Source: Micromonospora chersina (lineage in GTDB: Bacteria; Actinomycetota; Actinomycetes; Mycobacteriales; Micromonosporaceae). Taken from it: a stretch of DNA of 64,000 bases. The notes beneath the pieces were generated by a model. The model was not told where the DNA came from, did no database searches, and saw only the letters and a program-made list of their open reading frames with translations. The DNA is taken from the NCBI RefSeq assembly GCF_900091475.1, contig NZ_FMIB01000002.1, positions 5,270,001-5,334,000 of the forward strand. The letters run 5' to 3'. Position numbers and translations under genes: made by a program. Shown here piece after piece: positions 1 through 64,000 of this stretch; the first letter of the stretch is position 1, and the number at the start of each line of letters is the position of its first letter.

Positions 1-121
1 TGGTCGACCAGACCCGGCGCAGCCGGGACGGCGCCTTCTCCCGGCCGGCGATCTCCAGGGCGTCCAGGCCGGAGATCTCCGCGTCGGTGCGCGGCGCTCC
101 AGCGAGCGTGTCACTGGCCAT
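1..121 (-). CDS. ABC transporter permease, N-terminal fragment (SsuC/TauC type)
   Basis: Only the first 40 codons are inside the window; the gene continues past the left edge. The ATG at 121 opens a hydrophilic stretch (MASDTLAGAPRTDAEISGLD) ending near a basic RRVWST, the usual cytoplasmic lead-in to the first membrane helix of this permease class. The start lies 11 bases inside the end of the upstream ATPase gene, which implies translational coupling. The permease call rests mainly on this position in the operon, because no membrane helix is visible yet. Confidence 0.7.
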   Translation of the reverse strand, partial: MASDTLAGAPRTDAEISGLDALEIAGREKAPSRLRRVWST

Positions 122-890
122 GGCGGCCCACCTCCGTACGCAGCCGGTCGGTGACGTCGGCGGCGATGGCCGCGATCTCCGGCGAGTCGATCCGCCGGGG
201 TCGCGGCACGTCGACCTCGGTGGAGTAGATGATCCGGCCGGGCCGGCTGGACAGCAGGATGATCCGGTCGGCGAGGCGGGCCGCCTCGCGGACGTTGTGG
301 GTCACGAAGATCACGGTGAGCTTCCGCTCGGACCAGATCCGCTCCAGCTCGTCGTGCAGGATGTCCCGGGTCATGGCGTCGAGCGCGCCGAACGGCTCGT
401 CCATCAGCAGCACCGGGGTGTCCAGGGCCAGGGTGCGGGCCAGCGCGACCCGCTGCCGCATGCCGCCGGAGAGCTGGTGCGGGCGCTTGCGGGCGAAGTC
501 GGCCAGGTGGACCGTCCGCAGCAGCTCGGCGACCCGAGCCCTGCGCTCGTTGCGGGGCAGCCCGCGAAGCTTGAGCGGCACCTCCACATTGCCCTCGACG
601 GTGAGCCACGGGAAGAGCGCCGACTCCTGGAACATGAGGCCGGGGTTGACCCCCTCGCCCAGGTCGATCCGGCCGCCGCTGGTCCGGTCCAGCCCGGCCA
701 CCAGGTTGAGCAGGGTGCTCTTGCCGCAGCCGGACGCGCCGACCAGGCAGACGAATTCGCCGGGGGCCACGTCCAGCGAGACCCCGTCCAGGGCCAGGAC
801 GGCGTGCTCGCCCTGGCCGTACACCTTTGTCACGCCGCGCAGCGCGACCGAGCCGGTCGCGCTGCGCGGGGTCGTCGTGGTCGACGTCAC
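111..890 (-). CDS. ABC transporter ATP-binding protein (SsuB/TauB/NrtD family)
   Basis: This is the energising ATPase of a sulfonate/nitrate/taurine-type importer, 259 residues, acting at the inner face of the membrane. It has Walker A (GASGCGKST, about residue 50), a Q-loop (FQES), the signature LSGGMRQRV (about 135), Walker B with the following D-loop (LLMDEPFGALD) and an H-loop (VTH). The GTG start at 890 overlaps the stop of the binding-protein gene by four bases (GTGA), so the two are co-translated. The start gives VTSTTTTPRS, a normal unstructured lead. The substrate cannot be fixed from the sequence; aliphatic sulfonate or taurine is the usual role of this subgroup. Confidence 0.93.
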   Translation of the reverse strand: MTSTTTTPRSATGSVALRGVTKVYGQGEHAVLALDGVSLDVAPGEFVCLVGASGCGKSTLLNLVAGLDRTSGGRIDLGEGVNPGLMFQESALFPWLTVEGNVEVPLKLRGLPRNERRARVAELLRTVHLADFARKRPHQLSGGMRQRVALARTLALDTPVLLMDEPFGALDAMTRDILHDELERIWSERKLTVIFVTHNVREAARLADRIILLSSRPGRIIYSTEVDVPRPRRIDSPEIAAIAADVTDRLRTEVGRHGQ

Positions 891-1951
891 GGCTGGACGA
901 CCTCGGCCTTGCCCTGCGCCTTGAGCACCTCGTTGAGGTACTTCAGGTCGTAGAGGCCGTTCAGGTCCACCGGCTGGGTCAGCCCGACGGCGACGGCGTG
1001 GTCCAGCCCGGCCTTCAGCGAGGACGGGATGGGGTCGTTGGTGAACTCCAGCGTGGGCCAGGCCTGCTTGATCAGCTTGAGGTCCAGCGGCTTGCCGGTG
1101 ATCTTGCCGATGTGGTCGGAGATGGCCTGCTGCGCCTCGTCCGGCTTGCTGTTGACGAACTCGTTCGCCGCGACCTGCCCCTCGACGAGCTTCTTCACCA
1201 CGTCCGGGTGCGCCTTGAGGAACTTGGTGCTGACCAGCAGGTTGGTGATGACGAACTTCTTGTCCGGCCAGAGGTCGCGCTCGTCGACGAGCACCTTGCC
1301 GCCCGCGTTGACCAGCCGGGAGACGAAGGGCTCGGGCACCCACGCGCCGTCGATGGCGCCGGTGCCGAAGGTCTCGACGGTCTGCGCGTTCTCCTGGGGG
1401 ACCACCTTGACGTCGCCGCCGCCCTCCTTGGTGGTCTGGAGGCCCTTCTCCTTGAGCCAGTAGCGCAGCGCGACGTCCTGGGTGTTGCCGAGCTGCGGCG
1501 TGGCGATCTTCTTGCCGCGCAGCTGCTCCACCGAGGTGATCTCCGGCTTCACCACCAGGGCCACGCCGCCGGACGCGGCGCCGGAGACGACCCGGACCGC
1601 CTCGCCCTTGGACTTCGAGAAGGCGTTCACCGTCGGGTTCGGACCGATGTACGTGGCGTCGAGCGCGCCGGAGAAGACCGCCTCGATGGCCGCCGGGCCG
1701 GCGTTGAAGGTCTTGGTCTCCAGCGTGACGCCGCTGCCCAGCTTCTCCTTGAAGATGCCCTTCTCCACGCCGACCACGGCCGGCGCGTGGGTGATGTTCG
1801 GGAAGTAGCCCAGGCGCAGCGTGACCGGACCGGAGCCACCGGCGGCGTCGTCGCTGTCGTCGCCGCAGGCCGCGGTGGCGCCCAGGGTGGCCGCGCCGAC
1901 CACGGCGAGGGTGGCCAGGGTGACCAGGCGGCGGAAGGGGAGCCGTCTCAT
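887..1951 (-). CDS. ABC transporter substrate-binding lipoprotein (SsuA/NrtA/TauA-like)
   Basis: This is the extracytoplasmic binding protein of the importer, 354 residues. The N-terminus has a basic start (MRRLPFRRL), a hydrophobic core and a lipobox ending ATAAC, so it should be lipid-anchored after cleavage at that Cys. The mature part carries the family pattern LGYFPNITHAPA ... FNAGPAAIEA ... IGPNPTVNAF, typical of NMT1/THI5-like proteins that bind sulfonates, nitrate or pyrimidine precursors. It is the first gene of the operon, followed by the ATPase and permease with overlapping junctions. Sulfonate binding is the best guess, given the sulfur-assimilation genes elsewhere in the window, but that is inference. 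Confidence 0.9.
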   Translation of the reverse strand: MRRLPFRRLVTLATLAVVGAATLGATAACGDDSDDAAGGSGPVTLRLGYFPNITHAPAVVGVEKGIFKEKLGSGVTLETKTFNAGPAAIEAVFSGALDATYIGPNPTVNAFSKSKGEAVRVVSGAASGGVALVVKPEITSVEQLRGKKIATPQLGNTQDVALRYWLKEKGLQTTKEGGGDVKVVPQENAQTVETFGTGAIDGAWVPEPFVSRLVNAGGKVLVDERDLWPDKKFVITNLLVSTKFLKAHPDVVKKLVEGQVAANEFVNSKPDEAQQAISDHIGKITGKPLDLKLIKQAWPTLEFTNDPIPSSLKAGLDHAVAVGLTQPVDLNGLYDLKYLNEVLKAQGKAEVVQP

Positions 1952-1971
1952 CGTGTATCCAATCCGCAGTA

Positions 1972-2020
1972 TTCCTACTTAGTTGGTAGGAAGACTGGGG
2001 CAGGCGCCGAGCGGCGTCAA
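1972..2020 (-). promoter_or_regulatory. Promoter and 7-7-7 inverted-repeat operator of the ABC importer operon
   Basis: Reading the minus strand, TTGACG (2020-2015) and CAGTCT (1997-1992) are separated by 17 bases, a good housekeeping-type promoter. Directly after the -10 comes TTCCTAC-N7-GTAGGAA (1992-1972), a perfect inverted repeat with seven-base arms. It would cover the transcription start, which is where a repressor site would sit. No adjacent regulator gene is seen, so the binding protein is unknown. Confidence 0.55.
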
Positions 2021-2180
2021 GACCCATCCAGAATCCGGGACGCGCGACCTGGGGATTCTTGGCAATTCCCACCTGTTCGGTGGAGATAGTGGCGCCGGTC
2101 GGCCCCCGCTCCACACCGCCGTCCGGTGGGCCCGCGCACACCGCCGGTGCGGGCGCGGCGGACGCGTTAGGGTCGATCAC

Positions 2181-3491
2181 GTGCCGACGCGGAGAGCGAG
2201 AATTCCAGCGACGAAATACCCGGTCGAGCGGTTCACCCTCGACAACGGCCTGCGGGTGGTGCTCACCCCCGACCGCAGCGCCCCGGTCATCGGGGTGGCG
2301 GTGGTCTACGACGTCGGCATCCGGTCCGAGCCGGAGGGGCGCACCGGCTTCGCCCACCTCTTCGAGCACCTGATGTTCCAGGGCTCGGAGAACCTGGAGA
2401 AGCTGGCCCACTTCCGGCACGTCCAGGGCGCCGGCGGCACCTTCAACGGCTCCACCCACCTCGACTACACCGACTACTACGAGACCCTGCCCAGCAACGC
2501 GCTGGAGCGGGCGCTCTTCCTCGAGGCCGACCGGATGCGCGGCCCCCGGCTGACCGAGGAGAACCTGCGCAACCAGGTCGACGTGGTCAAGGAGGAGATC
2601 CGGGTCAACGTGCTCAACCGGCCGTACGGCGGGTTCCCCTGGCTCACCCTCCCGCCGGTCATGTTCGACACGTTCCCCAACGCGCACGACGGCTACGGCT
2701 CCTTCGACGACCTGGAGTCCGCCACCGTCGGTGACGCGGCCGACTTCTTCCGCCGCTACTACGCCAGCGGCAACGCAGTCCTCGCGGTCAGCGGGGACGT
2801 CGACGTGGCCGAGGCGACAGCGCTCATCGAGCGGCACTTCGGCGACGTGCCGGCCCGCCCCGCCCCGGAGCGCCCCGACTTCGCCGAACCCGACCTCACC
2901 GCCGAGCGGCGCACCTCGTACACCGACCAGCTGGCCCCGCTGCCGGCGGTGGCCGGCGCCTGGCGGGTGCCCGACCCGGTGACCGACTTCGCCGGCTACC
3001 TGCCGTACGTGGTGCTGGCCGAGGTGCTCACCGACGGCGACGCCTCCCGGCTTGTCGAGCGGCTCGTCCAGCGGGACCGCTCGGTCACCAGCCTGGGCGG
3101 CTACCTCGGCTTCATGGGCGACCCGTTCGACGTGCGCGACCCCACGGCGCTGCTGCTCCAGGCCCACCTGCCGCCCGGCGGCGACGTCGACAAGGTGCTG
3201 CGCACCGTCGACGAGGAGCTGGACCGGCTGGCCACCGACGGGCTGACCGAGGGGGAGCTGGCCCGTACCCAGGCCCGGATGGCCACCCACCTGCTGCGGG
3301 ACACCGACGCGGTGCTCGGCCGGGCGCTGCGGATGGCCGTGCTGGAACAGCAGCGCGGCGAGCCGGGCCTGCTCAACGACCTGCCCCGGCTGGTCGGCGA
3401 GGTGACCGACGAGCAGGTCCGCGCCGCCGCCGCCACCCTGCGGCCGGAGCGCCGCGCGTCCATCGAGGTCATCGCCGGAGGCGCCCGATGA
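2181..3491 (+). CDS. M16 family zinc metallopeptidase, catalytic subunit
   Basis: This is a pitrilysin/processing-peptidase-like protease of 436 residues. The inverted zinc motif HLFEH is at residues 59-63, with the further acidic ligand region (LFLEADRM) about 70 residues later, so the site looks intact. The GTG at 2181 was chosen because a -10-like TAGGGT (2168-2173) sits seven bases upstream, which predicts a leaderless message; it also fits the family's usual length. The stop overlaps the next gene by four bases (ATGA). With the following non-catalytic paralogue it probably forms a heterodimer, as bacterial M16B pairs do. The substrate is unknown. Confidence 0.93.
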   Translation: MPTRRARIPATKYPVERFTLDNGLRVVLTPDRSAPVIGVAVVYDVGIRSEPEGRTGFAHLFEHLMFQGSENLEKLAHFRHVQGAGGTFNGSTHLDYTDYYETLPSNALERALFLEADRMRGPRLTEENLRNQVDVVKEEIRVNVLNRPYGGFPWLTLPPVMFDTFPNAHDGYGSFDDLESATVGDAADFFRRYYASGNAVLAVSGDVDVAEATALIERHFGDVPARPAPERPDFAEPDLTAERRTSYTDQLAPLPAVAGAWRVPDPVTDFAGYLPYVVLAEVLTDGDASRLVERLVQRDRSVTSLGGYLGFMGDPFDVRDPTALLLQAHLPPGGDVDKVLRTVDEELDRLATDGLTEGELARTQARMATHLLRDTDAVLGRALRMAVLEQQRGEPGLLNDLPRLVGEVTDEQVRAAAATLRPERRASIEVIAGGAR

Positions 3492-4822
3492 CAACCGTCG
3501 AAACGGGTACGCGGCCGCTGCCGGCGCTCGGGCCCAACCGCAGGCTCAAGCTGCCGAAGCAGGCCGAGCGCACGCTCGACAACGGCCTCACCGTGATCGC
3601 GGTACGCCGCAGCGCGATCCCGCTGGTCGAGCTGCGGCTCTGGATGCCGTTCGGGCGTACCCACCTGGCCCGTGGCGGGATGCTGGCGCAGACCCTGCTC
3701 TCCGGCACGGAGACGCACACCGCGACCCAGCTCGCGGCGGAACTGCAGAAGGTCGGCGGCGGGCTCTCCGCCGGCGTCGACCCGGACCGGCTGATGCTCT
3801 CCGGGGCGAGCCTGGTCACCGGCCTGGACCGGATGCTGGAGCTGCTCGCCGACGTGCTCACCGGGGCGACCTACCCGGCCGACTGGGTGGAGACCGAACG
3901 GGACCGGCTGGTCGACCGGATCCAGGTGGCCCAGAGCCAGCCCGCCCACCTCGCCCGGACCGCGCTGCTCAAGCGGATCTACGGCCGGCACCCGTACGCC
4001 GTGCAGACCCCCGAGCCCGACCAGGTGCGGGCGGTGAAGCCGCCGGTGCTGCGGCGCCTGCACGCCGAGCGGGTGCACCCGGCCGGCGCGGTGCTGGTGC
4101 TGGTCGGCGACGTGCAGCCGGAGCGGGCGCTGGACGCGGCGGAGCGGGCTCTCTCCGGCTGGCAGGGTGACGGGCAGCCGGCCGAGCTGCCGCCCGCGCC
4201 GCCGCTGGAGCCCGGCCCGCTGCTGCTCGTCGACCGGCCCGGCTCGGTGCAGTCCTCGCTGCGGATCGCGCTTCCCGCGGTACCCCGGACCCACCCCGAC
4301 CACGCCGCGCTGCAACTGGCCAACCTGGTCTTCGGTGGCTACTTCTCCTCCCGCTGGGTGGAGAACATCCGGGAGGACAAGGGCTACACGTACGGGCCGC
4401 ACTCGCTCGTCGAGCACTCGGTGGCCGGGTCGGTGCTGGTCGCCGCCGCCGAGGTGGCCACCGAGGTGACCGCGCCCGCCCTGCTGGAGACCCTGTACGA
4501 GCTGGGCCGGCTGGCCACCGTGCCGCCCAAGCCGGACGAGCTGGAGCAGGCCCGCCAGTACGCCCTCGGCACCCTCCAGCTCGGCATGTCCACCCAGGCC
4601 GGGCTGGCCTCGCTGACCAGCGCGTACGCCGGCAACGGGCTGCGCCTGGACTTCCTCGCGGAGCACGCCGCCCGGCTGGCCGCGGCGACCGTGGACGACG
4701 TGACCGCGGCGGCGGCCCGCTACCTGGCGCCCGCGCAGGCGGTCACGGTGGTGCTGGGCGACGCCGAGCGGGTGGCCGACAGCCTCGCCACGCTCACCCC
4801 GGTCCGGACGGAGTCCTCATGA
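3488..4822 (+). CDS. M16 family peptidase, non-catalytic partner subunit
   Basis: This 444-residue protein is a paralogue of the upstream M16 gene. Where the partner has HLFEH, this one reads GGMLAQTLLSG, so the zinc ligands and catalytic Glu are gone. The C-terminal half keeps the fold and the conserved R/Y region (NIREDKGYTYG) that in M16B pairs helps form the substrate chamber. It starts at an ATG overlapping the previous stop and itself ends in an ATGA overlap with nudC, so the three genes form one tightly coupled operon. The role is therefore structural or substrate-binding rather than catalytic. Confidence 0.92.
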   Translation: MTTVETGTRPLPALGPNRRLKLPKQAERTLDNGLTVIAVRRSAIPLVELRLWMPFGRTHLARGGMLAQTLLSGTETHTATQLAAELQKVGGGLSAGVDPDRLMLSGASLVTGLDRMLELLADVLTGATYPADWVETERDRLVDRIQVAQSQPAHLARTALLKRIYGRHPYAVQTPEPDQVRAVKPPVLRRLHAERVHPAGAVLVLVGDVQPERALDAAERALSGWQGDGQPAELPPAPPLEPGPLLLVDRPGSVQSSLRIALPAVPRTHPDHAALQLANLVFGGYFSSRWVENIREDKGYTYGPHSLVEHSVAGSVLVAAAEVATEVTAPALLETLYELGRLATVPPKPDELEQARQYALGTLQLGMSTQAGLASLTSAYAGNGLRLDFLAEHAARLAAATVDDVTAAAARYLAPAQAVTVVLGDAERVADSLATLTPVRTESS

Positions 4823-5766
4823 CCGGCGAGCCCGCCCCACCGCTGGCCCGGTCCACGCTCGACCGGGCGGCGCACCGGCGGACCGACCCGGGCTGGCTCG
4901 CCGAGGCGTGGGAACAGGCCCGCGTGCTGGTGCTGGACTCGGCCGACGAGGGCCGGGCCCTGGTCCGTGGCGAGGCGGCCCCGCCGGAGCTGGTGCTGGT
5001 CGGCCCCGGCGAGCTGCCCGAGGTGCCCCGGTCGGTGCCGATGTTCCTCGGCGTCGAGGCGGACGGCGTACCGGTCTTCGCGGTGGACTCGCCGTTGCCC
5101 GAGCTGGCCGGCACCCGCCGGGTCAACCTGCGCGAGGTCGGCCACCTGCTGACCGACCGGGACGCCGGGATCTTCACCACGGCGCTGGCGCTGACGAACT
5201 GGCACACCCGGCACGGCTACTCCTCGTCCACCGGGCATCCGACCGAGGTGGACGAGGCCGGCTGGTCCCGGGTCGACCCCGGCGGCGGCCGGATCTGGCC
5301 GCGTACCGATCCGGCCATGATCGTGCTGGTGCACGACGGCGTCGACGGCCCGGACGGGCGCTGCCTGCTCGGCAACAACGCCACCTGGCCGAGCACCCCG
5401 GGGCTGCGCCGCTACTCCTGCCTCGCCGGTTACGTCGAGCCGGGGGAGTCGGCCGAGGCCGCCGTGCTGCGCGAGGTCCGCGAGGAGGTCGGCGTCGAGG
5501 TCGAGGAGATCGGGTACGCGGGCAGCCAGTCCTGGCCGTTCCCCGGTTCCCTGATGCTCGGCTTCCTGGCCCGCGCCGACGCCGACGCGCCCATCCGGGT
5601 GGATCCGGCCGAGATCGCCCACGCCCGCTGGTTCACGCGGCGGGAGATCGGCGCGGCGCTGGCCGACGAGCCGGTCCGGGTGGAGGGCGGCGACCGCCTG
5701 CTCCTCCCGCCGCCGTCATCGATCGCCCTGTTCCTGGTCCACCGCTGGCTCGACGGCCACTGCTGA
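4819..5766 (+). CDS. nudC: NAD(+) diphosphatase, NudC family Nudix hydrolase
   Basis: NudC enzymes split NADH/NAD+ to NMN and AMP and can remove NAD caps from RNA. The 315-residue protein has the Nudix box GX5EX7REVREEVG (about residues 205-227), followed by SQSWPFPGS, a one-residue variant of the NudC signature SQPWPFPxS. The central zinc ribbon normally has four cysteines, but here the region reads RHGYSSSTGHPTEVDEAG with none, so zinc binding appears lost. It is the third gene of the M16 operon. NudC, mycoredoxin, UvrD2 and WhiB7 are also neighbours in mycobacteria. Confidence 0.9.
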   Translation: MTGEPAPPLARSTLDRAAHRRTDPGWLAEAWEQARVLVLDSADEGRALVRGEAAPPELVLVGPGELPEVPRSVPMFLGVEADGVPVFAVDSPLPELAGTRRVNLREVGHLLTDRDAGIFTTALALTNWHTRHGYSSSTGHPTEVDEAGWSRVDPGGGRIWPRTDPAMIVLVHDGVDGPDGRCLLGNNATWPSTPGLRRYSCLAGYVEPGESAEAAVLREVREEVGVEVEEIGYAGSQSWPFPGSLMLGFLARADADAPIRVDPAEIAHARWFTRREIGAALADEPVRVEGGDRLLLPPPSSIALFLVHRWLDGHC

Positions 5767-5813
5767 CCGGAGCGCACGCGGACCAGCGGGACCGAAGCCC
5801 GAGACCAACCCCC

Positions 5814-5872
5814 GTGATCATGAAGTTGGCGGCGACACATCGGGCGAGTCGCGCCGCCAACTTCATGATCAC
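5814..5872. repeat. Interspersed palindrome, copy 1 (21-base arms)
   Basis: GTGATCATGAAGTTGGCGGC at 5814-5833, extended by one more pair, is exactly complementary to 5852-5872, with a 17-base loop. A close relative with the same GATCATGAAGTT core lies at 16938-17000. It follows nudC by about 50 bases. It has no T-run, so it is better seen as a REP-like element than a classical terminator. Confidence 0.85.
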
Positions 5873-6036
5873 CGGGAGGTGTGGGGACACGGGCCGGATG
5901 CGGCCGGAATGCGGCCCCGGCCCGGGACCGTCGTTGCCGCGGCGGTCTCGGGCCGGGAACACGGGCCGTCGTGGCCGGATGAGGCATGGAACGCGGCGGG
6001 GGAGCCGGTCCGGCCACGACGGGCGTCGGTGGCGGG

Positions 6037-6306
6037 TCAGCCGCCGTCCCGGTGGTACGGGTGGGCCGGGTCGAGGTCCGAGATCGGCAGCACCTTGACC
6101 CGGTGCCGGCCGGCCCGGACGGCGCCCACGCTGGAGAGCGCCCGGGCGAGCAGCAGGGCCGCGTCGCGGTCCTCGGCGTGGACGACCTGGCGGCGCGGTT
6201 CCGGCGCGCTGGTCTCGTCCCGCAGCCGGCCCCCGCCGGCCCAGGCGGCGGCGATGTCGGTGTCGGCGGCGGCACGGATTTCGGTGCGGACGATCAGGAA
6301 CCGCAT
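6037..6306 (-). CDS. Small hypothetical protein (89 aa)
   Basis: I do not recognise this gene. The product begins MRFLIVRTEIRAAADTDIAA and is a mixed-charge soluble protein without signal peptide, membrane helix or cysteines. It ends DPAHPYHRDGG. The ATG at 6306 is preceded on its strand by a GGGGGA ribosome site, which favours it over an in-frame codon further upstream. It stands alone between the NudC operon and the DUF397/XRE pair, all on different transcripts. Its beta-strand-like first residues and regular hydrophobic pattern suggest a real folded protein, but no function can be assigned. Confidence 0.7.
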   Translation of the reverse strand: MRFLIVRTEIRAAADTDIAAAWAGGGRLRDETSAPEPRRQVVHAEDRDAALLLARALSSVGAVRAGRHRVKVLPISDLDPAHPYHRDGG

Positions 6307-6472
6307 GGTGTCCCCCGGTACGGACGGACGGATGCACTCTGCAACTTCCACGTCACTCTTGCGTCATGTTACGCCCGCGCTTGGTGACAGCAAGTGAAAC
6401 TCGCCTATTGCCCGCGCCCTCGACCGATCGGGTGACCCCAGCTCGGCACGGTTGTCGGGGGTGGACGCGCAA

Positions 6473-6501
6473 GGGGCCGCCGGTGTCGCACCGGCGGCCC
6501 C
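6473..6501 (-). terminator. GC hairpin after the DUF397 gene
   Basis: GGGGCCGCCGGTG (6473-6485) pairs perfectly with 6489-6501 around a TCG loop, 15 bases beyond the DUF397 stop on the minus strand. No U-tract follows, as is common in actinobacteria. Confidence 0.7.
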
Positions 6502-6515
6502 GCGACCTCGCCGGA

Positions 6516-6746
6516 TCAGTTCAGGTCGAACTGGCCGTTCTTCGCGCCGGCGATGAAGCCGAGCCAGCCGGCCCGGTTGAACAGCAGCACCGGCCCGCGC
6601 GGGTCCTTGCTGTCCCGCAGCGCGACGGCCGCCGGCCCGGTGTGCAGCGGCGCCATCTCCACGCAGTTCGAGGTCTGGCTGCGGGTGCTCTTGCGCCAGG
6701 CGAGGCCGGCGGGCTGCTCGGACGTGCTGTTGCGGATCTCGTTCAT
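6516..6746 (-). CDS. DUF397 domain-containing protein
   Basis: A 76-residue protein with the DUF397 signature: WRKSTRSQTSNCVEMA, then VALRDSKDPRGPVL and a final AGWLGFIAG. DUF397 proteins in actinomycetes are usually encoded next to XRE/DUF5753 regulators and are thought to act with them as an antagonist or partner pair, some affecting development. That arrangement is present here: the XRE gene lies 70 bases upstream on the same strand. The ATG at 6746 has an AGGAG ribosome site seven bases before it. The biochemical role of the family is not settled. Confidence 0.9.
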   Translation of the reverse strand: MNEIRNSTSEQPAGLAWRKSTRSQTSNCVEMAPLHTGPAAVALRDSKDPRGPVLLFNRAGWLGFIAGAKNGQFDLN

Positions 6747-6816
6747 GGTTCTGCTCCTGGTCTGGAGTGCTCCGATGGGGACGAGTGACGCCGCGGGCCG
6801 CACGGGTGTCCGTGGA

Positions 6817-7797
6817 TCACCGGTCCGTCGTCAGGCGCCCCGAGTCGCGGCGGCGCTGGGTCGGCGCCGTTGCCGGCCCGAACGCCACTGTGGACTCGGC
6901 TGCCGTGCCGGTCAGCCGTCCCGTCGCCTCGATCAGCCAGGAGAGGGTGTCCGATGCGGAGAGCGCCGCCGAGCATAGCCACTCGAACACCACTTTATAG
7001 CGATTTAGGGTGTTTGCCTCGGTCGACATGACGTCGGTGAAGCCACCTTCGATGGCCAGCGTCTCCGGATCGAGCGGATCGGCGAACCGGTAGACCGAGA
7101 AGGCGGTGGGTGGCAGGTACCAGTCACCCACCCGGGTGTCCCGCAGCAGCAGGTGCAACGTCACGTTCGGCAGCATGGCCAGCTCGCAGAGGTGGACGAT
7201 CTGCTCGTGCAGCACCTCGGGCGGGCCGGCCCGGCGCCCGAGCGCCGCCTCCTCCAGCACCGCCGTGTAGCGGGGCGCGTCGGGGGAACGGTTCAGCAGC
7301 GACTGGCGGGCCTGCCGCGCGCGTACCTCGGTCTCCGGGTCCTCGGTCTCCTGGTCGCCGGCCTGCTCGGCCACCCGGGCCGCGGACATGATCCGGTGCC
7401 GGGCGTACCCGGGGGTCTGCAACAGCCCCGGCACCAGCACCGGGTTGTACTCGGAGATCTCCGCGCACCCCGCCTCCAGCTCGGCGAAGCCGCGCTGCTG
7501 CTGGGTCATCACGGGGAAGTTGCGCAGCCAGCCGCGCATGTCGCCGGCCTCCTGGGTGATTCCCAGCAGCTCCTCGCGCAGCTCACCCTCGGCGCCGTAG
7601 AGGGTCAGGAGGACGCCGACGTCGTCCGGGTCGGGGCGACTGCGCCCGTTCTCCAGGCGGGACAGCTTGGAGGCGGAGGCCCAGCCGATCCGCTCGATGA
7701 CCTGGTCGCCCGTCAGGCCGGCCTGCTCACGCAGCCGGCGCAGCTCGGTGCCGAGCCTGCGACGGCGCAGGATCGGACCTGGTGCGGCAGGAGGCAC
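6817..7797 (-). CDS. XRE-family transcriptional regulator with DUF5753 domain
   Basis: This 326-residue DNA-binding protein has an N-terminal helix-turn-helix (about residues 15-70: LRRLREQAGLTGDQV ... SASKLSRLENGRSRP). The remaining 230 residues match the DUF5753 type, with EYNPVLVPGLLQTPGYAR and a C-terminal VYRFADPLDPETLAIEGG. Proteins of this kind are regularly paired with DUF397 genes in actinobacteria, as here. The start is GTG at 7797 with GAGG five bases upstream. The targets are unknown. The gene is divergent from the MFS transporter, so control of that gene is possible but unproven. Confidence 0.9.
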   Translation of the reverse strand: MPPAAPGPILRRRRLGTELRRLREQAGLTGDQVIERIGWASASKLSRLENGRSRPDPDDVGVLLTLYGAEGELREELLGITQEAGDMRGWLRNFPVMTQQQRGFAELEAGCAEISEYNPVLVPGLLQTPGYARHRIMSAARVAEQAGDQETEDPETEVRARQARQSLLNRSPDAPRYTAVLEEAALGRRAGPPEVLHEQIVHLCELAMLPNVTLHLLLRDTRVGDWYLPPTAFSVYRFADPLDPETLAIEGGFTDVMSTEANTLNRYKVVFEWLCSAALSASDTLSWLIEATGRLTGTAAESTVAFGPATAPTQRRRDSGRLTTDR

Positions 7798-8001
7798 GGT
7801 GTCCTCTTTCCCGTCGACCGTCGCAGGACGCGACGGTAACTGTATGAAATTCGCCCCCCACGGTCAGTATGGACGGCGCGACCGGCGCCGGAGGTTCCGG
7901 CGGGGGCGTGTCACGCGACAAAAAGAGGACCGTGGAGGGGTGCCTTCACCGGCGCGCCCGCCCCGACGCGCCCATGGCGCACGCCCGCCGGAGGGAACCC
8001 G

Positions 8002-9267
8002 ATGCGCACCGTCCTGCGCCGCCCCGACTTCCGTCTGCTCTTCGTCGCGCTGCTGGCCAGCATGGCGGCCGAGTCGATCCTGCTGCTGGCCCTGGCCGTC
8101 TGGGTCAAGGACCTGACCGGGTCGGACGGCATGGCCGGGGCCACCATCTTCGCCGTCATCGCGCCGATGGCGCTCGCGCCGCTGGTCGGCTGGGTGGTCG
8201 ACCGCTGCCGCCGCCGGCCCTTCTTCGTGGCCGCCAACCTCGGCACGGCCGTGCTGCTCTGCCCGCTCTTCGCGGTCCACGACCGCGCCGACGTCTGGGT
8301 GATCTACGTGGTGGCGGGGCTCTACGGGCTGTCGTACATCACGCTGAGCGCGGTGCTCAGCGGGCTGATCCGGCACCTGGTGCCGAGCGAGCTGCTGGCC
8401 GACGCCAACGGGGTGCTCCAGACCGTCCGGCAGGGACTGCGGCTGGTCGGCCCGCTGGCCGGAGCCGGGCTCTACGCCGCGGTCGGCGGCTGGCTGCTGG
8501 TCGCCCTGGCCATGACCGGCTTCCTCACCGCCGCGGCGGTGGTCGGCCTGCTCCGGGTCACCGAGACCACGCCGGCCCGGTCCGCGCGCCGCTGGCCGGC
8601 CGGGCTGGGCGCCGGGCTGCGGCACCTGGCCGGCGACCCCGCGCTGCGCCGGGCCCTGCTCGGGTACGGGCTGGGCTCGCTCATGATGGGCTTCACCGAG
8701 TCGCTGATCTTCGCGTACGTCGACCTGGGGCTGGGCCGGGACGCCGCGTTCGTCGGCGTGCTCGTCACGGTGCAGGGGGTCGGCGGGCTGGTCGGCGGGC
8801 TCTTCTCGGCGGCGGTGGTGCGCCGGGCCGGTGAGGTGGGCGCGCTCGCCGCCGGGGTGAGCTTCTTCGGACCGGCCGCGCTGGCGCTCGCGTACCCCCG
8901 GCTCTGGCTCGGTGTGGTGGCGCTGCTGCTGGCCGGGGTCTCCCTGCCGCTGACCATGGTCGGGTTGAACACGCTGATCCAGCGGCGGACGCCGCCGGGG
9001 CTGCTGGGCCGGGTCGCCGCCGCCGCGGAGGCGGTGGTGAGCGGCCCGCAGGCGGTCTCCATCGGCGCCGGCGCGCTGCTCGTGGGTGTCTTCGACTACC
9101 GCCTGCTCTTCGCCCTGGTCGGGGTGACCACCACGGCCGCCGGCCTGTACCTCTGGGGCGGCCGGCGGCTCACGACGCCCCGGCCCGTCCTGGTCCACGT
9201 CCCGGTCCCGCGCCGCCCGCTCGACCGCGAGGTGCTCGCCGCGCCCCGCCGTCGCCGGGCGCCGTGA
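8002..9267 (+). CDS. MFS transporter
   Basis: A major facilitator of 421 residues in the plasma membrane with about 10-12 hydrophobic helices. The helix 2-3 loop reads GWVVDRCRRRP, matching the MFS motif GXXXDRXGRR. The overall pattern resembles drug- or macrolide-efflux (MefA-like) transporters, with a short basic C-terminus (RRPLDREV ... RRRRAP). The start ATG has a GGAGGG ribosome site six bases upstream. It is divergent from the XRE regulator. The substrate cannot be told from sequence. Confidence 0.88.
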   Translation: MRTVLRRPDFRLLFVALLASMAAESILLLALAVWVKDLTGSDGMAGATIFAVIAPMALAPLVGWVVDRCRRRPFFVAANLGTAVLLCPLFAVHDRADVWVIYVVAGLYGLSYITLSAVLSGLIRHLVPSELLADANGVLQTVRQGLRLVGPLAGAGLYAAVGGWLLVALAMTGFLTAAAVVGLLRVTETTPARSARRWPAGLGAGLRHLAGDPALRRALLGYGLGSLMMGFTESLIFAYVDLGLGRDAAFVGVLVTVQGVGGLVGGLFSAAVVRRAGEVGALAAGVSFFGPAALALAYPRLWLGVVALLLAGVSLPLTMVGLNTLIQRRTPPGLLGRVAAAAEAVVSGPQAVSIGAGALLVGVFDYRLLFALVGVTTTAAGLYLWGGRRLTTPRPVLVHVPVPRRPLDREVLAAPRRRRAP

Positions 9268-9270
9268 GAC

Positions 9271-9312
9271 GCGACGAGCGGCCGACCCCGGTTCGGGGTG
9301 GCCGCTCGTCGC
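9271..9312. terminator. Bidirectional terminator hairpin between the MFS and mycoredoxin genes
   Basis: GCGACGAGCGGCC (9271-9283) pairs with 9300-9312, with a nested ACCCC/GGGGT stem inside. It sits between the convergent MFS and mycoredoxin genes and could serve both. Confidence 0.75.
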
Positions 9313-9325
9313 AGGTGCGGGTGGG

Positions 9326-9568
9326 TCAGCCGGGAAGGCTGGCCAGGTGCTGCTTGACCTGGGTGATCGAGGGGTTGGTCAGGGCGCTTCCGTCATCGAA
9401 CCGCAGCGTCGGGACGGTCTGGTTGCCGCCGTTGACGCTCATCACGAACTCCGCGGCCTTCGTGTCCTGCTCGATGTCGACCACCTCGTACGCGATGCCC
9501 TCCCGGTCGAGCTGCGACTTCAGCCGGTGGCAGTAGCCGCACCACGGGGTGGAATACATCGTCAACAT
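9326..9568 (-). CDS. Mycoredoxin (glutaredoxin-like, CGYC active site)
   Basis: An 80-residue thioredoxin-fold protein with active site TPWCGYCHRLK near the N-terminus and the cis-Pro/anchor region NGGNQTVPTLRF. This closely follows mycobacterial mycoredoxin-1, which removes mycothiol from S-mycothiolated proteins. I chose the ATG at 9568 because GGAGG lies eight bases upstream; an in-frame TTG 15 bases earlier overlaps that ribosome site. A SigR-type promoter (GGAAT-N19-GTT) lies about 60 bases upstream, matching the known oxidative-stress control of this gene in Streptomyces. It is divergent from uvrD2. Confidence 0.92.
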   Translation of the reverse strand: MLTMYSTPWCGYCHRLKSQLDREGIAYEVVDIEQDTKAAEFVMSVNGGNQTVPTLRFDDGSALTNPSITQVKQHLASLPG

Positions 9569-9627
9569 GGTCAGGTCCTCCAAGGGGTGACTCGCGCCCG
9601 GTCCGATCAGGCCAGGCTAACCGCTGC

Positions 9628-9654
9628 AACATCGCCGGAGGCTGGAATGATTCC
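9628..9654 (-). promoter_or_regulatory. SigR-type promoter of the mycoredoxin gene
   Basis: On the minus strand GGAAT (9654-9650) and GTT (9630-9628) are separated by exactly 19 bases, the SigR/SigH consensus. Transcription would start near 9621, about 50 bases before the mycoredoxin ATG. Confidence 0.75.
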
Positions 9655-9659
9655 TGGCT

Positions 9660-11813
9660 GTGGTGGTTCACTCAGCGGCGGAACGGGTGCTGGCCGGCCT
9701 CGACCCGGAGCAGCGGTCCGCGGTGACCGCCCCGGCCGGCCCGGTCTGCATCCTGGCCGGCGCCGGGACCGGCAAGACCCGGGCGGTGACCTCCCGGATC
9801 GCCCACCGTGCGCTCACCGGCGACATCTCCGCCCGGCACGTGCTGGCGGTCACCTTCACGGCCCGGGCCGCCGCCGAGATGCGAAGCCGTCTCGCCGTCC
9901 TCGGGGTGCCAGGTGTGCAGGCGCGCACCTTCCACGCGGCCGCGCTGCGCCAGGTCCGCTACTTCGCGCCCCGGCTGCTGGAGGGGCGGGCCATGCCCGA
10001 ACTGCTGGACAGCAAGGTGCGGGTGGTCACCCTGGCCGCCGCCAAGGTGGGCCTGCGCGCCGACCGGGCCGCCGCCCGCGACCTGGCCGGCGAGATCGAG
10101 TGGGCCAAGTCGTCGCTCGTCGAGCCCGGTGAGTACGTGGTGGCCGCGGCCAAGGCGCTGCGCGAGACCCCGTACGAGCCGGCCAAGGTCGCCGACGTCT
10201 TCGCCGCGTACGAGCGGCTCAAACGCGGCAACGGGGTGATCGACTTCGAGGACATGCTGCGCGCCGCGGTCTGGGGCATCGAGGAGCACGCCGACGTCGC
10301 CGAGCAGGTCCGCGGGCAGTACCGGCACCTCGTGGTCGACGAGTACCAGGACGTCAACCCGCTCCAGCAGCGGCTGCTGGACGCCTGGCTCGGCGGCCGG
10401 GACGACCTCACCGTGGTGGGCGACGCCAGCCAGACCATCTACTCGTTCACCGGGGCGACGTCCTCCTACCTGGTCGACTTCCCGCGCCGCTACCGGGGCG
10501 CCACGGTGGTCCGGCTGGTCCGCGACTACCGCTCCACCCCGCAGGTGGTCGGGCTGGCCAACGCGGTGATCTCCCAGGCCCGGGGCGCCGAGGCGCGGCT
10601 CCGGCTGGAACTGCACGGCCAGCGCCCGCCCGGCCCGGAACCCGATCTGCGGATCTTCACCGACGAGCCGGCCGAGGCCAACGCGGTCGCCGCCCGCTGC
10701 CGGGCGCTGATCGACGGCGGCACCCCGGCGCGGGAGATCGCGGTGCTGTTCCGGACCAACGCGCAGTCCGAGGCGTACGAGAAGGCGCTCACCGAGGCCG
10801 CGGTCCCGTACGTGGTGCAGGGGGCGGAGCGCTTCTTCGAGCGCCCCGAGGTGCGCCAGGCGATGATCGCGCTGCGCGCCGCCACCCGGTCCATCCCGGG
10901 GGAGACCCCGCTGCCGGCCGCCGTCGTGGAGGGGCTCGCCGCGGTCGGCTGGGCGCCCGACGCGCCCCCGGCCGGCGGGGCCGCGCGCGAGCGCTGGGAG
11001 GCGCTCGCCGCCCTGGTCCAGCTCGCCGAGGAGTACGCGGCGACGCCCGAGGTGGTGCCGATCGGCGAGGCCGTCGCGATCGAGCGCCCGGTCACCCTGG
11101 GCGACTTCAACGAGGAACTGGCCCGGCGGGCCGCCCAGCAGCACGTGCCCACGGTGGAGGGGGTGACGCTGGCCTCACTGCACTCGGCCAAGGGTCTGGA
11201 GTGGGACGCCGTCTTCCTCGTCGGCCTGGCCGAGGGCACCCTGCCCACCACGTACGCGAAGACCCCCGAGCAGGTCGAGGAGGAACGCCGCCTGCTCTAC
11301 GTCGGGATCACGCGGGCGCGGGAGTGGCTCTGGCTGTCGTACGCGACGGCCCGTTCGCCCGGCGGCCGGGCCCGGCGGCCGTCCCGGTTCCTGCCGCAGC
11401 TGGACCGCTCCGGCGGCGGCGAGCGGGCCGGCGCGGGCGCGGCCCGGCGCACCGAGCGGCGGCGCGCCCAGGTGGTGTCCTGCCGGATCTGCGGCGCCAC
11501 CCTGCTCGCCGGGGCGGATCGGAAGCTGGGCCGCTGCCCGACCTGTCCGTCCGATCTGGACGAGGAGCTGTACGAGCGGCTGCACGAGTGGCGGCAGCGG
11601 GTGGCCGGCGCGCAGAAGGTGCCGGCGTACGTGGTCTTCACCGACGCCACGCTCACCGCGCTGGCCGAGCGGAAGCCCGGACGCACCGAGGAACTCATCG
11701 CGATCGCCGGGATCGGGCCCCGCAAACTGGGCCTTTACGGCGATACGGTGCTGGCCCTGGTGGCCGGTGCGGGGGTGGACGATGTCTGCCCGCAGAAAAG
11801 TTTCGAAATCTAG
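9660..11813 (+). CDS. uvrD2: ATP-dependent DNA helicase UvrD2
   Basis: A superfamily 1A helicase of 717 residues. Motif I is GAGTGKT (about residue 33), motif II DEYQDVNP (about 225), motif III GDASQTIYSF, and motifs V-VI include SLHSAKGLEWD and LLYVGITRAREWLW (about 545). A Cys4 cluster (CRICG ... CPTC, about residues 607-625) is followed by a C-terminal HRDC domain with AIAGIGPRKL. This helicase-Cys4-HRDC layout is the mycobacterial UvrD2 architecture. The start is one of two tandem GTGs (9660 or 9663) with no good ribosome site. The gene is divergent from mycoredoxin. Confidence 0.95.
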   Translation: MVVHSAAERVLAGLDPEQRSAVTAPAGPVCILAGAGTGKTRAVTSRIAHRALTGDISARHVLAVTFTARAAAEMRSRLAVLGVPGVQARTFHAAALRQVRYFAPRLLEGRAMPELLDSKVRVVTLAAAKVGLRADRAAARDLAGEIEWAKSSLVEPGEYVVAAAKALRETPYEPAKVADVFAAYERLKRGNGVIDFEDMLRAAVWGIEEHADVAEQVRGQYRHLVVDEYQDVNPLQQRLLDAWLGGRDDLTVVGDASQTIYSFTGATSSYLVDFPRRYRGATVVRLVRDYRSTPQVVGLANAVISQARGAEARLRLELHGQRPPGPEPDLRIFTDEPAEANAVAARCRALIDGGTPAREIAVLFRTNAQSEAYEKALTEAAVPYVVQGAERFFERPEVRQAMIALRAATRSIPGETPLPAAVVEGLAAVGWAPDAPPAGGAARERWEALAALVQLAEEYAATPEVVPIGEAVAIERPVTLGDFNEELARRAAQQHVPTVEGVTLASLHSAKGLEWDAVFLVGLAEGTLPTTYAKTPEQVEEERRLLYVGITRAREWLWLSYATARSPGGRARRPSRFLPQLDRSGGGERAGAGAARRTERRRAQVVSCRICGATLLAGADRKLGRCPTCPSDLDEELYERLHEWRQRVAGAQKVPAYVVFTDATLTALAERKPGRTEELIAIAGIGPRKLGLYGDTVLALVAGAGVDDVCPQKSFEI

Positions 11814-11824
11814 CCGTAAATCGT

Positions 11825-11854
11825 TTGCCCTCGCCCCGAGGCGAGGAATAGCCT
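11825..11854 (+). promoter_or_regulatory. whiB7 promoter
   Basis: TTGCCC (11825-11830) and TAGCCT (11849-11854) are 18 bases apart. An AT-rich patch (CCGTAAATCG) touches the -35, the feature recognised by WhiB7 at its own promoter in mycobacteria. The predicted start near 11861 gives a leader of about 470 bases. Confidence 0.6.
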
Positions 11855-11944
11855 CAGGACACACCTCGCGAGCGGCGCCATTCTGGCTGCTCACGGGGGA
11901 TGAGTCCATGGTCGGCACGAGGAACGTTGAGGGAGGTGGCACCC

Positions 11945-12199
11945 GTGGAGATCTTCACCTATGAGCGTCCGGCGGCGATGCCAGCTGCCTGCGCTCCGCT
12001 GTCGTCCGTCCGGGTGGCCCTTGCCGCTCGACCGTCGGCTCCGCAGGTGCACCAGGTCCAGGTTCAGGCCGAGCTGAACCTGACCGTCGCGCCGCTGGCG
12101 GAGATCGAGGGGACCAGTGGCTTCACGGGCATGGGCATCGGTGACGTCAAGAAGCGCACGGATGTCCGCGGCGTTCCACCTCGAGGTAGACCGGTCTGA
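11945..12199 (+). CDS. Upstream ORF in the whiB7 leader (84 codons)
   Basis: A GTG at 11945 has GGGAGG eight bases upstream and opens an 84-codon frame (VEIFTYERPAAMPAACAPLS ...) ending in TGA at 12199. The frame reads across the left strand of a predicted antiterminator and stops 22 bases before the terminator stem. That is where a ribosome would decide between the two structures. WhiB7/WblC genes are known to have regulatory upstream ORFs. Codon usage is less G/C-biased than in normal genes, as expected when the RNA structure matters. The exact start is uncertain; the peptide itself is unlikely to have another role. Confidence 0.6.
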   Translation: MEIFTYERPAAMPAACAPLSSVRVALAARPSAPQVHQVQVQAELNLTVAPLAEIEGTSGFTGMGIGDVKKRTDVRGVPPRGRPV

Positions 12200-12231
12200 T
12201 CCAGACCACCGGCTCACCTCGAGGCCGCGGA
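12165..12231 (+). promoter_or_regulatory. Antiterminator of the whiB7 attenuator
   Basis: TCCGCGG (12165-12171) and CCTCGAGG (12179-12186) can pair with CCTCGAGGCCGCGGA (12217-12231), about 15 base pairs with a small bulge. This uses up the left arm of the terminator, so the two structures exclude each other. Confidence 0.65.
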
Positions 12232-12266
12232 ACCCGCACACCGGGATCCGCGGCCTCAGTTTTTTT
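12221..12266 (+). terminator. whiB7 leader attenuator (intrinsic terminator)
   Basis: GAGGCCGCGGA (12221-12231) pairs with TCCGCGGCCTC (12247-12257), with an inner CCCG/CGGG stem, followed by seven Ts (12260-12266). It lies 65 bases before the whiB7 ATG and is the only strong hairpin plus T-run I found in the window. Confidence 0.85.
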
Positions 12267-12330
12267 GCACCGCCGTAGTGCCGAAGTAATGCGATCCACG
12301 AGATCGAAGTGAGAGAGAGGTGACCGGGAG

Positions 12331-12696
12331 ATGAGTCTGGCGTTGGCCCCGCTCGACGTGAGTGTCGACGTGGAGGCGAACCTGCCCTGCCGGAAGTTCG
12401 ACCCCGACCTGTGGTTCTCCGACTCGCCTGCCGAGCTCGAGCTGGCCAAGTCGCTCTGCGGGGACTGCCCGCTGCGCGTCGAGTGCCTCGCCGGCGCGGT
12501 GGAGCGGGCCGAGCCCTGGGGCGTCTGGGGCGGCGAGATCTTCGAGCGTGGCGCGGTCGTCCCGCGCAAGCGGCCCCGTGGCCGTCCGCGCAAGGAGGAC
12601 CTCGCCCGTGACGCCCAGCTTCGGGTCGAGGCGGAGGCGCGACTGGCGGCCAGTGGGCTGTCCGAGTCGCGTAGCTCCGTCCGGCTGGCAGCCTGA
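12331..12696 (+). CDS. whiB7: WhiB7 (WblC) redox-responsive transcriptional activator
   Basis: This 121-residue iron-sulfur regulator switches on intrinsic antibiotic-resistance genes in actinobacteria. The four cluster ligands are C20, C43, C46 and C52 (CGDCPLRVEC). The WhiB turn is the WhiB7-specific EPWGVWGGE (about residues 61-69), and an AT-hook RGRPRK follows near residue 83. The AT-hook plus the EPW form of the turn separate WhiB7 from other WhiB proteins. It sits behind a 470-base leader with upstream ORF and attenuator. Upstream is uvrD2, as in mycobacteria. Confidence 0.96.
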   Translation: MSLALAPLDVSVDVEANLPCRKFDPDLWFSDSPAELELAKSLCGDCPLRVECLAGAVERAEPWGVWGGEIFERGAVVPRKRPRGRPRKEDLARDAQLRVEAEARLAASGLSESRSSVRLAA

Positions 12697-12755
12697 CACA
12701 ACCCCGTCCGACGTCCCCGCCGGTGACACTCACCGGCCGCGAGAAAGCCGAAACC

Positions 12756-12929
12756 ATGCTGCACCTGCCGAATGGAACCGAGATGCAACTACTCCACGAA
12801 GCGTTGTCCCGGGCGCGAATGCGCCGGCCTCAGGCCGGCACCACCACGCGCACTGAGGCAGCCCGTTCCGCCCGTACCGTCGCCATGCGTAGCCGCAGCC
12901 AGTCGGCTCGCGACCTGGGCGTTCTCTAG
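12756..12929 (+). CDS. Small conserved-looking protein downstream of whiB7 (57 aa)
   Basis: I do not recognise a family name. The product begins MLHLPNGTEMQLLHEALSRA and ends RSQSARDLGVL; it is basic and arginine-rich with one predicted helix at the N-terminus. A GTG at 12723 could extend it by 11 residues. No clear ribosome site precedes either start, so translation might be coupled to whiB7, which ends 60-26 bases upstream. A strong hairpin follows directly, which supports a transcription unit ending here. The regular helix pattern and the terminator position make a real gene more likely than not. Confidence 0.5.
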   Translation: MLHLPNGTEMQLLHEALSRARMRRPQAGTTTRTEAARSARTVAMRSRSQSARDLGVL

Positions 12930-12942
12930 TACCCACACCACG

Positions 12943-12976
12943 GAAGGGGCGGCGACCGGATGGTCGCCGCCCCTTC
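12943..12976. terminator. Bidirectional terminator after the whiB7 unit
   Basis: A perfect 15-bp stem (GAAGGGGCGGCGACC at 12943-12957 with 12962-12976) and a GGAT loop lie between the whiB7 unit and the convergent ABC1 kinase gene. Confidence 0.8.
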
Positions 12977-12990
12977 GGCGTGTGCGTCGG

Positions 12991-14337
12991 TCAGCTCACC
13001 GGGGCGAAACCGGGCAGCCAGCGCTCCAGGATGGCCCGGTAGGGCGCCTTGGCCTCCAACTGGCAGAGCACCCCGATCGAGCCCAGCGTCACCCGGTGGA
13101 TCATCAGGTACGACGGCGGCAGGTTGAGCTGCCGGCTGAGCTGGTAGGTGGGGGAGCGCGGGCTGGCCAGCCGGGCCGCCTCGCCGCGCAGCCAGGCCCG
13201 GGTGAACCGGAACTCGTCCGCGGAGATCGGCTCCAGCATCGGCCGGAGGAAGTCCAGCACCCCCTCGGCGTCGATCGGCTCGGTGGGGCTCACGAAGCCC
13301 TCGTCCCGCAGCCCGGCCACCACGGCGTCCGCGTCGCCGCGCAACGCCAGGGCGGCGATCCGGCCGATCGGCTCCGGGGTGCCCTCCGGCATCCGGGCCA
13401 CCGCGCCGAAGTCGATCACGCCGAGCCGGCCGTCCGGTAGCAGCCGGAAGTTGCCCGGGTGCGGGTCGGCGTGCAGCAGCCCGGCCCGCATGGGCGCGGA
13501 GAGGTGCAACTCGGCCATCAGCCGCCCGGCCTCGTCACGCTGCTCCTCGGTGCCCTCCCGGATGATCTGCGACAGCGGGGTGCCCTCGACCCACTCGGTG
13601 ATCAGCACCCGGGGCGCGGCGTCGAGCACCTCCGGGATGTAGATGTCCGGATCGTCCGCGTACGCGGCGGCGAACGCGCGCTGCGACTCGGCCTCCAGCT
13701 CGTAGTCCAGTTCCTCGGTGATCCGTTCGCGCAGCTCCACCAGGAGCGGCTTCACGTCCAGCCCGGGCTGGATCGCGCGGAACATGCCGCCCAGCCGGGA
13801 GAGCTGCTTCAGGTCGGCGAGCAGGGCGTCCCCGGCGCCCGGGTACTGGATCTTCACGGCCACGTCCCGGTGCCGCGGGCCGCCGTTCGGCCCGTACCCC
13901 GGATCACGCCAGACCGCGCGGTGCACCTGGCCGATGCTGGCCGCGGCGGCCGGGGTGTCGTTGAACTCCACGAACCGGTCCCGCCAGTCCGGCCCGAGCT
14001 GCTCGGCCAGCACCTTGTGCACGGTCGCCGCGGGCAGCGGCGGGGCGGCCTCCTGGAGCTTGGTGAGCGCCTGCCGGTAGGGGGCGGCGATCTCCTCCGG
14101 AAGCGCCGCCTCGAAGACCGACAGGGCCTGACCGAACTTCATGGCCCCGCCCTTGAGCTGCCCGAGCACGCTGAACAGCTGCTCGGCGGTGCGCTGCTGG
14201 ATCTCGGCGGAGATGACGTCGGACGCGAGCCCGGTGACGCGCTTGCCCATGCCGAGGACGGTCCGACCGGCGAAACCGAGCGGTAGAGCGGCGAGCTTGG
14301 CGGTCCGGGACACGGCCCGGCGCGGGATGTCGGTCAC
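12991..14337 (-). CDS. ABC1/AarF (UbiB) family atypical kinase
   Basis: A 448-residue protein-kinase-like protein. It has the signature KGGAMKFGQALS (about residue 60), the AAASIGQVH nucleotide loop, a QYPG lysine segment (VAVKIQYPG) and the metal-binding HADPHPGNF and VIDFGA. Family members act in quinone-lipid metabolism or other small-molecule phosphorylation. The GTG at 14337 is preceded by AACAAT at a leaderless distance. It lies beside whiB7 in mycobacteria too (Rv3197, where the family has been linked to macrolide tolerance, as I recall). It may be co-transcribed with the ThiF-like gene 10 bases upstream. Confidence 0.93.
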   Translation of the reverse strand: MTDIPRRAVSRTAKLAALPLGFAGRTVLGMGKRVTGLASDVISAEIQQRTAEQLFSVLGQLKGGAMKFGQALSVFEAALPEEIAAPYRQALTKLQEAAPPLPAATVHKVLAEQLGPDWRDRFVEFNDTPAAAASIGQVHRAVWRDPGYGPNGGPRHRDVAVKIQYPGAGDALLADLKQLSRLGGMFRAIQPGLDVKPLLVELRERITEELDYELEAESQRAFAAAYADDPDIYIPEVLDAAPRVLITEWVEGTPLSQIIREGTEEQRDEAGRLMAELHLSAPMRAGLLHADPHPGNFRLLPDGRLGVIDFGAVARMPEGTPEPIGRIAALALRGDADAVVAGLRDEGFVSPTEPIDAEGVLDFLRPMLEPISADEFRFTRAWLRGEAARLASPRSPTYQLSRQLNLPPSYLMIHRVTLGSIGVLCQLEAKAPYRAILERWLPGFAPVS

Positions 14338-14347
14338 CCGGTCATTG

Positions 14348-15460
14348 TTACCGACTCGAGGGGCCCACTGCTGCTGTGCGGCCCGGAGCGGGCGCGCCCG
14401 ACCGGATCGGGCGACGCCCGGAGCACTCGCAGGAGGGGTGCGGCGGCCACCGGCGGTGCCGGAAGCGGCCCGGCCCCGGAATCTCCACGGCGCAGCCGAG
14501 GGTCTCCGGGGCGCCCCCGTCGAGCTGCGTCAACACCTCGGCCGCCGCGTAGGCAGTCGCCGCCAGCCGGGTGGTGGCCGCACAGGCCCGGTCGCCGTCG
14601 TCGGCCGCGAGCTGGGCGGCGAGCGCCGGCCACTCCGGGTCGCGGTCCGTCCGGTGCAGGTCGAGGCAGCGCAGGCACGGGCCCACCGGCGGACGGACCA
14701 GCGGGCCGATCACCGGCACGCCGCCGCGCAGGTCGACGAGGAGATGAGGCTGGCGGCGCCGCGCGTACCCGGCGGCGAGCAGGGCCGCCGGGCGGTCCGC
14801 GCCGAGCTGGACCACGAGGTCGGCCCGGTCCGGCCGGAGCGGGCCGGTCGCCGTGCCGGGCGCGCACCGGGCCAGCGCCGCGCGGACCGCGGGCGCCAGC
14901 GGGCGGCCCAGCTCCGCGCCGGTGAGGCCGGTCCCGACCAGGTCACCCGGGCGGACCGGCCCGGCCAGCTCGGGTACGACGTGCCCGACGCCGGCCTGCG
15001 CCAGCGCGACGGCCACCGCCGCGCCGAGCCGGCCGGCCCCGGTGACCAGCACGCGGGCTGCCCGGCGGCGGCGCAGCAGCCGGGCCGGCGTGCCGGGCAG
15101 GTCGGTCGCGGTCAGGGCCAGGGCGTCGGCCTCGCCGGCGAGCCGGGCCCGGACCGGCCCGGTGAGGTCGCGGGGGAGCAGGCTCTGCGCGGGTACGACG
15201 AGACCGGCGGCCCGGAGCGTGTCGAGCAGCACCCGGGCCTCGGCCGGAGGCACCCGCGCGGCGGTGGCCGCCGTGAGCACGGCCCGCTCGCTCCGGGAGC
15301 CGTCCAGCAGGTCGAGCAGGCGCGTGGCGCCCGGGCTGGTCACCTCGAGCAGCACGGCCCGGCCGGGCTCGACCCCGAGCTGGAGGGTGTGGCGGTCCCG
15401 CCAGAGCCGGGTCAGGCCGGGCAGCAGCGTCGGACGGGCGAGGGGCATGGGGTCGCTCAC
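14348..15460 (-). CDS. ThiF/cyclodehydratase-like protein of the Rv3196 type
   Basis: A protein of about 370 residues. The N-terminal 150 residues resemble the peptide-recognition part of TOMM cyclodehydratase C proteins (TRLWRDRHTLQLG ... RLLDLLDGSRSE). The C-terminal part has a Rossmann loop RVLVTGAGRLG and a CLRCLD zinc-type motif, as in ThiF/E1-like enzymes. The adenylation residues are poorly conserved, so catalysis is doubtful. The start may be GTG 15460 (VSDPMPLARP) or ATG 15448. It precedes the ABC1 kinase gene in the same orientation. Function unknown; the neighbourhood is conserved in mycobacteria. Confidence 0.75.
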   Translation of the reverse strand: MSDPMPLARPTLLPGLTRLWRDRHTLQLGVEPGRAVLLEVTSPGATRLLDLLDGSRSERAVLTAATAARVPPAEARVLLDTLRAAGLVVPAQSLLPRDLTGPVRARLAGEADALALTATDLPGTPARLLRRRRAARVLVTGAGRLGAAVAVALAQAGVGHVVPELAGPVRPGDLVGTGLTGAELGRPLAPAVRAALARCAPGTATGPLRPDRADLVVQLGADRPAALLAAGYARRRQPHLLVDLRGGVPVIGPLVRPPVGPCLRCLDLHRTDRDPEWPALAAQLAADDGDRACAATTRLAATAYAAAEVLTQLDGGAPETLGCAVEIPGPGRFRHRRWPPHPSCECSGRRPIRSGAPAPGRTAAVGPSSR

Positions 15461-15499
15461 GCCACGAATCGTGACCGTGTCCGCGCTCTCCGTCGATCG

Positions 15500-15561
15500 T
15501 TGTCCACAGGTGCGCCGGGCTGTGGCCAGCGTTGTCCACAGGAAAACCCGGGTTGTCCACA
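15500..15561 (+). promoter_or_regulatory. Cluster of three perfect DnaA boxes
   Basis: TTGTCCACA occurs three times in the same orientation (15500-15508, 15532-15540, 15553-15561), just upstream of the ThiF-like gene. This 9-mer is the actinobacterial DnaA-box consensus. Spacing is 32 and 21 bases. Confidence 0.6.
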
Positions 15562-15590
15562 ACTCGCCGGTAGCCGGTGTCAGCTATGCG

Positions 15591-15627
15591 ACGGGGGAGG
15601 GGTGGCCGCCGGCCACCCCTCCCCCGT
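15591..15627. terminator. Terminator hairpin after the DUF5679 gene
   Basis: A perfect 17-bp stem (ACGGGGGAGGGGTGGCC at 15591-15607 with 15611-15627, loop GCC) lies 15 bases beyond the DUF5679 stop. Confidence 0.75.
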
Positions 15628-15641
15628 GCGACCCGGACGGG

Positions 15642-15809
15642 TCAGACCTTGGCCTTGCCCAGGATGCGGTTCACTGTTGTGCCGCACACCGGGCACTTGC
15701 CCTTGGCCATGTTCATGCCGGTCTTCGAGACCTCCACGCGCCCCTCGAAGTCCCGCTTCTCCTTGCACTTCACGCAGTAACCGTTGTAGGTCTGGGCCTG
15801 GTCGGCCAC
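15642..15809 (-). CDS. DUF5679 zinc-ribbon protein
   Basis: A 55-residue protein, VADQAQTYNGYCVKCKEK ... KGKCPVCGTTVNRILGK. Two CxxC knuckles (YCVKC and KCPVCG) make a compact zinc ribbon typical of actinobacterial DUF5679. The GTG at 15809 is supported by GAGGAGGG five bases upstream; longer in-frame versions would add a low-complexity arginine-rich run and are unlikely. It stands as its own transcript between the ThiF-like gene and the YgjP-like peptidase. A small gene of this sort occupies the same place in mycobacteria. Nucleic-acid or protein binding is possible, but nothing further can be said. Confidence 0.9.
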   Translation of the reverse strand: MADQAQTYNGYCVKCKEKRDFEGRVEVSKTGMNMAKGKCPVCGTTVNRILGKAKV

Positions 15810-16255
15810 GGTAGCCCTCCTCGTCTCGTCCGCCGGACGCCTCCGGCGGGTTTCCCTGCGGCGGGCCACGGGTGGCGCCGGCGCCGGGGGGTTCTCCACG
15901 GTCACTCGCGTGACCGCTGGTTGGCGGACCCTACCCAGGTCTGGGCGGTTCCATGTCAGCTGTGCGTCGACTCTGTGAGCAAGTCGACGGCAAGAGTGTG
16001 CATGCCGAGTTACGTCGGATAAGTCAGTTTCGCGGGGACACGCCGGGTGAATGCCCTCAGATCCCCCTTCGGGAGGCCCCCAGCGCGACAGCCCGTCCGT
16101 AGATCACTTAACGTTGACAGGGGTCGGCAGGTGATGGTCAACTGCCGCCGCAAAGAATTTTTTCGGGACTCCTGGCGACCAAACGCCATTTTCCGGGCGC
16201 GTGTCGCCGTGTTGACTCTTGCGGACCCCTGGTCAGTACGCATTAGCTTTCCCTC
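15810..16255. other. Intergenic region between DUF5679 and the YgjP-like peptidase
   Basis: No convincing gene is present. It holds TTGACA at 16114-16119 and TTGACT at 16212-16217. The latter has TACGCA 19 bases downstream, a possible promoter for the peptidase. A T6 run (around 16157-16162) follows no stable stem. A 70-codon frame from 16047 has poor codon bias. Confidence 0.4.
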
Positions 16256-16288
16256 GTGACAGTCATCCGAGGCTGCGCGGACCAGTGA
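16256..16288 (+). CDS. Ten-codon leaderless upstream ORF coupled to the YgjP-like gene
   Basis: GTG at 16256 lies six bases after TAGCTT (16244-16249), the same spacing seen at other leaderless starts here. It encodes VTVIRGCADQ, and its TGA shares a base with the ATG of the peptidase gene (TGATG). Termination here would deliver ribosomes to the downstream start, which has no ribosome site of its own. Confidence 0.45.
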   Translation: MTVIRGCADQ

Positions 16289-16818
16289 TGGCCGGGACGC
16301 GGAAGCCCGTCGTCGAAGTACGGCGCAGCCAGCGCCGGCGGCGCACGGTGTCCGCGTACCGCGACGGGGAGCGCGTCGTGGTGCTCATCCCCGACCAGTT
16401 CTCCCGTGCCGAGGAGAGCGAGTGGGTCGACCGGATGCTGGCCCGGCTCGCCGCCCGCGAAGGCCGGCTCGCCCGCTCCGACGCCGAACTGCTGGCCCGG
16501 GCCACCCGACTGATCAACCTCTACCTGCCCGAGCACGGGCCGGCCGCCGTCCCGGCCAGCGTCCGCTGGGTGACCAACCAGAACGGCCGCTGGGGTTCCT
16601 GCACCCCCGCCGACCGCACCATCCGGATCTCCCACCGCATCCAGGACATGCCCGACTGGGTGATCGACTACGTGCTGCTGCACGAGCTGGCGCACCTCGT
16701 CGTGCCCAGCCACAACGCCGAGTTCTGGGCCCTGGTCGGCCGCTACCCGAAAACCGAGCGCGCCCGCGGCTACCTGGAGGGCGTAGCCGCCACCTCCGGC
16801 GTCCCCCTGACCGACTGA
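16288..16818 (+). CDS. YgjP-like (M48-type) zinc metallopeptidase
   Basis: A 176-residue protein with the YgjP/SprT-like signature: NQNGRWGSC, then the zinc motif HELAHLVVPSHNAEFW, with the third ligand His in the same segment. The N-terminal half is a basic strand-rich region (VEVRRSQRRRRTVSAYRDGE) typical of the family. Members are soluble, usually small, and of unclear substrate; some accompany DNA-repair systems. The ATG at 16288 overlaps the stop of a ten-codon upstream ORF. An in-frame codon further upstream would add 23 residues without conserved character. Confidence 0.88.
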   Translation: MAGTRKPVVEVRRSQRRRRTVSAYRDGERVVVLIPDQFSRAEESEWVDRMLARLAAREGRLARSDAELLARATRLINLYLPEHGPAAVPASVRWVTNQNGRWGSCTPADRTIRISHRIQDMPDWVIDYVLLHELAHLVVPSHNAEFWALVGRYPKTERARGYLEGVAATSGVPLTD

Positions 16819-17163
16819 TCCACCCGGTCTCCCCACATCCCGCGGCTCTCCGCGGCCCCGCGCTCCTGTGGCCCCGCACCCCGTGCGGCCGCGGCCGCGC
16901 GGCCTCGCGCTCCCGCCCCTCGCGGCCCCCGGCCCCGCGTCGATCATGAAGTTAGCGGTGCCGTTCGCCCGTTTTGTCGCGGCTAACTTCATGATCGACG
17001 TTGCGGTTCTGCCGATCTTGGAGAGTTACCGTCGCGGCGCCTGATACACGCATGGCGTTCCGCCGACGCGGATGCAGGGCCGGATGGTCGGTCACGGGAG
17101 CCGGCACGTGGAGCACATGCGGCGGGCGCCGCCGCGCGGTCAGGGTGGGCGCGGACAGCGGGT
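16819..17163. other. Intergenic region with REP-like palindrome
   Basis: This stretch carries the second palindrome copy (16938-17000) and otherwise low-complexity GC-rich sequence. I see no gene. Its right end feeds into the leaderless promoter of the next gene. Confidence 0.5.
16938..17000. repeat. Interspersed palindrome, copy 2 (19-base arms)
   Basis: CGTCGATCATGAAGTTAGC (16938-16956) is exactly complementary to 16982-17000, with a 25-base loop. It shares the GATCATGAAGTT core with the palindrome at 5814-5872. Arm ends and loop differ, but pairing is kept in both. Confidence 0.85.
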
Positions 17164-17175
17164 TAGGGTCGTCGG

Positions 17176-17778
17176 GTGGTTCGACGTGTGGTGGTGGCGT
17201 TGCTCGCGCCGGTGAACTGGACGCCGCCGGGGATCGATCCGACCCGGTGGCGGAGCGCGCTCGCCGAGGACGTGGTGGACCTGCTGGCCACGCTGAACGA
17301 GGTGGAGACCGCCGTGGCGGTGACGCCGGAGGATCGCTGGCTGGCCGACGCGGTGGTCTGGCCCGGCACGGCCGTGCACGAGGTGCCGGAGCCCACGGTC
17401 GACGCGGTGTTCGCCACACTGACCGGGTACGACCAGGCGGCCGTGGTGGCGGCCGACGCCCCGGATGTGCCGGGCCTCACCCTCGGCAAGCTGCTCCGGC
17501 CGCTGTCCAGCCGTCCGGTGGCGGTGGCCCCGGTGGAGGGGAGCGGGTCGGGGCTGCTCGGGGTGGCCGCTCGGCTGCCCGCGCCGGCGTGGTTGCCGGC
17601 GCTTGACCTGGACACCGCCGCGCCGGCAGAGGTGCGTGCCGCCGCACCGCGCCCGGGAGACGTGGCGGTCACCGCGGGCTGGCGCCGACTGCGCGGCCCG
17701 GCCGACCTGGCCAGCCTCGATCCGGCCTTCGAAGGCTGGGAGGCCACCCGCGCCGTCCTCTCCGGCCAGCCCGGCTGA
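17176..17778 (+). CDS. Hypothetical protein, possible nucleotidyltransferase-like fold
   Basis: A 200-residue acidic protein starting VRRVVVALLAPVNWTPPGID. The pattern VVVAADAPDVPGLTLGKLL (a D-x-P loop after a strand) resembles the Rossmann-like fold of DUF2064/CofC-type glycosyl- or nucleotidyltransferases, but metal-binding residues are not clear. I would not assign a function. The GTG at 17176 lies six bases after TAGGGT (17164-17169), so the message is probably leaderless. It converges on the zincin_2 gene, with a hairpin between them. Confidence 0.75.
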   Translation: MVRRVVVALLAPVNWTPPGIDPTRWRSALAEDVVDLLATLNEVETAVAVTPEDRWLADAVVWPGTAVHEVPEPTVDAVFATLTGYDQAAVVAADAPDVPGLTLGKLLRPLSSRPVAVAPVEGSGSGLLGVAARLPAPAWLPALDLDTAAPAEVRAAAPRPGDVAVTAGWRRLRGPADLASLDPAFEGWEATRAVLSGQPG

Positions 17779-17928
17779 CGCCGGCGCTCCCCTCGCAGAA
17801 TGACCGACTCCGCCGGGTCCTGTTAGGGACAAGCGCTGCCCCTCGCGCCGGAGCAGCCGAGCAGAGGCGCTGCAGGCACTGACCGTTGCGTCGGAGGCTG
17901 CAGAGCGGGAGTGGGGGGCGGACGCGGC

Positions 17929-17958
17929 GGGGCCCGCACGAGAATTCGTGCGGGCCCC
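17929..17958. terminator. Bidirectional terminator hairpin
   Basis: GGGGCCCGCACGA (17929-17941) pairs with 17946-17958 around GAAT. It sits 15 bases beyond the zincin_2 stop and 150 bases beyond the convergent hypothetical gene. Confidence 0.75.
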
Positions 17959-17972
17959 GGTGACGTGTGGCG

Positions 17973-19244
17973 TCAGGACTTGTCGTCGTCCTCGCCCGGG
18001 GTCTGCTCCTCCGGCGCGCCGGGCGCGGTGAAGTCGAAGTTCGCCAGCTCCTCGTCCAGGTCGCTGGTGGTCGCGGCGAACGCCTCCGGGTTGGCGAAGT
18101 CGTCGTCGGAGGGGAGCAGGTCGGGGTGGCCCCAGACCGCGTCCCGGCCGGCGATCCCGCGGTGCTCGGTGAGGGCCGACCAGAGCACTGTCGCCTCGCG
18201 CAGCCGGCGCGGCCGCAGCTCCAGGCCGACGAGGGCGGCGAAGGTCTGCTCGGCCGGACCGCCGGCGGCCCGGCGGCGGCGGAACGCCTCGCCGAGGCGT
18301 ACGACGTTGGGCAGCCGGTCGCCCGCGGCGCTGTCGACCACGTGGCACACCCAGCCCTCGACCAGGGCGAGCACGGTCTCCAGCCGGGCCAGCGACGCCT
18401 TCTGCGCCGGGGTGTCCTCGGGCGTGAAGATGCCCTCCAGGGCGATCGCCTGCATGGACTCCGGGTCGGTCGGGTCGACCCGGCCCATCGCCTCCTCGAT
18501 GGCCTCCCGGTTGACCCGGATGCCGGCGGCGTAGTTCTCCACGGCGGTGAGCACGTGCCCGCGCAGCCACGGGACGTGCTGGAAGAGTCGCTGGTGGGCG
18601 GCCTCGCGCAGGGCCACGTAGAGGCGTACCTCGTCCTCGGGCAGTTCGAGGCCCTCGCCGTACGCCCGGATGTTGGCCGGGATGAGCGCGGCCGTGCCGG
18701 CCGGGCCGAGCGGCAGGCCGATGTCGCCGGCGGAGAGCACCTCGGCGGCGAGCGAGCCGAGTGCCTGGCCGAGCTGGCCGCCGAAGAGCGCGCCGCCCAG
18801 CGTGGCGACCATCGACTGCATCGGGCCGAGCTGGGCCCGGGCCTCCGGCGGCACGAGGTCGCCCATGGCGCCGACCATGCGGCTCGCCACCGGGTCGCAG
18901 AGCTTGCGCCACACGTCGAGGGTCTTGTAGATCCACTCGTTGCGGTTCCAGGCGACCGAGGTCCGGATGCCGGAGGGCCACGAGGTGGCCGGCTCCAGCC
19001 AGAGGTCGGCGATGCGCAGCGCCTCCTCCACCGCGTTGCGTTCGAACGGCGAGACCGCCGGGTCGCCGGCGGCGGCGAGCTGGCTGGCGGCCACCTGCCG
19101 GGCGAGGTCCCAGTTGACCGGTCCGCTGCCCGGCGCGGAGAGCAGGTGCTGCAACTGCGACATGAACTGCTGCATCTGCGCGGGATCGTTGGGGTCTGGT
19201 GGTTGCCCACCCGGGAGCGCGAAGCCGAACGGAATATCAGGCAC
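17973..19244 (-). CDS. Zincin_2/DUF2342 zinc-dependent metalloprotease family protein
   Basis: A 423-residue protein of the actinobacterial zincin_2 family (Rv3195 type), often annotated as associated with coenzyme F420 biosynthesis, although that link is by phyletic pattern only. The putative active-site helix is LREAAHQRLFQHVPWLR, an E-x-x-H variant rather than classic HExxH. The C-terminus is acidic (GEDDDKS). The GTG at 19244 was chosen because TACCGT lies seven bases upstream (leaderless), and the resulting start VVPDIPFGFALPGG is the family's usual beginning. It is divergent from the PDZ-Lon gene. Confidence 0.88.
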   Translation of the reverse strand: MPDIPFGFALPGGQPPDPNDPAQMQQFMSQLQHLLSAPGSGPVNWDLARQVAASQLAAAGDPAVSPFERNAVEEALRIADLWLEPATSWPSGIRTSVAWNRNEWIYKTLDVWRKLCDPVASRMVGAMGDLVPPEARAQLGPMQSMVATLGGALFGGQLGQALGSLAAEVLSAGDIGLPLGPAGTAALIPANIRAYGEGLELPEDEVRLYVALREAAHQRLFQHVPWLRGHVLTAVENYAAGIRVNREAIEEAMGRVDPTDPESMQAIALEGIFTPEDTPAQKASLARLETVLALVEGWVCHVVDSAAGDRLPNVVRLGEAFRRRRAAGGPAEQTFAALVGLELRPRRLREATVLWSALTEHRGIAGRDAVWGHPDLLPSDDDFANPEAFAATTSDLDEELANFDFTAPGAPEEQTPGEDDDKS

Positions 19245-19358
19245 GACCTCTACGGTACGCGTGCCGCGCCGCAGGTCGTGGCGTCGGCGTTGCGCTGAGG
19301 GCGAAGTCCGGTGCTCACCGCGCCGGACCTTCCGGGCCGGATCGGTACGCTCTGGCGC

Positions 19359-20372
19359 ATGAGACGTCGCGGCGTGACCGTACTCCTCGGTGCACTGCTC
19401 ACCGCCCTGCTCAGCGTCGGCGTGCTGAGCGTGCCCATCCCGTACGTGGTGCTCGGTCCCGGTCCGACCGTGAACACCCTCGGCAGTGCGGACGGCAAGG
19501 AGATCATCCAGGTCACGGGCCGGTCGACGTCCACCTCCGCCGGGCAGCTCCGGCTCACGACGGTCGGCGTGCAGCCCACCGTCCGGCTCCGGTCGGCGCT
19601 GGCCGGCTGGTTCTCGAAGGACGAGGCGGTGGTGCCGCGCGAGCTGGTCTACCCGCCGGGGGAGTCGCAGGAGGAGGTCGAGAAGCGCAACGCCGAGGAC
19701 TTCCAGAACTCGCAGACCAGCGCGGAGACGGCGGCCCTGCGGGAGCTGGGTTACCCGATCCGGGTGCTGGTGAAGGCGGTCACCGCGGGCGGCCCGTCGG
19801 TCGACGTGCTCAAGCCCAACGACGTGATCACCTCGGTGAACGACCAGCCGGTGACAAGCGCCGCGCGGCTCACGGAGCTGATCCGCGCCAAGCCGGCCGG
19901 CACCGCGCTGAAGATCGGCTACACCCGTGCCGGCGCGCCGGCCACCGCCACGGTGACCAGCCGCGAGCAGGACGGCCGGCCGCGCATCGGCGTCGAGATC
20001 GACCAGCAGCAGCCGCACCCGTTCACCCTCAAGATCGACCTCGGTGACATCGGCGGTCCCAGCGCCGGGCTGATGTTCACGCTCGGCATCATCGACAAGC
20101 TGGAGCCGCAGGACCTGACCGGCGGGAAGATCATCGCGGGCACCGGCACCATCGACGACGAGGGCCGGGTCGGCCCGATCGGCGGCATCGCGCAGAAGCT
20201 CGTCGGTGCGAAGGAGGCCGGAGCGAAGGTCTTCCTGGTGCCCGCCGACAACTGTGCGGAAGCGGTCCGCAACCCGCAGCCGGACCTGCCGCTGCTGCGG
20301 GTGGCGACGCTGGACGACGCGCTGACGGCCCTGGAGAAGCTGCGCGCGGGAGGGCAGCCGACCCGCTGCTGA
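19359..20372 (+). CDS. PDZ and Lon-type protease domain protein (YlbL family)
   Basis: A 337-residue membrane-anchored protease facing outward. An N-terminal signal anchor (LLGALLTALLSVGVLSV) is followed by a conserved PYVVLGPGPTVN, a PDZ domain (about 140-225: VDVLKPNDVITSVNDQPV) and a Lon S16 catalytic domain. The Ser lies in DIGGPSAGLMF and the Lys in GGIAQKLVGAKEAG, so the Ser-Lys dyad is intact. The ATG at 19359 lies seven bases after TACGCT (19346-19351), predicting a leaderless message. The next gene is UPF0182, the same pair as Rv3194c/Rv3193c. Confidence 0.93.
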   Translation: MRRRGVTVLLGALLTALLSVGVLSVPIPYVVLGPGPTVNTLGSADGKEIIQVTGRSTSTSAGQLRLTTVGVQPTVRLRSALAGWFSKDEAVVPRELVYPPGESQEEVEKRNAEDFQNSQTSAETAALRELGYPIRVLVKAVTAGGPSVDVLKPNDVITSVNDQPVTSAARLTELIRAKPAGTALKIGYTRAGAPATATVTSREQDGRPRIGVEIDQQQPHPFTLKIDLGDIGGPSAGLMFTLGIIDKLEPQDLTGGKIIAGTGTIDDEGRVGPIGGIAQKLVGAKEAGAKVFLVPADNCAEAVRNPQPDLPLLRVATLDDALTALEKLRAGGQPTRC

Positions 20373-20489
20373 GGGCCCGCGACGGGTCACCGGACGATCG
20401 TGACGTGACCTTGACCCGACGTGTTCAGCAACACCCCGTACTCTGGGTGCCTGGTCGGAGCCGGTCACATCGAGCGTGCGGAGCCAACA

Positions 20490-23471
20490 GTGGTCATGCG
20501 GAGCAGCCCCCTTCCGAGGATGAGCCGGCGCGGACGCGTCACCATCGGGGTCCTGATCGGGGTGTTCGTGTTCTTCACCCTGCTCGGGTGGGGGGTCAAC
20601 GCCTGGACCGACTGGCTCTGGTTCGACGAGGTCCGCTACACCCAGGTCTTCACCGGCGTGCTCGCCACCCGGCTGCTGCTGTTCCTGGTGATCGGGCTCG
20701 GCATGGCGGCGATCGTGGCGGGCAACCTGTGGCTGGCGTACCGGCTGCGGCCGCAGCTCCGCCCGCACTCCGCCGAGCAGGCGACCCTGGAGCGCTACCG
20801 GATGCTGCTGAGCCCCCGGCTCGGCACCTGGATCGCCCTGGCCTCCGCGGTCATCGGGCTGTTCGCCGGCCTCTCCGCGCAGAGCCGGTGGAGCCAGTGG
20901 CTGCTGTTCCGCAACGGCGGCAGCTTCGGCGTGAAGGACCCGGAGTTCGGCATCGACGTCGGCTTCTACGTCTTCCAGCTGCCGTTCTGGCGCTACCTGC
21001 TCGGCGTCGGCTTCACCGCGGTGGTGCTCGCGCTGCTCGGCGCGCTGGCCGTGCACTACATCTTCGGCGGGGTGCGGCTCCAGGGCGTCGGTGACCGGAT
21101 GACGAACGCCGCCCGGGCCCACCTCAGCTCGCTGGTCGCGGTCTTCGTGGTGCTCAAGGCCATCGCGTACGTGCTGGACCAGCGGGCCATGCTGCTGGAG
21201 TACAACGAGGGCGCCAAGCTCTACGGCGCCGGCTACGCCGACATCAACGCGCTGCTCCCGGCGAAGGAGATCCTCGCCTGGATCGCCGTGGTGGTGGCCA
21301 TCGCGATCATCGTGTTCTCCAACGCGTGGATGCGGAACCTGGTCTGGCCCGGCATCGCGCTCGCGCTGCTCGGCGTCTCGGCCGTGGCGATCGGCGGCAT
21401 CTACCCGTGGGCCGTGCAGACCTTCGAGGTCAAGCCGAGCGCCCGGGACAAGGAGGCGCCGTACATCGAGCGCAGCATCGAGGCGACGCGGGCCGCGTTC
21501 GGCCTGACCGGCACGAAGAGCACCGGGTACGCGGCGGACAACCTCATCCCGCCGGCCAGCCTGGCCACGGACACCTCGGTGGTGCAGAACGTCCGGCTGC
21601 TCGACCCGCAGCTGGTCTCCGAGACGTACACCCAGCTCCAGCAGGTCCGCGGCTTCTACGACTTCGGCTCGAAGCTGGACATCGACAGGTACGCGGTGAG
21701 CGGCAAGACCTCGGACTACGTGGTCGGGGTGCGCGAGATCAACTACGGTGAGCTGCCCAACAACAACTGGATCAACCGGCACACCGTCTACACCCACGGG
21801 TACGGCCTGGTGGGGGCCCCGGCGAACCAGGTGGTCTGCGGCGGCCAGCCGTACTTCGTCTCCGGCTTCCTCGGCGAGAAGGCCCAGGAGGCGTGCTCCT
21901 CGCAGACCGAGCAGATCCCGGCCCAGCAGCCGCGGATCTACTACGGCGAGCGGATGGAGGCCGACGACTACGCGATCGTCGGGCAGACCGGTGACCGGAA
22001 CGTCGAGTTCGACCGCCCGACCTCGACCGGCGGCGAGCAGTACTACACCTACACCGGCGAGGGTGGCGTCGAGATCGGCTCGTTCAGCCGGCGGCTGCTC
22101 TACGCGATCAAGGAGCAGGAGTCGAACTTCCTCCTCTCCGAGGCGGTCAACGACGACTCGAAGCTGCTCTACGTGCGCAACCCCCGGGACCGGGTGGAGA
22201 AGGTCGCGCCGTTCCTCACGCTGGACGGCGACCCGTACCCGGCGGTGGTGAACGGTCGGGTCCTCTGGATCATCGACGGCTACACCACGGCGGCGACCTA
22301 CCCGTACGCGGAGCGGGTCAACCTGCAGGCGGAGACGACCGACGAGCTGACCGGGCGGGGCACCTTCCAGCTGGCCCGGGAGAACGTCAACTACATCCGC
22401 AACTCGGTGAAGGCGACCGTCGACGCGTACGACGGCACGGTCAAGCTGTACGCGTTCGACGACACCGACCCCGTGCTCAAGGCGTGGAACAAGGCGTTCG
22501 GCGGCGAGCTGGTGCTGCCCAAGGGCGACATCCCGCCGGAGCTGGCCGAGCACTTCCGCTACCCGGCCGACCTGTTCAAGGTGCAGCGCAACCTGCTCAC
22601 CAAGTTCCACGTCACCGACCCGGGCGACTTCTACTCCGGCCAGGACTTCTGGCAGGTGCCGAACGTGCCGGACGCGCCGGACAGCGGGCAGAAGCAGCCT
22701 CCTTACTACCTGTTCACCCAGTTCCCGGGGCAGGAGTCGCCGCGCTTCCAGCTCACCGCGGCGGTCACCCCGAACGGGCGGCAGAACCTGGCCGCGCTGG
22801 TCACCGGGTCGTACGTCGACGGGCGGCCGCAACTGGAGGTGCTGGAGCTGCCGGACCAGACCCGGATCTCCGGGCCGACGCAGGTGCACCAGCAGATGAC
22901 GAACAACGGCGACATCCGGCAGCAGCTCAACCTGCTCTCCTCCAACCAGGCGCAGGTGCAGTACGGCAACCTGCTCTCGCTGCCCTTCGCCGACGGCATG
23001 CTCTACGTCGAGCCGGTCTACGTGAAGAGCAGCAACCAGGACGCGTACCCGCTGCTGCAGAAGGTGCTGCTCTCCTACGGCGACGGCGGCTCGTACGTGG
23101 TGCTCGCCAACAACCTGAGCGACGGCATCAAGCAGCTCGTCGAGCAGGGCAAGCGGGCGGCGACCGGCACCCCGCCGCCGAGTACCGGCGACAACCCGCC
23201 GACGACCGGCGGCACGTCCCCGCCGGTGCTCACCGGCGAGCTGGCCGAGGCGGCCGGCAAGGTGCAGAGCGCGATCGCCGAGGTCAAGGCCGCGCAGGCG
23301 TCCGGCGACTTCGAGCGGTACGGGCGGGCGCTGAAGGCGCTGGACGAGGCGATGGCCGCGTTCCAGCAGGCCCAGGCGGCGGCCAACCCGTCGCCCGGCC
23401 CGGCCCCGAGCGGCAGCGCGTCCGCGTCGCCACCGGCCTCGCCCTCGTCCTCGCCGTCACCGAACGGCTGA
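20490..23471 (+). CDS. UPF0182 family integral membrane protein
   Basis: A large (about 993 residues) membrane protein. About seven hydrophobic helices fill the first third, starting with VTIGVLIGVFVFFTLLGWG. A long extracytoplasmic region follows, with the conserved segment IERSIEATRAAFGL. The C-terminal tail is rich in Pro, Ser and Ala (PSGSASASPPASPSSSP), which suggests a cell-wall-spanning linker. The GTG at 20490 has GGAG six bases upstream; an ATG six bases later is the alternative. The family is nearly universal in actinobacteria but has no established function. It follows the PDZ-Lon gene. Confidence 0.92.
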   Translation: MVMRSSPLPRMSRRGRVTIGVLIGVFVFFTLLGWGVNAWTDWLWFDEVRYTQVFTGVLATRLLLFLVIGLGMAAIVAGNLWLAYRLRPQLRPHSAEQATLERYRMLLSPRLGTWIALASAVIGLFAGLSAQSRWSQWLLFRNGGSFGVKDPEFGIDVGFYVFQLPFWRYLLGVGFTAVVLALLGALAVHYIFGGVRLQGVGDRMTNAARAHLSSLVAVFVVLKAIAYVLDQRAMLLEYNEGAKLYGAGYADINALLPAKEILAWIAVVVAIAIIVFSNAWMRNLVWPGIALALLGVSAVAIGGIYPWAVQTFEVKPSARDKEAPYIERSIEATRAAFGLTGTKSTGYAADNLIPPASLATDTSVVQNVRLLDPQLVSETYTQLQQVRGFYDFGSKLDIDRYAVSGKTSDYVVGVREINYGELPNNNWINRHTVYTHGYGLVGAPANQVVCGGQPYFVSGFLGEKAQEACSSQTEQIPAQQPRIYYGERMEADDYAIVGQTGDRNVEFDRPTSTGGEQYYTYTGEGGVEIGSFSRRLLYAIKEQESNFLLSEAVNDDSKLLYVRNPRDRVEKVAPFLTLDGDPYPAVVNGRVLWIIDGYTTAATYPYAERVNLQAETTDELTGRGTFQLARENVNYIRNSVKATVDAYDGTVKLYAFDDTDPVLKAWNKAFGGELVLPKGDIPPELAEHFRYPADLFKVQRNLLTKFHVTDPGDFYSGQDFWQVPNVPDAPDSGQKQPPYYLFTQFPGQESPRFQLTAAVTPNGRQNLAALVTGSYVDGRPQLEVLELPDQTRISGPTQVHQQMTNNGDIRQQLNLLSSNQAQVQYGNLLSLPFADGMLYVEPVYVKSSNQDAYPLLQKVLLSYGDGGSYVVLANNLSDGIKQLVEQGKRAATGTPPPSTGDNPPTTGGTSPPVLTGELAEAAGKVQSAIAEVKAAQASGDFERYGRALKALDEAMAAFQQAQAAANPSPGPAPSGSASASPPASPSSSPSPNG

Positions 23472-23487
23472 CGCCGAGCCGACCACG

Positions 23488-23532
23488 CGAGCCCGTGGTC
23501 CGTGACCCGTAACGGTCCGGACCGCGGGCTCG
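23488..23532 (+). terminator. Hairpin after the UPF0182 gene
   Basis: CGAGCCCGTGGTCCG (23488-23502) pairs with 23518-23532 with one mismatch, 16 bases beyond the UPF0182 stop. Confidence 0.65.
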
Positions 23533-23619
23533 TGTCGCTTACCGGACGGAACACCCGCAACCCGGTGCCCGCTTCCACCGTCATCAGAGCAGGTGGTCGA
23601 CAGGGAGGCGGGAGCCACG

Positions 23620-24129
23620 ATGCGCGATGCGAACAGCTTCGACGACTTCTACCGCAGCACGTCGGGTCGGTCTCTCCGGTACGGCCGCGCGGTGGCCGGT
23701 GACGCCGGTGAGGCACAGGACCTCGTCCAGGAGGCGTACGCCCGGGCCTGGCGGCAGTGGGGGAAGCTCGCCGCGCACCCCGCGCCGGAGGCGTGGCTGC
23801 GGCTGGTGATCAACCGGCTGGCCACCGACCGCTGGCGGCGGCTGCGTGGCTGGCGTCTCGCGGCGAGCCGCACCGGCCCACCCGACGACGTGGGGCCGCC
23901 GGGTGAGGACACCGTCCTGCTGGTCGGGGCGCTCCGGCGGCTGCCGGCCCGGCAACGGCAGGCCCTCGCCCTGCACTACCTGCTCGACCTGTCGGTGGAG
24001 GAGATCGCCCGGGAGGCCGGCGTTCCCGCCGGCACCGTGAAGTCCTGGCTGTCCCGGGGCCGGGCCCGGCTGGCCGAACTGCTGCCCGGCGTGGCCGCCG
24101 AGGAACTGGAGGTGAATGATGTCGCGTGA
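23620..24129 (+). CDS. ECF-family RNA polymerase sigma factor (SigE/SCO-type, sigma-70 regions 2 and 4)
   Basis: A 169-residue extracytoplasmic-function sigma factor. Region 2 includes GDAGEAQDLVQEAYARAWRQ and region 4 includes LPARQRQALALHYLLDLSVE with the helix-turn-helix AREAGVPAGTVKSWLSRGRA. Its short length and SigE-like (SACE/SCO-group) region 2 point to the actinobacterial group that pairs with a single-pass membrane protein. The ATG at 23620 has GGGAGG about a dozen bases upstream plus a closer GGGAG. It overlaps the downstream membrane-protein gene by 11 bases. Confidence 0.92.
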   Translation: MRDANSFDDFYRSTSGRSLRYGRAVAGDAGEAQDLVQEAYARAWRQWGKLAAHPAPEAWLRLVINRLATDRWRRLRGWRLAASRTGPPDDVGPPGEDTVLLVGALRRLPARQRQALALHYLLDLSVEEIAREAGVPAGTVKSWLSRGRARLAELLPGVAAEELEVNDVA

Positions 24130-25033
24130 CCTGAACCGCCTCTACCGGGCGCTCGCCGCCGACACCGACGAGCGGGTGCTCCCGACCCCGGACCGGGTCC
24201 GCCGGCGGGCCGACCGCCGGGCCCGGCAGCGGGCCGCGGTAGGGGCGCTGACCGTCGCCGTGCTGGTCGCCGGCACCGCCGCCGGCACGCGGTGGGTGCT
24301 CGCCGCGGGGCCGGACGTCGACCTGGCACCGGCCACCACCACCGGCCCTCCGTCGCCCACCACGGCCCTGCCCGCGCCGACGCCGAGCCGTACCGCCTCA
24401 CCTCCCGCGCGTACCCCGGACGCGCCGCCGAAGACGAGCGCCCGGCCGCCGGCCGCCAGCCCGACGAGTATCCCGGACCGGGCGTTCTTCGCCCTGGCTG
24501 CGGCCAACGACGCCGGCACCGGCAGTGTGTTCGGCTCCGGACCGGTGCTGCCGGCGCTCTGCGGCGCCAAGCCCGGCGAGGAGGGGATCGTCACCCGCCG
24601 CGCCCGGTACCTGGCGTTCAAGCTCGCCGGCACGCCGGAGGGACACGTGCTGGACGGCAGCTACCAGCACAGCATCACCGTCTACCGTGACGGCCGCGCC
24701 GACGACGCCATGGCCGAGCTGAGGCGGGCCGTGCGTGACTGCCCGACCCAGCCGGGGTCGGACGGTGGCGAGGGACTCACGTCGACTCAGCGGCTGCTGC
24801 CCGACGCCGGCTACGGCGACGAGTCGGTGCTGTTCGAGCTGCGCCGGCCCACCACGGACTACGAGGGTGCCCCGGGCGTGGCGGAGGTGGTCCGACTGGT
24901 CCGCGCGGTACGCATCGGGAACGTGGTGACGGTGCTCTGGGAGCGGGGCTGGGAGGGGACGTCCAGCCCGCGGTCCCAGGTCGACAAGGACAGCCGGCGA
25001 GCCGTGTCGGCGATCCGCGACTGGTTGCGCTGA
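24119..25033 (+). CDS. Single-pass membrane protein, putative partner of the ECF sigma factor
   Basis: A 304-residue protein with a short basic cytoplasmic part (about residues 1-38, many Arg), one hydrophobic helix (VGALTVAVLVAGTAAG), a Pro/Thr/Ser-rich linker of about 60 residues and an outer domain with two cysteines (ALCGAKPG and VRDCPTQ). This layout and the overlap with the sigma gene suggest an anti-sigma or sensor role. There is no ZAS zinc motif (HxxxCxxC), so it is not a standard anti-sigma factor. The ATG at 24119 is preferred to one three bases earlier because GGAGG lies six bases before it. Confidence 0.8.
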   Translation: MSRDLNRLYRALAADTDERVLPTPDRVRRRADRRARQRAAVGALTVAVLVAGTAAGTRWVLAAGPDVDLAPATTTGPPSPTTALPAPTPSRTASPPARTPDAPPKTSARPPAASPTSIPDRAFFALAAANDAGTGSVFGSGPVLPALCGAKPGEEGIVTRRARYLAFKLAGTPEGHVLDGSYQHSITVYRDGRADDAMAELRRAVRDCPTQPGSDGGEGLTSTQRLLPDAGYGDESVLFELRRPTTDYEGAPGVAEVVRLVRAVRIGNVVTVLWERGWEGTSSPRSQVDKDSRRAVSAIRDWLR

Positions 25034-25092
25034 GTGCGCCCCGGGCCCGTTTTGCGGGTCCGGGGCCCCGTACGCTACGGTTAACGGGCCGA

Positions 25093-25166
25093 CGCGGGGT
25101 GGAGCAGCTCGGTAGCTCGCTGGGCTCATAACCCAGAGGTCGCAGGTTCAAATCCTGTCCCCGCTA
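25093..25166 (+). tRNA. Initiator tRNA-fMet (CAU), copy 1
   Basis: A 74-nt cloverleaf with anticodon loop CTCATAA. Initiator marks are present: three G:C pairs at the base of the anticodon stem (GGG/CCC) and an unpaired first position (C1 opposite T72). The T-arm reads GGTTCAAATCC. The CCA end is not encoded. Confidence 0.95.
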
Positions 25167-25173
25167 CTCGTCA

Positions 25174-25207
25174 CGAAGGGCCCCGGAGTTCGCTCCGGGG
25201 CCCTTCG
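25174..25207 (+). terminator. Hairpin after tRNA-fMet copy 1
   Basis: CGAAGGGCCCCGGAG pairs perfectly with its complement around a TTCG tetraloop, seven bases beyond the tRNA. Confidence 0.85.
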
Positions 25208-25312
25208 CCGTGCCGGCGGCGCCGCCACGGCGACCGTGACCCTCGACACCCGACGGGATCGCGGAACCCGGCTGATCTCCACGGCGGACATGAGATAGGC
25301 TGTGAAAGCCGA

Positions 25313-25386
25313 CGCGGGGTGGAGCAGCTCGGTAGCTCGCTGGGCTCATAACCCAGAGGTCGCAGGTTCAAATCCTGTCCCCGCTA
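25313..25386 (+). tRNA. Initiator tRNA-fMet (CAU), copy 2
   Basis: Identical over all 74 bases to the copy at 25093-25166 and 220 bases downstream of it. Its own TAGGCT -10-like box is at 25296-25301, so it is probably transcribed separately. The identical block extends two bases before the tRNA and six after. Confidence 0.95.
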
Positions 25387-25393
25387 CTCGTCG

Positions 25394-25427
25394 CGAAAGG
25401 CCCCGGAGTTCGCTCCGGGGCCTTTCG
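25394..25427 (+). terminator. Hairpin after tRNA-fMet copy 2
   Basis: Same hairpin as after copy 1, with the TTCG loop, but one base pair has changed from G:C to A:T on both arms (CGAAAGG and CCTTTCG). Confidence 0.85.
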
Positions 25428-25497
25428 CCGTTTCCGGCTGCACATGATCCGGCCCGTCCGTCCTGCCCCGGTTGCGCTTCTCGGCGAGGATGGGGGC

Positions 25498-25749
25498 ATG
25501 TCTGGATGGAACAGATGGTGGGGCCGCCTCAGCGCGGTCCTCGGTGCGGTCGTGCTCTCGGTGTTCGTGCCGGTCGCGGCCTGGGCCTCCACGGGTACGG
25601 GGGAACTGGTGGTGGAGGCCGCCCGGCGGCGGTCCCGGGGAGGCGGCTTCGGCTTCCTCGGGCTGCTCTGCTGCCTGGCGGTGGTCGTGGTGATCGTGCT
25701 GCTGGTGCTGCGCCTGATGCGGGGCCGGCGCGGCGGTCCGCCGCGCTGA
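25498..25749 (+). CDS. Small membrane protein with signal peptide (83 aa)
   Basis: I do not recognise this gene. The product begins MSGWNRWWGRLSAVLGAVVL, a signal-like hydrophobic stretch ending VAAWAS. A short basic loop (EAARRRSRGGG) follows, then a second, very hydrophobic helix (LLCCLAVVVVIVLLVL) and a basic tail (RGRRGGPPR). A two-helix or cleaved single-pass membrane protein is expected. The ATG at 25498 has GAGGATGGGGG upstream. It stands alone between the tRNA genes and a convergent solute-binding protein. Confidence 0.75.
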   Translation: MSGWNRWWGRLSAVLGAVVLSVFVPVAAWASTGTGELVVEAARRRSRGGGFGFLGLLCCLAVVVVIVLLVLRLMRGRRGGPPR

Positions 25750-25760
25750 CGGGAACCGGT

Positions 25761-25791
25761 CCGCCCGCCGCGCCCCGGGCGCGGCGGGCGG
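25761..25791. terminator. Bidirectional terminator hairpin
   Basis: CCGCCCGCCGCGCC (25761-25774) pairs with 25778-25791. It lies between the small membrane protein and the convergent solute-binding protein gene. Confidence 0.75.
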
Positions 25792-25794
25792 CGG

Positions 25795-27156
25795 TCACTC
25801 GGCCAGGGCCGCGGTCGCCTGGGCCATGAAGCGCGAGGTCGCCGTCCGGGCGCCCGAGCGCTTGGCGCGGATGCTCTCGGCCGCGTCGATGAGCAGGGTA
25901 CGCACCTTGGCGTGCCCCTTCGGCGGTGGCGCGGGCGCCGGCCCGGTCAGCTCGTCCAACTCGGCGCCGAGGGCCACCACCCGCTTCTCCGCACGGTCGG
26001 TGACGCCCTCGACGACGAACGTGCGGACCGGTACGGCGGCGTTCAGGCCGCGCTCGATGCCGAGGATCCGGCCGGCCGCAACGTTTGTGGTCAGGAAGTT
26101 GATCACGTCGACGACCACGCCCGGGTGGCGGCTGCCGCGGAAGGCGGCCCAGTACATGGACGCCCGGGGCCACTGCGCCGCGGGCGTGCCCGGGAAGGCG
26201 GTCAGGCCCAGCTCGTCGTCGGTGAGCCGTTGCAGCTCCGGCAACTGGTGCGACCAGGCGAACGACGCGGCCGCGTGGCCGGTCACGACGAGCTGGCGGG
26301 CCAGCTCGCCGGTGTCGGCCTGCTCCACCAGCCCGGCGCTCGGCGTGGCCCGGTCGGAGCGGGCGACCTCCCAGAACTCGAACCAGTCGAGCAGCTCGCC
26401 GGAGCTGAAGCCGAGCTGCCGCCCCTGGTACAGCTCGCTGCCCTGGCCGCGCAGCCAGAGCCACAGCGCCCGGTAGTCGCCGGAGGGGTCCATGGTGCCG
26501 GCCACCCGGTTGCCGGAGGCGCGGGTGACCCGGGCGGCCCAGCGCGCGTACTCCCGCCACGACATGCCGGTGTGCGGCTCGGGCTGCCCGAGCCGGCGCA
26601 GCAGGTCCCGGTTGTAGACCAGCGCCGCGCTGGTCTGCGCCGCGGGCACCGCCACGGTCCGCTCGTCCACCCGGCCGTAGCGGGCCAGGTGTTCCGGCAG
26701 GCCGCGCAGGTCGAGCCGGTTGTCGGCGACGTAGGTGCTGAGGTCGAGGACGATCTCCCGGCGGGCGTACTCGGTGAGCAGGGTGTCGTCGATCTGGAAC
26801 AGGTCGGGCACGTTGCCGCCGGTGGCCTGGGTGGCCAGCCGGTCGTAGTAGCCGGTCAGCCCCTGCCAGGTCACCCGGAAGCTGACCCGGGGGTTCTCCT
26901 GGGAGTAGAGGCGCAGCGCCCGCTCGGTGGCCTCGGCCCGCCGGGCCCCGCCCCACCAGAACACCGACAGCTCGATGGGGCCGTCGTCGACCGGGGTGTC
27001 GTCCTCCGGGCCGCAGCCGGACAGCCCGGCGGCGAGCAGCGGCAGCCCGGTCAGCGCGCCGAGCAGCCGCCGCCGGTCGACGCCGGGGCGGGGTACGGAC
27101 TGCGGTGCGCGCACGGGTTTCTCCCGGGATGCGGGCGGCTGCTGCGGACGGATCAT
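25795..27156 (-). CDS. Extracellular solute-binding lipoprotein (family 1, sugar type)
   Basis: A 453-residue ABC-type binding protein. A twin-arginine-like DRRRLLGALTG leads into a hydrophobic core and a lipobox ending LSGC, so it should be an exported lipoprotein, possibly by Tat. The mature protein follows the sugar-binding pattern: VFWWGGARRAEATERAL, YDRLATQATGGNVPDLFQ and MYWAAFRGSRHPG. The C-terminal 60 residues (KRVVALGAELDELTG ... IDAAESI) are a helical extension. No permease or ATPase gene is adjacent, so it must work with components encoded elsewhere. Confidence 0.9.
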   Translation of the reverse strand: MIRPQQPPASREKPVRAPQSVPRPGVDRRRLLGALTGLPLLAAGLSGCGPEDDTPVDDGPIELSVFWWGGARRAEATERALRLYSQENPRVSFRVTWQGLTGYYDRLATQATGGNVPDLFQIDDTLLTEYARREIVLDLSTYVADNRLDLRGLPEHLARYGRVDERTVAVPAAQTSAALVYNRDLLRRLGQPEPHTGMSWREYARWAARVTRASGNRVAGTMDPSGDYRALWLWLRGQGSELYQGRQLGFSSGELLDWFEFWEVARSDRATPSAGLVEQADTGELARQLVVTGHAAASFAWSHQLPELQRLTDDELGLTAFPGTPAAQWPRASMYWAAFRGSRHPGVVVDVINFLTTNVAAGRILGIERGLNAAVPVRTFVVEGVTDRAEKRVVALGAELDELTGPAPAPPPKGHAKVRTLLIDAAESIRAKRSGARTATSRFMAQATAALAE

Positions 27157-27252
27157 TTACACAGGCCCCGGGCGGGGGTGTCAACGCCGGTGCGGACGGG
27201 ACGGCCGGTGGCCGCACCGGGCGGCGGCCCACACCCATGGTGTACTAGCGCC

Positions 27253-28086
27253 GTGGAACTTCTGCACTCGGGCAAGGTTCGGGACGTCTACGCCGACGGC
27301 GAGGACCTGATCCTGGTCGCCTCCGACCGCATCTCCATCTACGACGTGGCGCTGCCGACCCCGATTCCGGACAAGGGCCGCCTGCTCACCGCGCTGTCGC
27401 TGTGGTGGTTCGAGCAGCTGGCCGACCTGGTGCCGAATCACGTCATCTCCGCCACCGACGTGCCGGCGGAGTTCGCCGGCCGGGCGATCCGCTGCCGGCG
27501 GCTGGACATGGTCCCGGTCGAGTGCGTCGCCCGCGGCTACCTCACCGGCGGTGGCTTCGCCGAGTACCAGCGCACCGGCGCGGTCTCCGGTGTCGAGCTG
27601 CCCCGCGGCCTGGTGGAGGCGTCGATCCTGCCCGAGCCGATCTTCACCCCGTCGACCAAGGCGCCCAAGGGCGAGCACGACGAGCCGATCACGTACGCCG
27701 AGGTGGTCGACAAGGTGGGCGCGGAGACCGCCGAGCGGCTGCGGCAGATCACCATCGACGTCTACCGGCGGGGGGCGGAGATCGCCGCCGACCGGGGCAT
27801 CCTGATCGCCGACACCAAGATCGAGCTAGGCTGGGCGCCGGACGGCACCCTGGTCCTCGCCGACGAGCTGCTCACCTCCGACTCGTCCAGGTTCTGGCCG
27901 GCCGAGTCGTACCAGCCGGGCCGCGCCCAGTTCTCCTTCGACAAGCAGTACGTGCGGGACTGGGCCACCGGCAGCGGCTGGGACCGGCAGCCGCCGGCCC
28001 CCGAGGTGCCGGCCGAGGTGGTCGAGGCGACCCGGGCCCGCTACGTCGAGGTCTACGAGAAGCTCACCGGCAACCGCTGGGACTGA
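27253..28086 (+). CDS. purC: Phosphoribosylaminoimidazole-succinocarboxamide synthase
   Basis: PurC joins CAIR and aspartate with ATP to give SAICAR in purine biosynthesis. The 277-residue protein begins VELLHSGKVRDVYADGEDLI, the family's nucleotide-binding start, and carries VECVARGYLTGGGFAEY, TPSTKAPKGEHDEP, LIADTKIELG and the substrate loop DSSRFWPAE. The start is GTG at 27253; homologues start at the equivalent Met. Its stop is one base from the stop of the convergent glpK gene, with no room for a terminator. Confidence 0.97.
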   Translation: MELLHSGKVRDVYADGEDLILVASDRISIYDVALPTPIPDKGRLLTALSLWWFEQLADLVPNHVISATDVPAEFAGRAIRCRRLDMVPVECVARGYLTGGGFAEYQRTGAVSGVELPRGLVEASILPEPIFTPSTKAPKGEHDEPITYAEVVDKVGAETAERLRQITIDVYRRGAEIAADRGILIADTKIELGWAPDGTLVLADELLTSDSSRFWPAESYQPGRAQFSFDKQYVRDWATGSGWDRQPPAPEVPAEVVEATRARYVEVYEKLTGNRWD

Positions 28087-28087
28087 G

Positions 28088-29572
28088 TCACTCCACCCAG
28101 TCGAGGGTGCGCTGCACGGCCTTGCGCCAGTTGCGCAGCTCCCGCTCCCGGTGCGCCGGGTCCATCTCCGGCGTCCACTGCGCGTCCGACCGCCACTGGG
28201 CGCGCAGCGTGCCCAGGTCCGGCCAGAAGCCGACCGCCAGGCCGGCCGCGTACGCGGCGCCGAGGCAGGTGGTCTCGGTGATCCGGGAGCGGACCACCGG
28301 CACGTCGAGGACGTCGGCGAGGAACTGCATGAGCAGGGCGTTGCCGGTCATCCCGCCGTCCACGCGGAGCCGGCGCAGCGCCACGTCGGAGTCGGCGTTC
28401 ATGGCGTCGACCACCTCGCGGGTCTGCCAGGCCGACGCCTCCAGCACCGCGCGGGCCAGGTGCCCCTTCGTGATGTAGCCGGTCAGCCCGGCGATGACGC
28501 CGCGGGCGTCGCTGCGCCAGTGCGGGGCGAAGAGCCCGGAGAAGGCCGGCACCACGTAGCAGCCGCCGTTGTCGTCGACCGTGCGGGCCAGCTCCTCGAC
28601 CTGGGGGGCGGTGGAGATCAGGCCGAGGTTGTCGCGCAGCCACTGCACCAGCGAGCCGGTGACCGCGATGGCGCCCTCCAGGGCGTACACGGCGGGGTGG
28701 CCGTCGATCCGGTAGGCCACCGTGGTGAGCAGGCCGTGCCGGGAGGGCACCGGGCTGGCCCCGGTGTTGAGCAGCAGGAAGCTGCCGGTGCCGTAGGTGC
28801 ACTTGGCCTCGCCGGGCTGGAAGCAGGTCTGCCCGAACAGGGCGGCCTGCTGGTCGCCGAGGGCGCTGGCCACCGGCACCGCGGCGAGCACCCCGTCGGC
28901 GGTGCCGTAGACCTCGGCGGAGCAGCGGATCTCGGGCAGCATCGCGGCGGGGATGCGCAGCGCGTCGAGCAGCTCGGGATCCCAGTCCAGGGTCTCCAGG
29001 TCCATGAGCATCGTGCGGCTGGCGTTTGTCACGTCGGTGACGTGCCGCCCGGTGAGCTTCCAGATCAGCCAGCTGTCCATGGTGCCGAAGAGCACCTCGC
29101 CCCGCTCGGCCCGGTCGCGCAGCCCGTCGACGTGGTCGAGCAGCCAGCGCAGCTTCGGGCCGGCGAAGTAGGTGGCCAGGGTCAGGCCGGTGCGGGCGCG
29201 CAGCCGCTCCTCGTCGTACGCCTCGGCCAGCTCGCGCAGCAGCGGCCCGGTGCGGGTGTCCTGCCAGACGATGGCGTTGGCCACCGGGCGGCCGGTGGCC
29301 CGGTCCCAGACCACTGTGGTCTCGCGCTGGTTGGTGATACCCACGGCGGCCAGCCCATCCGGCCCGGTGCCGGCGGCGGCGAGTGCCTCCTGCACCACCT
29401 GCTGGACGTTGGCCCAGATCTCCTCGGCGTCGTGCTCCACCCAGCCCGGCCGCGGGAAGATCTGCCGGTGTTCGCGCTGGGCCGAGGCGACGATCTCCCC
29501 GGCCCGGTCGAAGACGATGCACCGCGAGGAGGTGGTGCCCTGATCGATGGCGACGACGAACTCTCCGGTCAC
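28088..29572 (-). CDS. glpK: Glycerol kinase
   Basis: A 494-residue FGGY-family kinase that phosphorylates glycerol to glycerol-3-phosphate in the cytoplasm. The N-terminal phosphate loop [17 protein letters not shown], the substrate loop [11 protein letters not shown] and the C-terminal [16 protein letters not shown] are canonical. The GTG at 29572 lies six bases after TACGGT on its strand, so the transcript is probably leaderless; a longer frame would add 20 non-conserved residues. No glycerol facilitator or glpD gene is adjacent. It is divergent from the PRPP-synthetase-like gene, 65 bases away. Confidence 0.96.
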
Positions 29573-29637
29573 GGCAGCACCGTACCCGCCGGGAGCGTCC
29601 ACCGTCTCTCCCCGTTCCACCCGTACGATCAACAGAC

Positions 29638-30576
29638 GTGCGTGACATTGCCGTGTTCAGCGGGACCGCCCACCCGGAACTCGCCGCCGAGATCTGTGCC
29701 CACCTCGACGTTCCGCTGCACCCGGTGCGGGTGTCCCGGTTCGCCAACGACTGCCTCGAGGTGCAGTTGCAGGCGAACTGCCGGGAGCGGGACGTCTTCC
29801 TCATCCAGCCGTTGGTGCCGCCGGTGCAGGAGCATCTGGTCGAGCTGCTGCTCATGATCGACGCGGCCCGCGGCGCGTCCGCCGGCCGGATCACGGTGGT
29901 GCTGCCGCACTACGCGTACGCGCGGTCGGACAAGAAGGACGCCCCGCGCATCTCGATCGGCGGCCGGCTGGTCGCCGACCTGCTCACCTCGGCCGGCGCG
30001 CACCGGGTGCTCGCCATGACCCTGCACTCGCCGCAGGTGCACGGCTTCTTCAGCGTCCCGGTGGACCACCTGCACGCGCTGCGTGAGCTGGCCGCCCACT
30101 TCAAGGGCCGGGACCTGAGCAACACGGTGGTGGTGTCGCCGGACCTGGGCAACGCCAAGGAGGCGGCGGCGTTCGCCCGGATGCTCGGCACCCCGGTCGC
30201 GGCCGGCGCGAAGCAGCGGTTCAGCGACGACCGGGTGCAGATCAGCGCGATCATCGGTGACGTGGCGGACCGGGACGTCATCGTGCTCGACGACGAGATC
30301 GCCAAGGGCAGCACGGTGATCGAGCTGATGAGCCACCTGCGTGAGCGGAAGGTCCGCTCGATCCGGCTGGCCTGCACCCACGGCCTCTTCTCCAGCGGCG
30401 CGTTGAAGCGGCTGAGCGAGCAGGACGGGGTGCTGGAGGTGGTCTGCACCAACACGGTGCCGATCCCGGAGGAGAAGCGGGTGCCGAAGCTGGAGGTGCT
30501 CTCGGTGGCGCCGGCCCTGGCCGAGGCGATGCGGCGGATCCACAACGGCGAGTCGGTGAGCGCGCTCTTCGGCTGA
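29638..30576 (+). CDS. Ribose-phosphate pyrophosphokinase family protein
   Basis: A 312-residue protein with both Prs-type phosphoribosyltransferase halves ([28 protein letters not shown]). The PRPP-binding loop reads [16 protein letters not shown] rather than the classical VDDMIDTAGT, and the flexible catalytic loop has GAKQRFSDD. This is therefore a divergent Prs branch, possibly with different regulation, but the key Asp pair and phosphate-binding residues remain. The GTG at 29638 follows TACGAT by eight bases, another leaderless candidate. A second, classical prs gene is expected elsewhere in the genome. Confidence 0.85.
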
Positions 30577-30599
30577 GGCCGGCCCGGATGCCGGGCGGG

Positions 30600-31064
30600 T
30601 CAGCCGTCGGACGGGTGGGTGACCTGCCGGGCGGCCAGCCCCGTCGTGATCCGAACGACGGTGCCGGCCTCGCCGGTCTCCACCGCCATGGTGTCGCTGA
30701 GCTCCCGGGCCAGCCAGAGGCCCCAGCCGCCGGCGGTGTCCGGGGCGGGCCGCGCACGGTCGCTGAGCCGCCGCGCGCTGATCCCGTGACCGTGGTCGGC
30801 GACCTCGCAGACCAGCTCGCCGGCGCCACGCCACAGCCGCAGCCGGCCCTGCCCGCCGCCGTGCCGGACCGCGTTGGTGATCAGCTCGTTGACCGCCAGC
30901 ACGAAGTCGTCGAGCCGCTGCCCCACCAGCCCCGCCGCGTGCGCGCACGAGGTGACCGAGTGCCGGAGCTCGGTCACCTGGGCCTGGGTGAAGGCCTCGG
31001 CGATGAGGAGGGAAGGTTCGATGGGCACAACCGTACGCGGTGCGGGGGGTTCTGCGTTCGTCAT
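30600..31064 (-). CDS. RsbW-like single-domain ATPase (anti-sigma/serine kinase type)
   Basis: A 154-residue protein made almost entirely of a GHKL ATPase fold: N-box VNELITNAVRHGG, G1 box EVADHGHGIS and G2 box GGWGLWLAR. Single-domain GHKL proteins of this size in actinobacteria mostly act as anti-sigma factors or kinases of anti-anti-sigma proteins. The ATG at 31064 has GGGACGGGG upstream; an ATG at 31094 is an alternative. No sigma-B-type gene is adjacent. It is divergent from a two-component system. Confidence 0.85.
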   Translation of the reverse strand: MTNAEPPAPRTVVPIEPSLLIAEAFTQAQVTELRHSVTSCAHAAGLVGQRLDDFVLAVNELITNAVRHGGGQGRLRLWRGAGELVCEVADHGHGISARRLSDRARPAPDTAGGWGLWLARELSDTMAVETGEAGTVVRITTGLAARQVTHPSDG

Positions 31065-31179
31065 GGCCCCGTCCCGGCGATGGCTCTCGGTCATTTTCGC
31101 GGCATTTCCACCGTACGTCAGGGTTTCTCGCGCCGCACCTCGCGACCCGGCGGTGCGCGGCTGTGGCAGGGTGTCGCGC

Positions 31180-32304
31180 ATGCCGTCGTCCCCGGAGGGC
31201 CTGGAGGTCCCGCTCTGGCGGTCCATCGCGGTGTTCCGCTTCGCCTCGCTCGCGTACGTGGGGGTGCTGGTCCTCCGCGACGCCCACCGCTACGCGCACC
31301 CGGTCGCCGCCGGCGGCGTACTCCTGGCGATGCTGGCCTGGACCGGGGTGACCACTGCCGGCTACGGGCGCCCGGCCGGACGACGCTGGCCCCTGCTCCT
31401 GGCCGACCTCGGCGTGGTGCTGGCGATCATGCTGGCCACGCCGTGGGTGATCGGCCACGCGGCGCTCTCCTCCGGCGTGCCCACGCTGACCGTCGCCTGG
31501 CTGGCCGGGCCGGTGCTGGCCTGGGCGGTCTCCGGCGGCCGGCGGCGCGGTGCGGTGGCCGCGCTCGTGCTCGGCGCGGCCGACCTGGCCACCCGGGAGC
31601 GGATCGGCCAGTCCTCGCTCACCGGGGTGATCCTCCTGCTGCTGGCCGGCGTGGTGGTGGGGCACGTGGCCCGGCTGGCCGTGGAGGCGGAGGCGCGGCT
31701 GCAACGCGCGGTGGAGCTGGAGGCGGCCACCCGGGAGCGGGAGCGGCTGGCCCGGGACATCCACGACTCGGTGCTCCAGGTGCTGGCGCTGGTCCGGCGG
31801 CGCGGCGCGGACCTGGACGGCGAGGCCGCCGAGCTGGCCCGGCTGGCCGGCGAGCAGGAGGCCGCGCTGCGCGCGCTGATCGGGCGGGCGGGCGCCGCGC
31901 CGGACGGGGCGGGGGACGCCCGGGACCTGCGCGACCTGCTCGACCGGTACGCCTCGGCGACCGTGCAGGTGGCCGCGCCGGCCACCCCGGTGCCGCTGCC
32001 CGGGCGGGTGGCCGGCGAACTGGCCGCCGCGGTCGGCGCGGCGCTGGACAACGTCACCCGGCACGCCGGCGGGCGCGCCTGGGTGCTGATCGAGGACGAG
32101 GGGGAGACGGTGACCGTCTCGGTACGCGACGAGGGCCCGGGAATCCCGGACGGACGGCTGGCCGAGGCCGCCGCGCAGGGCCGGCTCGGGGTGGCCCAGT
32201 CCATCCGCGGCCGGGTGGCCGACCTGGGCGGCGAGGTGCGCATCCTCTCCGGCCCGGGCACCGGCACCGAGATCGAGCTGACCGTGCCGCGGAGCGGCCG
32301 GTGA
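31180..32304 (+). CDS. Sensor histidine kinase (MacS type, NarX-like)
   Basis: A 374-residue membrane kinase. About five hydrophobic helices fill the first 160 residues. They are followed by a coiled dimerisation segment with the phospho-acceptor His in RERERLARDIHDSVLQVLAL and a GHKL ATPase domain (NVTRHAGG, DEGPGIPDG, GTGTEIELTVP). The MacS form, with a short PAS-less membrane sensor, is typical of actinobacteria. The ATG at 31180 follows CAGGGT by seven bases (leaderless). Its stop overlaps the response-regulator start by GTGA, so the two form an operon. Confidence 0.92.
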   Translation: MPSSPEGLEVPLWRSIAVFRFASLAYVGVLVLRDAHRYAHPVAAGGVLLAMLAWTGVTTAGYGRPAGRRWPLLLADLGVVLAIMLATPWVIGHAALSSGVPTLTVAWLAGPVLAWAVSGGRRRGAVAALVLGAADLATRERIGQSSLTGVILLLLAGVVVGHVARLAVEAEARLQRAVELEAATRERERLARDIHDSVLQVLALVRRRGADLDGEAAELARLAGEQEAALRALIGRAGAAPDGAGDARDLRDLLDRYASATVQVAAPATPVPLPGRVAGELAAAVGAALDNVTRHAGGRAWVLIEDEGETVTVSVRDEGPGIPDGRLAEAAAQGRLGVAQSIRGRVADLGGEVRILSGPGTGTEIELTVPRSGR

Positions 32305-32948
32305 GCATCCGGGTGATGGTGGTCGACGACCACCCGATGTGGCGGGAGGGCGTGGCCCGCGACCTCACCGAGGCCGGGCACGTGGTGGTGGCGACCAGCG
32401 GGGAGGGGCGCCAGGCGGTGCGGGTGGCCGCGGCGGCCCGCCCCGACGTGGTGGTGCTCGACCTGCAACTGCCGGACGTCTCCGGCGTCGAGGTGGTCCA
32501 GGGGCTGCGCGCCGTCCTCCCCGAGGTGCGGGTGCTGATGCTGTCGGCCAGTGGCGAGCCCCAGAGCGTGCTGGACGCGGTCAAGGCCGGCGCCACCGGC
32601 TACCTGCTGAAGTCGGCCGCGCCGGCCGAGTTCCTGGACGCGGTGCGCCGCACGGCGGCCGGTGAGCCGGTCTTCACCCCGGGCCTGGCCGGGCTGGTGC
32701 TGGGGGAGTACCGCCGGCTGGCCGCCGCGCCGCCCGCCCCGCACGACGACGCACCCCGGCTCACCGAGCGGGAGACCGAGGTGCTGCGTCTGGTGGCGAA
32801 GGGGCTGTCGTACAAGCAGATCGCCGAGCGTCTCGGGCTCTCGCACCGGACGGTGCAGAACCACGTGCAGAACACGCTCGGCAAGCTCCAGCTGCACAAC
32901 CGGGTCGAGCTGACCCGGTACGCGATCGAGCGGGGCCTGGACGGCTGA
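32301..32948 (+). CDS. NarL/LuxR-family response regulator
   Basis: A 215-residue regulator paired with the upstream kinase. The receiver domain has the acidic pocket (VVDDHP), phospho-acceptor Asp in VVVLDLQLPD, and conserved Thr/Lys positions (LSASGEP, LLKSAAP). The C-terminal LuxR helix-turn-helix reads LTERETEVLRLVAKGLSYKQ then LSHRTVQNHVQNTLGKLQ. The GTG start at 32301 overlaps the kinase stop by four bases, so expression is coupled. Its targets are not visible in the window. Confidence 0.95.
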   Translation: MSIRVMVVDDHPMWREGVARDLTEAGHVVVATSGEGRQAVRVAAAARPDVVVLDLQLPDVSGVEVVQGLRAVLPEVRVLMLSASGEPQSVLDAVKAGATGYLLKSAAPAEFLDAVRRTAAGEPVFTPGLAGLVLGEYRRLAAAPPAPHDDAPRLTERETEVLRLVAKGLSYKQIAERLGLSHRTVQNHVQNTLGKLQLHNRVELTRYAIERGLDG

Positions 32949-32951
32949 GGC

Positions 32952-33524
32952 TCAGCTCGCCTCCGGCGGCCGGGTCTCGTGGACGGCCAGCTCCTCCGCG
33001 GTCGCCCCGCCCCCGGCCGAGCCGGCGTCGTAGGCGACGTTGTCGGTCTCCTGGTCGGTGTGCGCGCCCTCGTCCGGCTCGACCAGCCGCCCGACCTGGT
33101 GGTCGGCGACGGTGCCGAGCTGGCCGTGGTCGTAGATGGAGACCGGGGAGTGCGGGTCGGAGGTCGGGCCCGGGTCGATCACGTCGGCGTCGAGCTGGGC
33201 CTGCGCGGCGGCCTCCTCGCTGTCCGCCTCCGCCGCGATGTCCGGGTCGACCGGGCCGGCCAGCGGGTCGTCGGCGGGCCGTTCGTACTGCTCGCGCTGG
33301 AGCTTGTAGTCCAGCGACTCGCCGTCGAGCTGCTCCTCGGCGGTGGTGCCGAAGCGGTCCACGGCGACCGGGGTGCGGTCGGCGGGCAGCTGGGCCGGCT
33401 CCGGCCCGTCCGCCTCGCGTCCGGTCAGCACGTCGTCGTTGGCGCTGGAGTCGTCGTCGGCGGTGTCCGGCAGGCCCTCCGCCTCGGGGTCGGACACGGG
33501 GGTGGGGTACTCGTCGTCGCGCAT
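32952..33524 (-). CDS. DUF5709 family acidic protein
   Basis: A 190-residue, strongly acidic and largely unstructured protein with the actinobacterial DUF5709 pattern: MRDDEYPTPVSDPEAEGLPD, VDRFGTTAEEQLDGESLDYK and the repeated DxEA/VAYDAGSAGGG ending near the C-terminus. There is no signal, helix or metal site. Family members are widespread in Micromonosporaceae and Streptomyces, with no known role. The ATG at 33524 is the family start. It converges tightly (3 bases) on the response-regulator gene. Confidence 0.85.
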   Translation of the reverse strand: MRDDEYPTPVSDPEAEGLPDTADDDSSANDDVLTGREADGPEPAQLPADRTPVAVDRFGTTAEEQLDGESLDYKLQREQYERPADDPLAGPVDPDIAAEADSEEAAAQAQLDADVIDPGPTSDPHSPVSIYDHGQLGTVADHQVGRLVEPDEGAHTDQETDNVAYDAGSAGGGATAEELAVHETRPPEAS

Positions 33525-33604
33525 GACCGGGAACTACCCACTGCGCTCGCCGGATTAACCGCAACCGGCGGGGTGGATCGGGAGGAACGGGGTTAAAAGG
33601 GGCC

Positions 33605-34351
33605 TCAGCCGCGGAGCGGGGCCTCGTCCTCGGCGTGCAGCACGCACCAGACGACCTTGCCGTCGGGCAGCGGCGTGCTGCCCCAGCGCCGGGCCACCGT
33701 GTCGATGAGCAGCAGCCCCCGGCCTCCCGTGGAGGTGAGCGGGGCCAGCCCGGCGTACGCGGGCCGACGGTGGGAGTGGTCCCGGACCGCCAGGTGCAGG
33801 GCGCTGTCCCGGGGCGCCACCCGGACGGTCATGGGCGTCCCGGTGTGCGCCACCACGTTGTTGACCATCTCGGTGACCGCGATCGTGGCCGGCTCGGCCA
33901 ACTCGGGCACGTTCCACCGGGCGCAGCCGTCGCTGACCAGTGCCCGCGCCTCCCGGGCCGCCGCCACGACCGGGGGCAGGTCGGCGGTGAGCACCGCGGC
34001 CAGCGGCGCGTCGCGCAGCGCGGCCTGCGCCGCGTCGAGGGACCGGTGGACCGGCGCGGCGCCGCCCGGCCGCCCGGCCGGGTCCAGCACCAGCAGGCCG
34101 GCGGCCGGCCAGTCGGCCGCCGCGAGATGCACCTCGTCGAGGACGGCCCGGGCCTCCGGATCGGCGATCCGCACGCCCGACAGGTCGACGATCACCGCCC
34201 CCGGCCGCTGCCAGAGACGGGCGAGCAGCGCGCCCCGGACGGCGTCGAGCCCGGCCAGGTCCAGCACGCCGGTCAGCCGGACCACGGCGGAGGACTCGTC
34301 CGTCTCCACCAGGCAGCGTACGTCCGTCGGCATGATCGTCCCATTGTGCAT
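33605..34351 (-). CDS. STAS domain fused to a GHKL ATPase domain
   Basis: A 248-residue protein of unusual architecture. The first half is a STAS/anti-anti-sigma-like domain (VVRLTGVLDLAGLDAVRGAL ... GAVIVDLSGVRIADPEA). The second half is an RsbW-type GHKL ATPase (VTEMVNNVVAHTG, VRDHSHRRP, GGRGLLLID). Such fusions combine both partners of a sigma-factor switch in one chain, which points to partner-switching control. The Ser in DLSGVRIAD could be the phospho-site. Start ATG 34351 has GGGCGGGC upstream; ATG 34333 is an alternative. Confidence 0.82.
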   Translation of the reverse strand: MHNGTIMPTDVRCLVETDESSAVVRLTGVLDLAGLDAVRGALLARLWQRPGAVIVDLSGVRIADPEARAVLDEVHLAAADWPAAGLLVLDPAGRPGGAAPVHRSLDAAQAALRDAPLAAVLTADLPPVVAAAREARALVSDGCARWNVPELAEPATIAVTEMVNNVVAHTGTPMTVRVAPRDSALHLAVRDHSHRRPAYAGLAPLTSTGGRGLLLIDTVARRWGSTPLPDGKVVWCVLHAEDEAPLRG

Positions 34352-34392
34352 GCCCGCCCCCCGACGCGCATCAGTCCGGTCGGCGGGACTCA

Positions 34393-35391
34393 TCAGCGGT
34401 CCGTCCGGGAACGCCGGCTCATCGCCGCCACGGTGCCGACGGCCGTGCCGGCCGCCGCCAGGCCGAAGGCCGCCGTCAGCCGGATCAGCTGCGCCCGCCG
34501 GCCCTGCCACCCGTCGGTCCGTTCCGCCGCCGCGTCGGCCCGGAAGACGTTGCCGGTGGCGTCCAGGCGTACGCCCGGGCCGAACTGGGTGCGTGCGGTG
34601 TACCAGCCCAGCACCCGCTCGGCCAGCGCCGGGGCGAGCCGCCACTGGAGCCCCATGAGCCGGGCCGCGCCCCCGGCGTACGCCTCCCGCCGTGGCCGGC
34701 GCAGCAGCCGGACGATCGTCTCGGCCACCATCTCGGGCGGGTAGACCGGCGGGGGCGGGGTCAGCTCCCGGCCGGTGTGGTTGGCGGCGTGCCGGAAGAA
34801 CGGGGTGTCGATGCTGGCCGGCAGCACCGTGCAGAGCGAGATGTGGCCCCGGCCGGTGACCCGCAGCTCCTGCCGCACCGTGTCGGCCAGCCCCCGGATC
34901 GCGTGCTTCGTGGCGTTGTACGCCGACTGGTACGGCATGGCCACCTCGGCCAGCACCGAGGCGTTGTTGACCAGCACCCCGCCGCCGGCCGCGTCCAGCC
35001 AGGGCAGCGCCGCCTTCGTCCCGTACACGGTGCCGAGGAGGTTCACCTCGACCACCCGGCGGAACTCGGTCACCGGGATCTCGTCGAAGAGCCCCACCGT
35101 GCCCACCGCCGCGTTGTTGACCCAGGCGTCGATCCGGCCGAACTCGCCCGCCGCCCGCGCCGCGAGCCCCACCACCGCCTCCGGGTCGGTCACGTCGGTC
35201 GGCACGACCAGGGCGCGCCCGCCCAGCTCCCGGCAGCGGTCGGCGACCCGGCGCAGCGCCTCCTCGCTCCGGGCGGCCAGCACCACGTCGGCGCCCCGGC
35301 GGGCCAGCGCGTACGCGGTGGCCGCGCCGATTCCGCTGGAGGCGCCGGTGATCACGACAGTGGCGTCGTCGAGGCTGCGGGTGAGAGGCAT
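34393..35391 (-). CDS. Short-chain dehydrogenase/reductase
   Basis: A 332-residue oxidoreductase. The N-terminal Rossmann domain has TGASSGIG (nucleotide binding), NNAAV, and the catalytic Ser...Tyr-x-x-x-Lys as NNASVLAEVAMPYQSAYNATK. The last 80 residues are a C-terminal extension ending in a hydrophobic helix and basic tail (GLAAAGTAVGTVAAMSRRSR), so the enzyme is probably membrane-attached. The ATG at 35391 is the conserved start; an ATG 33 bases upstream lacks a ribosome site. The substrate is unknown. Confidence 0.9.
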   Translation of the reverse strand: MPLTRSLDDATVVITGASSGIGAATAYALARRGADVVLAARSEEALRRVADRCRELGGRALVVPTDVTDPEAVVGLAARAAGEFGRIDAWVNNAAVGTVGLFDEIPVTEFRRVVEVNLLGTVYGTKAALPWLDAAGGGVLVNNASVLAEVAMPYQSAYNATKHAIRGLADTVRQELRVTGRGHISLCTVLPASIDTPFFRHAANHTGRELTPPPPVYPPEMVAETIVRLLRRPRREAYAGGAARLMGLQWRLAPALAERVLGWYTARTQFGPGVRLDATGNVFRADAAAERTDGWQGRRAQLIRLTAAFGLAAAGTAVGTVAAMSRRSRTDR

Positions 35392-35628
35392 TCTCCGCCG
35401 GTACCCCCGGTCCGGCCGGGTCATGCCGACGGAGTCGCCCGGATCACGGTTGCCGGGAGTCCGGGCGGGGCAGATTGACACGAACCCGACCGGGCCGCGC
35501 TGTCACCTTCGTGCGACGGTCTGCCGGGCGGGCTCCCGATCTGCCAGGTTTCGGCGCACCGGGGTCTGGTTAATGGGACCCTCTGACCGGAGGACCCCAC
35601 CGCTCGCGAGAACGCATGGAGGTGCACC

Positions 35629-36876
35629 ATGCGCGTCGGCCTTGTGTGTGCGCACGCCGGCCCGTCCGTCGACGGTCCCACCGTCGGGACGCACCAGCAC
35701 ATCGCGCGGGTGGCGGCCGAGCTCGCCGCACGGGGCCACGACGTCCGGGTGTACGAGCGCCGCGACGCGCCGGCCCAGGAGTCCGTCGACGTGGACGGCT
35801 ACCACCTGGAGCGTGTCCCGGTCGGCCCGCCCGCCCCGCTGCCCACCGCCGAGCTGGTGCCGTACGTGACCGAGTTCGGCCGCTGGCTGGCGCAGCGGTG
35901 GTCCGGCGACTGGGCCCCCGAAGTGGTGCACGGGCACTACTGGGTCGGCGGGCTGGCCGCGGCCCACGCCGTCCGCGAGACCGACATCCCGGTGGTGCAG
36001 ACCTTCCACTCCCTCGGCGTCGAGCAGTTGCGCCACCTCGGCGGGCGGTACGACGGGCCGGGGGAGCGGATCCCGCTGGAACGGGCGCTGACCCGGGCCG
36101 TCGACATCGCGGTCGCCCAGTGCAACGACGAGGTCGACGAGCTGACCCGGATGGGACTCCAGCGCACCTCGGTGGCGATGGTGCCGACCGGCGTGGACAC
36201 CGCGCAGTTCCACCCCGACGGCGAGGCGGCGCCCCGCGACCAGCGGGCACGCATCCTCTCCGTCGGCGGGCTCACGCCGGGGCACGGCCAGGAGGACCTG
36301 ATCCGCGCCATGCGGCTGGTCGGCGACGCCGAGCTGGTGATCGCCGGCGGCCCGCCGGCCGAGCAGCTCGCCAACCACGCCGAGGCGCGCCGGCTCCGTG
36401 AGCTGGCCGAGCGGACGGGGGTGGCCGAGCAGGTGAAGCTGGTCGGCGCGGTCCCGCACGACCAGATGGCCACCTGGTACCGCTCCGCCGACGTGGTCGC
36501 CTGCACCCCGCACTACTCGTCCGCCGGCCGGGTGTCGCTGGAGGCCATGGCCTGCGGAGTGCCCGTGGTCGGCTACGCCATGGGCGGCATCGCCGACGCG
36601 GTGGTCGACGAGGTGACCGGCAAGCTGGTGCCACCCGGGGACGTGCGCACGCTCGGGGTCACCCTGCGCCGGATCCTCGCCGACAACGCCGGGCGGTTCG
36701 CGTACGGGCACGCCGCGGTGGACCGGGTCCGGTGCAGCTACACCTGGGAACGGACGGCCGGGGCGCTGGAGCGGCTCTACGAGCGGGTGATCGGGCGCCG
36801 GAAGCCGGCCGAGACGCCGGCCCCCGTCGAGGTCGAGGTGGCCGCCGAGCAGCGCGGACCCGTCGAGGCGGCCTGA
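35629..36876 (+). CDS. Glycosyltransferase family 4 (GT-B)
   Basis: A 415-residue retaining GT-B glycosyltransferase. The N-terminal domain begins MRVGLVCAHAGPSVDGPTVG with the acceptor-side glycine-rich loop. The C-terminal donor domain has ILSVGGLTPGHGQEDLIRAM and the GT4 ExxxxxxE region SSAGRVSLEAMACGVPVVGY. The GAP-type catalytic His appears as VVHGHYWVGG. An upstream GGAGG seven bases before the ATG supports this start. No other glycan genes are nearby, so the acceptor is unknown; roles in phosphatidylinositol mannoside or sugar-conjugate synthesis are possible. Confidence 0.93.
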   Translation: MRVGLVCAHAGPSVDGPTVGTHQHIARVAAELAARGHDVRVYERRDAPAQESVDVDGYHLERVPVGPPAPLPTAELVPYVTEFGRWLAQRWSGDWAPEVVHGHYWVGGLAAAHAVRETDIPVVQTFHSLGVEQLRHLGGRYDGPGERIPLERALTRAVDIAVAQCNDEVDELTRMGLQRTSVAMVPTGVDTAQFHPDGEAAPRDQRARILSVGGLTPGHGQEDLIRAMRLVGDAELVIAGGPPAEQLANHAEARRLRELAERTGVAEQVKLVGAVPHDQMATWYRSADVVACTPHYSSAGRVSLEAMACGVPVVGYAMGGIADAVVDEVTGKLVPPGDVRTLGVTLRRILADNAGRFAYGHAAVDRVRCSYTWERTAGALERLYERVIGRRKPAETPAPVEVEVAAEQRGPVEAA

Positions 36877-36877
36877 C

Positions 36878-37777
36878 TCAGCGCCGCGCGCGGACGGCCG
36901 AGCCGGCGCCGATCATCGTCGGTTCCCGGTCCCGCGCCACCGCGTGGTGGTGCTGCGGCTCGGCGTAGCGGGTCAGGCCGACCACGGCGGCCAGCGTGAC
37001 AAGGAAACCGAGCCCGGCCAGCCACTCCCGGCCCGGCCAGATCCGGTCGTTGAGCAGCAGCAGGCCGACGACCGCCGCGGGCACCGCCCCGGCGGCGTCC
37101 ATCGCGGCCACGGCGGCGGTGGTCGAGCCGCGCTGCATGGCCAGGCCGAGCAGGAGCTGGCCCACGACCGAGTGGGCGATCAGCAGGTAGAGCAGCGGGT
37201 CCCGGACGAACGCCTCCACCGAGTCGGCCGAGGCGAGGGGCCGGGCCGCCACCGCGGCGGCGGAGAACGCCATCCCGGCCAGCGAGCCCAGCACCACCGA
37301 GCCGGGCGCGCCGTGCAGCCGGACGGCGAAGAAGCCGAGCACCGCGATCACACCGAGCGCCACCGCCAGGCCGACCAGCCCGGCGGTGCCGAGCTGCCGG
37401 GACGGCGCCGGCTGGGCGGCCAGCACCAGCGCGGTGATCCCGCCGAACAGGAGCACCAGCAGCGCCACCTCGGCGGCCGGCAGGCGCCACTTGAGCACCA
37501 GCACGCCGAGCACTGCGGTGACCCCCAGCCCGGCCGCCACGCTCGCCTGGACCAGGAACAGCGGCAGGTCGCGGCGGGCCAGGAAGGCCAGCACGAAGCC
37601 GACGACCTGGCAGGAGAGCCCGACCAGGTACGTCCGGTGACTGGCCAGCCGCAGCAGCAGCCCGGGATCGAAGGTGTGGTGCACGGTGGTCCGCGCCGCG
37701 GCCACCGACTGGAGGAGGTTGGCGAAGCCGTACGCGACGATCATCGCCGCCAGGAAGCACCAACCGGAGGAGACCAC
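36878..37777 (-). CDS. DMT/EamA-like integral membrane protein
   Basis: A 299-residue protein with about nine to ten hydrophobic helices, starting VSSGWCFLAAMIVAYGFANL. Its two internal repeats of five helices fit the drug/metabolite transporter (EamA) fold, although charged signature residues are sparse. The C-terminus is a charged tail (QHHHAVARDREP). The GTG at 37777 follows TATCCT by six bases on its strand, so it is likely leaderless. It is convergent with the glycosyltransferase gene (1 base apart). The substrate is unknown. Confidence 0.8.
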   Translation of the reverse strand: MVSSGWCFLAAMIVAYGFANLLQSVAAARTTVHHTFDPGLLLRLASHRTYLVGLSCQVVGFVLAFLARRDLPLFLVQASVAAGLGVTAVLGVLVLKWRLPAAEVALLVLLFGGITALVLAAQPAPSRQLGTAGLVGLAVALGVIAVLGFFAVRLHGAPGSVVLGSLAGMAFSAAAVAARPLASADSVEAFVRDPLLYLLIAHSVVGQLLLGLAMQRGSTTAAVAAMDAAGAVPAAVVGLLLLNDRIWPGREWLAGLGFLVTLAAVVGLTRYAEPQHHHAVARDREPTMIGAGSAVRARR

Positions 37778-37804
37778 CTGGCGAGGATAGAGGTTACCGG
37801 TGGG

Positions 37805-38623
37805 TCAGCGCGCGGCCGGCCGGCCGAGCCGCGCCAGGATGTCGCCGTGCAGCGGGCCGTTGCTGGCGATGGCGCTGAGGTCGCCCGCGCCGTCCCCGGC
37901 CAGGGTCGGCCGCCCGGCCAGGTCGGTGAACGTGCCACCGGCCTCGGTGACGATCGGGACCAGCGCGGCGACGTCCCAGAGCGACAGTTCCGGCTCCACC
38001 ATCACGTCCAGTGCACCCTCGGCCAGCAGCATGTAGCCGTAGAAGTCGCCGTACGCCCGGCTGCGCCAGGCGTCCCGCATGATCTGGAGCACCGGCCCCA
38101 GCCGGCCGGCCTCCTCCCAGCCGGTGAGCGAGGAGTAGCAGAAGCTCGCGTCGGCCAGGGTGGTCACCCCGGAGACCCGGATGGGCGCTCCGGAGGCCGG
38201 GCCCGGGCCCGCGAAGGCGCCCGCGCCGCTCGCCGCCCACCAGCGCCGGCCGAGCGCCGGCGCGGACACCAGCCCGAGCACGGCCCGATCCCCCTCCAGC
38301 AGCGCGATGAGGGTGGCCCAGACGGGTACGCCCCGGACGAAGTTCTTCGTGCCGTCGATCGGGTCGACGACCCAGCGCCGCCCGTCCGGGCCGGTGGCCG
38401 GCTGCTCGCCGTACTCCTCGCCGATCAGCCCGTCGCCGGGGCGGTGAGCGGCCAGCAGGGCGCGGATCTCCCGCTCGACGGCGGTGTCCGCGTCGGAGAC
38501 GGGCGTCAGGTCGGGCTTTGACTCGACCCGCAGGTCGAGGGCGCGGAACCGGGCCGTGGAGAGGGCGTCGGCGGCGTCCGCGAGCCGGTGGGCGAGGGCG
38601 AGGTCGTCGGCGTACCCGGTCAT
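37805..38623 (-). CDS. hisN: Histidinol-phosphatase (inositol-monophosphatase family)
   Basis: HisN removes phosphate from L-histidinol phosphate in actinobacterial histidine biosynthesis. The 272-residue protein has the metal site of the IMPase family: GEEYG, VDPIDGTKNFVRG (metal-binding D-x-I-D-G-T) and SLWDVAALVPI. The TPVSDADTAVEREI segment is typical of HisN. The ATG at 38623 lies seven bases after TAGCGT (leaderless), preferred to a GTG nine bases earlier. Other his genes are not nearby. An inositol or fructose-bisphosphate phosphatase role is less likely but possible. Confidence 0.88.
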   Translation of the reverse strand: MTGYADDLALAHRLADAADALSTARFRALDLRVESKPDLTPVSDADTAVEREIRALLAAHRPGDGLIGEEYGEQPATGPDGRRWVVDPIDGTKNFVRGVPVWATLIALLEGDRAVLGLVSAPALGRRWWAASGAGAFAGPGPASGAPIRVSGVTTLADASFCYSSLTGWEEAGRLGPVLQIMRDAWRSRAYGDFYGYMLLAEGALDVMVEPELSLWDVAALVPIVTEAGGTFTDLAGRPTLAGDGAGDLSAIASNGPLHGDILARLGRPAAR

Positions 38624-38683
38624 GGTCGACACGCTAGCGACGCCCGCGCGGTCGCGAGCGGCGGGTCGCCGGGGTTCCGCCGG

Positions 38684-39766
38684 TCAGGAACCGGCGAGCG
38701 GGTCGCCGGGGTTCCGCTCCGGCTCGCGCGGATCGCCCTCACCGCTGCGGGAGGCCAGCAGCCGGCGGTACGAGGCCAGCCGGCGCGGGTCGGCCTTGCC
38801 GCCGGCCACCCAGGCGTCCAGCGCGCAGTCCGCCTCGTCGGCGGTGTGCTGGCAGTTGGCCGGGCAGTCGACGGTCGCCTCCACCAGGTCCGGGAAGCCG
38901 TGCAGCAGGCTCTCCGCGGAGACGTGGGCCAGCCCGAAGCTGCGCACCCCCGGGGTGTCGATGATCCAGCCCGGATCGCCGTCGGCATCCGGCTGCGGGG
39001 GCAGCCGGAGCGCCACGGCGCTCGTCGACGTGTGCCGGCCCCGGCCGATCGCGCTGACCGTGCCGACCGCCCGGCCGGCCTCCGGGACGAGGCGGTTGAC
39101 GAGCGTCGACTTGCCCACCCCGGAGTGCCCCACCATGACCGACACCCGGCCGGCGAGCAGCGCGCGCAGCGCGGCCAGGTCCGAGTCCGGGCGGATCAGC
39201 ACGTACGGCAGCTCCAGCTCGGTGTAGTAGCCGAGCACCGCCTCCGGGCCGGCCAGGTCGGCCTTGGTCAGGCAGAGCAGCGGCTCGATGTCGGCGTCGT
39301 ACGCGGCCACCAGGCAGCGGTCGATGAACCCGGTGCGCGGCGGCGGGTCGGCCAGCGCGCTGACGATCACGAGCTGGTCGGCGTTCGCCACGACCACCCG
39401 TTCCAGCCGCCCCTCGGCCGTGGTGGCGTCGTCCTCGGCGGTGCGCCGCAGCACCGAGCGGCGCTCGGCGATCCGGACGATCCGGGCCAGCGCGCCGGGG
39501 GCGCCGGAGGTGTCGCCGACCAGGCTCACCCGGTCGCCCACCACCACCGACTTGCGGCCCAGCTCGCGGGCGCGCATGGCGGTGACGGTCGGGTCGTCCG
39601 GCCCGGCGTCGGGGAACACGCAGGTGTAGCGCCCCCGGTCGACGGCGATCACGAACCCGTCGACGGCGTCCTCGTGGCGGGGCCGGGTGCGCGTACGCGG
39701 GCGCGACGACCTGCCGGGTCGGACCCGGACGTCGTCCTCGTCGTACTCCCGCCGCTTCGTCGCCAG
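38684..39766 (-). CDS. rsgA: Ribosome small-subunit-dependent GTPase RsgA
   Basis: RsgA is a circularly permuted GTPase that checks 30S maturation. G4 (LTKAD), G1 (GHSGVGKSTLVN) and G3 (DTPG) occur in that permuted order, followed by a zinc knuckle (CPANCQHTADEADCALDA). The conserved N-terminal extension REYDEDDVRVRPGR ... RPRTRTRPRHEDA is coded upstream of the first GTG (39652). In that frame, between the aroA stop and 39652, no ATG, GTG or TTG exists. A CTG at 39766 with GGGGGG five bases upstream is the best start. A shorter protein from 39652 would lack the extension. Confidence 0.9.
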   Translation of the reverse strand: MATKRREYDEDDVRVRPGRSSRPRTRTRPRHEDAVDGFVIAVDRGRYTCVFPDAGPDDPTVTAMRARELGRKSVVVGDRVSLVGDTSGAPGALARIVRIAERRSVLRRTAEDDATTAEGRLERVVVANADQLVIVSALADPPPRTGFIDRCLVAAYDADIEPLLCLTKADLAGPEAVLGYYTELELPYVLIRPDSDLAALRALLAGRVSVMVGHSGVGKSTLVNRLVPEAGRAVGTVSAIGRGRHTSTSAVALRLPPQPDADGDPGWIIDTPGVRSFGLAHVSAESLLHGFPDLVEATVDCPANCQHTADEADCALDAWVAGGKADPRRLASYRRLLASRSGEGDPREPERNPGDPLAGS

Positions 39767-39781
39767 GACGTCCCCCCGTCG

Positions 39782-41083
39782 TCAGCTCTTGCCGGTCACC
39801 ATCCCCGACCATAGTGCCGGGAACTCCGGCATGGTCTTCGAGGTGCACGAGACGTCGTCGACCTCGATGCCGGGGACGGCCAGCCCGGCCACCGCCGCGG
39901 CGTGCGCCATCCGGTGGTCGTCGTACGTCCGGAACGTCCCGCCGCGCAGCGGGCGGGGGCGGATCTCCAGCCCGTCGGTGGTCTCGGTGAGGTCCGCGCC
40001 CAGCGCGGCGAACTCCTTCGCCAGCGCGGCGACCCGGTCGGTCTCGTGCCCCCGGATGTGGCCGACGCCGGTCAGCCGGGACGGGGAGTCGGCGAGCATG
40101 GCCAGCGCGGTCAGCACGGGGGTCAGCTCGCCGACGTCGGAGAGGTCGGCGTCCAGCCCGCGGACCGTGCCGGTGCCCCGCACGGTCAGGCCGGCGGTGC
40201 CCAGCGTCACCTCGCCGCCCATCCGGTGCAGCAGCCCGCGGAGCTGCTCGACCGGCTGGAGGCTGCTGCGCGGCCAGCCCTGGAGGGTCACCTCACCGCC
40301 GGTGACCAGTGCGGCGGCGAAGAACGGCGCCGCGCCGGAGAGGTCCGGCTCGATCTCCCAGCCACGCCCGGTCAGCGGGCCCGGCTCGACGGTCCAGACG
40401 TCGGGGGTGGTGTCGTCGACCGCGGCTCCGGCGGCGCGCAGCATCTGCACGGTCATCCGCAGGTGCGGCGCGGACGGCACCGGCGGACCCTCGTGCCGGA
40501 CCACCACACCCCTGTCGAAGCGGGGCCCGGCCAGCAGCAGCCCGGAGACGAGCTGGCTGGAGGCGGAGGCGTCGATGACCACCTCGCCGCCGGTGACCCG
40601 GCCAGCGCCCTGGACGACGAGCGGGAGGCTGCCGGTCGGCGGGGCGTCGATGCGGACGCCGAGGGAGCGCAGCGCGCCGATCAGCGGGCCGAGCGGGCGG
40701 GTCCGGGCGTGCGGGTCGCCGTCGAAGGTGACCCGGCCTTCGGCCAGGCCGGCCACCGGTGGAAGGAACCGCATCACCGTGCCGGCCAGGCCCACGTCGA
40801 CGTGCGCGGGGCCGACCAGCGGATGGGGCCGGACCAGCCAGCGGTCGTCGTCGGAGACCGACATGTACGCGCCGAGCGCGCGCAGGCCACCGGCCATCAG
40901 CTCGGTGTCCCGGGCGCGCAGCGGCCGGTCGAGCGTCGACGGGCCGCTGGCCAGCGCGCCGAGCACCAGGGCCCGGGCGGTCATCGACTTGGAGCCGGGC
41001 AGGCGCAGCGTCGCGGCGACCGGGTCGCTCGCGGTCGGCGCGGTCCACGGCTGCGGCGGCCGCGTCGCGGTCAGATTCCCCAC
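39782..41083 (-). CDS. aroA: 3-phosphoshikimate 1-carboxyvinyltransferase (EPSP synthase)
   Basis: The sixth step of the shikimate pathway. The 433-residue protein has the PEP/S3P loop PGSKSMTARALVLGALASG, the GLAGTVMRFLPPVA segment, DSASASSQLVSGLLLAGP-like VIDASASSQ, and a C-terminal TYDDHRMAHA. The GTG at 41083 follows CAGAAT by six bases on its strand; a GTG six bases upstream is the alternative. The last codons run directly into the rsgA leader, so the two are one operon, the same order as in mycobacteria. It is divergent from the SRAP gene. Confidence 0.96.
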   Translation of the reverse strand: MGNLTATRPPQPWTAPTASDPVAATLRLPGSKSMTARALVLGALASGPSTLDRPLRARDTELMAGGLRALGAYMSVSDDDRWLVRPHPLVGPAHVDVGLAGTVMRFLPPVAGLAEGRVTFDGDPHARTRPLGPLIGALRSLGVRIDAPPTGSLPLVVQGAGRVTGGEVVIDASASSQLVSGLLLAGPRFDRGVVVRHEGPPVPSAPHLRMTVQMLRAAGAAVDDTTPDVWTVEPGPLTGRGWEIEPDLSGAAPFFAAALVTGGEVTLQGWPRSSLQPVEQLRGLLHRMGGEVTLGTAGLTVRGTGTVRGLDADLSDVGELTPVLTALAMLADSPSRLTGVGHIRGHETDRVAALAKEFAALGADLTETTDGLEIRPRPLRGGTFRTYDDHRMAHAAAVAGLAVPGIEVDDVSCTSKTMPEFPALWSGMVTGKS

Positions 41084-41185
41084 GCTCACATTCTGCCAAC
41101 TCCGCGGGCCGGTGGAACCGGGCGTCGCGCCTGCTCCCGGTTGGCGGGACAGCCGGAACGCCGGCGGCGGGTTAGCGTTGGCGCC

Positions 41186-41893
41186 ATGTGCGGGAGGTAC
41201 GCGACGACCCGGAGCGCGGGGGACCTGAGCGCGCTGTTCGAGTCGTCCGACTCGACCGGCGGGGTCGGGCCCGACTTCAACGTGGCGCCCACCGATCCCG
41301 TGCCGCTCGTCCGGCTGGCGCCCGAGGGGCACCGGCTGCTCTCCGTCGGCCGCTGGGGGCTCGTCCCGCACTGGTCGCGCACCGCCGCGGGCGCCGCCCG
41401 CATGATCAACGCGCGGGTGGAGACGATCGCCACGAGCCGGGCGTACGCCCCGTCGTTCGCCCGCCGGCGCTGCCTCGTCCCGGCCGACGGCTGGTACGAG
41501 TGGGTCCGGCAGGCCGACGGCCGGCGGCAGCCCTACTTCATGACCCCGCGCGACGGCTCCGTGCTGGCCTTCGCCGGCATCTGGTCGGTCTGGGACCCGG
41601 ACGGCGAGGCCCGGCTCACGTTCAGCGTGCTGACCACCGCAGCGGTCGGCGAGCTGGCCGAGGTGCACGACCGGATGCCGCTGCTGCTGCCCCGGGAGCG
41701 CTGGGCGTCCTGGCTCGGCCCGACCGACGAGCCCACCACGCTGCTCGCGCCGCCCGCTCCGGAGTGGCTCGCCGGGCTGGAGATCCGCCCGGTCTCCCCG
41801 GCGGTCGGCGACGTCCGCAACGACGGCCCGGAGCTGACCGCCCGGGTCCCGCTGGCGCGCGCGGAGGCCGACACGGAAATGACGCTGTTCTGA
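41186..41893 (+). CDS. SRAP/HMCES-like (YedK) abasic-site protein
   Basis: SRAP proteins form a covalent bond to abasic sites in single-stranded DNA through the N-terminal Cys. The 235-residue protein has the initial MCGRYATT (Cys2), the conserved Asn/Arg segment MINARVETI, catalytic Glu in DGWYEW and His in VHDRMPLLL. The ATG at 41186 follows TAGCGT (41173-41178) by seven bases, a leaderless start. That suits the chemistry, because Cys2 must be exposed after Met removal. It is divergent from aroA. Confidence 0.93.
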   Translation: MCGRYATTRSAGDLSALFESSDSTGGVGPDFNVAPTDPVPLVRLAPEGHRLLSVGRWGLVPHWSRTAAGAARMINARVETIATSRAYAPSFARRRCLVPADGWYEWVRQADGRRQPYFMTPRDGSVLAFAGIWSVWDPDGEARLTFSVLTTAAVGELAEVHDRMPLLLPRERWASWLGPTDEPTTLLAPPAPEWLAGLEIRPVSPAVGDVRNDGPELTARVPLARAEADTEMTLF

Positions 41894-41980
41894 TCACACT
41901 CCGCACATTGTCGTGTGCTGATTTGCCGGGGTTGCGCCTGAAACGTCGCCCGGCCGTTTAGCCATGTTTACCGAAGACTC

Positions 41981-42010
41981 TTGTCCCCGCCTGCGCAAGT
42001 GCGATAGAAC
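41981..42010 (+). promoter_or_regulatory. Promoter of the WhiB-family gene
   Basis: TTGTCC (41981-41986) and TAGAAC (42005-42010) are separated by 18 bases. Transcription would start near 42017, giving an 87-base leader before the TTG start with a strong ribosome site. Confidence 0.5.
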
Positions 42011-42103
42011 ACAGCGCCGGTGGTGGGCGTCTGTTCGCACGGGGCGGATGACACCCATCGATCCTTTGTGATCTTTGCCGGTCCCACGGGGGAGGTGGGT
42101 GTA

Positions 42104-42496
42104 TTGACACGGGCACGTATGCCCCGCCCGCACGAGGTGGCCGCCGCGCGGCGAGATCCGCGACTGCTGCGGGCCCTGCGCGAGCGGCGCCAGGACGAGG
42201 CGTGGCGGACCAGAGGAACCTGCCAGAGCGTGGACCCGGAGACGTTCTTTCCGGCACCCAACGAGCCGGCCGACGCGGCCGTCGCGCTCTGCCGCAGTTG
42301 TGACGTCCAGGGGTCCTGCCTGGCCTGGGCGCTGGAGGTGGGCGACTGCCACGGCGTCTGGGGCGGCACCACGCCCCGCGAGCGGCGGGCCATGCTTGTC
42401 GCCTGGCGCGGCGAGGTGCAACCGGATCCGGACGCGGTCGACGAGGCCGGCCCGCCGGTCCGTGACCGCCTGCTCACGCTGGTGCCATCGGGCTGA
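42104..42496 (+). CDS. WhiB-family transcriptional regulator
   Basis: A 130-residue WhiB protein. The four iron-sulfur ligands are C40, C63, C66 and C72 (CRSCDVQGSC), followed by the WhiB turn GDCHGVWGGTTPRERR. A long N-terminal arm (PRPHEVAAARRDPRLLRAL) and a C-terminal extension are unlike WhiB1 or WhiB7, and there is no AT-hook. I cannot place it in a numbered subclass. The TTG at 42104 is chosen because GGGGGAGG lies eight bases upstream; an ATG 15 bases later is too far from that site. Confidence 0.88.
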   Translation: MTRARMPRPHEVAAARRDPRLLRALRERRQDEAWRTRGTCQSVDPETFFPAPNEPADAAVALCRSCDVQGSCLAWALEVGDCHGVWGGTTPRERRAMLVAWRGEVQPDPDAVDEAGPPVRDRLLTLVPSG

Positions 42497-42600
42497 TTTT
42501 CGTTTCACCGTCGCCCGCGTTTCCCGCCATCGGGGGCGCGGGCGACCGCATTTCCGCACCTGACGGACGGAGGAGCCGGCGCCGCCCGCAGAATGGGCCG

Positions 42601-43218
42601 GTGCGGCACAGCGACGAGATCGGGACACCCCGCGGACCGGCCCGCGTCCACACCGACCTGCCGGCGGGCGGCGGCACCACCGTGCTGGTGCTCGGCCACG
42701 GCGCGGGCGGGGACGTGGACGCCCCGGACCTGGTGGCGGTCCGGGACGCGCTGGTCGGCGCCGGGGCGGGCGTGATCCGAGTGACCCAGCCGTACCGGGT
42801 GGCCGGCCGGCGCGCCCCCGCCCCGGCGGGGCACCTCGACGAGGCGTGGACGGCGGTGCTGGCCGAACTCCGCTCCCGCCACCCGGAGGCGGCCCGTTGG
42901 CTGGTCGGCGGCCGGTCCAGCGGCGCCCGGGTCGCCTGCCGCACCGCGCACACCGTCGGCGCGGCCGGGATCGTCGCGCTGGCGTTCCCGCTGCACCCGC
43001 CCGGGCGTCCCGACCGGTCGCGGGACGGGGAACTGCGCACCGGCCTGCCCACGCTCGTGGTCAACGGCGACCGGGACCCGTTCGGGGTGCCCGAGCCGGG
43101 CCCCGGCGTCGAGGTGGTGACCCGCCCGGGGGAGCGGCACGACCTCCGCGGCGACCCGGAGGGCACGGCCGCCGTCGTCCGCGACTGGCTCCGCGCCCGC
43201 GGCTGGCTCCCCGCCTGA
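42601..43218 (+). CDS. Alpha/beta hydrolase (dienelactone-hydrolase-like)
   Basis: A 205-residue alpha/beta hydrolase. The oxyanion loop is LVLGHGAGGDVDAPD, the nucleophile elbow GGRSSGARVA, and the acid and base residues lie in VNGDRDPFG and ERHDLRG. This small form without lid domain matches the KANL3/TEX30-like group. The GTG at 42601 follows CAGAAT by six bases (leaderless candidate). The substrate is unknown. The gene is separated from sigR by 279 bases, so it has its own transcript. Confidence 0.85.
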   Translation: MRHSDEIGTPRGPARVHTDLPAGGGTTVLVLGHGAGGDVDAPDLVAVRDALVGAGAGVIRVTQPYRVAGRRAPAPAGHLDEAWTAVLAELRSRHPEAARWLVGGRSSGARVACRTAHTVGAAGIVALAFPLHPPGRPDRSRDGELRTGLPTLVVNGDRDPFGVPEPGPGVEVVTRPGERHDLRGDPEGTAAVVRDWLRARGWLPA

Positions 43219-43430
43219 CCTGGTCTCCCGGACCCGCGACCGTCGGGCGCCGGGCGGGGCGACACGCGGCGGCGGCGTCGGGCCGGCGTGACCGTCGGTG
43301 GCGGCGGGTCGTTGCTACGGATGGTGTCGGGCGTTCCGGTTCGGGCGTCCGGGGCCACCCTCCCAGGCCCTTCCTGGTCCCAGCGTCGGTCGCGGCCGAG
43401 GCCGGGGCCAGGAACGGGTGGGGCGGTGAC
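43219..43430. other. Intergenic region before the sigR promoter
   Basis: No gene is apparent. An imperfect inverted repeat (CCTGGTCCC around 43373 and GGGGCCAGG around 43404) may end the hydrolase transcript. Confidence 0.4.
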
Positions 43431-43457
43431 GGAATGTCCCGCCCCACGGCGCGCGTT
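43431..43457 (+). promoter_or_regulatory. SigR-type autoregulatory promoter
   Basis: GGAAT (43431-43435) and GTT (43455-43457) are 19 bases apart, the SigR consensus. The predicted start near 43464 lies 34 bases before the long sigR start codon. Confidence 0.8.
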
Positions 43458-43497
43458 ACTACCTCCGGATGACGATTCCAGCCGAGGGGGGTGACCG

Positions 43498-44304
43498 GTG
43501 CCGACCGAGACACGGAGCCGGGAGCGGGACGAACGGGACGCGCGGCAGCTCAGGCAGCTGCTCGACGCGCCGGAGTGGCCCGCGGGGGCGACGACCGTGA
43601 GCACCGGCACACAGTCCGGAAGTGAATCTGCCGACAGGTGGGTACGCGTATCCTCGGCGGGAAAGCATCCGACGCGAGGGGACGTGCGGTTGACGACCGA
43701 GAAGACGGACGAGCGCAGGGCCCGCTTCGAGCGGGACGCGATGCCCTTCGTCGATCAGCTCTACGCTGCCGGGCTGCGGATGACCCGCAACCCGGCGGAT
43801 GCCGAGGACCTGGTCCAGGAGACGTACCTGAAGGCGTACGCCGCCTTCCACCAGTTCGAGCAGGGCACCAACCTGAAGGCCTGGTTGTACCGGATCCTGA
43901 CGAACACCTACATCAACTCCTACCGCAAGCGGCAGCGCCAGCCGGTGCAGGCCCCCACGGACGAGATCACCGACTGGCAGCTCGCCGAGGCGGAGTCGCA
44001 CACGTCCAGCGGGCTGCGCTCGGCGGAGACCGAGGCGCTGGACCGGCTGCCGGACAGCGACGTCAAGGAGGCCCTCCAGCAGTTGCCGGAGGAGTTCCGC
44101 CTGGCCGTCTACCTGACCGATGTCGAGGGCTTCTCCTACAAGGAGGTCGCCGACATCATGAACACGCCGATCGGCACCGTCATGTCCCGGCTGCACCGGG
44201 GCCGTCGTAATCTGCGCAAGCTGCTCGAGCAGTACGCGGCGGAGCGGGGCTTCAGCGCCGCGCCGTCGAAGGGTTCGACCGCCGCTGCCGGCCGGGAGGT
44301 GTGA
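43498..44304 (+). CDS. sigR: ECF sigma factor SigR/SigH (thiol-oxidative stress)
   Basis: The thiol-stress sigma factor of actinobacteria. The core (from about residue 63) has region 2 ([39 protein letters not shown]) and region 4 ([39 protein letters not shown]), very close to SigH/SigR. The GTG at 43498, with a G-rich ribosome site, gives a 268-residue form with a 62-residue extension. An internal TTG at 43690 (GAGGGG eight bases upstream) or GTG 43684 gives the usual short form. Streptomyces SigR also has long and short forms. rsrA follows at once. Confidence 0.94.
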
Positions 44305-44306
44305 CC

Positions 44307-44594
44307 GTGAGCTGTGGACAGCCGCATGAGACGGACTGCCGCGAGGTGCTGGCGGAGGTCTACCTCTACCTGGACCTGGAGTGCGGCGAGGAGCGCCGGG
44401 TCCTGATCCGGGAGCACCTGGAGGAGTGCGGGCCCTGCCTGCGCGAGTACGGCCTCGAACAGGAGGTGAAGGCGCTGGTCGCCCGCTGCTGCGGCAACGA
44501 GACCGCGCCGGAGCAGCTGCGCGAGCGGCTGCGGGTGCGCCTGACCGAGCTGGTGGTCTTCGAGACCACCGAGTCCCGCGAGCTGGCCGACTGA
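44307..44594 (+). CDS. rsrA: Anti-sigma factor RsrA/RshA (ZAS family)
   Basis: A 95-residue zinc anti-sigma factor that releases SigR on disulfide stress. Ligand positions match Streptomyces RsrA: C3, H7, C11, H37, C41, C44 (HLEECGPC) and the C61-C62 pair (ARCCGNE). The GTG at 44307 is preferred (start VSCGQPHETDC) because GGGAGG lies at good distance. A GTG six bases earlier overlaps the sigR stop by GTGA but leaves no room for that ribosome site. A strong hairpin follows. Confidence 0.94.
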   Translation: MSCGQPHETDCREVLAEVYLYLDLECGEERRVLIREHLEECGPCLREYGLEQEVKALVARCCGNETAPEQLRERLRVRLTELVVFETTESRELAD

Positions 44595-44612
44595 CGGCGG
44601 CGGGAACGAGCT

Positions 44613-44662
44613 GGACACACCGGTGGCCCGGGTCCGTGCGGACCCGGGCCACCGGTGTGTCC
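44613..44662. terminator. Bidirectional 23-bp terminator hairpin
   Basis: 44613-44635 is exactly complementary to 44640-44662 with a GTGC loop. It lies between rsrA and the convergent bL37 gene. Confidence 0.85.
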
Positions 44663-44695
44663 GGCCCTGGGAGCCGGCGCCTCGCTGATCCGAAA

Positions 44696-44770
44696 TCAGG
44701 AGTTGGGGCGCTTGCCGTGGTTGGCGCCGCTCTTCTTCCGGGCCTTCTTCTTGCGGGCCTTCTTTGCCAT
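44696..44770 (-). CDS. 50S ribosomal protein bL37 (24 aa)
   Basis: A 24-residue, lysine/arginine-rich protein, MAKKARKKKARKKSGANHGK then RPNS. This matches the tiny actinobacterial ribosomal protein bL37 described in mycobacterial 50S subunits, including the ANHGKRPN end. The ATG at 44770 has GGAGG six bases upstream. It is its own short transcript, convergent with rsrA. It is below the size limit of usual gene finding. Confidence 0.92.
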   Translation of the reverse strand: MAKKARKKKARKKSGANHGKRPNS

Positions 44771-44997
44771 GCTCTGCCTCCTTGTGCTGGTCACGGTCCG
44801 GCCGCGGGCGAGCGCGGCGGAGGTCGCGTACCGGTTCCCGGGCGCCGGGAACCGACGGCGCTGATGCTAGTGCCGACGGCGGTGCCCGGGGACCGGTGGG
44901 GGCGGATCCGGCGTGCCGGGCGCGCGGTGCCGGACGTGAGCGGAGTCATGATTGGATACCGTTCGCAGGAACACCGGTCGAGAGGGAGGGCCCGAAG

Positions 44998-45213
44998 ATG
45001 GCCGAGGAGATCCGCGCCGAGATGGTGGCGAACGTCTGGAAGGTCGTCGCGTCGGCCGGGGACACCGTGTCCGAGGGCGACACCCTGGTCATCCTGGAGT
45101 CGATGAAGATGGAGATCCCCGTCATCGCCGAGTCCGACGGTGTCGTGCAGCAGATCGCGGTCAACGAGGGCGACGTCGTGCAGGACGGTGACCTCATCGC
45201 GGTGATCGGTTGA
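44998..45213 (+). CDS. Biotinyl/lipoyl carrier domain protein (TB7.3-like)
   Basis: A 71-residue single-domain carrier. The biotinylation motif is ESMKMEIP with Lys at residue 37, inside a flattened beta-barrel (ANVWKVVASAGDTVSEGDTL ... EGDVVQDGDLIAVIG). It resembles the biotinylated protein TB7.3 (Rv3221c) encoded near SigH in M. tuberculosis. It could serve acyl-CoA carboxylases encoded elsewhere. The ATG at 44998 has GGAGGG upstream. Its stop overlaps the TTG start of the GNAT gene by TTGA. Confidence 0.93.
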   Translation: MAEEIRAEMVANVWKVVASAGDTVSEGDTLVILESMKMEIPVIAESDGVVQQIAVNEGDVVQDGDLIAVIG

Positions 45214-45722
45214 GCGGGCTGCTGGTCCGCCGCGCCGAGCCGGCGGACTTCCCGGCGGTGGCCCGCCTGACGATCGCCGCGTACGAGGCCGACGGGCAGC
45301 TCAAGGGCGAGACCGGCTACGCCCCGGTGCTCGCCGACGTGGCCACCCGGGCGGAGACCGGGGAGGTGCTGGTCGCCGCCGACGAGGTCACCGGCGAGGT
45401 GCTGGGCGCCGTGACGTTCGTGCTGCCCGGCACCCCGTACGCCGAACTCGCCGGCCCGGGCGAGGCCGAGTTCCGGATGCTCGCCGTCGACCCCGCGGCG
45501 CAGGGCCGGGGCGCCGGGGCGGCCCTGGTCGACGCCTGCGTGGCCCGCGCCACCGAACTGGGCTGCTCGGCTGTGGTGATCTGCGTACGCAGCGGGCTGG
45601 CGACCGTGGCGCGGCGGCTCTACGCGCGGCTGGGCTTCGTGCGGGCGCCCGAGAAGGACTGGACCCCGGTGCCCGGCGTGGAACTGCTGGGCCTGCGCCT
45701 GGACCTGACGCCGCCCGCCTGA
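45210..45722 (+). CDS. GNAT-family N-acetyltransferase
   Basis: A 170-residue acetyltransferase with the acetyl-CoA loop MLAVDPAAQGRGAGAALVDA and a C-terminal LYARLGFVRAP. It starts at TTG 45210, overlapping the previous stop by four bases, and ribosomes would be supplied by coupling. The substrate is unknown. Co-expression with the biotinyl carrier does not suggest a specific link. Confidence 0.88.
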   Translation: MSGLLVRRAEPADFPAVARLTIAAYEADGQLKGETGYAPVLADVATRAETGEVLVAADEVTGEVLGAVTFVLPGTPYAELAGPGEAEFRMLAVDPAAQGRGAGAALVDACVARATELGCSAVVICVRSGLATVARRLYARLGFVRAPEKDWTPVPGVELLGLRLDLTPPA

Positions 45723-45764
45723 CCGCGCCGCCGCACCCCGCCGGCCCGACCGGGCCGGCCCGGA

Positions 45765-46334
45765 TCAGGACTCGTCGGCGATCTTCGCGAGCAGTTCGTC
45801 GGCCACCTCGAGGGCGATCTTCTTGCGCTCGTCGTCGGTGATCCCCGGGGTGCGGACCGCGAACCAGCTGCTGTGCACGGCGAACAGGGTCAGCACGGCG
45901 CGGAGCTGGGCGGCGGGGGAGTCGTCGCCCCGGCTCAGCTCGTGCCCCAGCCGCATCATCCGCTCGCGCATCTGCTGCCCGGCGGCGAGGCTCTTGAGCA
46001 CCGTCTGGTTCTGCTCGAAGAACCGCATGACCCTGGGCAGCTCGCCGGCGAACATCGCGTCCGCGTACCGGCTGATCAGCTCGCGCCGGGTCGCCAGCGT
46101 GGCCGGTTGGGTGCCGGCCCACTCGATCAGCTCGTCCATCCGGCGCAGCCGGTCGTCGACGAAGCTGCTGACGATCTCGTCCTTGCTCTTGAAGTGGTAG
46201 TAGAGGGCGGCCTTGGTCACGCCGAGCCGCTCGGCGATCTCCCGGAGCGAGGTCTTCTCGTAGCCCTGCTCGGTGAAGAGCTCCAGCGCGACGGCCTGAA
46301 TACGCTCCCGCGTGCCGCCTGTGCTCTCCCTCAC
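45765..46334 (-). CDS. TetR-family transcriptional repressor
   Basis: A 189-residue regulator. The helix-turn-helix is SLREIAERLGVTKAALYYHF (about residues 28-47), followed by SKDEIVSSFVDDRL and a mostly helical ligand domain. The GTG at 46334 (VRESTGGTRERIQ) is the best start. The gene is divergent from a DHA2 exporter, and the shared 113-base region carries a large palindrome. That arrangement fits repression of the exporter with relief by its substrate. Confidence 0.92.
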   Translation of the reverse strand: MRESTGGTRERIQAVALELFTEQGYEKTSLREIAERLGVTKAALYYHFKSKDEIVSSFVDDRLRRMDELIEWAGTQPATLATRRELISRYADAMFAGELPRVMRFFEQNQTVLKSLAAGQQMRERMMRLGHELSRGDDSPAAQLRAVLTLFAVHSSWFAVRTPGITDDERKKIALEVADELLAKIADES

Positions 46335-46370
46335 CCGTACCACCCAATTCGCTTGACGGTTCCTGGTGTC

Positions 46371-46420
46371 CAACTTACCGTCCGGCTAGTAAGGTAGCTA
46401 GCCGGACGGCAAGTAAGTTG
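46371..46420. promoter_or_regulatory. Palindromic operator between the TetR and exporter genes
   Basis: CAACTTA-CCGTCCGGCTAG (46371-46389) is mirrored by CTAGCCGGACGG-CAAG-TAAGTTG (46398-46420). The arms pair over 19 bases apart from a four-base insertion on the right. A shorter CTTAC...GTAAG repeat is nested in it, a size typical of TetR sites. Confidence 0.75.
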
Positions 46421-46447
46421 GTCACAGATCTTCGGGGGAGCTTACCC

Positions 46448-48040
46448 ATGAGTCAACCAGCACAGGTGACAGCGAGGCCCAACGTCCGGGTCGTCCTGTT
46501 CGGCCTGATGATCGCGATGATGCTCGCGATGCTCGACAACATGATCGTCAGCACCGCGCTGCCGCGGATCGTCTTCGAGTTCGGCGGGGCCGACCACTTC
46601 ACCTGGGTGGTCACCGCGTACGTGCTGGGCACCACGGTCTCCACCCCGATCTGGGGCAAGCTCGGTGACCTGTACGGCCGCAAGACGGTCTTCCTGACCG
46701 CGGTGGTCGTCTTCCTGATCGGCTCCGCGCTCTGCGGCATGTCCGGCTCCGGCTTCTTCGGCGGGGTCGACACCGGCATGATCGAGCTGATCGCGTTCCG
46801 CGCGGTCCAGGGCCTCGGCGCCGGCGGCCTGATGGTCGGCGTCATGGCGATCATCGGCGACCTGGTGCCGCCTCGCGAGCGGGGCCGGTACCAGGGCATG
46901 ATCGCCGGCATCATGGCCATCGCCATGGTGGCCGGCCCGCTGGTCGGCGGCTTCATCACCGACAACCTCTCGTGGCGCTGGGCGTTCTACGTCAACCTGC
47001 CGCTCGGCGGCGTGGCCCTGCTGGTCCTCGCCACCACCATGCACCTGCCGAAGTACCGCACCGAGCACAAGATCGACTGGCTGGGCGCCGCGCTGCTCTC
47101 CGTCGGCATCACCGCGATCGTGCTGGTCACCACGTGGGGCGGCAACCAGTACGACTGGGCCTCCCCGCAGATCGTCGGCCTCGCGGCGCTCGCCCTGGTC
47201 GCCCTGGTGGCCTTCGGTCTCGTCGAGCGGCGCGCCCCCGAGCCGATCCTGCCGCTGGGCCTGTTCGCCAACCGGAACTTCGCCCTCATCTCGGTGATCG
47301 GCTTCCTGCTCGGCTTCGCCATGTTCGGCGCCATGAACTTCCTGCCGCTCTACCAGCAGACCGTGCAGGGCGCCTCGGCCACCAACAGCGGCCTGCTGCT
47401 GCTCCCGCTGATGTTCGGCATGCTGGTGGTCTCGCTGGTGGTCGGCCGGGCCATCACGAAGACCGGGCGCTACCGGGCCTTCCCGATCGTCGGCGGCGTG
47501 GTCATGACCGCCGGCATGGGCCTGCTGACCCAGCTCGACCTGGGCACCAGCAAGACCGTCTCCTCGCTCTACATGGTGGTGCTCGGCGTCGGCATGGGCT
47601 TCCTCATGCAGACCTCGATGCTCATCGCGCAGAACAGCGTGGAGCAGAAGGACCTGGGCGCGGCGAGCGGCGCGGCCACCTTCTTCCGGTCGATCGGCGG
47701 CTCGTTCGGCGTCTCGCTCTTCGGCGCGATCTTCGCCAACCGGCTCGCCGACTCCCCCGCCGGTCCGGCCTTCGCCAGCGGGGGCGGTGGCGAGGGTGGC
47801 GCCATGAACCTCGACAAGCTCAAGGAGCTCTCCGGGCCCGTGCGGGAGGTCGTGCTCGGGGCGCTCTCCGACGCCATCTCGCACGTCTTCTTCTGGGCGG
47901 TCTTCTTCACCGTGGCGGTCCCGGTGCTCGCCTGGTTCATCAAGGAGGTCCCGCTGCGGTCGTCGAACGACGCCCCGCCGGCGGACGCCACCCCGGAGGA
48001 CCAGGCCGAGGCCGCCCTCGGCAAGGCCCCCGTCGCCTGA
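46448..48040 (+). CDS. MFS drug transporter of the DHA2 (EmrB/QacA) family
   Basis: A 530-residue, 14-helix exporter. It has the DHA2 motifs: LDNMIVSTALPRI in helix 1, WGKLGDLYGRKTVF (motif A), RAVQGLGAGGLMVG, and the antiporter motif C as AIAMVAGPLVGGFI. A short acidic tail follows helix 14. The ATG at 46448 has GGGGGAG at good distance. It is divergent from the TetR gene, which probably controls it. The most likely substrates are lipophilic or cationic drugs, but none can be named. Confidence 0.94.
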   Translation: MSQPAQVTARPNVRVVLFGLMIAMMLAMLDNMIVSTALPRIVFEFGGADHFTWVVTAYVLGTTVSTPIWGKLGDLYGRKTVFLTAVVVFLIGSALCGMSGSGFFGGVDTGMIELIAFRAVQGLGAGGLMVGVMAIIGDLVPPRERGRYQGMIAGIMAIAMVAGPLVGGFITDNLSWRWAFYVNLPLGGVALLVLATTMHLPKYRTEHKIDWLGAALLSVGITAIVLVTTWGGNQYDWASPQIVGLAALALVALVAFGLVERRAPEPILPLGLFANRNFALISVIGFLLGFAMFGAMNFLPLYQQTVQGASATNSGLLLLPLMFGMLVVSLVVGRAITKTGRYRAFPIVGGVVMTAGMGLLTQLDLGTSKTVSSLYMVVLGVGMGFLMQTSMLIAQNSVEQKDLGAASGAATFFRSIGGSFGVSLFGAIFANRLADSPAGPAFASGGGGEGGAMNLDKLKELSGPVREVVLGALSDAISHVFFWAVFFTVAVPVLAWFIKEVPLRSSNDAPPADATPEDQAEAALGKAPVA

Positions 48041-48050
48041 CCCACCCGTC

Positions 48051-48090
48051 GCGGCCACGCCGAACCCGTCACCGGGTACGGCGTGGCCGC
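48051..48090. terminator. Bidirectional terminator hairpin
   Basis: GCGGCCACGCCG (48051-48062) pairs with 48079-48090, with an inner ACCCG/CGGGT stem. It lies between the exporter and the convergent TPR gene. Confidence 0.75.
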
Positions 48091-48102
48091 GCCGTTTGCG
48101 CG

Positions 48103-49926
48103 TCAGTGGCGGCGGAAGAGGCCCGTGAGGCGGTGCCAGAGGCGGCGCAGGAGACCGGCCGGGGCGTCCGGCGCCGGGCCGGCGATCAGGCTGTCGGCCA
48201 GCGCGCGGGTGGCCGGGTCGAGGTCAGGGGTGGCCAGCGCCAGGTGGGCCAGCGAGACGGCGATCGGCACGCGGCGCTCGCGGGCCACGGCCGCCACGTC
48301 GGCCAGCCGCTCGGCCACCGCCCGCGCCACGTCCGGGCGTACGGCGGGGTCCACCCAGGCGGCGGTGACCAGGGCGAACAACGCCGCCTCGGTGATCCAG
48401 TCCTCCACGCCCCAGACCAGTTCCAGCAGCGTCCGGCGCCGGGTGGACTCCGCCCACGGCTCGTCGGTGCGGTGGTGCAGCAGGCCGAGGCAGGCCCAGA
48501 CCTGCACGCAGCGCACCCACAGCGACGGGTCCTGGCCGGCGAGCACCCGCCCCAGCGCGGTGGCCGGCGCGGCCGGCGGGTGCACCAGCAGGGCGAGCAG
48601 GTCGGACAGGTCCAGCGTGGCCAGTGCCACCGCGGCGTCGTACGCCGCCGGTGGGTGCGGCCAGGCCGGGTGGGCGAGCTGCCGGATCCGTTCCGCCGCC
48701 TCGGCCGAGGGGCTGGGCAGGGTCGGCGCGGCCACCGTGCCTTCGTACCGCCAGAGCTGGCGGGTGGTGGCCCGGCGGGGTTCGCGCGGGTCCGGGTCGG
48801 CCACCGCGGCCACCTCGACGGCCAGCCCCGGTGCGGCCGCCGCCGCGGTCCGCATGGCGCTCGGCGGTTCCAGCCCGTCGAGGCGTACGGCGACCGGGGC
48901 GCCGGCCTCGGCGGCGAGCGCCTGGCGCAGCGCGTCCAGCACCGGCCCGCCGGCCGGGGTCACCTGGCCGAGCCAGGGGCGGCCCCGGCAGCACTCGGCC
49001 AGGTCGCCGTGCTCGTGGGTGTCGTCGGGGTGGTCGCGGACGAAGTCGGCGAGGGCCACCAGGTGGGCCACGTCCCCGTCGCGCTGGAAGCGCAGCCGGT
49101 GCGCGGTGTGCACGGCGCAGTCGAAGCTCGGGTCCTTGGCCAGGGCCCGGTCGGTCCAGGTCAGCGCCTCGTCGAGCCGGCCGTTGTCCGCGAGGGTGCC
49201 GGCGATGTCGGCGTAGACCGCCAGGTCGTCGGGGTCGAGGGCGACGGCCCGTTCGAGGGCGGCGAGCGCGTCCCGGGTCCGGCCGGCGCTGCGGTACGCG
49301 TAACCGAGCCACACCTCGCCGAGTTTGGTGGGCTGTGCGCGTACCCCCCGGGAGGCCCAGGTGACGGCGAGGGCGACCTCGCCGAGGCGCCGGGCCAGCG
49401 CGGACGCCGCGCCCAGCAGCAGCGGGTGGGCGGGGTGCACGGTGACCGCGTTGCGGGCCAGGGTGAGGTACGGGCGCAGCGGGTCGCGCAGCCGGCGCGG
49501 GACCGGGTCGGGCGCGGCCGCGCAGATCTGCATGAGGATCCGGGCGGTGCGCTCGGGGTCGAGCCGTTCGGGCAGGTCGGGCGCGGTCACCCAGGGCACT
49601 GCCGCCCACTCGGCGGCGGGGGCGTAGCCGGTGGCCGCGGCCAGCAGGTCGAGCCCCTCGGCGGGGCGGCCGGCGGCCGCGAGCAGGTGGGCGCGGGCCA
49701 CCACCGCGCCGACGAAGGCGTGGTGACCGAGCGGGAAGAGGTCCAGGTCGCCGCCACCGGCGGCGGCGAGCCGGGCGAGCGTCTCGTGCACCTCGGGCAG
49801 CGTGGGCGCCTGGACGAGCGCGGCGGCGACGTGGTCGGCGGCGTGCCGGAGGTCCCCCTCGGCCAGCGCCAGCCGGGCCAGCGCGAGCTCCTCCTCCGCG
49901 GAGAGCGCGGGGTCGTCCTCGGGCAC
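48103..49926 (-). CDS. TPR-repeat protein
   Basis: A 607-residue, largely helical protein with tetratricopeptide-like repeats across the first 300 residues, clearest as LGEVWLGYAYRSAGRTRDAL and ADIAGTLADNGRLDEALTWT. The second half is helical and leucine/alanine-rich, without a recognised domain. There is no signal peptide or membrane helix. The GTG at 49926 has GAGAGGGAC upstream. Function unknown; a scaffold role is the usual inference for TPR proteins. It is divergent from the double-SIS gene. Confidence 0.8.
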   Translation of the reverse strand: MPEDDPALSAEEELALARLALAEGDLRHAADHVAAALVQAPTLPEVHETLARLAAAGGGDLDLFPLGHHAFVGAVVARAHLLAAAGRPAEGLDLLAAATGYAPAAEWAAVPWVTAPDLPERLDPERTARILMQICAAAPDPVPRRLRDPLRPYLTLARNAVTVHPAHPLLLGAASALARRLGEVALAVTWASRGVRAQPTKLGEVWLGYAYRSAGRTRDALAALERAVALDPDDLAVYADIAGTLADNGRLDEALTWTDRALAKDPSFDCAVHTAHRLRFQRDGDVAHLVALADFVRDHPDDTHEHGDLAECCRGRPWLGQVTPAGGPVLDALRQALAAEAGAPVAVRLDGLEPPSAMRTAAAAAPGLAVEVAAVADPDPREPRRATTRQLWRYEGTVAAPTLPSPSAEAAERIRQLAHPAWPHPPAAYDAAVALATLDLSDLLALLVHPPAAPATALGRVLAGQDPSLWVRCVQVWACLGLLHHRTDEPWAESTRRRTLLELVWGVEDWITEAALFALVTAAWVDPAVRPDVARAVAERLADVAAVARERRVPIAVSLAHLALATPDLDPATRALADSLIAGPAPDAPAGLLRRLWHRLTGLFRRH

Positions 49927-50090
49927 GTCGTCCCTCTCGGGTGGTGGGTCCGCCAGCCGGGCAAGCCTAGGGGATCATGCGCCCGGATGGTGATCCACTG
50001 CGCACTACTGTTCGTTCCGTTGCTCGTTGCCGCTGAAAGGTGCAAGACTGAGCACCGAACGCGCGGCAATCGCGCAGGAGGGGGTCTTCC

Positions 50091-51143
50091 GTGACGCGTC
50101 CAGGGGCCGGGATGGCCGCCGACATCGACGAGCAGCCGGCCGGCTACGAGCGCCTGCTCTCCGCCGAGCACGCCGGGGCGATCGCCCGGGTCGCGGCGGT
50201 GATCGCCGAGCGCCGGCCCCGGCACGTGGTGTTCACGGCCCGGGGCACCTCCGACCACGCGGCGCTCTACGCGGCCTACCTCACCGAGATCCGGCTCGGC
50301 CTGCCCGCCGGGCTCGCCTCGCCCAGCACCGTCACCGTCTTCGGCGCCCGGCCGGACCTCTCCGACGCCCTGGTGGTCGGGGTCAGCCAGAGCGGCGGCT
50401 CGCCCGACCTGGCCGAGGTGCTGCGGGTGGCCCGGGAATCCGGCGCGCTGACCCTGGCCGTCACCAACAACCCCGACTCGCGGCTGGTGGGCACCGCCGA
50501 GCTGAGCATCGACATCGCCGCCGGCCACGAGCGGGCCGTCGCCGCCACCAAGACCTACACGGCCGAACTGCTCGCGCTGCTCATGCTCGTCGAGGGGGTA
50601 CGCGCCGGCGACGGCGTCCTCCCCGCCGAGGAGCGCGCCTGCCTGGCCCGCCTGCCCGAACTGGCCGAGCGCACCCTGTCCGACGCCACCCCGGCCCAGC
50701 TCGCCCCCCGCTACCGGTTCGCCGCCCAGCTCGTCACCACCGGCCGGGGCTACGCGTACCCGACGGCCCGCGAGGCGGCGCTGAAGCTCATGGAGACCTC
50801 CTACCTGCCGGCGCTCGCCTTCTCCGGCGCCGACCTGCTGCACGGCCCGCTCGCCATGACCGACCCCGACGTGCCGGTGCTCGCCGTGGTCGGCTCCGGT
50901 CCCGGCGGGCAGTCGATGCGCGAGGTGCTGCCCCGGCTCGGCGAGCGCCGCGCCGACGTCGTGGTGGTCGGCTCCGCCGACGTCGAGGCGACCGCCCGGA
51001 TGGCCGTGCCCGAGGTCGACGAGCGGTACGCCCCGCTGCTCGACATCCTGCCGTTGCAGCGGCTCGCCCTGGCCCTGGCCCTGGCCCGGGGCGAGGACCC
51101 GGACGCCCCGCGCGGGTTGAAGAAGGTCACGGCGACGATGTGA
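50091..51143 (+). CDS. Double SIS-domain sugar isomerase/deaminase-like protein
   Basis: A 350-residue protein resembling the isomerase half of GlmS. It starts with a GlmS-like MAADIDEQPAGYERLL. SIS domain 1 (about 30-170) has FTARGTSDHAALYAAY and VVGVSQSGGSPDL. SIS domain 2 (about 205-330) has GRGYAYPTAREAALKLMETS and FSGADLLHGPLAMTD. Without the glutaminase half it could be an AgaS/NagB-II-type amino-sugar-phosphate deaminase or isomerase. The GTG at 50091 has AGGAGGGGG upstream. The PdtaS-like gene follows with its own promoter. Confidence 0.88.
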   Translation: MTRPGAGMAADIDEQPAGYERLLSAEHAGAIARVAAVIAERRPRHVVFTARGTSDHAALYAAYLTEIRLGLPAGLASPSTVTVFGARPDLSDALVVGVSQSGGSPDLAEVLRVARESGALTLAVTNNPDSRLVGTAELSIDIAAGHERAVAATKTYTAELLALLMLVEGVRAGDGVLPAEERACLARLPELAERTLSDATPAQLAPRYRFAAQLVTTGRGYAYPTAREAALKLMETSYLPALAFSGADLLHGPLAMTDPDVPVLAVVGSGPGGQSMREVLPRLGERRADVVVVGSADVEATARMAVPEVDERYAPLLDILPLQRLALALALARGEDPDAPRGLKKVTATM

Positions 51144-51168
51144 GGCCCGGCGTGGCACGCTGTTCAGC

Positions 51169-52716
51169 GTGTCCACCCTCCGTGACCTCGCCGAGGAGCA
51201 CACCTCGCTCCGGCCGGCCGACATCGACCACCTGCACCGGATCGCCGGCGACTGGCAGCTCCTCTCCGACCTGTCCTTCGCCGACCTGCTGCTGTGGGTG
51301 CCGGTCGACGGCGACGGTACCTTCCTCTGCGTGGCCCAGGTCCGCCCGACGACCGCGCCGACCGCGTACCTCGACGACCAGGTCGGCCGGATCGTCGGCG
51401 GGCCCGAGGTGGCGCACCTGGAGGTCGCCCACCGGCAGGGCCGGATCTGGCGGGAGGGCGACCCGGTCTGGTACGGCGACGTGCCGGCCCGGCACGAGGC
51501 CATCCCGGTGCGGCTGCGCACCGCCGACGGGGAGTCCGGCGAGGTCGTGGCCGTGGTCGGCCGGGACACCAACCTCTCCACCGCCCGCACGCCCAGCCAG
51601 CTCGAACTGAACTACCTGACCACCGCCGACGACCTGGCCCAGATGATCGCCGACGGCACCTTCCCGCCGCCCCGGCACCCGGGCGAGACCACCTCGGCGC
51701 CCCGGGTCGGCGACGGCCTGGTCCGGCTCGACGCCAACGGGAAGGTCACCTACGCGAGCCCCAACGCGCAGTCCGCGTACCGCCGGTTGGGCTACGCCTC
51801 CCACCTGGTGGGGGAGGACCTGGCCAAGCTGCACCGCCGGCTCGCCAGCGACCCCCTGGAGGGCACCGACGCCGGCAACGCCGTGCTGGCCGCGCTGCGC
51901 GGCGAGGCCCCGCCCCGGCGGGAGATCGACGCCCGGGGCGCCACCATGCTCACCCGGGCGCTGCCGCTGATGCCCGCGGGCGTGCCGATCGGCGCGCTGG
52001 TCCTGGTCCGCGACATCACCGAGGTGCGCCGCCGCGACCGCGCCCTGATCACCAAGGACGCCACCATCCGGGAGATCCACCACCGGGTGAAGAACAACCT
52101 CCAGACCGTCGCCGCGCTGCTCCGCCTCCAGGCGCGCCGGGTGGCCATGCCGGAGGCCCGGGTCGCCCTGGAGGAGTCGGTACGCCGGGTCGCCTCCATC
52201 GCGCTGGTCCACGAGACGCTCTCCATGTCCAGCGACGAGGCGGTCGAGTTCGACGGCATCGTCGACCGGGTCGCCAGCGCGGCCACCGAGGTGGCGGCCA
52301 CCGAGGTGTCCGTCGGCATGCGCCGCCAGGGCAGCTTCGGCGTGCTCCCCGCCGAGATCGCCACCTCGCTGGTGATGGTCCTCAACGAGCTGCTGCTCAA
52401 CGCCGTCGAGCACGGCTTCCCGCCGGCCGGCGAGGAGGGTGCGCCCGGTCCCGAGGGCGCGCCGGAGCCGGCCGTGGTGGTCTCGGCGCACCGGTTCCGC
52501 AAGCAGTTGCACGTCTCGGTGGCCGACAACGGCCGGGGCCTGCCCGAGCAGTTCGACGCCGAGAAGGGCGGCAACCTCGGCCTCCAGATCGTCCGGGCCC
52601 TGGTCACCGGCGAGCTGCGCGGCACCATCGAGCTGCGCAACGGCGCCCGGGGCGGCACGGAGGCCGTCCTGATCGTCCCCCTGGCCCGCGGCACCGCCGA
52701 CCGCCTCGCCGGCTGA
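51169..52716 (+). CDS. pdtaS: Cytosolic sensor histidine kinase PdtaS
   Basis: A 515-residue soluble histidine kinase. A GAF-like domain (about 10-150) is followed by a PAS-like domain (about 180-285), then a HisKA_2 box with the acceptor His in IREIHHRVKNNLQTVAALLR (about 304), and a GHKL ATPase domain (NELLLNAVEHGF, DNGRGLPEQ, LGLQIVRALV). This is the mycobacterial PdtaS (Rv3220c) layout; PdtaS works with the antiterminator regulator PdtaR, encoded elsewhere. GTG 51169 follows CACGCT (51156-51161) by seven bases. Confidence 0.93.
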   Translation: MSTLRDLAEEHTSLRPADIDHLHRIAGDWQLLSDLSFADLLLWVPVDGDGTFLCVAQVRPTTAPTAYLDDQVGRIVGGPEVAHLEVAHRQGRIWREGDPVWYGDVPARHEAIPVRLRTADGESGEVVAVVGRDTNLSTARTPSQLELNYLTTADDLAQMIADGTFPPPRHPGETTSAPRVGDGLVRLDANGKVTYASPNAQSAYRRLGYASHLVGEDLAKLHRRLASDPLEGTDAGNAVLAALRGEAPPRREIDARGATMLTRALPLMPAGVPIGALVLVRDITEVRRRDRALITKDATIREIHHRVKNNLQTVAALLRLQARRVAMPEARVALEESVRRVASIALVHETLSMSSDEAVEFDGIVDRVASAATEVAATEVSVGMRRQGSFGVLPAEIATSLVMVLNELLLNAVEHGFPPAGEEGAPGPEGAPEPAVVVSAHRFRKQLHVSVADNGRGLPEQFDAEKGGNLGLQIVRALVTGELRGTIELRNGARGGTEAVLIVPLARGTADRLAG

Positions 52717-52761
52717 CCGCTCCCGGGTGTGGCCCCTCCCCGGCCGTGGCGGGGTGAGGGC

Positions 52762-54375
52762 TCACCGGGTGAGGAGGGCGACCGTGAGGCCGGGGCGGGG
52801 CCAGACCTGGCGGACCGTGAAGGCGTCGCGCAGGGCCTCGCCCTTGGCGCCGGGCACCGCCGCCAGCGGGTCGGCGCGCCGGCCCGTGACCACCAGCCAG
52901 ACCCGGTCCACGCCGGCCAGGCACTCCGCCGGGCGGGCGCACTCGGCGGCCCACAGGTCGGCGCGCTGCCGCTGGTCGCGCACCACCAGCACGTCGCGCG
53001 GCCGCCGCGCCCCCAGGTGGTACGCCATACCCAGGTCGGGGAAGAGCCAGCTGTCCCGGGGTGAGTAGACGATCCCGTCGCCCGGCTGCTCGTGCTCGGC
53101 GACGATCCGGGCCACGCCCGCGTAGTCCACCGGTGCGCTCCGCGGCCACTCATGGGTGCGCCGCAGCGCCGCCTGGTCGGGCAGCCCGAGCAGGCCGGCC
53201 AGGGTCACCACGGCCAGCGCCGGCGCGAGGCGTACGCCGGCGAGCGCCGCCCCGGCCAGCAGGCAGGCGAACGGCACCGTGAAGACCAGGTACCGGGTCA
53301 CCCAGAGCGGCACCGCCGTGCCGGCGGCGAAGAGCAGCAGCACCGGCAGCAGCACGGCGGCCCCCGGCAGCAGCGCCCGCCGGCCGAGCCGCCCCGCGCC
53401 GAGCGCGGCGAGACCGACGAGCAGGCCGCCCACCACCCCGCTCTGCGCCAGCGCGCCGGGCAGCGCGGCCAGGTCGTCGACGCGGACCAGGCGCACCCAG
53501 TCGAGCTGGCGGCCGCGCTGCCCTCCGGCCGCCAGCACCAGCGGGGCGACGAGCACGACCGCCGGCAGCAGCGCCACCAGCCACCGCCAGACGACGCCCG
53601 GTCCGCGCGCGCCCGCTGCCGGACGGCCGGCTGCCGTGGTGGCCTCGCCGGTCACGGGTTGCGCCTCGTCCGGCGCGTGGGCTTCGCGACCCTGACGGGA
53701 TGGCGCCGAAGCCGGGGGTGTCGGGCCGGCCGGCGGGTCGAGTCCGGCCGCCGCCGGTCCACGCGCCGCGACCAGCAGCACGACGAGGGCGTGCGCGGCG
53801 AGCAGGGTGAGGGCGATCAGGTGGAGCAGCCCGAGCGCGGCCACGGCGACGGCGTACCCGGTGAAGCGTCGCCAGGTCGGCCGGTGCAGCGCACCGACCA
53901 GCAGCAGCGTGGCGAGCACGGCCAGCAGGGTGGCCAGGGCGTACGGGCGGGCCTCCTGCCCGTACCGGGAGGTGACCGGGAGGACGGCGAGGAGCAGGCC
54001 GGCGAGCAGCCCGGCCCGCGGACCGGCCAGCCGGGCGCCCAGCCGGGCGGTGAGCGCGGCGGCCCCGGCCATGGCCAGCGCCGAGGGCAGCCGCAGCGCG
54101 GTCGGCGAGGTGCCGAACAGCGCGGTCCAGCCGTGCATGAGCAGGTAGTACGGCCCGGTCGCCGCGTCGATGGTGCCGGCCAGCCGGACCAGGTCGGTGA
54201 CCGTACGGGTGGCGGCGCTCCAGGTCGCCAGCTCGTCCCGCCACGGCTGCGCGTGCCCGATGCCGGCGAGCGTGACCACGAGGGTGAGCAGGCCGGGAGC
54301 CGTCCAGACCAGCCAACCGCGACGGTCGTGGGACGGTTCGGACTCGGCGGGCGGATGCACATCCCGCAGCGTCAC
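52762..54375 (-). CDS. Integral membrane glycosyltransferase (GT39/ArnT-like)
   Basis: A 537-residue membrane protein with about ten to twelve helices. The first loop after helix 1 reads HAQPWRDELATWSAATR, the conserved acidic motif of polyprenyl-phosphate-dependent GT-C transferases. LLPVTSRYGQEARPYALAT matches the second-loop signature. A Pro/Ala-rich 60-residue insert lies in the middle (PAGPTPPASAPSRQG). It probably moves a sugar from a lipid carrier to an outer acceptor. The GTG at 54375 is likely. It converges on pdtaS. Confidence 0.85.
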   Translation of the reverse strand: MTLRDVHPPAESEPSHDRRGWLVWTAPGLLTLVVTLAGIGHAQPWRDELATWSAATRTVTDLVRLAGTIDAATGPYYLLMHGWTALFGTSPTALRLPSALAMAGAAALTARLGARLAGPRAGLLAGLLLAVLPVTSRYGQEARPYALATLLAVLATLLLVGALHRPTWRRFTGYAVAVAALGLLHLIALTLLAAHALVVLLVAARGPAAAGLDPPAGPTPPASAPSRQGREAHAPDEAQPVTGEATTAAGRPAAGARGPGVVWRWLVALLPAVVLVAPLVLAAGGQRGRQLDWVRLVRVDDLAALPGALAQSGVVGGLLVGLAALGAGRLGRRALLPGAAVLLPVLLLFAAGTAVPLWVTRYLVFTVPFACLLAGAALAGVRLAPALAVVTLAGLLGLPDQAALRRTHEWPRSAPVDYAGVARIVAEHEQPGDGIVYSPRDSWLFPDLGMAYHLGARRPRDVLVVRDQRQRADLWAAECARPAECLAGVDRVWLVVTGRRADPLAAVPGAKGEALRDAFTVRQVWPRPGLTVALLTR

Positions 54376-54539
54376 ACGGCGGCGGCGCCCGCCGTGCCGG
54401 TCCGCCGATTTGTCCCCACCCCTGGCGGGCCGGCGCGGTGGAGCCGAGCAACGGGTCGAATTACCCACCGCTGCCCGTGATGTGGGATCACACACTCGGT
54501 CATTGGCCGGTCATCGCCGGCTGTGGGAGCATGAGCCCT

Positions 54540-54626
54540 ATGACCGCCGCTGTCATCCGCCGCTTCGTGGCCCGCCGCCACGTCGATTACGGCCGCGTCC
54601 GCAGCGCGATCTGTCCGGCCCACTGA
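54540..54626 (+). CDS. Cysteine-type leader peptide of the sulfur operon (28 aa)
   Basis: A 28-residue peptide, MTAAVIRRFVARRHVDYGRV then RSAICPAH. The RRHVDxxRVxSxxC pattern is the actinobacterial putative leader-peptide family placed before cysteine and sulfur-assimilation operons. The single Cys codon lies four codons from the end, where slow decoding would matter. ATG 54540 follows GAGCAT by seven bases, so it is probably leaderless; an ATG nine bases earlier is in frame. Hairpins (GCCCGA/TCGGGC at 54631-54652 and GGCGCG/CGCGCC at 54650-54664) follow and overlap each other. Confidence 0.72.
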   Translation: MTAAVIRRFVARRHVDYGRVRSAICPAH

Positions 54627-54756
54627 CGACGCCCGACCCATCCGTCTCGGGCGCGTTCCGCGCCGGCCGTCACCGACATCGCCGTCCTCGGCCCTCACCC
54701 AGGGCCGGCCGCCGCGTCCGCGCTTCCAGGCACAGCAGACAACGGAGGACGCCGCG

Positions 54757-56469
54757 ATGGCGGTCAGCAGCACCACCACGAGCCGGCCCGACACCCCGGC
54801 GCCCGTCGCCCGGGCCCCGCGCCGGCCGCGTGGCGAGGGGCAGTGGGCGCTCGGTCACCGCGAGCCGCTCAACGCCAACGAGCGCATCAAGAAGGACGAC
54901 GACCCGCTGAACGTGCGGGCCCGGATCGAGAACATCTACGCCCACCGGGGCTTCGCCTCGATCGACCCGCAGGACCTGCGCGGCCGGTTCCGCTGGTGGG
55001 GCCTGTACACCCAGCGCAAAGCGGGCATCGACGGCGGGCGCACGGCCGTGCTGGAGCCGCACGAGCTGGAGGACGAGTTCTTCATGCTCCGGGTGCGGGT
55101 GGACGGTGGCGAGCTCACGCTGGCCCAGCTCCGGGTCGTCGCGGACATCTCGCGGGAGTTCGCCCGCGACACCGCCGACATCACCGACCGGCAGAACATC
55201 CAGTACCACTGGATCCGGGTCGAGGACGTGCCGGAGATCTGGCGGCGGCTGGAGTCGGTCGGCCTCCAGACCACCGAGGCGTGCGGCGACTGCCCCCGGG
55301 TCGTGCTGGGCAGCCCGGTCGCCGGAGTGGCCCGGGACGAGGTGCTCGACCCCACGCCGGCGGTCGACGAGATCGTCCGGCGGTACGTCGGCGACAAGGC
55401 GTACTCCAACCTGCCCCGCAAGTTCAAGACCTCGATCTCCTGGCTGGTCGACACCCCGTACGAGGCGAACGACATCGCCTTCCTCGGCGTCGAGCACCCG
55501 GACCTCGGTCCCGGCTTCGACGTCTGGGTGGGCGGCGGCCTCTCCACCAACCCGATGCTGGCCAAGCGCCTCGGCGTGTGGGTGCCGCTGGCCGAGGTGC
55601 CGGACGTCTGGGCCGGGGTGGTCGGCATCTTCCGCGACTACGGCTACCGCCGGCTGCGCAACCGGGCGCGGCTGAAGTTCCTGGTGGCCGACTGGGGCGT
55701 GGCGAAGTTCCGCGAGGTGCTGGAGAAGGAGTACCTGGGCCGGGCGCTGCTCGACGGCCCGGCCGCGACGCTGCCGGCGAAGCCGGTCGACCACATCGGC
55801 GTGCACCAGCAGCGCGACGGCAACAACTACGTGGGGGCCGCCCCGATCGTGGGCCGGGTCTCCGGCAGCCAGCTCGCCCGGCTCGCCGACGTGGCCGAGG
55901 CGCACGGCAGCGGCCGGGTGCGGCTCACCCCGTACCAGAAGCTGCTGGTGCTGGACGTGGCGCCGGAGCGGACCGACTCGCTGGTGGCGGAGCTGCGCGG
56001 GATCGGCCTGGAGGCCCGGCCGTCGGCCTGGCGGCGCGGCACCATGGCCTGCACGGGCATCGAGTTCTGCAAGCTCGCCATCGTCGAGACGAAGCGGCGC
56101 GGCGAGGAGCTGGTGGCCCGGCTGGAGGAGCGGCTGCGCGACTTCGACGCGGACATCTCCATCCACCTCAACGGCTGCCCCAACGCCTGCGCCCGCACCC
56201 AGGTCGCCGACATCGGGCTCAAGGGCCAGCTCGTGGTGGGCCCGGACGGCCGGCAGGTGGAGGGCTTCCAGGTGCACCTCGGCGGCGGCCTGGGCATGGC
56301 CGCCGGGCAGACTGCCGGCTTCGGCCGCAAGCTGCGCGGCCTCAAGACCACCGCCGAGGAGCTTCCGGAGTACGTGGAACGCCTGGCCCGCCGCTACCTG
56401 GCCGGCCGGACCGAGGGCGAGAGCTTCGCCAACTGGGTGATCAGGGTCGACGAGGAGGAATTGCGATGA
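54757..56469 (+). CDS. Assimilatory sulfite reductase (ferredoxin type, SirA/NirA family)
   Basis: A 570-residue siroheme and 4Fe-4S enzyme that reduces sulfite to sulfide. The cluster/siroheme ligands are CTGIEFC (about 431-437) and GCPNAC (about 472-477). TDRQNIQYHWI and the ACGDCPR segment, whose Cys can cross-link to Tyr in SirA, are present. The surrounding CysH and sirohydrochlorin chelatase genes show it is a sulfite rather than nitrite reductase. The ATG at 54757 has GGAGG eight bases upstream. Its stop overlaps the next gene by ATGA. Confidence 0.94.
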   Translation: MAVSSTTTSRPDTPAPVARAPRRPRGEGQWALGHREPLNANERIKKDDDPLNVRARIENIYAHRGFASIDPQDLRGRFRWWGLYTQRKAGIDGGRTAVLEPHELEDEFFMLRVRVDGGELTLAQLRVVADISREFARDTADITDRQNIQYHWIRVEDVPEIWRRLESVGLQTTEACGDCPRVVLGSPVAGVARDEVLDPTPAVDEIVRRYVGDKAYSNLPRKFKTSISWLVDTPYEANDIAFLGVEHPDLGPGFDVWVGGGLSTNPMLAKRLGVWVPLAEVPDVWAGVVGIFRDYGYRRLRNRARLKFLVADWGVAKFREVLEKEYLGRALLDGPAATLPAKPVDHIGVHQQRDGNNYVGAAPIVGRVSGSQLARLADVAEAHGSGRVRLTPYQKLLVLDVAPERTDSLVAELRGIGLEARPSAWRRGTMACTGIEFCKLAIVETKRRGEELVARLEERLRDFDADISIHLNGCPNACARTQVADIGLKGQLVVGPDGRQVEGFQVHLGGGLGMAAGQTAGFGRKLRGLKTTAEELPEYVERLARRYLAGRTEGESFANWVIRVDEEELR

Positions 56470-56624
56470 GCGATGCCCGATCTGCGCCTCTCTACTGCCC
56501 CTACTGCGGGGAGGAGGACCTGCGGCCGCACGAGGCCGGGCACGGCGCCTGGGAGTGCCACGCCTGCGCCCGGGTCTTCACCGTGAAGTTCACTGGCCTG
56601 CTGAGCCGGGCGGTGACCCGATGA
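56466..56624 (+). CDS. Small zinc-ribbon protein between sir and cysH (52 aa)
   Basis: A 52-residue protein with two CxxC pairs, LYCPYCGEEDLRPHEAG and ECHACARVF, forming a zinc ribbon. Start and stop each overlap the neighbouring genes by ATGA, so it is translated within the operon. Homologues occupy this place in many actinobacterial sulfur operons. Its role is not known; an electron-transfer or assembly function is speculation. Confidence 0.88.
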   Translation: MSDARSAPLYCPYCGEEDLRPHEAGHGAWECHACARVFTVKFTGLLSRAVTR

Positions 56625-57385
56625 GCGCCCTGCCCTCCGCCGCCGGCCTGGGCCTGGTCGGGATCGGCGGGCCGGCCCCGGCCGACCCGGCCCGGCGCGA
56701 TCCGGAGGAGCTGCGCGCGCTGGCCGAGCGGGCGGGCCGGGAGCTGGAGGGCGCGCCCGCCCTGGAGATCGCCCGCTGGGCCGCCGAGACCTTCGGGGAC
56801 CGGTTCTGCGTGACCAGCTCGATGGCCGACGGGGTGCTGGCCCACCTGGTCTCCCGGGTCGCCCCCGGGGTGGACGTGGTCTTCCTGGACACCGGCCTGC
56901 ACTTCCCGGAGACGCTCAAGGTCCGCGACGAGGTGGCCCGGCGGCTGCCCGTGACCGTGCGGTCGATCCGCCCCCGGATGACCGTCGGCCAGCAGGACGG
57001 CCAGTACGGCCCCCGGCTGTTCAGCAAGTCGCCGGACGACTGCTGCCAGTTGCGCAAGGTCGAGCCGCTGGAACGGGCGCTGACCGGGTACGACGCCTGG
57101 GCCGCCGGGCTGCGCCGGGACGAGTCGCCGACCCGGGCCAACACCCCGGTGGTGGCCTTCGACGCCCGGCGGGGCAAGGCCAAGGTCAACCCGATCGCGG
57201 CCTGGAGCCAGCGGGACGTGGACGCCTACATCGCCCGCTACGACATCCCGGTGAACGAGCTGTTCGCCCGGGGCTACGGCTCGATCGGCTGCTGGCCCTG
57301 CACCCGCCGCACCCGGGCGGGGGAGGACCCGCGGGCGGGCCGCTGGGCCATGTTCGAGAAGACCGAGTGCGGCCTGCACACCTGA
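56621..57385 (+). CDS. cysH: Phosphoadenylyl/adenylyl-sulfate reductase
   Basis: A 254-residue reductase that turns activated sulfate into sulfite. It has the PAPS-reductase loop CVTSSMADGVLAHLV, VVFLDTGLHFPETL and the C-terminal catalytic KTECGLHT. It also has a CC pair (SPDDCCQLRKV) and CWPC, the four Cys of the 4Fe-4S APS-reductase subtype. That points to APS rather than PAPS as substrate. ATG 56621 overlaps the zinc-ribbon stop. The next gene starts within its last codons. Confidence 0.94.
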   Translation: MSALPSAAGLGLVGIGGPAPADPARRDPEELRALAERAGRELEGAPALEIARWAAETFGDRFCVTSSMADGVLAHLVSRVAPGVDVVFLDTGLHFPETLKVRDEVARRLPVTVRSIRPRMTVGQQDGQYGPRLFSKSPDDCCQLRKVEPLERALTGYDAWAAGLRRDESPTRANTPVVAFDARRGKAKVNPIAAWSQRDVDAYIARYDIPVNELFARGYGSIGCWPCTRRTRAGEDPRAGRWAMFEKTECGLHT

Positions 57386-58128
57386 CCGCCGAGCCGCCGG
57401 TGGTGCTCGTCGCGCACGGCAGCCGGGATCCGCGAGCGGCCGCGGCGACCCGGGCGCTGGCCCGGGCCGTGGCGGCCGCCCGTCCCGGAGTCCCGGTGCT
57501 GCCGAGCTGGCTGGACCACACCGACCCCGGTCCCGCCGCGGTGCTCGGGGACCTGGCCGCCGCCGGTCACCGCCGGGCGGTGCTGGTGCCGCTGCTGCTG
57601 ACGGCCGCGTACCACCGGAAGGTCGACGTCCCGGCGGCTGTCGCGGCGGCACGCCGGGATGGCGCGGACATCGAGGTACGGGTGACCGACGTGCTGGGGC
57701 CGGCCGACGGCGCGGTGGACAGCCGGCTGCTGGCCGGGCTGCGCCGCCGGCTGGCCGAGGCGGAGCCGGGCGGCGTCGACGGCGTGGTGCTGGCCGCGGC
57801 GGGCACCCGGGATCCCCGGGCGCGTGGGTCGGTGGGGCGGGTGGCCGCGGCGCTCGGGGCCGAGCTGGGCGTGCCCTGCCGGGTGTCGTACGCCTCGGCG
57901 GCGCCACCGGGCGCCGGTGTCGCGGTGTCCCGGCTGCGTGCGGCGGGCGCCCGCCGGGTGGCGGTGGCCGCCTACTTCCTGGCTCCGGGCCTGTTCCACG
58001 ACGCCGTCCGGTCGACGGCGGAACGGGCCGGTGCGGTGGCGGTCGCCGAACCGCTTACCGACCTTCCCGAACTGGCTGACCTGGTGCTGCGGCGGGTCGA
58101 CGCCGTGCCGGTCGGGAGCGCGGTGTGA
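57367..58128 (+). CDS. Sirohydrochlorin ferrochelatase (CbiX/SirB family)
   Basis: A 253-residue chelatase with two related halves. The first begins VVLVAHGSRDPRAAAATRAL with the metal-binding His, and a second His lies in LLLTAAYHRKVDV. It inserts iron into sirohydrochlorin to give siroheme, the cofactor of the sulfite reductase three genes upstream. GTG 57367 overlaps cysH by 19 bases; a GTG at 57400 is an alternative. It ends the sulfur operon. Confidence 0.9.
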   Translation: MRPAHLTAEPPVVLVAHGSRDPRAAAATRALARAVAAARPGVPVLPSWLDHTDPGPAAVLGDLAAAGHRRAVLVPLLLTAAYHRKVDVPAAVAAARRDGADIEVRVTDVLGPADGAVDSRLLAGLRRRLAEAEPGGVDGVVLAAAGTRDPRARGSVGRVAAALGAELGVPCRVSYASAAPPGAGVAVSRLRAAGARRVAVAAYFLAPGLFHDAVRSTAERAGAVAVAEPLTDLPELADLVLRRVDAVPVGSAV

Positions 58129-58199
58129 CGCGCGTCGCCATCATGATCAACCAGGGTGGCGCGGGGGTAGCCGGATGTCATGTGCTCCGGACAGCAGAA

Positions 58200-58226
58200 C
58201 GCCCCGGCCGGTGTCCGGCCGGGGCG
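58200..58226. terminator. Terminator hairpin after whiB1
   Basis: CGCCCCGGCC (58200-58209) pairs with 58217-58226. It lies 14 bases beyond the whiB1 stop and 72 bases beyond the chelatase stop, and may serve both. Confidence 0.75.
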
Positions 58227-58239
58227 TGCAGCGTGTGAG

Positions 58240-58497
58240 TCAGGCCGAGTGAGCGCGCAGCACCCGGAGCCCGCCGCGGCGCTTGACCGCGCGGCGCTCC
58301 TCCTCGCTCATCCCGCCCCAGACGCCGGCGTCCTGACCGGACTCCAGCGCCCACTGCAGGCAGTGGTCGGTCACCGGGCAGCGCCGGCAGACAGCCTTGG
58401 CCTGCTCCACCTGCAGGAGGGCCGGACCGGACGTCCCGATCGGGAAGAACAGCTCCGGGTCCTCGTCGCGGCAGACGGCATCGTGGCGCCAGTCCAT
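58240..58497 (-). CDS. whiB1: WhiB1 (WblE) transcriptional regulator
   Basis: An 85-residue NO-sensitive iron-sulfur regulator. Cluster ligands are C9, C37, C40 and C46 (CRRCPVTDHC), the spacing of mycobacterial WhiB1, followed by the turn AGVWGGMSEEERR and the basic RRAVKRRGGLRVLR. The ATG at 58497 has GAGGAG upstream. It has a long upstream region with a CRP-like site, as known for M. tuberculosis whiB1. Neighbours pdtaS and the lipid kinase also recall that region. Confidence 0.95.
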   Translation of the reverse strand: MDWRHDAVCRDEDPELFFPIGTSGPALLQVEQAKAVCRRCPVTDHCLQWALESGQDAGVWGGMSEEERRAVKRRGGLRVLRAHSA

Positions 58498-58944
58498 GGC
58501 GGCAACACTCCTCATTCTTAAGTGGGTGGCCAGATAACGCTTCGTTGCTATTCCTATATGCGTCCGCATTGCCGATCGGTGACGGTCAGCATCCATCAAT
58601 TCGGCGCTGCGTGAGCAGGCTTGCGGGCCCGTGGACCTGCTGGAACAGCTCAACCTGCCGAGCATATCCAGGCAATGTCCCGGTAACACGACTTCGCTTG
58701 TGAATACTTTCACGAACTGTCGTGATGTCAAGGGTGACGCTCGGAAAAACTCCGAACAGTGAGCGGGCTCACCACCCTTTTGTCCGGGTTTCAGAGCGCT
58801 CTGGTTACCCGGCGTGCCACAGTCGAGGATCAATATAGTACGGTCTGCGTGACGTTGCTGACATTTCCGGCACCTTCCCTCGGTGTGGCGGACACCGCCG
58901 GAGGCGGTGAGGGGTCCGCGTCAACCGACGGCAGTACCCGAGAC
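58498..58944. other. Long upstream region of whiB1
   Basis: 447 bases without a convincing gene, clearly richer in A/T than its surroundings. It contains a CRP-like palindrome (58699-58714) and, on the minus strand, a TATAGGAAT box near 58550-58558. Possible promoters of whiB1 lie here. Confidence 0.6.
58699..58714. promoter_or_regulatory. CRP-like binding site upstream of whiB1
   Basis: TGTGA-ATACTT-TCACG matches the CRP consensus TGTGA-N6-TCACA in nine of ten positions. It lies about 200 bases before the whiB1 start. Confidence 0.55.
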
Positions 58945-59895
58945 CTAGCAGATTACTCTCAGTGCCGCGGGCACGGATGCAAATCTGACTTTTTCCCGCT
59001 CGCCGAGGTAGTCGCCGTCCAGCTGGAAGGCCAGGGGACGGGCCGCGAGCAGGGTGAACTCCGCCACGTCGTGCAGCCGGAGCACCTGTCGACCGTGCGG
59101 GTCGGGCCGCTGGGAGAAGAACTGGGTCACCGTGCGTGCCGTGCTGGCCACCTTCAGCCGCCGCATGGCGAGCACGTCCAGGCCGAGGTCGAACGAGGCG
59201 TCCGGGTTCGGGTTGATCTCCCGGTCGCCCAGGTACGTCCACGGCGCCGTGTTCTGGATGATGACCGTGCCCAGATCGGTCTCGGCGGTCTCCCCGGGGC
59301 GCTCCAGCGTGATGGCCGGGTGCCGGCGGTCGGAGGCGAGGAAGTACTGGCTCACCGTGGAGCGGAAGTAGAGCGCCGGGGTGGACACCCGGCCGCGCTT
59401 GCGGGCCTGCTCGACCCGCTGGATGACGGCCGCGTCGATGCCGAAGCCCGCGCAGAAGGTGAAGTAGCGGTCGTCCGCCCGGCCCAGCCCGATGGTGCGG
59501 GACCGGCCCAGCCGCAGCCCCTCCAGGATCATGCTGGTGCCGTCCGGCCACTCCCGGGGCAGGCCGAGCGCGCGGGCGAAGACGTTCGTCGAGCCGCCCG
59601 GGACGGTGGCCAGCGCCGGCAGCCGCTCCGCCGGGGTCTGCCCGGTGCGGAAGGTCGGCGGCTCGGCGGCCATCAGGCCGTTCACCACCTCGTTGACCGT
59701 GCCGTCGCCGCCGAGCGTGACCACCAGGTCGACGCCCTCCTGGGCGGCCTCCCGCGCCAGGTCCATGGCGTGGCCCCGCCGGCGGGTGTAGCGCACCGAC
59801 AGGTCGACTTCGCTGCGCAGCGCCCGGACCAGCACGTCCCGGCTGCGCTCGCTGGTGGTGGTGGCCTTCGGATTGACCACCAGGACGGCCCGCAT
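58945..59895 (-). CDS. Diacylglycerol/lipid kinase family protein (DAGK catalytic domain)
   Basis: A 316-residue lipid kinase. The DAGK catalytic motifs are VVNPKATTTSERSRDVL, VVTLGGDGTVNEVVNGLM (about 60-77) and LATVPGGSTNVFARALGLP; FQLDGDYLGE lies near the C-terminus. Family members phosphorylate diacylglycerol or sphingoid-type lipids in the cytoplasm. The ATG at 59895 follows TACAGT by seven bases on its strand. The next gene is divergent only 43 bases away, so their leaderless promoters lie back to back. Confidence 0.92.
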   Translation of the reverse strand: MRAVLVVNPKATTTSERSRDVLVRALRSEVDLSVRYTRRRGHAMDLAREAAQEGVDLVVTLGGDGTVNEVVNGLMAAEPPTFRTGQTPAERLPALATVPGGSTNVFARALGLPREWPDGTSMILEGLRLGRSRTIGLGRADDRYFTFCAGFGIDAAVIQRVEQARKRGRVSTPALYFRSTVSQYFLASDRRHPAITLERPGETAETDLGTVIIQNTAPWTYLGDREINPNPDASFDLGLDVLAMRRLKVASTARTVTQFFSQRPDPHGRQVLRLHDVAEFTLLAARPLAFQLDGDYLGEREKVRFASVPAALRVIC

Positions 59896-59938
59896 GGGCG
59901 GCACTGTACCGCGCCTACCCACGGGTATCGTGTCGCGC

Positions 59939-60328
59939 GTGACGATCGACTCCGGCCCGGTCCCCGGCACGCTCCGCTGGGCGGTGCTCCTGCTGCGCGC
60001 CGAGGCGGTGGCGCTCGGCCTGGTCGCCGCGTGGCTGATCTGGTCCGACCTGACGGCGCGCACCACCGACCTGACCTCGGCGTTGCTCGTGACCGCGTTC
60101 GCGGTCGGCGGGGCGGTCGCGCTGTGGGCGCTCGGCGGCGCGCTGGGCCGCCGACGGTCCGGCGCCCGGGCGCCGGCCATCGTGCTCCAGCTCATGCTGC
60201 TGCCGATCGGCTGGTACATGATCCAGGGCGGGCTCGGCTGGCTCGGGGTGCCGCTCATGGCGCTCGGCCTCGGCGTCACCGGCCTGCTCGTGAGCACCCC
60301 GACCAACCGGGCGCTCGGCTTCGAGTGA
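59939..60328 (+). CDS. Integral membrane protein (Rv3217c-like)
   Basis: A 129-residue protein with four hydrophobic helices (LLRAEAVALGLVAAWLIW, LLVTAFAVGGAVALWALGGA, VLQLMLLPIGWYMIQ, LGVPLMALGLGVTGLLV) and a short polar tail ending NRALGFE. No enzymatic motif is seen. The GTG at 59939 follows TATCGT (59926-59931) by seven bases, predicting a leaderless message. A membrane protein occupies this place next to the lipid kinase in mycobacteria. Function unknown. Confidence 0.82.
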   Translation: MTIDSGPVPGTLRWAVLLLRAEAVALGLVAAWLIWSDLTARTTDLTSALLVTAFAVGGAVALWALGGALGRRRSGARAPAIVLQLMLLPIGWYMIQGGLGWLGVPLMALGLGVTGLLVSTPTNRALGFE

Positions 60329-60352
60329 GGCCGCGCCGGCGCGCCGGACCGG

Positions 60353-60760
60353 TCAGTAGCCGGAGGCGCGGCGGGTGAGCAGGGAGATGGTGGCCCGGCC
60401 GTCGGCGGCCCGGGCGCTCGCCGAGGTGGTCAGTGCCGTGAGCACCTTCCAGGCGAACGACGACTCCGAGGGGAGCGTGGCGCCCCGCACGGTCGGCACG
60501 GTCACCTCGACGGTGAGGGCGTCCTCCGTGACCGCGAAGCGGCACTCCAGTTCGGCGTCGCGGGTGGCGATGGCGAGGAGCATGGCGCACGCCTCGTCGA
60601 CAGCGATGCGCAGGTCCTCGATCTCGTCGAGGGCGAACTGGAGCCGGGCCGCGAGACCGGCGGTGGCGGTGCGCAGCACGCCCAGGTAGCCGCCGTCGGC
60701 GGGCACCGTGAGGTGCACGACGTCGTCGTCCGTCGTGGGCCGGCCGGTCAGTTGAGTCAC
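60353..60760 (-). CDS. RsbW-like anti-sigma ATPase
   Basis: A 135-residue GHKL-fold protein of the RsbW type: LTVPADGGYLGVLRTATAGL, EIEDLRIAVDEACAMLL and a final ATISLLTRRAS. The G-boxes are weak, as in the actinobacterial UsfX/RsbW group that bind SigF-type sigma factors. No sigma-F gene is adjacent. The GTG at 60760 has GGGGGG and GAGG upstream. Confidence 0.82.
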   Translation of the reverse strand: MTQLTGRPTTDDDVVHLTVPADGGYLGVLRTATAGLAARLQFALDEIEDLRIAVDEACAMLLAIATRDAELECRFAVTEDALTVEVTVPTVRGATLPSESSFAWKVLTALTTSASARAADGRATISLLTRRASGY

Positions 60761-60792
60761 GCCTCATCCCCCCGGTGCGGGACTCTACCCGG

Positions 60793-61317
60793 TCAGGCGT
60801 CCGGCCGCGTGGGGGCGGCCGGCACCTGCGCGGCGAGCTCGTGCAGCGCCGGCCCGGCCAGCCGGTACGGCACCCACTCGTCCATGGGCGTGGCACCGAT
60901 GGCGGCGTAGAAGTGGGCGGCCGGATTCCAGTTGAGCATCCACCAGTCGAGCCGCCGGTAGCCGCGCTCGACGCAGATCGCGGCGAGGGTGGCGAGCAGC
61001 AGCCGGCCCGCGCCGGTGCCGCGGGCGGCCGGCCGGACGTACAGGTCCTCCAGGTAGATGCCGTGCACGCCCTCCCACGTGGAGAAGTTGAGGAACCAGA
61101 GGGCGAAGCCGATCGGCTCGTCGGCGTCATCCACCGCGACATGCCCGAACAGGGCCGGCGCAGTGCTGAACAGGGCGGCGGTGAGCTGCTCCTCGGTGAG
61201 GTGGCACTGCTCCGGGGCGCGCTCGTAGTCGGCGAGTTCGTGCACCATCGCGACGACGGCCGGCACGTCCTCGGGACGCGCCGGCCGGATCGTCGGTGCC
61301 TGGGCGGGCAGGCTCAC
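60793..61317 (-). CDS. GNAT-family N-acetyltransferase
   Basis: A 174-residue acetyltransferase of the diamine-acetyltransferase-like group: TIRPARPEDVPAVVAMVHEL, LEDLYVRPAARGTGAGRLLL and NWNPAAHFYAAIGA. GTG 61317 overlaps the sodN stop by GTGA, so it is translated after Ni-SOD. Whether it has a part in oxidative defence is unknown. Confidence 0.9.
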   Translation of the reverse strand: MSLPAQAPTIRPARPEDVPAVVAMVHELADYERAPEQCHLTEEQLTAALFSTAPALFGHVAVDDADEPIGFALWFLNFSTWEGVHGIYLEDLYVRPAARGTGAGRLLLATLAAICVERGYRRLDWWMLNWNPAAHFYAAIGATPMDEWVPYRLAGPALHELAAQVPAAPTRPDA

Positions 61318-61718
61318 GCCTGCTTGGTCTCCCAGAAGATCTTCGAGATCTCGTCGATCTTCGAGAGCAGCTCGTCGGCCTTGGCGGGGTCGGTGGCGCC
61401 CTTGGCGCCGGCCGCGCCGGCCAGCTTGGTGGTCTCGTTGAACAGCTGGTGCAGGTGCGGGTACTTCTCGAAGTGCTGCGGCTTGAAGTAGTCGGTCCAG
61501 AGCACCCACAGGTGGTGCTTGACCAGCTCGGCCCGCTGCTCCTTGATGATGATCGCCCGGGTGCGGAACTCCGGGTCGGTGTTCGACTGGTACTTCTCGC
61601 AGATCATTTTGACCGACTCGGCCTCGATCCGGGCCTGCGCCGGGTCGTAGACGCCGCAGGGCAGGTCGCAGTGGGCGCTAGCGGTCACCCGGGGCGTGAG
61701 GATGCGAGGAAGGCGCAT
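61314..61718 (-). CDS. sodN: Nickel superoxide dismutase
   Basis: A 134-residue precursor. The nickel hook HCDLPCGVYDP begins at residue 16, after a 15-residue propeptide (MRLPRILTPRVTASA) that must be cut to expose His1. The helical body (ARIEAESVKMICEKY, HHLWVLWTDYFKPQHFEKYP) is typical. The ATG at 61718 has GGAGG seven bases upstream. The maturation protease is encoded divergently, as in Streptomyces. Confidence 0.97.
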   Translation of the reverse strand: MRLPRILTPRVTASAHCDLPCGVYDPAQARIEAESVKMICEKYQSNTDPEFRTRAIIIKEQRAELVKHHLWVLWTDYFKPQHFEKYPHLHQLFNETTKLAGAAGAKGATDPAKADELLSKIDEISKIFWETKQA

Positions 61719-61803
61719 CAGGGTCCTCCATGGGATGTTTGCGATGATCCAAGACGACATTACTCCTGGAGATGCTCCCCGGCGGGCGGGAGGTGAAACC
61801 CCG

Positions 61804-62160
61804 GTGCGTGCCGCTGACGACCACGCCGCGCCCGCGCTGCGCGGCCCCCTGTCGGCCGTCCTGGTCACCGGCCCGTCCATGGCACCCACCCTGCGGCACG
61901 GCGACGCCGTGCTGGTGCGGACCGGGGGCCGCCCGGTGCGCCCCGGCGACGTGGTGGTGGCGGTCTTCCGCAGCCGCCCCGACCTGCTCGTGGTCAAGCG
62001 CGCGGTCCGCCCGCAGGACGGCGGCTGGTGGCTGCGCAGCGACAACGACCTGGTCACCGACGACTCCCGGGCGTACGGGGTGGCGGACGTGCGGGGCCGG
62101 GTGGTGGCCCGGTACTGGCCGCGTCCCGGCCGGGTCACCGGGACGCCGCGACGGATATGA
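61804..62160 (+). CDS. sodX: Ni-SOD maturation protease (SodX, S26 signal-peptidase-like)
   Basis: A 118-residue Ser-Lys protease. The catalytic Ser is S25 in VTGPSMAPTLRHGD and the Lys lies in LLVVKRAVRPQD (about 66). It would remove the SodN propeptide. GTG 61804 has GGGAGG ten bases upstream; an in-frame ATG at 61744 would add 20 residues. It is divergent from sodN. Confidence 0.9.
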   Translation: MRAADDHAAPALRGPLSAVLVTGPSMAPTLRHGDAVLVRTGGRPVRPGDVVVAVFRSRPDLLVVKRAVRPQDGGWWLRSDNDLVTDDSRAYGVADVRGRVVARYWPRPGRVTGTPRRI

Positions 62161-62300
62161 CCCCGATCACATCCCGTTACGGCGTGCCTGACTATGCTCG
62201 GAAAGTGCCCGGGTGACCCCCCGCACCGCCGCCCCGCTGGCCGCTGACCACGCGCGCCGAGCCGGCCGGTCCGTCTGCTCGACAGATCCTGGAGTCACCG

Positions 62301-63476
62301 ATGTCTACGTCCACCCCGGACCCCGCTGATCCCGTCTTCCGGTTGCACCTCGGCGGCAAGATGGCCGTCGCCTCGACCGTGCCGCTCACCAGCCGGGAAG
62401 ACCTCTCCCTCGCGTACACCCCGGGTGTGGCCCGGGTCTGCGAGGCGATCGCCGCCGATCCCGACCTCGCCGACGACTACACCTGGGTGTCGCACACCGT
62501 CGCCGTGGTCACCGACGGTTCCGCCGTACTCGGCCTCGGCAACATCGGCCCGCGCGCGGCGCTGCCGGTGATGGAGGGCAAGGCGGTGCTGTTCAAGCAG
62601 TTCGCGGGCGTGGACGCCGTACCGGTGTGCCTGGACACCCAGGACGTGGACGAGATCGTGGCGATCGTGCGGGCGCTCGCCCCCTCGTTCGGCGGGATCA
62701 ACCTGGAGGACATCAGCGCCCCGCGCTGCTTCGAGGTGGAGCGCCGGCTGGACGAGGCGCTGTCCATCCCGGTCTTCCACGACGACCAGCACGGCACCGC
62801 CATCGTGGTGCTGGCCGCCCTGCGCAACGCCGCCACCCTGCTCAACCGCAAGCTGGGCGACCTGCGCGTGGCGGTCAGCGGGGCCGGCGCGGCCGGCGTG
62901 GCCGTGACGAAGATGCTGGTGGCCGGTGGCGTCAACCCGGACCAGGTGGTGGTCTGCGACTCCAAGGGCATCATCGGCCGGCACCGCGAGCTGACCGGGA
63001 CCAAGGCCGAGTTGGCCGAGACCACCAACGCCGACGGCCGGCAGGGCGACGTCACCGAGGCGCTGCGCGGCGCGGACGTCCTGGTCGGCGTCTCCGGCGG
63101 GCAGATCCCCGAGGCGGCGGTGGCCGGCATGGCGCCGGGCGGCATCGTCTTCGCGCTGGCCAACCCCACCCCGGAGGTGCACCCCGAGGTGGCCGCCCGG
63201 CACGTGGCAGTGGTCGCCACCGGGCGCAGCGACTACCCCAACCAGATCAACAACGTGCTCGCGTTCCCCGGGGTGTTCCGTGGCGCCCTGGACGCCCGGG
63301 CCACCCGGATCACCGACGGGATGAAGGTGGCCGCCGCCGACGCCATCGCCAACGTGGTGGCCGAGTCGCTCACCCCGGAGGCGATCGTGCCCTCCCCGCT
63401 GGACCCGCGGGTCGCCCCCGCGGTGGCGGAGGCCGTCGCCGAGGCCGCCCGTCGCGACGGGGTCGCGCGCCGCTGA
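62301..63476 (+). CDS. NAD-dependent malic enzyme (malate oxidoreductase)
   Basis: A 391-residue short-form malic enzyme that turns malate into pyruvate and CO2. LAYTPGVARVCEAIA, GLGNIGPRAALPVMEGKAVLF, INLEDISAPRCFEVE and FHDDQHGTAIVVLAAL are the active-site segments; the cofactor loop is VSGAGAAGVA. The ATG at 62301 has TGGAG upstream. A repeat-type hairpin follows it. Confidence 0.95.
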   Translation: MSTSTPDPADPVFRLHLGGKMAVASTVPLTSREDLSLAYTPGVARVCEAIAADPDLADDYTWVSHTVAVVTDGSAVLGLGNIGPRAALPVMEGKAVLFKQFAGVDAVPVCLDTQDVDEIVAIVRALAPSFGGINLEDISAPRCFEVERRLDEALSIPVFHDDQHGTAIVVLAALRNAATLLNRKLGDLRVAVSGAGAAGVAVTKMLVAGGVNPDQVVVCDSKGIIGRHRELTGTKAELAETTNADGRQGDVTEALRGADVLVGVSGGQIPEAAVAGMAPGGIVFALANPTPEVHPEVAARHVAVVATGRSDYPNQINNVLAFPGVFRGALDARATRITDGMKVAAADAIANVVAESLTPEAIVPSPLDPRVAPAVAEAVAEAARRDGVARR

Positions 63477-63483
63477 CCGTCGA

Positions 63484-63521
63484 GGGGCCCTTCTTATCGC
63501 GTTTTGCACAGGAAGGGCCCC
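63484..63521. repeat. GGGGCCCTTC inverted repeat with TTCTTA tails
   Basis: GGGGCCCTTC (63484-63493) pairs with 63512-63521 around an 18-base loop, and each arm is followed by a TTCTTA-type tail. From memory the AGGGGCCCTT/TTCTTAACG unit recurs widely in Micromonospora genomes. It also sits where a malic-enzyme terminator would be. Confidence 0.7.
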
Positions 63522-63557
63522 TTCTTAACGGGCGCTCAGCTTGTTACGGTGCCGATC

Positions 63558-64000
63558 ATGCGTGCCGCCTATGCCTCGGCCTTCGACGCCGACAACCCGC
63601 TCGCCGCGCTCACCGTCGGCGACCGCCCCGAGCCGACCCACCCGCAGGAGGACTGGGTCACCGTGCAGGTGCGGGCCAGCTCGCTCAACCACCACGACCT
63701 CTGGTCGCTGCGCGGGGTGGGCCTCGGCGCCGACCAGCTCCCGATGATCCTCGGCTGCGACGCGGTCGGCACCGACCCGGACGGCAACGACGTGGTCATC
63801 TACCCCGTGGTGCCCACCCCGGGCGACCCGCGCGGGGTCTCCATCCTCTCCGAGCACTACGCGGGCACCTTCGCCGAGCGGGTGGCCGTACCCCGGATGA
63901 ACCTGCTGCCGCTGCCCGACGGCCTCTCCGTGACCGACGCGGCGTGCCTGCCCACGGCCTGGCTCACCGCGTGGCGGATGCTCACCACCAAGGGCCGGGT
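63558..64000 (+). CDS. MDR-family (zinc-type alcohol dehydrogenase-like) oxidoreductase, 5' part
   Basis: The first 147 codons of a medium-chain dehydrogenase; the gene runs off the right edge. It starts MRAAYASAFDADNPLAALTV and has the GroES-like segment VRASSLNHHDLWSLRG, MILGCDAVG and a VPRMNLLPLPDGLSVTDAAC region before the cofactor domain. ATG 63558 follows TACGGT (63545-63550) by seven bases, another leaderless start. The nucleotide-binding half is not in view, so the substrate is open. Confidence 0.88.
   Translation, partial: MRAAYASAFDADNPLAALTVGDRPEPTHPQEDWVTVQVRASSLNHHDLWSLRGVGLGADQLPMILGCDAVGTDPDGNDVVIYPVVPTPGDPRGVSILSEHYAGTFAERVAVPRMNLLPLPDGLSVTDAACLPTAWLTAWRMLTTKGR

Follow-up and report, generated by a model that had tools for sequence, protein, structure and literature searches.

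A predicted ribosome-controlled transcription attenuator in the whiB7 leader of Micromonospora chersina

Organization of the locus

The window analyzed here is a stretch of 64,000 nucleotides of Micromonospora chersina DNA (contig NZ_FMIB01000002.1, positions 5,270,001 to 5,334,000), and all positions refer to its first letter. A gene for a 121-residue WhiB protein is separated from a UvrD/HRDC helicase gene, identified with Pfam, by a leader interval at 11813-12331 (Table 1). The WhiB domain was assigned with Pfam PF02467 (51.9 bits, cut-off 23.6); the protein also has four cysteines and carries GVWGG and RGRP sequences, which we take to be the WhiB7 motifs. Close matches (E ≤1e-37) were found in 146 of 150 genomes of the Micromonosporaceae, the remaining four giving only ~1e-9 to 1e-11. 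The agreement with the M. tulbaghiae protein is 98%, and the protein is near-identical among the named Micromonospora relatives. The Pfam domain, the close family matches and the helicase neighbor together identify the gene as a WhiB7 orthologue. In one family genome (G088), given as 100% complete and in one contig, whiB7 is possibly missing because the best WhiB7 match has an E of only 8e-11. On the far side of whiB7, Pfam places an ABC1 atypical kinase gene (PF03109, 12991-14337, minus strand) that is convergent with it. The elements of the original prediction, which are a promoter, an upstream ORF (uORF), a terminator and an antiterminator region, were all found at their places when the sequence was read.

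Table 1. Features of the whiB7 leader and its flanking genes in the window
Feature	Position	Strand	Description
UvrD/HRDC helicase gene	9660-11813		flanks the leader interval, with whiB7 on the other side
WhiB7/WblC-type promoter (putative)	11817-11854	+	TAAATC 11817-11822, 2 nt, -35 TTGCCC 11825-11830, 18-nt spacer, -10 TAGCCT 11849-11854
Shine-Dalgarno	11932-11937	+	GGAGGT, 7 nt ahead of the uORF start
uORF	11945-12199	+	GTG start at 11945, TGA 12197-12199, 84 aa
Antiterminator left strand	12165-12187	+	P1 UCCGCGG 12165-12171, P2 CCUCGAGGU 12179-12187; inside the uORF end
Antiterminator right strand	12216-12231	+	12221-12231 common with the terminator 5' arm
P1	12165-12171 with 12225-12231		7 bp
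P2	12179-12187 with 12216-12224		9 bp, CCUCGAGGU with ACCUCGAGG
P3 (apical stem)	12191-12212	+	GGUCU 12193-12197 / AGACC 12203-12207, CC 12191-12192 / GG 12211-12212; overlaps the uORF stop codon
Intrinsic terminator (predicted)	12221-12266	+	stem 12221-12257 (11 bp, 1x1 A/A mismatch, 4 bp), T7 12260-12266
whiB7	12331-12696	+	121 aa; WhiB domain, four cysteines, GVWGG and RGRP motifs

Leader collection and alignments

WhiB7 relatives were drawn from 150 family genomes, 158 class genomes of which 137 had a match, and 80 named loci kept out of 145 relatives. Loci were fetched for 110 of the 150 family genomes, the 40 omitted ones including most of the most divergent, and for 108 of the 135 matching class genomes from outside the family. 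The 298 loci contain 289 distinct leaders. The family alignment A1 holds 57 of 113 distinct segments after thinning; alignment A2 combines 17 of these 57 with 126 of the 129 thinned leaders from outside the family. Alignment A4, made by aligning class leaders to model R1, retains 58 of 134 matches at a stricter cut-off, and the R1 search itself, over 100 loci, omits nearly all mycobacterial and most pseudonocardial leaders, in which the shape of the antiterminator differs. The terminator model R2 was run against 61 family genomes and 98 class genomes, the latter including two family genomes (G000 and G003). Counts at the uORF end cover 56 of the 57 thinned family leaders and 127 of the 129 others, with the stop codon 14-34 nt before the hairpin core. 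The genus set of 22 leaders consists of all 16 genus genomes of the family search and six named Micromonospora loci.

A WhiB7-type promoter

The AT-rich motif just before the -35 element and the TANNNT form of the -10 element suggest, by sequence match, a WhiB7-responsive promoter, with the AT-rich motif lying 2 nt from the -35 in the window as opposed to 3 nt in that promoter type. TTGC at the -35 and TAGCCT at the -10 are present in 22 of 22 genus leaders, and AAA precedes the -35 in 20 of them. With a looser pattern, 69 of 121 family leaders and 131 of 161 others have such a promoter, compared to 0.25 and 0.75 expected from mononucleotide shuffles, so that the promoter proposed originally is both present and conserved in relatives. 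It is noted that alignment places the AT-rich motif one base nearer the -35 in the window (11817-11830) and in ten of the other 21 genus leaders than in the rest. A generic scan, with rules limited to loops of 3-8 nt and E. coli-like hexamers, returned no promoters and no terminators at the leader.

In Streptomyces, transcription starts 7-8 bp downstream of the -10 element, and both the promoter motif and the start spacing reported there match the window (PMC7157823). By this rule transcription is expected to start near 11861, giving a leader of 470 nt, which is the length that had been proposed. The strong conservation of the promoter might suggest that control is exerted mainly at this level, through autoregulation by WhiB7, with attenuation playing a minor part here. 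We consider this extremely improbable, as it leaves the conserved hairpin, antiterminator and uORF unexplained.

The upstream ORF

Reading of the sequence confirmed the proposed 84-codon uORF and its good ribosome site, and the Shine-Dalgarno sequence GGAGGTGG is invariant in all 22 genus leaders. The putative uORF ends just before the predicted terminator. The distance from its stop codon to the hairpin core has a median of 25 nt in the family (middle 80%, 23-28 nt) and 24 nt in the other leaders (19-28 nt), with extremes of 60 and 14 nt. No match to the uORF peptide was found in NCBIfam or Pfam. Reading of the 84-residue translation also found no run of regulatory codons of the kind used in trp/ilv-type attenuators, with no more than two identical residues in succession.

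The original prediction considered the uORF to be unusually long, and this has to be withdrawn. Lengths range from 64 to 198 residues in 122 family leaders (median 93.5) and from 23 to 172 in 161 others (median 78), based on a Shine-Dalgarno start rule that may choose starts longer than the real ones; the uORFs of the 13 named mycobacterial leaders are shorter, at 42-71 residues. The body of the uORF is under weak constraint at the protein level (pN/pS 0.59, codon positions 2 and 3 being equally variable), and the case for its translation therefore comes from the Shine-Dalgarno sequence, the open frame and the position of the stop codon.

The terminator hairpin and its distribution

The T-tailed terminator of the original prediction was confirmed in both its stem and its tract of seven T, and the computed energy of the fold is -31.2 kcal/mol. 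In sequence, this putative terminator is situated between the uORF and the gene. Its core hairpin is present in 284 of the 289 distinct leaders (122 of 122 from the Micromonosporaceae and 162 of 167 others), whereas dinucleotide shuffles give 3.8 of 289 on average. This pattern had been loosened after a stricter first count of 274 of 289; the core GGCC[GA]CGG occurs in 274 leaders, compared to 0.15 in shuffles. The core reads GGCCGCGG in 121 of the 122 family leaders and GGCCACGG in 34 of the 162 others. Five leaders (L063, L093, L099, L240 and L253) have no core hairpin, and some of these may belong to paralogues or may have lost the attenuator. In 42 of the 122 family leaders and 66 of the 162 others, there is no run of more than three T within 12 nt of the core stem; many copies of the terminator therefore have a poor U tract.

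R2 (E ≤0.01) matched upstream of whiB7 in 58 of the 61 family genomes and 82 of the 98 class genomes. R2 was built from a leader pool that covers most of the searched genomes, such that only 8 of the 58 and 11 of the 82 matches come from genomes with unfetched leaders. In every one of these genomes (58/58 and 82/82) the best match is on the same strand as the whiB7 match and no more than 600 nt upstream of it. The three family genomes with no R2 match are among the four lacking a close WhiB7 match. In the class sample, R2 found nothing in 6 of the 88 genomes with a whiB7 match, nor in the 10 genomes with no whiB7 match (E ≤1e-12). The six whiB7-bearing genomes are G174, G189, G193, G211, G226 and G240, of which five are ~1.3-1.4 Mb genomes of one family. 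An Rfam search of window positions 9000-15000 found nothing up to E = 1; in three relatives it gave a single sub-threshold match, distant from the leader (2822-2874 of L213).

Eight R2 matches in the searched genomes lie away from whiB7. The same attenuator at other genes was considered for these and rejected, since all eight are at the ends of long ORFs (from mechanical ORF calls) and have no antiterminator; R1 scores there are at most 15.2 bits, compared to 121.7 bits for the window. L299-L306 are apparently ordinary gene-end terminators in actinomycetes, with GGCCGCGG-like stems. Such stems at the ends of other long ORFs raise the question of whether the hairpin in the leader is itself an ordinary terminator, serving the helicase gene or a short RNA, with the antiterminator a chance product of the palindromic, GC-rich words CCUCGAGG and CCGCGG. 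The arrangement GGCCGCGG N8-24 CCGCGGCC indeed occurs at 10 places in the genome of the organism, which is fewer than the 26 of a backward-read control. The narrow distance between stop codon and hairpin, as well as the best match being upstream of whiB7 in every genome with a match, argue against such an origin; the pairing of the antiterminator, described in the following, also bears on it.

The antiterminator

As proposed, an antiterminator spans 12165-12231 and uses the left arm of the terminator. Its two stems P1 and P2 add up to 16 bp and not the 15 bp given originally, and the apical stem P3 had not been listed. The uORF was also said to cover the left antiterminator strand. It does end at 12199, with the stop codon beginning 10 nt past the left arm; judging from the size of a ribosome footprint, a ribosome terminating there would still extend into P2 and P3.

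The antiterminator fold was compared with shuffles of the upstream strand. The median z was -3.1 for the 57 thinned Micromonosporaceae leaders, 47 of them being below -2, and -2.1 for the 129 thinned other leaders, with 65 below -2. In a duplex-energy test, no more than 1 of 100 shuffles was equally good in 97 of 122 family leaders; outside the family this test is weak (23 of 162, median z -0.95). Within the limits of the duplex tests and of the covariation given below, the sequence of the uORF end is thus predicted to pair with the 5' arm of the terminator. The mere pairing of the core with upstream sequence was rejected as evidence, as it is as common by chance (48/57 and 127/129 native leaders versus 85-86% in shuffles), and the ease of such pairing speaks for a chance antiterminator beside an ordinary terminator. 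P1 and the P2 end are loose in the family, with pairs 20-101, 22-99 and 42-85 broken in 27, 22 and 38 of 57 leaders, respectively. The thinned family leaders gave no sign of a fourth strand protecting the left arm when translation is absent (the median unpaired probability of this arm was 0.41 for native leaders versus 0.38 after shuffling of the upstream sequence; median z 0.4).

Covariation of the competing helices

For the terminator, the covariation score over 143 class leaders is 0.174, compared to 0.093 in shuffles (0 of 500 as high) and at most 0.092 in slid versions, and 12 of 15 pairs show changes on both sides. Within the family the score is 0.054 versus 0.043, with 3 of 15 pairs changed on both sides. 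The antiterminator scores 0.054 in the family versus 0.047 in shuffles (0 of 500) and at most 0.034 in slid versions; four of its pairs are changed on both sides, compared to 1.4 in shuffles, but some slid versions reach six, and 7 of the 23 pairs are invariant. In the MAFFT alignment of the class the antiterminator signal is modest. The score is 0.171 versus 0.149 (0 of 500; slid versions ≤0.127), but the 15 pairs with two-sided changes are no more than in shuffles (15.4) or slid versions (≤15). The signal is strong for the 58 class leaders fitted to the model, at 0.274 versus 0.127 (0 of 500; slid versions ≤0.069) and with two-sided changes in 16 of 23 pairs, in an alignment that leans to structure by construction and omits nearly all mycobacterial leaders.

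The strand common to both helices allows a three-way comparison. Where core position 5 is A (mostly GGCCACGG), 24 of 27 TCCGN sites in the uORF end read TCCGT; where it is G, TCCGT is found at 31 of 94 sites outside the family and at 1 of 56 inside it. Leaders with no TCCGN site number 9 of 35 (A), 42 of 126 (G, outside the family) and 72 of 122 (G, family). Fisher's test of 24/27 versus 31/94 gives 3e-7, a value that counts sites and not leaders, ignores descent and is dominated by one clade. In leader L176, a C-G pair of the terminator is changed to U-A, with a matching A in the uORF arm.

The comparison among relatives that had been suggested for compensatory changes has therefore found both pairings conserved and both helices covarying, with the limits noted for the family and MAFFT counts. 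P2 and P3 covary across the class, and the antiterminator fold energies are beyond those of shuffles, which makes it very unlikely that the leader holds an ordinary terminator with a chance antiterminator.

Folding energies and the proposed switch

Folding of the nascent RNA up to position 12234, with a ribosome placed at different codons, gave a computed energy of -39 kcal/mol or lower for ribosome positions up to about codon 69. The energy is -39.2 kcal/mol at codon 69, -16 kcal/mol or weaker from codon 76 and -2.7 kcal/mol at the stop (codon 85). With the ribosome at codons 60-69, all eight core bases are paired upstream in the minimum-energy fold of the nascent RNA, whereas for the tested stalls at codons 1-57 only 4-6 of the eight are engaged.

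Once the 3' arm of the terminator is included, the full-length RNA of the window has the terminator fold at 33 of 34 ribosome positions tested. With no ribosome present, the complete RNA likewise has the terminator at equilibrium in 52 of the 57 family leaders and 113 of the 128 class leaders. Equilibrium folding was therefore rejected as proof of a switch, since the terminator wins; the RNA folding that had been suggested as a check shows the terminator fold, but a switch is invisible in simple full-length folding. With the terminator favored in the complete RNA at equilibrium, a decision for antitermination would have to be kinetic, the antiterminator forming first and persisting while the polymerase passes.

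We propose the following sequence of events. The RNA would start near 11861 from the WhiB7-responsive promoter, and a ribosome presumably translates the uORF behind the RNA polymerase. A ribosome that reaches the stop codon would cover P2 and P3 while 12216-12231 is being synthesized; the 5' arm would then be free for the terminator to form, and transcription would end near 12266. Ribosomes that are inhibitor-bound or starved may instead halt before about codon 69 and leave the left arm free. In that case the antiterminator, with a computed energy near -39 kcal/mol in the nascent RNA, could form before the 3' arm of the terminator exists, and the polymerase would probably read through into whiB7, with WhiB7 then boosting its own promoter. 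The ~69 codons ahead of the arm form a wide target for any stall, which would suit a general sensor of translation stress.

Conservation of the uORF end

The last ten residues of the uORF are identical in 22 of 22 genus leaders. Its last 12 codons have no single-base nonsynonymous difference in the genus, with a two-base change from Val to Ala in one leader. In addition, the last three residues include a proline in 50 of the 56 family leaders and in 89 of the 127 others, compared to 23% and 19% of windows from the uORF body. These observations could be expected of an arrest peptide, erm- or tnaC-like, in which a specific nascent sequence and not any stall would sense a drug or an amino acid. 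The conserved end is, however, the left strand of the antiterminator, which could alone conserve these residues because the two coincide. The uORF body is poorly conserved and widely variable in length, and a ribosome stalled right at the uORF end would cover the left arm, favoring termination. The published inducers are also diverse, including amino-acid starvation. We thus regard a specific arrest peptide as highly improbable and keep to sensing of ribosome stalls in general.

Selection on the end of the uORF as a peptide is also conceivable, though unlikely. A proline-containing C-terminus (RGRPV, PPV, DPA or RSP) may slow peptide release, so that the ribosome would stay parked on P2 and P3 until the polymerase has passed the terminator. 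C-terminal proline can slow release, with effects that vary among species (PMC7246954); in PMC4974804, proline appears in a metabolic context. At family codon -7, Pro is found in 53 of 56 leaders (CCA 30, CCG 17, CCT 5, CCC 1), and at class codon -3 in 52 of 127 (CCA 23, CCG 20, CCC 6, CCT 3). Some Pro codons vary in their third base with the first two fixed, in stretches that are unpaired in the antiterminator model; the CC bases may also be kept for an alternative RNA pairing. In 11 of the 13 named mycobacterial leaders there is no proline in the last three residues.

Comparison with known attenuators

Leaders of this type are reported to be typical of whiB7 genes in actinobacteria, with the antiterminator formed from overlapping uORF and terminator sequences (PMC10727445), and the original prediction was right on their precedent: the mechanism has been published for both mycobacteria and Streptomyces (PMC10727445, PMC11550727). 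The same switch is described in PMC11550727, PMC9618640 and PMC13393426. For mycobacteria, the whiB7 uORF and terminator were reported and attenuation proposed (Dinan 2014, PMC4128351), while stalling inside the whiB7 uORF is noted in PMC12121999 as not yet tested. Among titles and beginnings of abstracts on whiB7 in Micromonospora or wblC in Salinispora, none concerned the whiB7 leader.

The closest counterpart is the wblC leader of Streptomyces coelicolor (Lee, Lee and Roe 2022, Mol Microbiol 117:179, via PMC10727445 and PMC11550727), which is described as having the same uORF, terminator and uORF-using antiterminator ahead of the orthologous gene. Streptomyces-like leaders (e.g. L236 and L261) share the GGCCGCGG core with the window, but their uORF ends in WRDPA or WSDPA instead of RGVPPRGRPV, and the P2 and P3 sequences differ. 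The whiB7 leader of Mycobacterium bovis and M. marinum likewise has a uORF ~10 nt past a Shine-Dalgarno sequence, a terminator and proposed attenuation (PMC4128351). In the named mycobacterial leaders, besides the shorter uORFs, GGCCACGG replaces GGCCGCGG, with matching changes in the 3' arm of the terminator and, in most, in the uORF arm. A similar ribosome-controlled choice between terminator and antiterminator is found in the ilvB1 leader of M. tuberculosis, which differs in sensing branched-chain amino acids through regulatory codons and in serving a different gene (PMC13236596).

Conserved and covarying competing helices, the spacing of stop codon and hairpin, the conserved Shine-Dalgarno sequence and promoter, and the published leaders all support the central claim of a ribosome-controlled whiB7 attenuator. 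We are highly confident that the leader in the window is the whiB7/wblC transcription attenuator of Actinomycetes, as it occurs in Micromonospora, and from its sequence whiB7, a resistance regulator gene of this soil bacterium, would very likely be switched on when ribosomes are blocked. The leader is a well-preserved copy of a known control device, and the element is not of a new kind. As the mechanism is already published, the gain is in breadth and detail.

By this comparison, the whiB7 attenuator reaches the Micromonosporaceae, a family rich in antibiotic producers, with a geometry nearly as in the other class leaders examined. A covariance model has been gained for an RNA element that has no Rfam match where searched. 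Detail is added by the three-stem antiterminator, the stop codon within its apical stem and the three-way covariation. The proline-rich uORF end is the only twist that may be new; if it does act as a release brake, it would provide a built-in, default-off hold on whiB7, although the same bases are also constrained as RNA.
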